Origin: an uncultured Lachnospiraceae bacterium | GTDB lineage: Bacteria; Bacillota; Clostridia; Lachnospirales; Lachnospiraceae | DNA: 15,494 bases | NCBI GenBank assembly: GCA_949283905.1 | Contig: CASDUB010000195.1 | Span: forward strand, 1 to 15,494 | Direction of reading: 5' to 3' | Shown here: positions 1 through 15,494 of the stretch, one piece after another | Numbering within the stretch: position 1 is the first letter of the stretch | How the letters are laid out: each line of letters starts with the position of its first letter | Translations under genes and position numbers: made by a program | Notes under the pieces: generated by a model | Told to the model about the DNA's origin: nothing | The model's input: the letters and a program-made list of their open reading frames with translations, nothing else | Database searches by the model: none

Positions 1-618
1 AATTCCTATAAGACCTATGTTATCTTCTGTGATTCCGCCATATACGCTCCTACTGTCAATCTCTTCAATCTCAAGTTCAAACTTAAGGTTTTCTTCAGAA
101 GAAGCTCTGTAAACTTCAAGCTCCACCGTACTGTCTTTTGAACTTTGGATAAACTCCACCGCTTCACTGCTGGTCATGCCTTCGGCTGAAGTTCCGTTGA
201 TGCTGACGATCTCATCGTCCGCCATAACTCCGGCGCGATATGCCGGGCCTTCTTCGGCAACACTCACGACGACAAGAGCCTCATCCTCGACTCTGTTCGC
301 TATCGTTATTCCTATTCCCGAATAATGTCCCTGCTGATTTTTCAGCACATTTTCGTAGTCTTCTTTCGTATAATAAGCGGCGTAAGGATCGTCAAGAGCC
401 GCTATCATCCCGACAAACATATAGTCGGCTATCCTCTGCTCGTCTACCTCGCCGGCATAATTGTCTCTTATAATGCCTATAGCCGAATTGATCTTTCGAA
501 GCATCAGCAGATCATCAGCTTTTTTTACTTCCGGGCTCCACGGAAGATGTGTATAAAATATAAACCACACGATAGAAATAACTATTCCTATGATGATGCC
601 CTTAAATGTCTTTTTCAT
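1..618 (-). CDS. S41 family C-terminal processing peptidase, N-terminal part (cut by window edge)
   Basis: My translation from the ATG at 618-616 stays open for 206 codons and runs off the left edge, so only the N-terminal part is visible. Residues 7-24 form one hydrophobic segment (GIIIGIVISIVWFIFY), a signal anchor that would place the rest outside the membrane. Residues 40-95 resemble the helical N-terminal region of CtpA-type proteases, with the typical GMIAALDDPYAAYY stretch at 70-83. A PDZ-like domain follows (about 96-172), starting with the YSGIGI loop and containing the motif DDEIVSINGTS. S41 proteases use a Ser-Lys pair that would lie in the missing part, so activity cannot be judged. 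The start codon overlaps the stop of the small Cys-rich gene (ATGA at 615-618), with a weak GGAAAG site at 624-629. Its place in a cobalamin operon is unexpected; the family normally processes secreted or envelope proteins. The family call is firm, the role here unknown. Confidence 0.9.
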   Translation of the reverse strand, partial: MKKTFKGIIIGIVISIVWFIFYTHLPWSPEVKKADDLLMLRKINSAIGIIRDNYAGEVDEQRIADYMFVGMIAALDDPYAAYYTKEDYENVLKNQQGHYSGIGITIANRVEDEALVVVSVAEEGPAYRAGVMADDEIVSINGTSAEGMTSSEAVEFIQSSKDSTVELEVYRASSEENLKFELEIEEIDSRSVYGGITEDNIGLIGI

Positions 619-866
619 TCTGTCTTTCCGTCGTTAATAAGAAATTTTATAATGTTGTCATAATTTTCGGGAATATGCGGATAAACGCAGTTTTTGCAGA
701 CTTTTATCTTCTTCCCGTTCTTTTCCTTAAATTCAGGAGTTCCGAGACATTTTTCGTATCTGTACATCGCGCAGTAGCAGAACATACAGTTCATCGTTTC
801 TATTCCTTCATGGCACGGATAATATTCACATTCTTTATTTTCAAAAAATCTGTATGAATTCTTCAT
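615..866 (-). CDS. small cysteine-rich putative metal-binding protein
   Basis: This is an 83-residue soluble protein with eight cysteines (13, 18, 27, 30, 32, 40, 57, 60) and histidines at 19 and 64. The pairs CMFCYC (27-32) and CKNC (57-60) look like metal or iron-sulfur ligands. It resembles what I recall as the 'cysteine-rich small domain' family (PF04071), often seen near cobalamin genes; that match is from memory and untested. There is no signal peptide or membrane segment, so it is probably cytoplasmic. It starts 18 bases after cbiA with an AGGAG site at 876-880, and its TGA overlaps the ATG of the S41 protease gene (ATGA), so it is likely co-transcribed and coupled to both. The biochemical role is not established; binding of cobalt, zinc or an Fe-S cluster is inference. 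Confidence 0.85.
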   Translation of the reverse strand: MKNSYRFFENKECEYYPCHEGIETMNCMFCYCAMYRYEKCLGTPEFKEKNGKKIKVCKNCVYPHIPENYDNIIKFLINDGKTE

Positions 867-884
867 AATGCATCACTCCTGTTT

Positions 885-2267
885 TCATACTGCAGTATAA
901 CGCGATTTTTTTCTCTTTTCCATAACTTTAATAAAATTGATCACAAAGTCGGGATTTGACGGATAGTATAAATGAGGAAAGCCCCAAAAATGATCGTCTC
1001 CCTCATGGATACAGTTCCAATGCCTGTCAGAAGCAGGCTTTTTAGCGACGCAGCTGTCGCCGTTGTCCGATGAATCATAATAGTGAAATTCATGAGCCCT
1101 TATGCAGCTTTCTTTTTTCAAAAAAACAGGCTCCTTTTCCGTGATATTTATATATCCGAATCTTACAAGTTTTCCTCTGTTTTCAACGTCGGCTTTTATG
1201 ACTCCGGCCATTTCATATTTTGCGCCGTCGGATGCGAGAATATTTTCATGAAGATACATAAAGCCGCCGCATTCAGTAAGGGAAGGCAATCCGTCTTCTA
1301 TCGCCTTTTTTACGGAATCTCGCATCGATATATTATCCCTTAACCCCTTTAAGTACAGCTCGGGATACCCGCCTCCCAACAAAAGGCCGTCGGCGTCACC
1401 GGGGATTCTTTCATCATGCAGCGGCGAAAAATATCTGATTTTTACTCCCATTTCTTCAAACATCCTGATATTCGCGTCATAATAAAAGCAGAACGCCTCG
1501 TCTCTTGCGACAGCAAGGGTAAGATTCGATTCCGGGCACACCACATTTTTTTTCTCTTCAAAATCCTCCTTCAGTTCTTCCGCTGCCTTTGCGATCCTTA
1601 TTATATGCGAAAGATCGCATGTCTCTTCAAACTGACGCGCCGCTTTTTCAAGACGTTCCTCCATCTGCGCCGTTTCGTTCGGAAGCTTAAGTCCCAGGTG
1701 TCTGCTCTCAATGACAAGATCCTCTCTCTTCGGATAGTATCCGAGCACCGGAACGGACAGCTCTTTTTCAAGAACAGGCTTTATCATACCGTAAAATGAA
1801 GGCGTTATCCTGTTTAATATGATACCCTTTATCAGTTTCTCTCTGTCAAAATCGAGAAATCCCTTTATGAGGGGAAGCATCGATCTGCTCATTCCATGGG
1901 TGTCTATAATAAGGATTATCGGCGTTTTTGTAAGACAGGCGATCTCATAGGCGCTTCCCTTTTCGTTTTCAACGCTCTGTCCGTCGAAAAGTCCCATAAC
2001 GCCCTCTATCACCGCTATGTCATGATTCTTTGCCGTCTTTACAAAAAATCCTTCGGTTTTGTCTTCTCCGAGAAAAAAAGAATCTATATTTTCGCATTCC
2101 AGTTTCTGTACATTTCTGTGAAACATCGGATCTATATAATCAGGCCCGCATTTGTAAGCCATGACATTTTTACGCATATTTTTTAATGCGCCCAAAAGAG
2201 CGCATGTAAGGAGTGTTTTGCCGCTTCCGCTTTTCGGCGCGGCTACGAGTACTCTGGGAATCTTCAT
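885..2267 (-). CDS. cbiA: cobyrinic acid a,c-diamide synthase CbiA
   Basis: CbiA uses glutamine and ATP to amidate the a and c acetate side chains of cobyrinic acid in the cytoplasm. The protein has an N-terminal ATPase domain with a P-loop, KSGSGKT at residues 12-18, and IEGVMGLFDG near 88-97. A C-terminal class I-like amidotransferase domain contains LLLGGGYPELY near 295 and the nucleophile Cys333 in TECGGFMYL. The 460-residue length is normal. An ATG 30 bases further upstream (2297) is possible, but I chose 2267: it lies one base after the TGA of the cbiJET gene, has a strong AAGAGGA site at 2273-2279, and starts at the usual family N-terminus (MKIPRVLVAAP). It acts after CbiC and before CobQ. 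No key residue is missing. Confidence 0.95.
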   Translation of the reverse strand: MKIPRVLVAAPKSGSGKTLLTCALLGALKNMRKNVMAYKCGPDYIDPMFHRNVQKLECENIDSFFLGEDKTEGFFVKTAKNHDIAVIEGVMGLFDGQSVENEKGSAYEIACLTKTPIILIIDTHGMSRSMLPLIKGFLDFDREKLIKGIILNRITPSFYGMIKPVLEKELSVPVLGYYPKREDLVIESRHLGLKLPNETAQMEERLEKAARQFEETCDLSHIIRIAKAAEELKEDFEEKKNVVCPESNLTLAVARDEAFCFYYDANIRMFEEMGVKIRYFSPLHDERIPGDADGLLLGGGYPELYLKGLRDNISMRDSVKKAIEDGLPSLTECGGFMYLHENILASDGAKYEMAGVIKADVENRGKLVRFGYINITEKEPVFLKKESCIRAHEFHYYDSSDNGDSCVAKKPASDRHWNCIHEGDDHFWGFPHLYYPSNPDFVINFIKVMEKRKKSRYTAV

Positions 2268-2268
2268 A

Positions 2269-4320
2269 TCAATCCTCTTTGTCTGTGTTTTTCTCAAAGG
2301 AACATATCCATATCGGATTTTCCGCCTGAAGCATCCTGTAACTTCCGACAGGTTTTGTTCTTGTCACCGCCACCTGAACCAGTTCATAGTCGGTCACGTC
2401 AAATTCTTTTTCTATACTTATAAGTTCCTCAAAGGTTTCGAGACTTACTGCGTTGGCGCATATCCTGACATTGCCTGTCTTTTCAAAGATCTTCTTCAGG
2501 ATATCCTTCATATTTCCGCCCGTTCCGCCGATAAATACGTGAGTCGGCGCTTCAAGGTCGTCAATGCCGTCAGGCGCGAAGCTTTCAATCACATGAATAT
2601 TTGAAAGCCCGTTCTTTTTCGCATTTTCCTTTATGAGTTCAAGCGCCTCCTGTTTTCTTTCCAAAGCGTAAACCTTTATATCAGGAGAAAGGCGTGCGAT
2701 TTCAACAGCTACAGAACCCGTTCCGCTGCCTATGTCATATACTACCGAATCTCTTCTGAGTCTGAGTTTGGAAATACTTATTTCCCTCACCTCTTCTTTT
2801 GTCATCGGGACTTTTCCTCTGATAAATTCCGAATCATTGAGTCCGTGAGAGGCAAACGGACTTTTGGCATCTTCGTTTATCACAAACAGCGAATAAAGGC
2901 CTTCTTTCTTTATCTTAACGCACTCCCCGGGTGTCAGGATCGATATTTCCTGCTCAGGATAAGACATCTGATATCCCGCTATGATCTTCACATGCTCAAG
3001 GCCGCATTCGATAAGCTCTCTTCCTATGTTGTTCAGATCTTCCGCTCCCGATAAGAGCATAAAAGTTTTTTTATTCGTACGAACATTATAAAGAAATTTT
3101 CCCGCCCAGTTTTCAAATGCGCCTTTTCCGTGTACGCTGAAGATCTTTGCGTCATCCCAGCTTATGCCCGTAAGCGCGGAAAGATATGAAACCGACGAAA
3201 TTCCCGGATATATTCTAATATCGGCGTTATTTTCTTTTTTCAGTTCTTCGTAAAGCTTCGCCGTTCCGCTGAAAAAGCCTGTATCGCCTGAAAACAGAAT
3301 CGCAGCGTCCTCCTGCGTTTTTTTCAAAACAGGCATTATGTCTTTCGCAAGGTAATACGGATAAATTTCTTTTGCTGCGGCTCCATCATCAGAAACGATG
3401 CCGGATATAAGGCGCTTCGCACCGAATATGATGCCTGCTTTTGAAACAGCCTTAATGGCCTCCCGGGTAAGAGTTTCCGGGCTTCCCATTCCGCATCCGA
3501 TCAGACTTATGATGCGGTTTCTTTTTCCTGTATATTTGTTTAATTCTTCAGTAACCTGATCAAAAGAAAGACCCTTTGAATTTTCCGGTCTGCCTATCAG
3601 GTACATGTCGGCGTTTTCAAGATACGCCGCCTCTTCCTTTTCAAAATATCCGCCGCTTTTGCCGCTGAGTTTTGAAACGATTATCTTTATGTCGTATGCT
3701 TTTATTATCGCTCTGTTCATCTCGACCGAAAACGGTCCCTGCATCGCGATTATCTGTCTGCCCGGCAGATTATTCTTTTCGCATATCTCAATACTTTCTT
3801 TTCCCGGAAGAACGCGAACGATCAGTTTCTCTCTTAAATCCTTATCGGCGCAGTAAACAGACAGCTCTTTGCTGCCTGTCGTAATAAGTATATTTCCATG
3901 TATATCTTTCGCCTTTTTTATCAGAGCTTCGGCGCATCCTTTAGCGTCATTAAAATAATATTTATTAACTCCGGAAATGTTTGACCTTGTTTCTTGCGAT
4001 CCGGTATCTTCAAAATCGCGCTCAAGTCTTAAATATCTTACGTTTTTTTCTGCCGCCGCTCTTTTTATGTTTTCTGTCGCCTCTTTCGCATACGGATGAG
4101 TCGCATCTATCACGATCTTTGTATTATTATCAGTCATAAATCCGATCATTTCTTCAGTATCCATCCGTCCCATATGTACTTTCGCGCACGGATGATCGTT
4201 CAAAACCTGTTCTCCATAGGCAGTTGCGACGCACAGACCATGCTCCGTGTTTCGTTCACAGAGCCATTCTGACAATCTTCTTCCTTCGCTTGTTCCCGCA
4301 AATAAAAGTATTCTGCTCAT
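2269..4320 (-). CDS. cbiJET: trifunctional CbiJ-CbiE-CbiT fusion (cobalt-precorrin-6A reductase / precorrin-7 C5- and precorrin-6B C15-methyltransferase)
   Basis: This 683-residue chain carries three enzymes. Residues 1-260 are a CbiJ/CobK reductase: N-terminal ILLFAGTSEGRRLSEWL, IDATHPYAKEAT near 71-82, TTGSKEL near 147-153 and MQGPFS at 193-198. Residues 268-475 are a CbiE tetrapyrrole methylase with LIGCGMGSPE at 273-282, LFSGDTGFFSGTA near 342-354 and YPGISSVSYL near 371-380. Residues 490-680 are a CbiT methyltransferase with RGKVPMTKEEVR near 501-512, the SAM-binding motif YDIGSGTGSVAVE at 528-540 and FIGGTGGN at 596-603. CbiJ reduces cobalt-precorrin-6A, CbiT methylates C15 and decarboxylates ring C, and CbiE methylates C5, so the chain covers three successive steps. 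CbiE-CbiT fusions are common; the added CbiJ is less usual. There is no stop or frameshift at either junction. It starts three bases after the cbiH stop codon, so translation is probably coupled. Confidence 0.93.
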   Translation of the reverse strand: MSRILLFAGTSEGRRLSEWLCERNTEHGLCVATAYGEQVLNDHPCAKVHMGRMDTEEMIGFMTDNNTKIVIDATHPYAKEATENIKRAAAEKNVRYLRLERDFEDTGSQETRSNISGVNKYYFNDAKGCAEALIKKAKDIHGNILITTGSKELSVYCADKDLREKLIVRVLPGKESIEICEKNNLPGRQIIAMQGPFSVEMNRAIIKAYDIKIIVSKLSGKSGGYFEKEEAAYLENADMYLIGRPENSKGLSFDQVTEELNKYTGKRNRIISLIGCGMGSPETLTREAIKAVSKAGIIFGAKRLISGIVSDDGAAAKEIYPYYLAKDIMPVLKKTQEDAAILFSGDTGFFSGTAKLYEELKKENNADIRIYPGISSVSYLSALTGISWDDAKIFSVHGKGAFENWAGKFLYNVRTNKKTFMLLSGAEDLNNIGRELIECGLEHVKIIAGYQMSYPEQEISILTPGECVKIKKEGLYSLFVINEDAKSPFASHGLNDSEFIRGKVPMTKEEVREISISKLRLRRDSVVYDIGSGTGSVAVEIARLSPDIKVYALERKQEALELIKENAKKNGLSNIHVIESFAPDGIDDLEAPTHVFIGGTGGNMKDILKKIFEKTGNVRICANAVSLETFEELISIEKEFDVTDYELVQVAVTRTKPVGSYRMLQAENPIWICSFEKNTDKED

Positions 4321-4323
4321 ATC

Positions 4324-5061
4324 TTATCTTCTCTCTGATGGATATCCTCTTTTTGTTACAAGTTTTCCGTCGATTATCTCTGCTGTGGAATTTCCTATAA
4401 ACACTGTGGTAAACATGTTTACTTTTTTATCACGCAGTTCTTTTAATGTACAGACCGTGTATTTTGTGCCGTCACGTCCTATATTTTCCACATATCCGCA
4501 GCATCTGTCAGGCTCTATTTCTCTTAACAGGATGTCGCAGGCCCTCTGCAGGTAGTCGTGGCGTTTTTTGCTGGAAGGATTGTAGATCGCCATAGCAAAA
4601 TCAGCCTGTGCCGCAAGCAAAAGCCTTTTTTCTATCTTCTCCCAGGGCGTTAAAAGATCGCTTAAACTTATAACGCAGAAATCATGGTTAAGGGGCGCTC
4701 CCAGAACTGCCGCCCCGCTTGAAGCCGCCGTAACTCCCGGTACGACTTCAAGTTCGCACTCAGGATATGATTTTCCTATCTCATACATAAGCGAAGCCAT
4801 TCCGTATATGCCTGCGTCTCCCGAACAGATTAGGGCGACTTTCTTGCCCTTCATCGCTTCCTCATAGCACATGACGCACCTTTTTTCTTCCTGAAGCATC
4901 GGCGTGGACATAAGCTCTTTATCTTTAAGATCGTCTTCCAAAAGCTCAAGGTATACGGTATATCCTATTATGGTATCGCACTGTTTTAAAACTCTCAGCG
5001 CCTGTCCCGTCATCATCTCTTCTTTTCCGGGACCTATTCCGACTACATATATTTTATTCAT
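4324..5061 (-). CDS. cbiH: cobalt-precorrin-3 / cobalt-factor III C17-methyltransferase CbiH
   Basis: CbiH transfers a methyl group from SAM to C17 and drives ring contraction, giving cobalt-precorrin-4. The 245-residue length is usual for the family. Tetrapyrrole-methylase signatures are present: VVGIGPGKEEMMTGQA at the N-terminus, CSGDAGIYGMA at 79-89, VVPGVTAASSGAAVLGAPL near 106-124, and the CbiH/CobJ hallmark MAIYNPSSKKR. That last motif and the LSDLLTPW segment separate it from CbiF, CbiL and CbiE. The ATG overlaps the last 8 bases of cbiG, implying translational coupling. No accessory C-terminal iron-sulfur domain is present. Confidence 0.95.
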   Translation of the reverse strand: MNKIYVVGIGPGKEEMMTGQALRVLKQCDTIIGYTVYLELLEDDLKDKELMSTPMLQEEKRCVMCYEEAMKGKKVALICSGDAGIYGMASLMYEIGKSYPECELEVVPGVTAASSGAAVLGAPLNHDFCVISLSDLLTPWEKIEKRLLLAAQADFAMAIYNPSSKKRHDYLQRACDILLREIEPDRCCGYVENIGRDGTKYTVCTLKELRDKKVNMFTTVFIGNSTAEIIDGKLVTKRGYPSERR

Positions 5062-6187
5062 ATGATGTTAATCTCCATTCTGTTTTAGCTATGGCAAGAG
5101 TTATTCCGTTTTCAGCCTGTTTACGCAGAACAAGACCGCTGTCCATATCAAACTCTTTGCCGCATCCTGCCGCTGCCGCCCTTTCCGAAACGCATCCCAC
5201 GCCGACTTTATTCAACACAAAATCGCTTTCTGAAAATTCACCCGGTATTTTATTTAAATCTTCCGGCGTGAAAGTTTCAAAAGGCACGTTCAGCTCATCC
5301 GCAAAGGCTTTCAGGCCTTCTTCATCTTTTTTCAGATCAACCGAAGTTATCTTTCTGATCTGACGTTTATCTATATGAAGACTTTCAAGTAATCCCCCTG
5401 CAAACGATCCGATCTCTTCTTTTGTTTTACCTCTCCTGCATCCGATACCGAGAACATATACTTTCGGCAGCAGATACAGCTTCGCGTTTATTTCCGGTTC
5501 GCCGTTTTCTGAAACGCCGAAGTTTCCTATATAAACATCAAAATCCTTCTTTTCCGGACCGCGATTTTCCGTCAGATAAATTCTAACGCCGTTATCTTCA
5601 AGTATCGCCGCGTCTTTTTCATCTAACCGGCACAGACTTGTATCTATAAGTATACCGGCAGTTTTGCCGTCAAGAATCTTCGACGATACTTTCGCTATGC
5701 CGTCTTTATTGTAAATCACAAGATCGTTTTTCTTAGCGAACAGATCGATCGCAAACTTATTGTTTATGTCAGTCGATGTGGTTATGACAGGAACAGCTTT
5801 CACGATATCGGCTATCATACGCGCCGTCTCGTTCGCTCCGCCTACATGGCCCGAGAGGATCGGTATGACAAAACGCGCCCTGTCGTCCATAACGATAACG
5901 GGACTGTCGATCAGCTTGTTCTTAACGCATCCCGCTATCGCTCTTACCGCTATGCCGGCGGCTCCTATAAAAAGGATCGCTTCATTTTTTTCAAACCGTT
6001 CTTTCGCCCAGTCGTCAAGAGCATACTCAACGTATCTGACATCGGGATCTGCAGCGCAGTTTTCTTTAAGGGCGCTGCATTTGCAGAAGCACGACAGTTC
6101 AAGTTCCTGATTCTGACCGCAAGTTTTTTTCAGTTTTTTCATCTGCTCATATCCGTTCTTTGTAAAGCATATAACAGACAATATCAT
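5054..6187 (-). CDS. cbiG: cobalt-precorrin-5A hydrolase CbiG
   Basis: CbiG opens the delta-lactone of cobalt-precorrin-5A and releases the C20 carbon as acetaldehyde, a step found only in the anaerobic pathway. The 377-residue protein shows the central signatures GAAGIAVR at 75-82 and SGHVGGANE at 112-120, and the C-terminal CbiG domain starts near YVLGIGCRRGKTKEEI (244-259). An ATG at 6283 would add 32 residues, but that extension overlaps the C-terminal coding part of cbiF in another frame and does not look like CbiG. The ATG at 6187 gives the normal N-terminus (MILSVICFTKNGYE) behind a G-rich stretch (AGCGGGGGAAA, about 6193-6203). It follows the terminal stop of the cbiF reading frame (6210-6212) by 22 bases. 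Confidence 0.93.
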   Translation of the reverse strand: MILSVICFTKNGYEQMKKLKKTCGQNQELELSCFCKCSALKENCAADPDVRYVEYALDDWAKERFEKNEAILFIGAAGIAVRAIAGCVKNKLIDSPVIVMDDRARFVIPILSGHVGGANETARMIADIVKAVPVITTSTDINNKFAIDLFAKKNDLVIYNKDGIAKVSSKILDGKTAGILIDTSLCRLDEKDAAILEDNGVRIYLTENRGPEKKDFDVYIGNFGVSENGEPEINAKLYLLPKVYVLGIGCRRGKTKEEIGSFAGGLLESLHIDKRQIRKITSVDLKKDEEGLKAFADELNVPFETFTPEDLNKIPGEFSESDFVLNKVGVGCVSERAAAAGCGKEFDMDSGLVLRKQAENGITLAIAKTEWRLTSYE

Positions 6188-6209
6188 CTGCGTTTCCCCC
6201 GCTCTTTCT

Positions 6210-6998
6210 TTAAATATTATATGAGTTGTCCGGCAAATAAGGCTCTCCTGCTTTGCGAAATTCCGTCGAAAAATCCGCAGCATATAATCTCGATTTGCTG
6301 TAGCCCGAATTCGACACGGCGTCCCCCACGAGAATAATGGCCGTTTTTGTTATGTTGTGCTCTTTAGCCGTTTTTTAAAGAGTCTCAACGGTACATATGT
6401 AATTCTCCACTTCGGGCCATGTCGCCTTGTAAACAATAGCAGCCGGAGTATCCGGCTCGTACCCGCCTTTTATAAGACGCTCACTCAGTTCTCCGAGCAT
6501 GCCTGCGCTCAAATATATAGCCATCGACGCGTGGTGCGCCGCGAAGCTCTCTATCGATTCCTTCTCGGGAACGCCTGTCCTCCCCGCCATCCTTGTAATA
6601 ATAAGCGACTGAGAAACATCCGGAAGGGTATACTCAAGATTTAACGAAGCGGCGGCTCCGAACGCCGCGCTGACTCCCGGAGTAGTCCTGTACTCAATGC
6701 CGAGTTCATCCAGCACGTCCATTTGCTCGCGTATGGCTCCGTATATGCTGGCGTCTCCGGTATGAAGGCGCACAGTCATCTTTTTTTCGGCCTCCGCTTT
6801 TTTTATTACATCCAGCACTTCTTCAAGGGTCATATACGCGCTGTTATGAATCTCGCAATCTTCTTTAGCATATTCTAGAAGCTGTGGATTTACGAGGGAT
6901 CCCGCGTATATTATCACGTCCGCTTCCTTTAAAAGATTCATGCCCCTTACAGTTATCAGATCTACAGCGCCCGATCCCGCGCCAACAAAGTTAACCAT
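6210..6998 (-). pseudogene. cbiF: cobalt-precorrin-4 C11-methyltransferase CbiF, interrupted by an in-frame TAA
   Basis: CbiF methylates C11 of cobalt-precorrin-4. Codons 1-207 encode a good CbiF: VNFVGAGSGAVDLITVRG at the N-terminus, RLHTGDASIYGAI near 77-89, the segment around TTPGVSAAFGAAASL, ITRMAGRTGVPE, and IVYKATWPE near 188-196. A TAA follows at 6375-6377. The same frame then continues for 54 codons to a TAA at 6210-6212, encoding an ordinary CbiF C-terminus (NITKTAIILVGDAV, then SRLYAADFSTEFRK). Aligned from memory with Bacillus CbiF, the stop replaces exactly one residue, so the intact gene would have about 262 codons. The start has a strong AAAGGAGC site (7005-7012) and overlaps cbiD by 37 bases. 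If the stop is real and not read through, the product lacks the end of the SAM-binding domain and is probably inactive. A sequencing error is possible. A 207-residue CDS at 6375-6998 is the literal open frame. Confidence 0.85.
6375..6377 (-). other. in-frame TAA codon inside cbiF
   Basis: On the minus strand the codons read GAG ACT CTT TAA AAA ACG GCT AAA, and the frame is unchanged on both sides. A single A-to-T change in an AAA (Lys) codon, or a change of CAA or GAA, would create this TAA. TAA is the normal terminator of several neighbours (cobQ, cobS, cobC, cbiG, cbiH), so the genetic code is not altered. Gaining or losing a base in the adjacent A run would not restore the reading frame. 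Confidence 0.95.
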
Positions 6999-8101
6999 TT
7001 TTCCGCTCCTTTACTCTTTGCAAGTTCTCCGTATTTTTCCGAATATATCACGCATTCGATCTCTGTCTTTCTTCCTGCTCTTTTCCTGAGATAAAACATT
7101 ATCTTTTCCATAAGATAATTCATTACCGCGTCTTTTTTATTCTCCTCATCGATCAGACGGATCGCCTCGTCAGTCATCACACAGTCAAGGATCTTTCTGC
7201 AGGTATCCGGCGATACATTATTCGCCAGAGCAGCTGCCGCCATTATCTCCATCCTGCAGTCGCCTTCCTTTGAATGGGTATTCATGATGCCTCCTGCAAC
7301 TTTAACGAGCTTTCCGATATTTCCCGCCAGAAGTATGCTTTCAAATCCCATTTCAGCGGCCATATCTATGGCGGCTCCTATATAGTTACTGCACTTTACG
7401 CTTTCATCTATATCATACCCATACGCTCTTTTCAGAAAATCGCGTCCGTAATTTCCCGGTGCTATCGCAGCGCATGTTTTTCCGAGAGCCTTTTGCTGAC
7501 ACAGTTCAACCTTGATCGTATCAATGATAGCCTGAGTGCTCATAGGCTCCACTACACCGCTTGTTCCGATAACGGATATGCCGCCTTCTATCCCGAGTCT
7601 CGGATTAAAAGTATCTTTGGCAAGCTCCTCGCCTTCGGGTATGCTTATGATAACGTTCACTCTTCCGTGAAAATCAGCCAGGCGGCAGACTTCCGTTACT
7701 TCTTTTGTTATCATCTCGCGGGGCACACGGTTGATTGCGGCGTTTCCCACAGGCTGATCAAGACCGGGCTTTGTCACTCTTCCGACTCCTGCTCCACCGT
7801 CTATGACCACTTCTATATCAGAATCATTTTTTACTGCCGGCTCTTTTGCTGTTTCCGATATCGAAACCTCGGCAAATACATGAGCGCCTGTAGTAACGTC
7901 AGGGTCGTCGCCGCCGTCTTTAATGACGGCGCATGAAACTTTGTCTTCGCCGCGTTTTATATCTGTGATATGCGCCTCATACAATATACCCTTCGGCGTC
8001 ATGATTGAAATACTGTTTTTTTCCGTTCCGAATAAAAGCATATACACGGCCGCTTTTGCCGCTGCCGCCGCGCAGCTTCCGGTTGTAAAACCATGTCTCA
8101 T
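6962..8101 (-). CDS. cbiD: cobalt-precorrin-5B C1-methyltransferase CbiD
   Basis: CbiD methylates C1 of cobalt-precorrin-5B with SAM and, like CbiG, marks the anaerobic pathway. The 379-residue length matches the family. Recognisable parts are the N-terminal LRHGFTTGSCAAAAAKAA-like stretch (residues 1-18), the VDGGAGVGRVTKPGLDQPVG region near 98-117, the segment with GTSGVVEPMSTQAI, and IGKLVKVAGGIMNTHS. The ATG overlaps the stop of cbiC (ATGA at 8098-8101). Its last 37 bases overlap the start of cbiF in another frame, so the ribosome binding site of cbiF lies inside this gene. No irregularity is seen. Confidence 0.96.
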   Translation of the reverse strand: MRHGFTTGSCAAAAAKAAVYMLLFGTEKNSISIMTPKGILYEAHITDIKRGEDKVSCAVIKDGGDDPDVTTGAHVFAEVSISETAKEPAVKNDSDIEVVIDGGAGVGRVTKPGLDQPVGNAAINRVPREMITKEVTEVCRLADFHGRVNVIISIPEGEELAKDTFNPRLGIEGGISVIGTSGVVEPMSTQAIIDTIKVELCQQKALGKTCAAIAPGNYGRDFLKRAYGYDIDESVKCSNYIGAAIDMAAEMGFESILLAGNIGKLVKVAGGIMNTHSKEGDCRMEIMAAAALANNVSPDTCRKILDCVMTDEAIRLIDEENKKDAVMNYLMEKIMFYLRKRAGRKTEIECVIYSEKYGELAKSKGAEKWLTLLARDRAL

Positions 8102-8742
8102 AAACGTTCTTTCCCAAGTTCATATAATACGGCGTTGCAAATGGCCGCCGCCACATTGCTTCCGCCTTTTCGTCCTCTGTTGATTATATACGGCACGTCA
8201 GAATCTATAAACAGCTCCTTTGAAGCTTCAACATTTACAAATCCCACCGGAACTCCTATTACAAACGCAGGCTTCCAGTCTGTTTTTGTCATCAGTTCAT
8301 AAATACTGATAAGAGCCGTCGGCGCGTTTCCTATAGCAAATATAACAGGCTTGCTGATCTTTGAAGCGTGCTCCATGCTGACGGAGGCTCTTGTCACTCC
8401 TCGTTTTTTTGCTTCGGATGCTATATCGGGATCAGCCATAAAGCAGTGGGCTTCGCCTCCGAATGACGCCAGGACTTTTTTATTGATTCCCGTAAGGGCC
8501 ATATTTGTATCTGTTACTATATCAGCGCCGTTTTTTATCAGCTCTTTTAAAATATTTACGGCGTTTTCCGAATATGTGAGGGTCTTCGCGTAATCAAAAT
8601 CGGCGCTGGTATGAATAGCCCTCTTAGTTATCATCGCCTGATCTTTTGGAAGGACTATTCCCCTTTCGTCCAGTTCTTTCTGTATTATCTCAAAACTTCT
8701 TTTTTCTATATCTTCAGGTCTTACAAATTCTATATTTTTCAT
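8098..8742 (-). CDS. cbiC: cobalt-precorrin-8 methylmutase CbiC
   Basis: CbiC moves the C11 methyl group to C12, turning cobalt-precorrin-8 into cobyrinic acid. The 214-residue protein has the catalytic His44 in AIHTSADFDYA, the TDTNMALTGINK segment near 98-109, and the conserved C-terminal FVIGVPVGFVNVEASKE followed by RGRKGGSNVAAAICNA. It is linked by ATGA overlaps on both sides, to cobD upstream (8739-8742) and cbiD downstream (8098-8101), so the three genes are probably translationally coupled. Length and motifs are normal. Confidence 0.95.
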   Translation of the reverse strand: MKNIEFVRPEDIEKRSFEIIQKELDERGIVLPKDQAMITKRAIHTSADFDYAKTLTYSENAVNILKELIKNGADIVTDTNMALTGINKKVLASFGGEAHCFMADPDIASEAKKRGVTRASVSMEHASKISKPVIFAIGNAPTALISIYELMTKTDWKPAFVIGVPVGFVNVEASKELFIDSDVPYIINRGRKGGSNVAAAICNAVLYELGKERL

Positions 8743-9791
8743 ACGTATCCTTTTATTATTTCCTGTATTTCGGATATAAGTCTCTTGTTTTCTTTTTCTG
8801 TTTTAACAGCGATCCTGAAATATCCGTCTTCAAGATTTCTGTAATCGGAGCAATCTCTTATCAGGACACCTCTTTTAAGCAGTTTCGTGTAAAGATTTGT
8901 TTTCAGATTCCGATGCCTTATCAGCAAAAAACACGTATCTGAGGATGTCACATCAAATCCCATACCGGTCAGGCTCTGTTCAAGATAAGAGCGCTGATCT
9001 TTTATAAGTCTTCTCGCATTTTCCAGATACGGCTCGTCCTTTAAAAGATCGATCGCCGATGCTCCCGCAATCTGAGCCATAACAGAGATGTTCCATTCGG
9101 GAAGCCTGTCTTTTATCGAGTCAAGGAGTTCTCTGCCTGAACATACGAGATATCCGAGACGCACTCCCGGTATCGCAAAACTCTTCGTAAAAGCCCTCAG
9201 TATGCAAAGATGCGGATATTTTTCATACCTGCCTAAAAAAGAATTTTTTTCAGGCTCGTCGCTGAGTTCCATAAAACATTCGTCGAGTACAACCGCCGTC
9301 TGCTTTTCTTCGCATCTTTTTATTATCTTTTCAAGCAGCGCGCCATTTATATATTTTCCCGTCGGATTATTCGGATTTGTCAGAAATAAAATATCGATAT
9401 CATCTGTTATCTTTTCTGTAATGTCTTCGGTGATTTCAAAATCACCCTTCATTTTATATTCAATTATCTTGCCACCTGACGCTTCTATCGCTTTTTCATA
9501 TCCCTTAAAGGAAGGAACAGGCAAAAGTATCTTTTTTGGAGTCAGCGCGCTTATGACAGCCGTGATGAGTTCCGAAGCGCCGTTGCCGAATACGATATTT
9601 TCCCTTTTTACCGAGATAATCTCAGAGAGCTTTTGTCCCAGTTCCTGAATCTCGCTGTCGGGATAATACTCGAGTTTATCTATATTTTCGATTATGCTTT
9701 CTTTAATTTTTTCATGTACGCCTAAAGGATTGAGATTGACTGAAAAATCAAGTTCGACGCTGTTTCTGTAGCGGTCTCCTCCGTGAGCCAT
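8739..9791 (-). CDS. cobD: L-threonine-O-3-phosphate decarboxylase CobD (PLP enzyme)
   Basis: CobD decarboxylates threonine phosphate to (R)-1-amino-2-propanol O-2-phosphate, the linker that CbiB attaches to the corrin ring. The 350-residue protein is a class I/II aminotransferase-fold enzyme closely related to HisC. Visible signatures are the N-terminal AHGGDRYRNSVELDFSVNLNP, which favours CobD over HisC, FGNGASELI near 68-76, TNPNNPTG at 138-145, Asp170 of LDECF, and the PLP lysine Lys203 in FTKSFAIPGVRLGY. It lies directly after cbiB, whose enzyme uses its product. The start is supported by a very strong GGGGAGG site (9799-9805). A HisC role cannot be excluded from sequence alone, but context strongly favours CobD. 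Confidence 0.93.
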   Translation of the reverse strand: MAHGGDRYRNSVELDFSVNLNPLGVHEKIKESIIENIDKLEYYPDSEIQELGQKLSEIISVKRENIVFGNGASELITAVISALTPKKILLPVPSFKGYEKAIEASGGKIIEYKMKGDFEITEDITEKITDDIDILFLTNPNNPTGKYINGALLEKIIKRCEEKQTAVVLDECFMELSDEPEKNSFLGRYEKYPHLCILRAFTKSFAIPGVRLGYLVCSGRELLDSIKDRLPEWNISVMAQIAGASAIDLLKDEPYLENARRLIKDQRSYLEQSLTGMGFDVTSSDTCFLLIRHRNLKTNLYTKLLKRGVLIRDCSDYRNLEDGYFRIAVKTEKENKRLISEIQEIIKGYV

Positions 9792-9798
9792 TACTTAA

Positions 9799-9805
9799 CC
9801 TCCCC
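9799..9805 (-). promoter_or_regulatory. strong ribosome binding site of cobD
   Basis: The minus strand reads GGGGAGG seven bases before the ATG of cobD, in the 20-base gap after cbiB. It is among the closest matches to the ideal anti-16S sequence in this window and fixes the cobD start. Confidence 0.75.
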
Positions 9806-9811
9806 TTTGGT

Positions 9812-10777
9812 TCAGATCAATATCAGTATCGCCATTATGAATAACGCTGCCGCTGCGCTTATAACGGCTGTCAATATCATAAGTCTGTTTATTTTTCTGA
9901 TATCATTGTATTCGACTTTTTTTAAGGCGTCCCCTATAAATTTCTTTTTATGGAGAACTCCGAAATACACGGCGTCTCCGGCAAGCTGTATGCCGAGAGC
10001 TCCCGCCGCGACGCTTTCCGTCTGGGCGGAATTCGGACTCGCATGATTAAATCTGTCTCTTAAGTATATCCTGACGGCATTCTTCGTCCTGTATCCTTTT
10101 CCCATAAACAGTGAAGCGAAGATCATCATCCATGCGCTCACTCTCGAAGGTATAAAATTCACTATATCGTCAAGCTTTGCGGCTGCCGTGCCAAACCGCA
10201 TATACCTGTCGTTTTTATATCCCACCATCGAATCCATAGTATTTATCGATTTATATAAAAAGCCGAGAACCGGCCCTCCTATAGCCGTATAGATAAGAGG
10301 CGCGATCACGCCGTCTGATGTATTTTCCGCAACCGTTTCGATTGCTGCTTTAGCAATTCCTATATCGTCAAGCACATCCGTATCGCGGCCGACTATCATC
10401 GATACAGCACGTCTTGCCTTTTCAATGTCATTTTCTTCGAGGGCATGACATACTTTCATGCTCTCTTTGCAAAGAGAATGCGCCGCGAAGATATAATACG
10501 TCAGAACAGCTTCCACGATAACGCCAAAGATAACGTTTATAAGATATGCTCCCGCCGTAATCAAAAATGCAGCAGCCGTTGTGATAACAGTAACGAGAAC
10601 GACCAGCAGCACGCCTTTTTTGAACGCTTTTTCGCTATCCGGATCCTTATTAAGTTTTTTATCAAAAAAAGCGATCATGTTTCCTATCAGTCTGATCGGA
10701 TGAGGCATACTGTGGGGATCGCCTATGATCAGATCGAGAATAAATCCGATAAGAAACGATATCATATGGTAAAGCAT
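9812..10777 (-). CDS. cbiB: adenosylcobinamide-phosphate synthase CbiB
   Basis: CbiB is an integral membrane enzyme that joins aminopropanol phosphate to the f propionate of adenosylcobyric acid, giving adenosylcobinamide phosphate. The 321-residue protein begins with a hydrophobic helix followed by the family motif GDPHSMPHPIRLIG at 19-32, has the ETVAENTSDGVIAPLIY signature at 147-163, and contains several more hydrophobic segments (about 55-100, 155-175, 215-235 and the last 20 residues). The start at MLYHM has a GGGAGC site with good spacing. It sits 17 bases after cobC and 20 bases before cobD, the source of its co-substrate. Length and motifs are normal. Confidence 0.95.
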   Translation of the reverse strand: MLYHMISFLIGFILDLIIGDPHSMPHPIRLIGNMIAFFDKKLNKDPDSEKAFKKGVLLVVLVTVITTAAAFLITAGAYLINVIFGVIVEAVLTYYIFAAHSLCKESMKVCHALEENDIEKARRAVSMIVGRDTDVLDDIGIAKAAIETVAENTSDGVIAPLIYTAIGGPVLGFLYKSINTMDSMVGYKNDRYMRFGTAAAKLDDIVNFIPSRVSAWMMIFASLFMGKGYRTKNAVRIYLRDRFNHASPNSAQTESVAAGALGIQLAGDAVYFGVLHKKKFIGDALKKVEYNDIRKINRLMILTAVISAAAALFIMAILILI

Positions 10778-10794
10778 CTTATTGCTCCCGGTTT

Positions 10795-11379
10795 TTATAT
10801 TTTTCGGTAATCATTTAAAATAATATTTCCGTCTTCATAAGACAGATTAAGCTCGTATCCGTGTCCGTTTTTGATCATAAACGAAAAATAATCTTTATCC
10901 GATACTGAACTCAAGACCGCCATAAACGTGCCTCCGTGAACTGCAGCCGCCACGTCGGTCAGATTGTTTTTTTCACATATATCGAGAAGCCGATGCATTC
11001 CGCGCATCGTTCTGGCTATAAATTCACGTTTGTCTTCGCCGTTTGGAAATCTCACTTCTGCGTTGCTGTCTATCCACGACTGATACTCGGGATTTCCGTA
11101 AAGCTCTTTGTGATTTCTCATTTCAAAATCACCGAAGTTCATTTCTTTGAACTCTTCTATTATGACAGGATTCTCTTCTCCGAAAACAAGTTCCGCCGTC
11201 TGCATACATCTTTTCAGCGGACTTGAAAAAACTGCCTGCGAGCCGATTTTTTCGGGATAAGTCTCTTTTAATTCGCGAACTCCCTGCTCGCACAGAGGCG
11301 CGTCAGTCCATCCCAAAAATCTTCCTTCCAGATTCGGCTGTGTAATGCCGTGTCGTATAAGTTTGATCGTTATATTCAT
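10795..11379 (-). CDS. cobC: alpha-ribazole-5'-phosphate phosphatase CobC (histidine phosphatase family)
   Basis: CobC-type enzymes remove the phosphate from alpha-ribazole phosphate or from cobalamin phosphate. The protein belongs to the histidine phosphatase superfamily: catalytic His10 in IKLIRHGITQPN, the FSSPLKRCMQTAEL segment, the acid-bearing FKEMNFGDFE stretch, and the second catalytic His in AAVHGGTF. An ATG at 11403 would add eight residues, but the start at 11379 forms an ATGA overlap with the previous gene and has an AGGAGT site (11389-11394). The resulting 194 residues are normal for CobC. Phosphoglycerate-mutase-like proteins have many roles, so the assignment relies partly on its position among cobU, cobS and cobT. 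Confidence 0.87.
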   Translation of the reverse strand: MNITIKLIRHGITQPNLEGRFLGWTDAPLCEQGVRELKETYPEKIGSQAVFSSPLKRCMQTAELVFGEENPVIIEEFKEMNFGDFEMRNHKELYGNPEYQSWIDSNAEVRFPNGEDKREFIARTMRGMHRLLDICEKNNLTDVAAAVHGGTFMAVLSSVSDKDYFSFMIKNGHGYELNLSYEDGNIILNDYRKI

Positions 11380-11705
11380 TTGATCTTTACTCCTATCCCG
11401 CAAGTTACTCTGATCACTTCATCCGCAAGAGCCGCCGCTTTGCATTGAAGACGTCCCAATTTTTTTCTGAAGGCCCTGGCCTCTTCGTCCGCAGGCACTA
11501 TTCCGCATCCTATTTCATTTGATATCACTATAAGGTTTGGATCTTCGGATATCATTTTTTTCAGAATATCAAGAGGCTCTTTTCCCTGTCCGAATATTTC
11601 TTCAGCCCGGTCATCCAGATAAAAAATATGATCCCGGGCATCCTTAAATCTGTTATTTGCGTAATCACGCTTTCCCTGCGAATAACCGCCGATTATAAAA
11701 ATCAT
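11376..11705 (-). CDS. short CobU-like protein (cobinamide kinase/guanylyltransferase family)
   Basis: This 109-residue protein is a reduced homologue of CobU. It keeps a modified P-loop, GGYSQGKR at 6-13, where the usual Ser/Thr after the lysine is Arg, and the C-terminal CobU block with ISNEIGCGIVPADEEARAFR (61-80) and the ending GIGVKIK. It lacks the middle part of normal CobU, including the region of the guanylylated histidine. A full-length CobU is encoded two genes upstream, so this is a paralogue and not the only copy. Short CobU-like proteins with a GGxxQGK loop occur, as far as I recall, in other Clostridia. It starts immediately after the cobS stop (TAAATG) and overlaps cobC by ATGA. 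Its activity is unknown; a kinase-only or regulatory role is inference. Confidence 0.8.
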   Translation of the reverse strand: MIFIIGGYSQGKRDYANNRFKDARDHIFYLDDRAEEIFGQGKEPLDILKKMISEDPNLIVISNEIGCGIVPADEEARAFRKKLGRLQCKAAALADEVIRVTCGIGVKIK

Positions 11706-12482
11706 TTACAAAACCCCGCTTATTACAGATACGGCTGCGGCCGTCAAAACCATCGCCGTTTCACTTAACACAACGAAAAATCCCGCCGTGTCTCCCGTTA
11801 TTCCTCCAAAATTTTTCATGCTCATCTTATAATAATAAATAAATACGATCAGGCATACAACAGTCATCGCGATTCCCGCCAACGGATTCATTATGATCAT
11901 AAAGGCCGAAGCAGCCGCCGCTTCTATAATAAGAAAAAGCACGACTGTTTTTTTCGCATTGTCGGCCGATCTGTTAAAGGTGTTGAGCATTCCTTCTTTT
12001 TTCGCATTCGGAAACAGATAGATAGCGGTCCCGCTTAAGGCTCTCGACAGCACGAATCCGCCGGCAAGCGAAGCGATCACTCCCGCTGAAACTTCAGATA
12101 CCGCCGCCATATAGATAAGGCCGAGAACTGCGAGCATTATAACGGCAAACGCTCCTACATGAGGATCTTTTAATATTTCCAGTTTTTCTTCTTTTGATTT
12201 ATATGATCTTAAAGCGTCCATCGTGTCCATATACCCGTCCACGTGAAATCCGCCTGTTATAAGGAGCGGAATGGCCGTCATGATAAGGACAAACGCGGTT
12301 TTTCCGATATTAAATTCAACACAGATAAAATTCCAGAGAACCGTCAGAGCGCCGATAACAGCGCCTACCCACGGAAAAAATATGACCTGATACTTCATCT
12401 CTTTTTCTTTCCAGTCAAAATGCGGCACCGGAATTTTAGAATATATCGCAAACGCGATAAATAAAGCCTTAAAAAACGACAT
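11706..12482 (-). CDS. cobS: adenosylcobinamide-GDP ribazoletransferase (cobalamin synthase) CobS
   Basis: CobS is the membrane enzyme that joins adenosylcobinamide-GDP and alpha-ribazole (or its phosphate) to form adenosylcobalamin or its phosphate. The 258-residue protein has the FAIYSKIPVPHFDW N-terminal segment, the catalytic acidic motif GGFHVDGYMDTMDAL at 77-91, KDPHVGAFAV near 105-114, and multiple hydrophobic helices to the C-terminus, including GGITGDTAGF. Its start overlaps the end of cobU by 14 bases, and an AGGAG lies ahead of the ATG. Length and key residues are as expected. Confidence 0.95.
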   Translation of the reverse strand: MSFFKALFIAFAIYSKIPVPHFDWKEKEMKYQVIFFPWVGAVIGALTVLWNFICVEFNIGKTAFVLIMTAIPLLITGGFHVDGYMDTMDALRSYKSKEEKLEILKDPHVGAFAVIMLAVLGLIYMAAVSEVSAGVIASLAGGFVLSRALSGTAIYLFPNAKKEGMLNTFNRSADNAKKTVVLFLIIEAAAASAFMIIMNPLAGIAMTVVCLIVFIYYYKMSMKNFGGITGDTAGFFVVLSETAMVLTAAAVSVISGVL

Positions 12483-13035
12483 GGCTCTTTGTCTCCTGTT
12501 TAATATTCAGCGGTATTCCCGCGACAGTTTCCCATACTTCGTCAGCCGTCTTTGCCAAAAATGAATTTATCTTTCCGAGGGCGCGGATATATGAAAGCGT
12601 GATTTCATCATAAGGTACGCCGTCATCGAAAACATTGTTGGATACAATGACAAGCTCCTTAAGTTCTTTGTCAATCTCACTTATCTCTGCGGATATCTTA
12701 TTGACAACATCTTCTTCCGAAACGACTTTTCCGTCTTTAAACATCTCGTTCGCAGCAAGATTTGACATGCACTCCAAGAGCGCTGCGCTTCTGGTGCCGT
12801 TTTCAATCTTCTTAAGACATTTTACTATATCTTCAGACTGTTCGACAGTCACAAATCCCTTTCCGGCGCGCATCTTTCTGTGATCATTAACGATCTTTTC
12901 CTCCTGCGCGCCGTAAACCTTCATGGTCGCAAGATAATACATTTTAAGATTTTTCTCTTCGCTTATCTCTTTTATCTTTTTTTCGGCAAAAGCAGATTTT
13001 CCGCTTCCGCTTCCTCCCAAAACAAGAATCATCAT
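12469..13035 (-). CDS. cobU: adenosylcobinamide kinase / adenosylcobinamide-phosphate guanylyltransferase CobU
   Basis: CobU phosphorylates adenosylcobinamide and transfers GMP to adenosylcobinamide phosphate, giving the GDP-activated form used by CobS. The 188-residue length is normal. It shows the P-loop GGSGSGKS at 7-14, IVNDHRKMRAGKGFVTVE (48-65) with His52 in the place of the guanylylated histidine, LLECMSNLAANE at 86-97, and VSNNV near 131-135 corresponding to the VSNEVG block. The start is ATGATG; the ATG at 13035 overlaps the cobT stop and the one at 13032 would be one residue shorter. A second, short CobU-like protein lies downstream. Confidence 0.92.
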   Translation of the reverse strand: MMILVLGGSGSGKSAFAEKKIKEISEEKNLKMYYLATMKVYGAQEEKIVNDHRKMRAGKGFVTVEQSEDIVKCLKKIENGTRSAALLECMSNLAANEMFKDGKVVSEEDVVNKISAEISEIDKELKELVIVSNNVFDDGVPYDEITLSYIRALGKINSFLAKTADEVWETVAGIPLNIKQETKSHVVF

Positions 13036-14105
13036 TTATCCTCAAATCGTGTATACTGCTCGATCGCCAGATCGTCAAACGACAGCTGTTCTTTAAAGAT
13101 TGAAAGCGCCGTATCGCAAAGCTGACAGAACATGACGGCGCCGGTTCCCTCGCCGAGCGCCATTTGCGCATCGATCACAGGCTTTATCCCGAGTTCATTT
13201 AGCACGAGGGCGGCCGCCGGCTCTTTGCTTATATGAGATCCGAAAATATAACTCTTCACTTCTTTAAACATCTTTACGGCGCAAAGAGCGGCTACAGAAG
13301 ATATCACTCCGTCTATTACAACAGGCATCCTGTAATACGCTCCGCCTATCATGACTCCCGCCATTCCGGCGATATCAAATCCGCCGACGCAGGCCATCAC
13401 GTCAAGTACATTTTTATTGTAGAGATCGTATTTTTTAATCGCCTCGTCTATGACTTTTTCTTTTTTCATCAGTCCGCTTCTGCTGAGACCCGAACCTTTT
13501 CCCGCGGTAATTGCCGCCGGCACTTTTAAAAGAGAAGCAGCCACGGCTGCGCTCGTCGTCGTATTGCCTATGCCCATCTCTCCGGTGCACAGTACTTTGT
13601 ATCCGTTTTTTCTGGCGTATCCTGCCATCTCTATTCCGGCTTCGATCGCCGCAAGAAGTTCTTCCTTTGACATGGCAGGTTCTTCGACAAAATTTTTTGT
13701 TCCTTTGGCAATCTTTTTGTCTGTCAGTCCGTTGAACTTTTCATCGGTATTGATCCCTATGTCTACCGGAAAGACCTGTATGCCGGACATTTTCGCCATT
13801 TTACATACAGACGATGTCTTTTTAGCCATCGCTTTGGCTACGGCAAGAGTAACCTCCTGACCCGACTGGCTGATGCCCTCCTTTACGACTCCGTTATCGG
13901 CGCACATAACTATAACGGCTTTTTTAGAAATGTCGATATTTTCATCTTCGAGCACTGCGCCCATTTTCGACAACACTTCTTCAAATATTCCGAGGGAATC
14001 TATAGGTTTCGCCACAGCGTCCCATTTTGATTTTATCAGACTGTACAGTTCATTTTTCGGCTCGCTTAAACAAAGTTCGCCCGAAAGGAGTTTTTTTATG
14101 ATCAT
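13032..14105 (-). CDS. cobT: nicotinate-nucleotide:dimethylbenzimidazole phosphoribosyltransferase CobT
   Basis: CobT transfers the phosphoribosyl group of nicotinate mononucleotide to the lower-ligand base, making alpha-ribazole phosphate. Visible motifs are KPIDSLGIFEE near the N-terminus (base-binding region), VMCADNGVVKEGISQSG, GEMGIGNTTTSAAV, VGGFDIAGMAG and the catalytic glutamate (Glu319 from this start) in LGEGTGAVMF. The frame is open upstream to an ATG at 14138, but ATGs at 14108 and 14105 lie behind an AGAGGAA site and give the usual 357-358 residues; I chose 14105 for its better spacing. The end overlaps cobU (ATGA). No lower-ligand (bza) genes are in the window, so the ligand cannot be told. 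Confidence 0.93.
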   Translation of the reverse strand: MIIKKLLSGELCLSEPKNELYSLIKSKWDAVAKPIDSLGIFEEVLSKMGAVLEDENIDISKKAVIVMCADNGVVKEGISQSGQEVTLAVAKAMAKKTSSVCKMAKMSGIQVFPVDIGINTDEKFNGLTDKKIAKGTKNFVEEPAMSKEELLAAIEAGIEMAGYARKNGYKVLCTGEMGIGNTTTSAAVAASLLKVPAAITAGKGSGLSRSGLMKKEKVIDEAIKKYDLYNKNVLDVMACVGGFDIAGMAGVMIGGAYYRMPVVIDGVISSVAALCAVKMFKEVKSYIFGSHISKEPAAALVLNELGIKPVIDAQMALGEGTGAVMFCQLCDTALSIFKEQLSFDDLAIEQYTRFEDK

Positions 14106-14118
14106 CATTTCCTCTTTC

Positions 14119-14137
14119 TGACACACTTGCTGCGTCA
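14119..14137 (-). other. small inverted repeat in the cobQ-cobT gap
   Basis: The minus strand has TGACGCA GCAAG TGTGTCA, a seven-pair stem with one G-T pair and a five-base loop. It lies in the 47-base gap between the cobQ stop and the chosen cobT start, just ahead of the cobT ribosome binding site. No run of T follows, so it is not a standard terminator. It could affect mRNA processing or initiation, but a stem this short can occur by chance. Confidence 0.3.
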
Positions 14138-14152
14138 ATGACGGTTTTCTCT

Positions 14153-15494
14153 TTAATCTGCTCTATAATCAATATGCGCTTCCGATAACATTTCATATAT
14201 GGCTTTCATATCCATATTTTTTCTGATTATATCCGCAAGCCTGTCATATTCGCGTTCTTTTAATATGTCGTAATCGACGACGGCGCCGCCTGAAAGCTTA
14301 ACGCCCTTTTTATCGGCCAACGCTTTAACTATCTCAGAGGCTATGCAGCCTTTGTCAAATATAGAATGGATGTAAGAGCCGTATATATTTTTATTCTGAA
14401 CCACTTCAGGAAGCTCTTTGCTGCAGCACTCGTCCGCCGGCACAGTTCTTCCCATGTGGATCTCATATCCGGCAAATTCCATACCTGAGATCTTTTCAAA
14501 TATACCCGACAGAGCGTTGATCTTTCCTGTCGTCTGCGCTCTCGTCTTTTCAGGCAAAAGAGAAGTATTTACGGGAAGCATCTGCATTCCGCGCATGACT
14601 CCGCCCTCCTCGACGCCCTCGGGATCTTCGATCATATTTCCGAGCATCTGATATCCGCCGCAGATACCGAATACGGGTATCGACTCCGAAAGTTTCTTAA
14701 CAGCCGCTTCCATTCCCGATTCACGCATCCATTTCAAATCTCCCATCGTATTTTTGCTGCCCGGAAGCATTATCATATCCGGTTCCTTCAGATCGGCAGG
14801 ATCGTTCACATAACGCACCGTCACGCCGTCTATCTGTTCAAATACATTAAAATCGGTAAAATTCGAGATCCTCGGATACCTGATGACGGCTATATCTATC
14901 AGCCCGGTTTTCTTTCTGTAAAATCTCTCTGTCAGGCTGTCTTCATCTTCAAGTTTCAGCTCCGTATAAGGAACCACTCCCACGACAGGCGTTTTTCCTC
15001 TTTCTTCGAGCATCACTATCCCTGAATCAAGCAGAGATGCGTCTCCTCTGAATTTATTTATCACAAGACCCTTTACTCTCTTTTTTTCATCCTCTTCCAG
15101 GAGCATCAGCGTGCCGAGAAGCTGCGCGAATACGCCGCCCCTGTCGATATCTCCCACAAGGATCACAGGTGCATCGACAAGCTTTGCAAGCCCCATATTT
15201 ACGATATCGTCTTTTTTCAAGTTGATCTCTGCCGGGCTTCCGGCTCCCTCGATCACTATGATATCGGCCATCTTTTCCAGTTTGTTAAACGCCTTTATGA
15301 TCTCAGGAATCAGAGTTTTTTTATACGCGAAATAATCAGACGCGCTCATGTTTCCCAGGACTTCTCCGTTCACGATCACCTGGGAACCGGTATCATTCGT
15401 CGGCTTTAAAAGTATCGGATTCATGCAGACGTCCGGCTTTACTCCCGATGCTTCTGCCTGCATGACCTGGGCGCGTCCCATCTCAAGTCCGTCT
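14153..15494 (-). CDS. cobQ: adenosylcobyric acid synthase CobQ/CbiP (5' end cut by window edge)
   Basis: CobQ (CbiP) amidates side chains b, d, e and g of adenosylcobyrinic acid a,c-diamide using glutamine and ATP. The visible part is 446 codons. An internal ATG at 15481 is not the start: the frame stays open to the edge and upstream codons encode DGLE ahead of [11 protein letters not shown], which matches the family, so roughly 40 N-terminal residues including the P-loop lie outside. Counting from that internal Met, [16 protein letters not shown] is at 73-88, [11 protein letters not shown] at 109-119, [12 protein letters not shown] at 238-249, the amidotransferase nucleophile Cys274 in [18 protein letters not shown] at 339-345, and the catalytic His372 in [10 protein letters not shown]. 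It is the first visible gene of the operon; any promoter or riboswitch lies upstream of the window. Confidence 0.95.

Follow-up and report, generated by a model that had tools for sequence, protein, structure and literature searches.

Why is cbiF interrupted by a stop codon within a cluster of unbroken cobamide genes, and does this stop exist in the cell or only in the assembly? The window, that is, the whole stretch of DNA analyzed here (15,494 nucleotides), is the entire contig C195 of the draft genome G000, which counts 299 contigs and 1.79 Mb and is 82.6% complete. It belongs to an uncultured bacterium that its named relatives place in the Lachnospiraceae. The answer that we find reasonably likely is that the internal TAA of cbiF is one wrong base in the draft-assembly consensus. 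The locus itself consists of the following parts.

6378..6998, minus strand: cbiF body, 207 codons, cobalt-precorrin-4 C11-methyltransferase with a TP_methylase domain (TIGR01465, PF00590)
6375..6377, minus strand: in-frame TAA, codon 208 of cbiF (a stop here in none of 109 relatives' loci)
6210..6374, minus strand: cbiF C-terminal tail, 54 codons and a TAA (TIGR01465 profile positions 209-247; alignment)

The gene (6998-6210, minus strand) begins with an ATG at 6998 and runs for 207 codons up to a single in-frame TAA at 6377-6375. Past this codon the frame continues for 54 sense codons (6374-6213) and closes with a TAA at 6212-6210, leaving a gap of 22 bases to the ATG of cbiG at 6187. The first-pass annotation had given the TAA, the 54 codons, the end at 6210-6212 and the 22 bases, and the sequence reproduces each of them. 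The cbiF of the window lies in a cob/cbi cluster, and the TAA at 6375-6377 deprives it of a full-length open frame that includes the C-terminal segment. The body matches positions 1-206 of the 247 positions of TIGR01465 with 275.5 bits, the curated cut-off being 259.65, and positions 1-210 of the 212 of PF00590. The tail takes up the same profile at position 209 and follows it to position 247, the match stopping at tail residue 40 of 54; a match spanning the stop reaches 320.3 bits, over the family cut-off. A frameshift in cbiF was considered and is ruled out, because body and tail share one frame and fall on adjoining profile positions; the earlier view of a single-codon event agrees with these matches in register. 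The tail had also been called a proper CbiF C-terminus, which is true for about 40 of its 54 codons and fails for the last 12 residues (6210-6248, minus strand, after FRKA), unmatched in the relatives aligned. The nearest CbiF proteins, P0002 to P0005, stop at residue 252, and the frame observed here is ten residues longer.

A second cbiF elsewhere in the genome, a check that the first-pass annotation had proposed, was not found by a family search of the 299 contigs (82.6% complete). The four other TIGR01465 matches in this genome are weak, at most 59.3 bits against the cut-off of 259.65, and correspond to cbiH and the cbiJ-E-T fusion of the window, to cbiL on contig C75 and to one match on contig C24.

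The other genes of the cluster are all encoded on the same strand, in the order (5' to 3') cbiP, cobT, cobU, cobS, a short CobU-like gene, cobC, cbiB, cobD, cbiC, cbiD, cbiF, cbiG, cbiH, cbiJ-E-T, cbiA, a gene for a small cysteine-rich protein and one for an S41-type peptidase. Those annotated here are listed below.

885..2297, minus strand: cbiA (cobyrinic acid a,c-diamide synthase), open frame (family profile, and relatives over about the first 380 codons)
2269..4320, minus strand: cbiJ-cbiE-cbiT fusion, unbroken (family profile and relatives)
4324..5061, minus strand: cbiH, unbroken (family profile and relatives)
5054..6187, minus strand: cbiG, unbroken (family profile and relatives)
6962..8101, minus strand: cbiD, unbroken, its end overlapping the cbiF start (family profile and relatives)
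8098..8742, minus strand: cbiC, unbroken (family profile and relatives)
8739..9791, minus strand: cobD-like aminotransferase gene, unbroken (family profile and relatives)
9812..10777, minus strand: cbiB, unbroken (family profile and relatives)
10795..11403, minus strand: cobC (alpha-ribazole phosphatase type), open frame (family match only)
11376..11705, minus strand: CobU-like protein of 109 aa (PF02283 positions 107-168 of 168)
11706..12482, minus strand: cobS, open frame (family match only)
12469..13035, minus strand: cobU, open frame (family match only)
13032..14138, minus strand: cobT, open frame (family match only)
14153..15494, minus strand: cbiP/cobQ (cobyric acid synthase), continuing past the contig end (family profile and relatives)

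The overlap between the cbiD end and the cbiF start is also seen in relatives. In a tblastn comparison with the open reading frames of 12 relatives' loci, counting matches above 45% identity, cbiP, cbiB, cobD, cbiC, cbiD, cbiG, cbiH, cbiJET and about 380 codons of cbiA were collinear and unbroken. The genes cobT, cobU, cobS and cobC lie outside the coverage of this comparison; all four are open frames matching their families, in keeping with the earlier suggestion that the salvage genes could still work. The 109-residue CobU-like protein matches just the last third of CobU, the longer cobU being located at 12469-13035. Elsewhere in the genome, cbiL is open on contig C75, and no CbiK match was detected in the 82.6% of the genome that is available.

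We then looked at the codon that the relatives carry at the site of the stop. A family search of 61 genomes gave 29 with a cbiF match above the cut-off, and only the match of the window's own genome contained an internal stop. Twenty-nine relatives' loci from this search were combined with 80 kept out of 189 from a second one, giving 109 loci with 105 distinct matched sequences. In none of the 109 is the codon at this site a stop, so that a stop common to the relatives is rejected; four loci show a stop within the match, each at the end of the gene. The codon is GCN in 61 loci, GAA or GAG in 13 and another one in 35. The residue had rightly been placed in a conserved stretch, but the interrupted position itself is variable. 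Comparison with closely related genomes, which had also been called for, shows a glutamate in the nearest ones: P0002, the nearest CbiF protein among those listed, is 96% identical, intact and carries a glutamate at the site, as does the closest relative by DNA (locus L035, the same as L025 of genome G004; 86% protein identity). No CbiF copy shorter than 220 residues was present among the best 120 of 7998 scored protein matches. However, since this database groups proteins at 90% identity, the cluster of P0002, which has three members, could conceal a shortened copy. A search with P0002 found no viral copies of cbiF. One further CbiF match, P0001, is unusually long (382 aa), its N-terminal part being duplicated, and is perhaps an assembly artefact.

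Judged from these alignments, the tail is more than a chance open frame. Compared with four of the nearest loci it is 71-79% identical, with pN/pS values of 0.12-0.25, to be set beside 0.11-0.16 for the cbiF body and 0.09-0.44 for other genes of the cluster; in all these comparisons synonymous sites are near saturation, which makes the decay test a weak one. Within this limit, relaxed selection past the stop, which only an old mutation would be expected to leave, is not visible, since the values of the tail fall within the range of the other cluster genes, and the tail without decay described earlier is what we also see. Among 142 columns conserved in at least 95% of 118 CbiF homologues, the window protein departs at two. 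P0002 has one of these departures too; the other is private to the window protein and is found at residue 197, eleven residues ahead of the stop. Three proteins of odd length (P0001, P0121 and P0123) were dropped from the conserved-column counts.

Are other genes of this draft genome split in the same way? We examined 80 of the 298 other contigs, which together with the window amount to 510,407 bases, 42,128 of them masked. The contigs were mostly taken at even number steps; C75 and C24 were added for their family matches, C194 and C196 as number neighbours of C195, and C135 was taken in at 20,000 of its 21,571 bases. The scan sought coding stretches in the same frame separated by one stop. 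Its thresholds were loosened to admit cbiF, as a stricter setting showed ispG and left the cbiF tail just under threshold, and the same loose settings were applied to the controls. Eighteen pairs were obtained, of which three appeared by eye to lie within one gene (cbiF, ispG and lexA) and 15 to be gene boundaries or noise; of the pairs other than cbiF, profiles were run on the ispG and lexA halves only.

On contig C135 (locus L124), ispG occupies 3021-4076 of the plus strand and is split by an in-frame TAA at 3441-3443; of the 343 positions of GcpE, the first half covers 1-134 and the second 137-342, in register. An ispG match is found in 29 of 31 genomes searched, and a stop lies inside it in G000 and in none of the other 28. 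The copy on C135 is the sole one detected in G000 (82.6% complete). Its stop stands where, with P0121 and P0123 left out, 114 of 118 homologues have a glutamate; the nearest listed protein is 96% identical and intact. At 201 columns conserved in at least 95% of homologues, ispG departs at four, three of them shared with its nearest relative. The IspG match P0121 is unusual for its length of 499 aa. IspG is normally essential in such bacteria. The MEP pathway is likewise given as essential in most bacteria in the available part of PMC11218510. In G000, ispH is present and the search of this genome found no match for HMG-CoA synthase, so a true loss of ispG would probably be lethal. With a normally essential gene, found in one copy, broken in the same assembly, a true loss of ispG seems unlikely, and at least one internal stop of this assembly is thus unlikely to reflect a true loss. 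Against this, the part of the genome that the assembly lacks could harbour a second ispG.

The third gene, lexA, is located at the edge of the same contig (1-399, minus strand). An in-frame TAG at 226-228 divides it into halves that match positions 2-54 and 59-111 of the 203 of the LexA profile. A lexA match is absent from three of the six congeners searched (G001, G002 and G005); lexA may therefore be dispensable and lends weak support to an error. A tblastn count of lesions over 13,198 aligned codons, which did not reach ispG, flagged 14 internal stops, cbiF alone being convincing by eye. The other 13 resemble shadow frames or the ends of genes, and the one case suggestive of a frameshift turns out to be the cobD/cbiC boundary. 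The same count flagged four stops in the control G005 and five in G002, none convincing by eye. An apparent TAA inside metH was rejected, because an 832-codon frame ends there.

The frequency of split genes gives no clear indication of error. The sample contains three in 139,632 unmasked codons. In the two congeners G005 and G002, with 190,290 codons from which masked bases were not taken out, the same scan gave one or two candidates plus a third that is doubtful (p = 0.32 with one control candidate, p = 0.66 with two). G005 yielded 17 pairs and G002 12, from which the candidates were chosen by eye. That of G005 consists of MntA/HepT pieces; in G002 (contig C1, locus L235, minus strand), a TGA at 11555-11557 parts a signal-peptide-like stretch from a 5'-nucleotidase/LysM protein. 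These two were checked against profiles; the doubtful one, in G005 (L233, 16294), is of low complexity. The rate of split genes is thus not clearly above that of two congeners, and the argument for an error rests on the kind of gene that is hit, namely ispG. Assuming that 4.6% of changes create a stop codon, the three stops would imply some 65 substitution errors in 139,632 codons, or 1.5 per 10,000 bases.

Taking these data together, the sequence error that the first-pass annotation had kept as an alternative now becomes the most likely reading, and a rather probable one, with ispG split in the same way. The biological loss of de novo synthesis that it had predicted for a real stop is not supported as first choice, since the only ispG detected in the same fragmented draft is also split by a TAA. 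According to the accessible text of PMC11017572, spurious internal stops arise from low coverage and from low read quality. We propose that cbiF would be an ordinary gene of the anaerobic pathway in an otherwise unbroken cluster, intact in most or all cells. Coverage at the stop would then be low and the reads would lack the TAA, and wrong consensus bases would be the simplest common cause of the cbiF and ispG stops.

On the other hand, a real and recent nonsense mutation, fixed or segregating, is a possibility to be taken seriously, even if we think it the less probable. CbiF would lose its last 40 or so matching residues and the strain would depend on the salvage of cobinamide or cobamides through cobU, cobS, cobT and cobC. 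Such a mutation would agree with a single-codon change, with the lack of any further lesion in the cluster genes compared and with a decay that is not visible. In a low-confidence model of P0002 (mean pLDDT 66), used for its secondary-structure outline only, the stop would interrupt the predicted helix 204-213, and the predicted strand 219-224 would be lost. If the mutation is real, the function of CbiF would probably be lost, as far as this model and the sequence indicate. Since cbiF is dispensable when corrinoids are supplied, a real loss is plausible, and partial cobamide pathways are common, with a figure of 17% of bacteria in the part of PMC6461909 at hand. However, with a like stop in the sole detected ispG, the stops of this assembly are not necessarily real; cbiL and the remainder of a long cluster are still open, and the best 120 of 7998 protein matches include no shortened copy. 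One could also assume that the 207-residue product is a functional short CbiF. It keeps nearly all of PF00590 (1-210 of 212) and passes the TIGR01465 cut-off by itself (275.5 against 259.65 bits). Yet the part lost holds columns invariant in 28 homologues (I216, T219, A220, G225, Y233, S236, L238, Y239 and F243), these being the ones aligned out of 119 listed intact matches other than P0001. The 4e16 chain also includes this segment, and a 207-residue form is missing among the same best 120 matches, so that we hold a functional short form for scarcely credible.

If a leaky context or an ochre suppressor tRNA allowed readthrough of the TAA often enough, full-length CbiF and IspG would be made. 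Both stops stand where the nearest relatives have a glutamate and both are followed by AAA, although with two cases we give the AAA no weight; the purifying pattern of the cbiF tail, in a weak test, would fit as well. We nevertheless consider readthrough very improbable. Of the 369 long open frames in the sample whose stop is visible, 212 end in TAA, which thus works as a terminator, and 0 of 109 relatives' loci have a stop at the cbiF site. A stop anticodon was absent from the tRNAs read, an incomplete set obtained from 18 covariance-model matches genome-wide, with ARAGORN giving a gene at 17 of these 18 loci, and from the sampled contigs. Glutamate to TAA is moreover the commonest single change making a stop with this codon usage (13%), so two such sites are unremarkable. 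A related conjecture, to which we attach hardly any belief, is that partial ochre suppression lets the strain tolerate TAA-AAA at the relatives' glutamate sites in cbiF and ispG, with full-length proteins made at a reduced level.

The significance of the stop in cbiF is mainly that of a caution. The case of ispG illustrates that, without the reads, no metabolic claim should be built on one internal stop of a draft genome. A family search would still score cbiF as present, and since the body alone passes the TIGR01465 cut-off, presence/absence tables could count it so, while a strict pseudogene caller would deny B12 synthesis to this lineage. A real mutation would provide a small and recent instance of a Lachnospiraceae losing corrin synthesis.

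A parallel can finally be drawn with known systems. Within the CbiF/CobM family (TIGR01465, PF00590; PDB 4e16, 1cbf and 2cbf), the body and tail of this cbiF match in register and the gene order cbiC-cbiD-cbiF-cbiG-cbiH is that of the relatives; the gene differs from them by the in-frame TAA at codon 208 and about 12 unmatched terminal residues. Like the cobinamide salvagers covered in the available portion of PMC6461909, the strain would still have working nucleotide-loop genes; unlike them, as they lack all or most corrin-ring genes, it has one gene broken by one codon. The spurious pseudogenes of assemblies, in what is accessible of Cooley and Wright 2024 (PMC11017572), offer the same picture of internal stops in draft-genome genes that are conserved and otherwise free of decay, with the difference that here the stops are known from the assembled sequence alone. 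The cbiF of the window is thus an ordinary gene, its cluster is ordinary as well, and its one internal stop is an event of a known kind.
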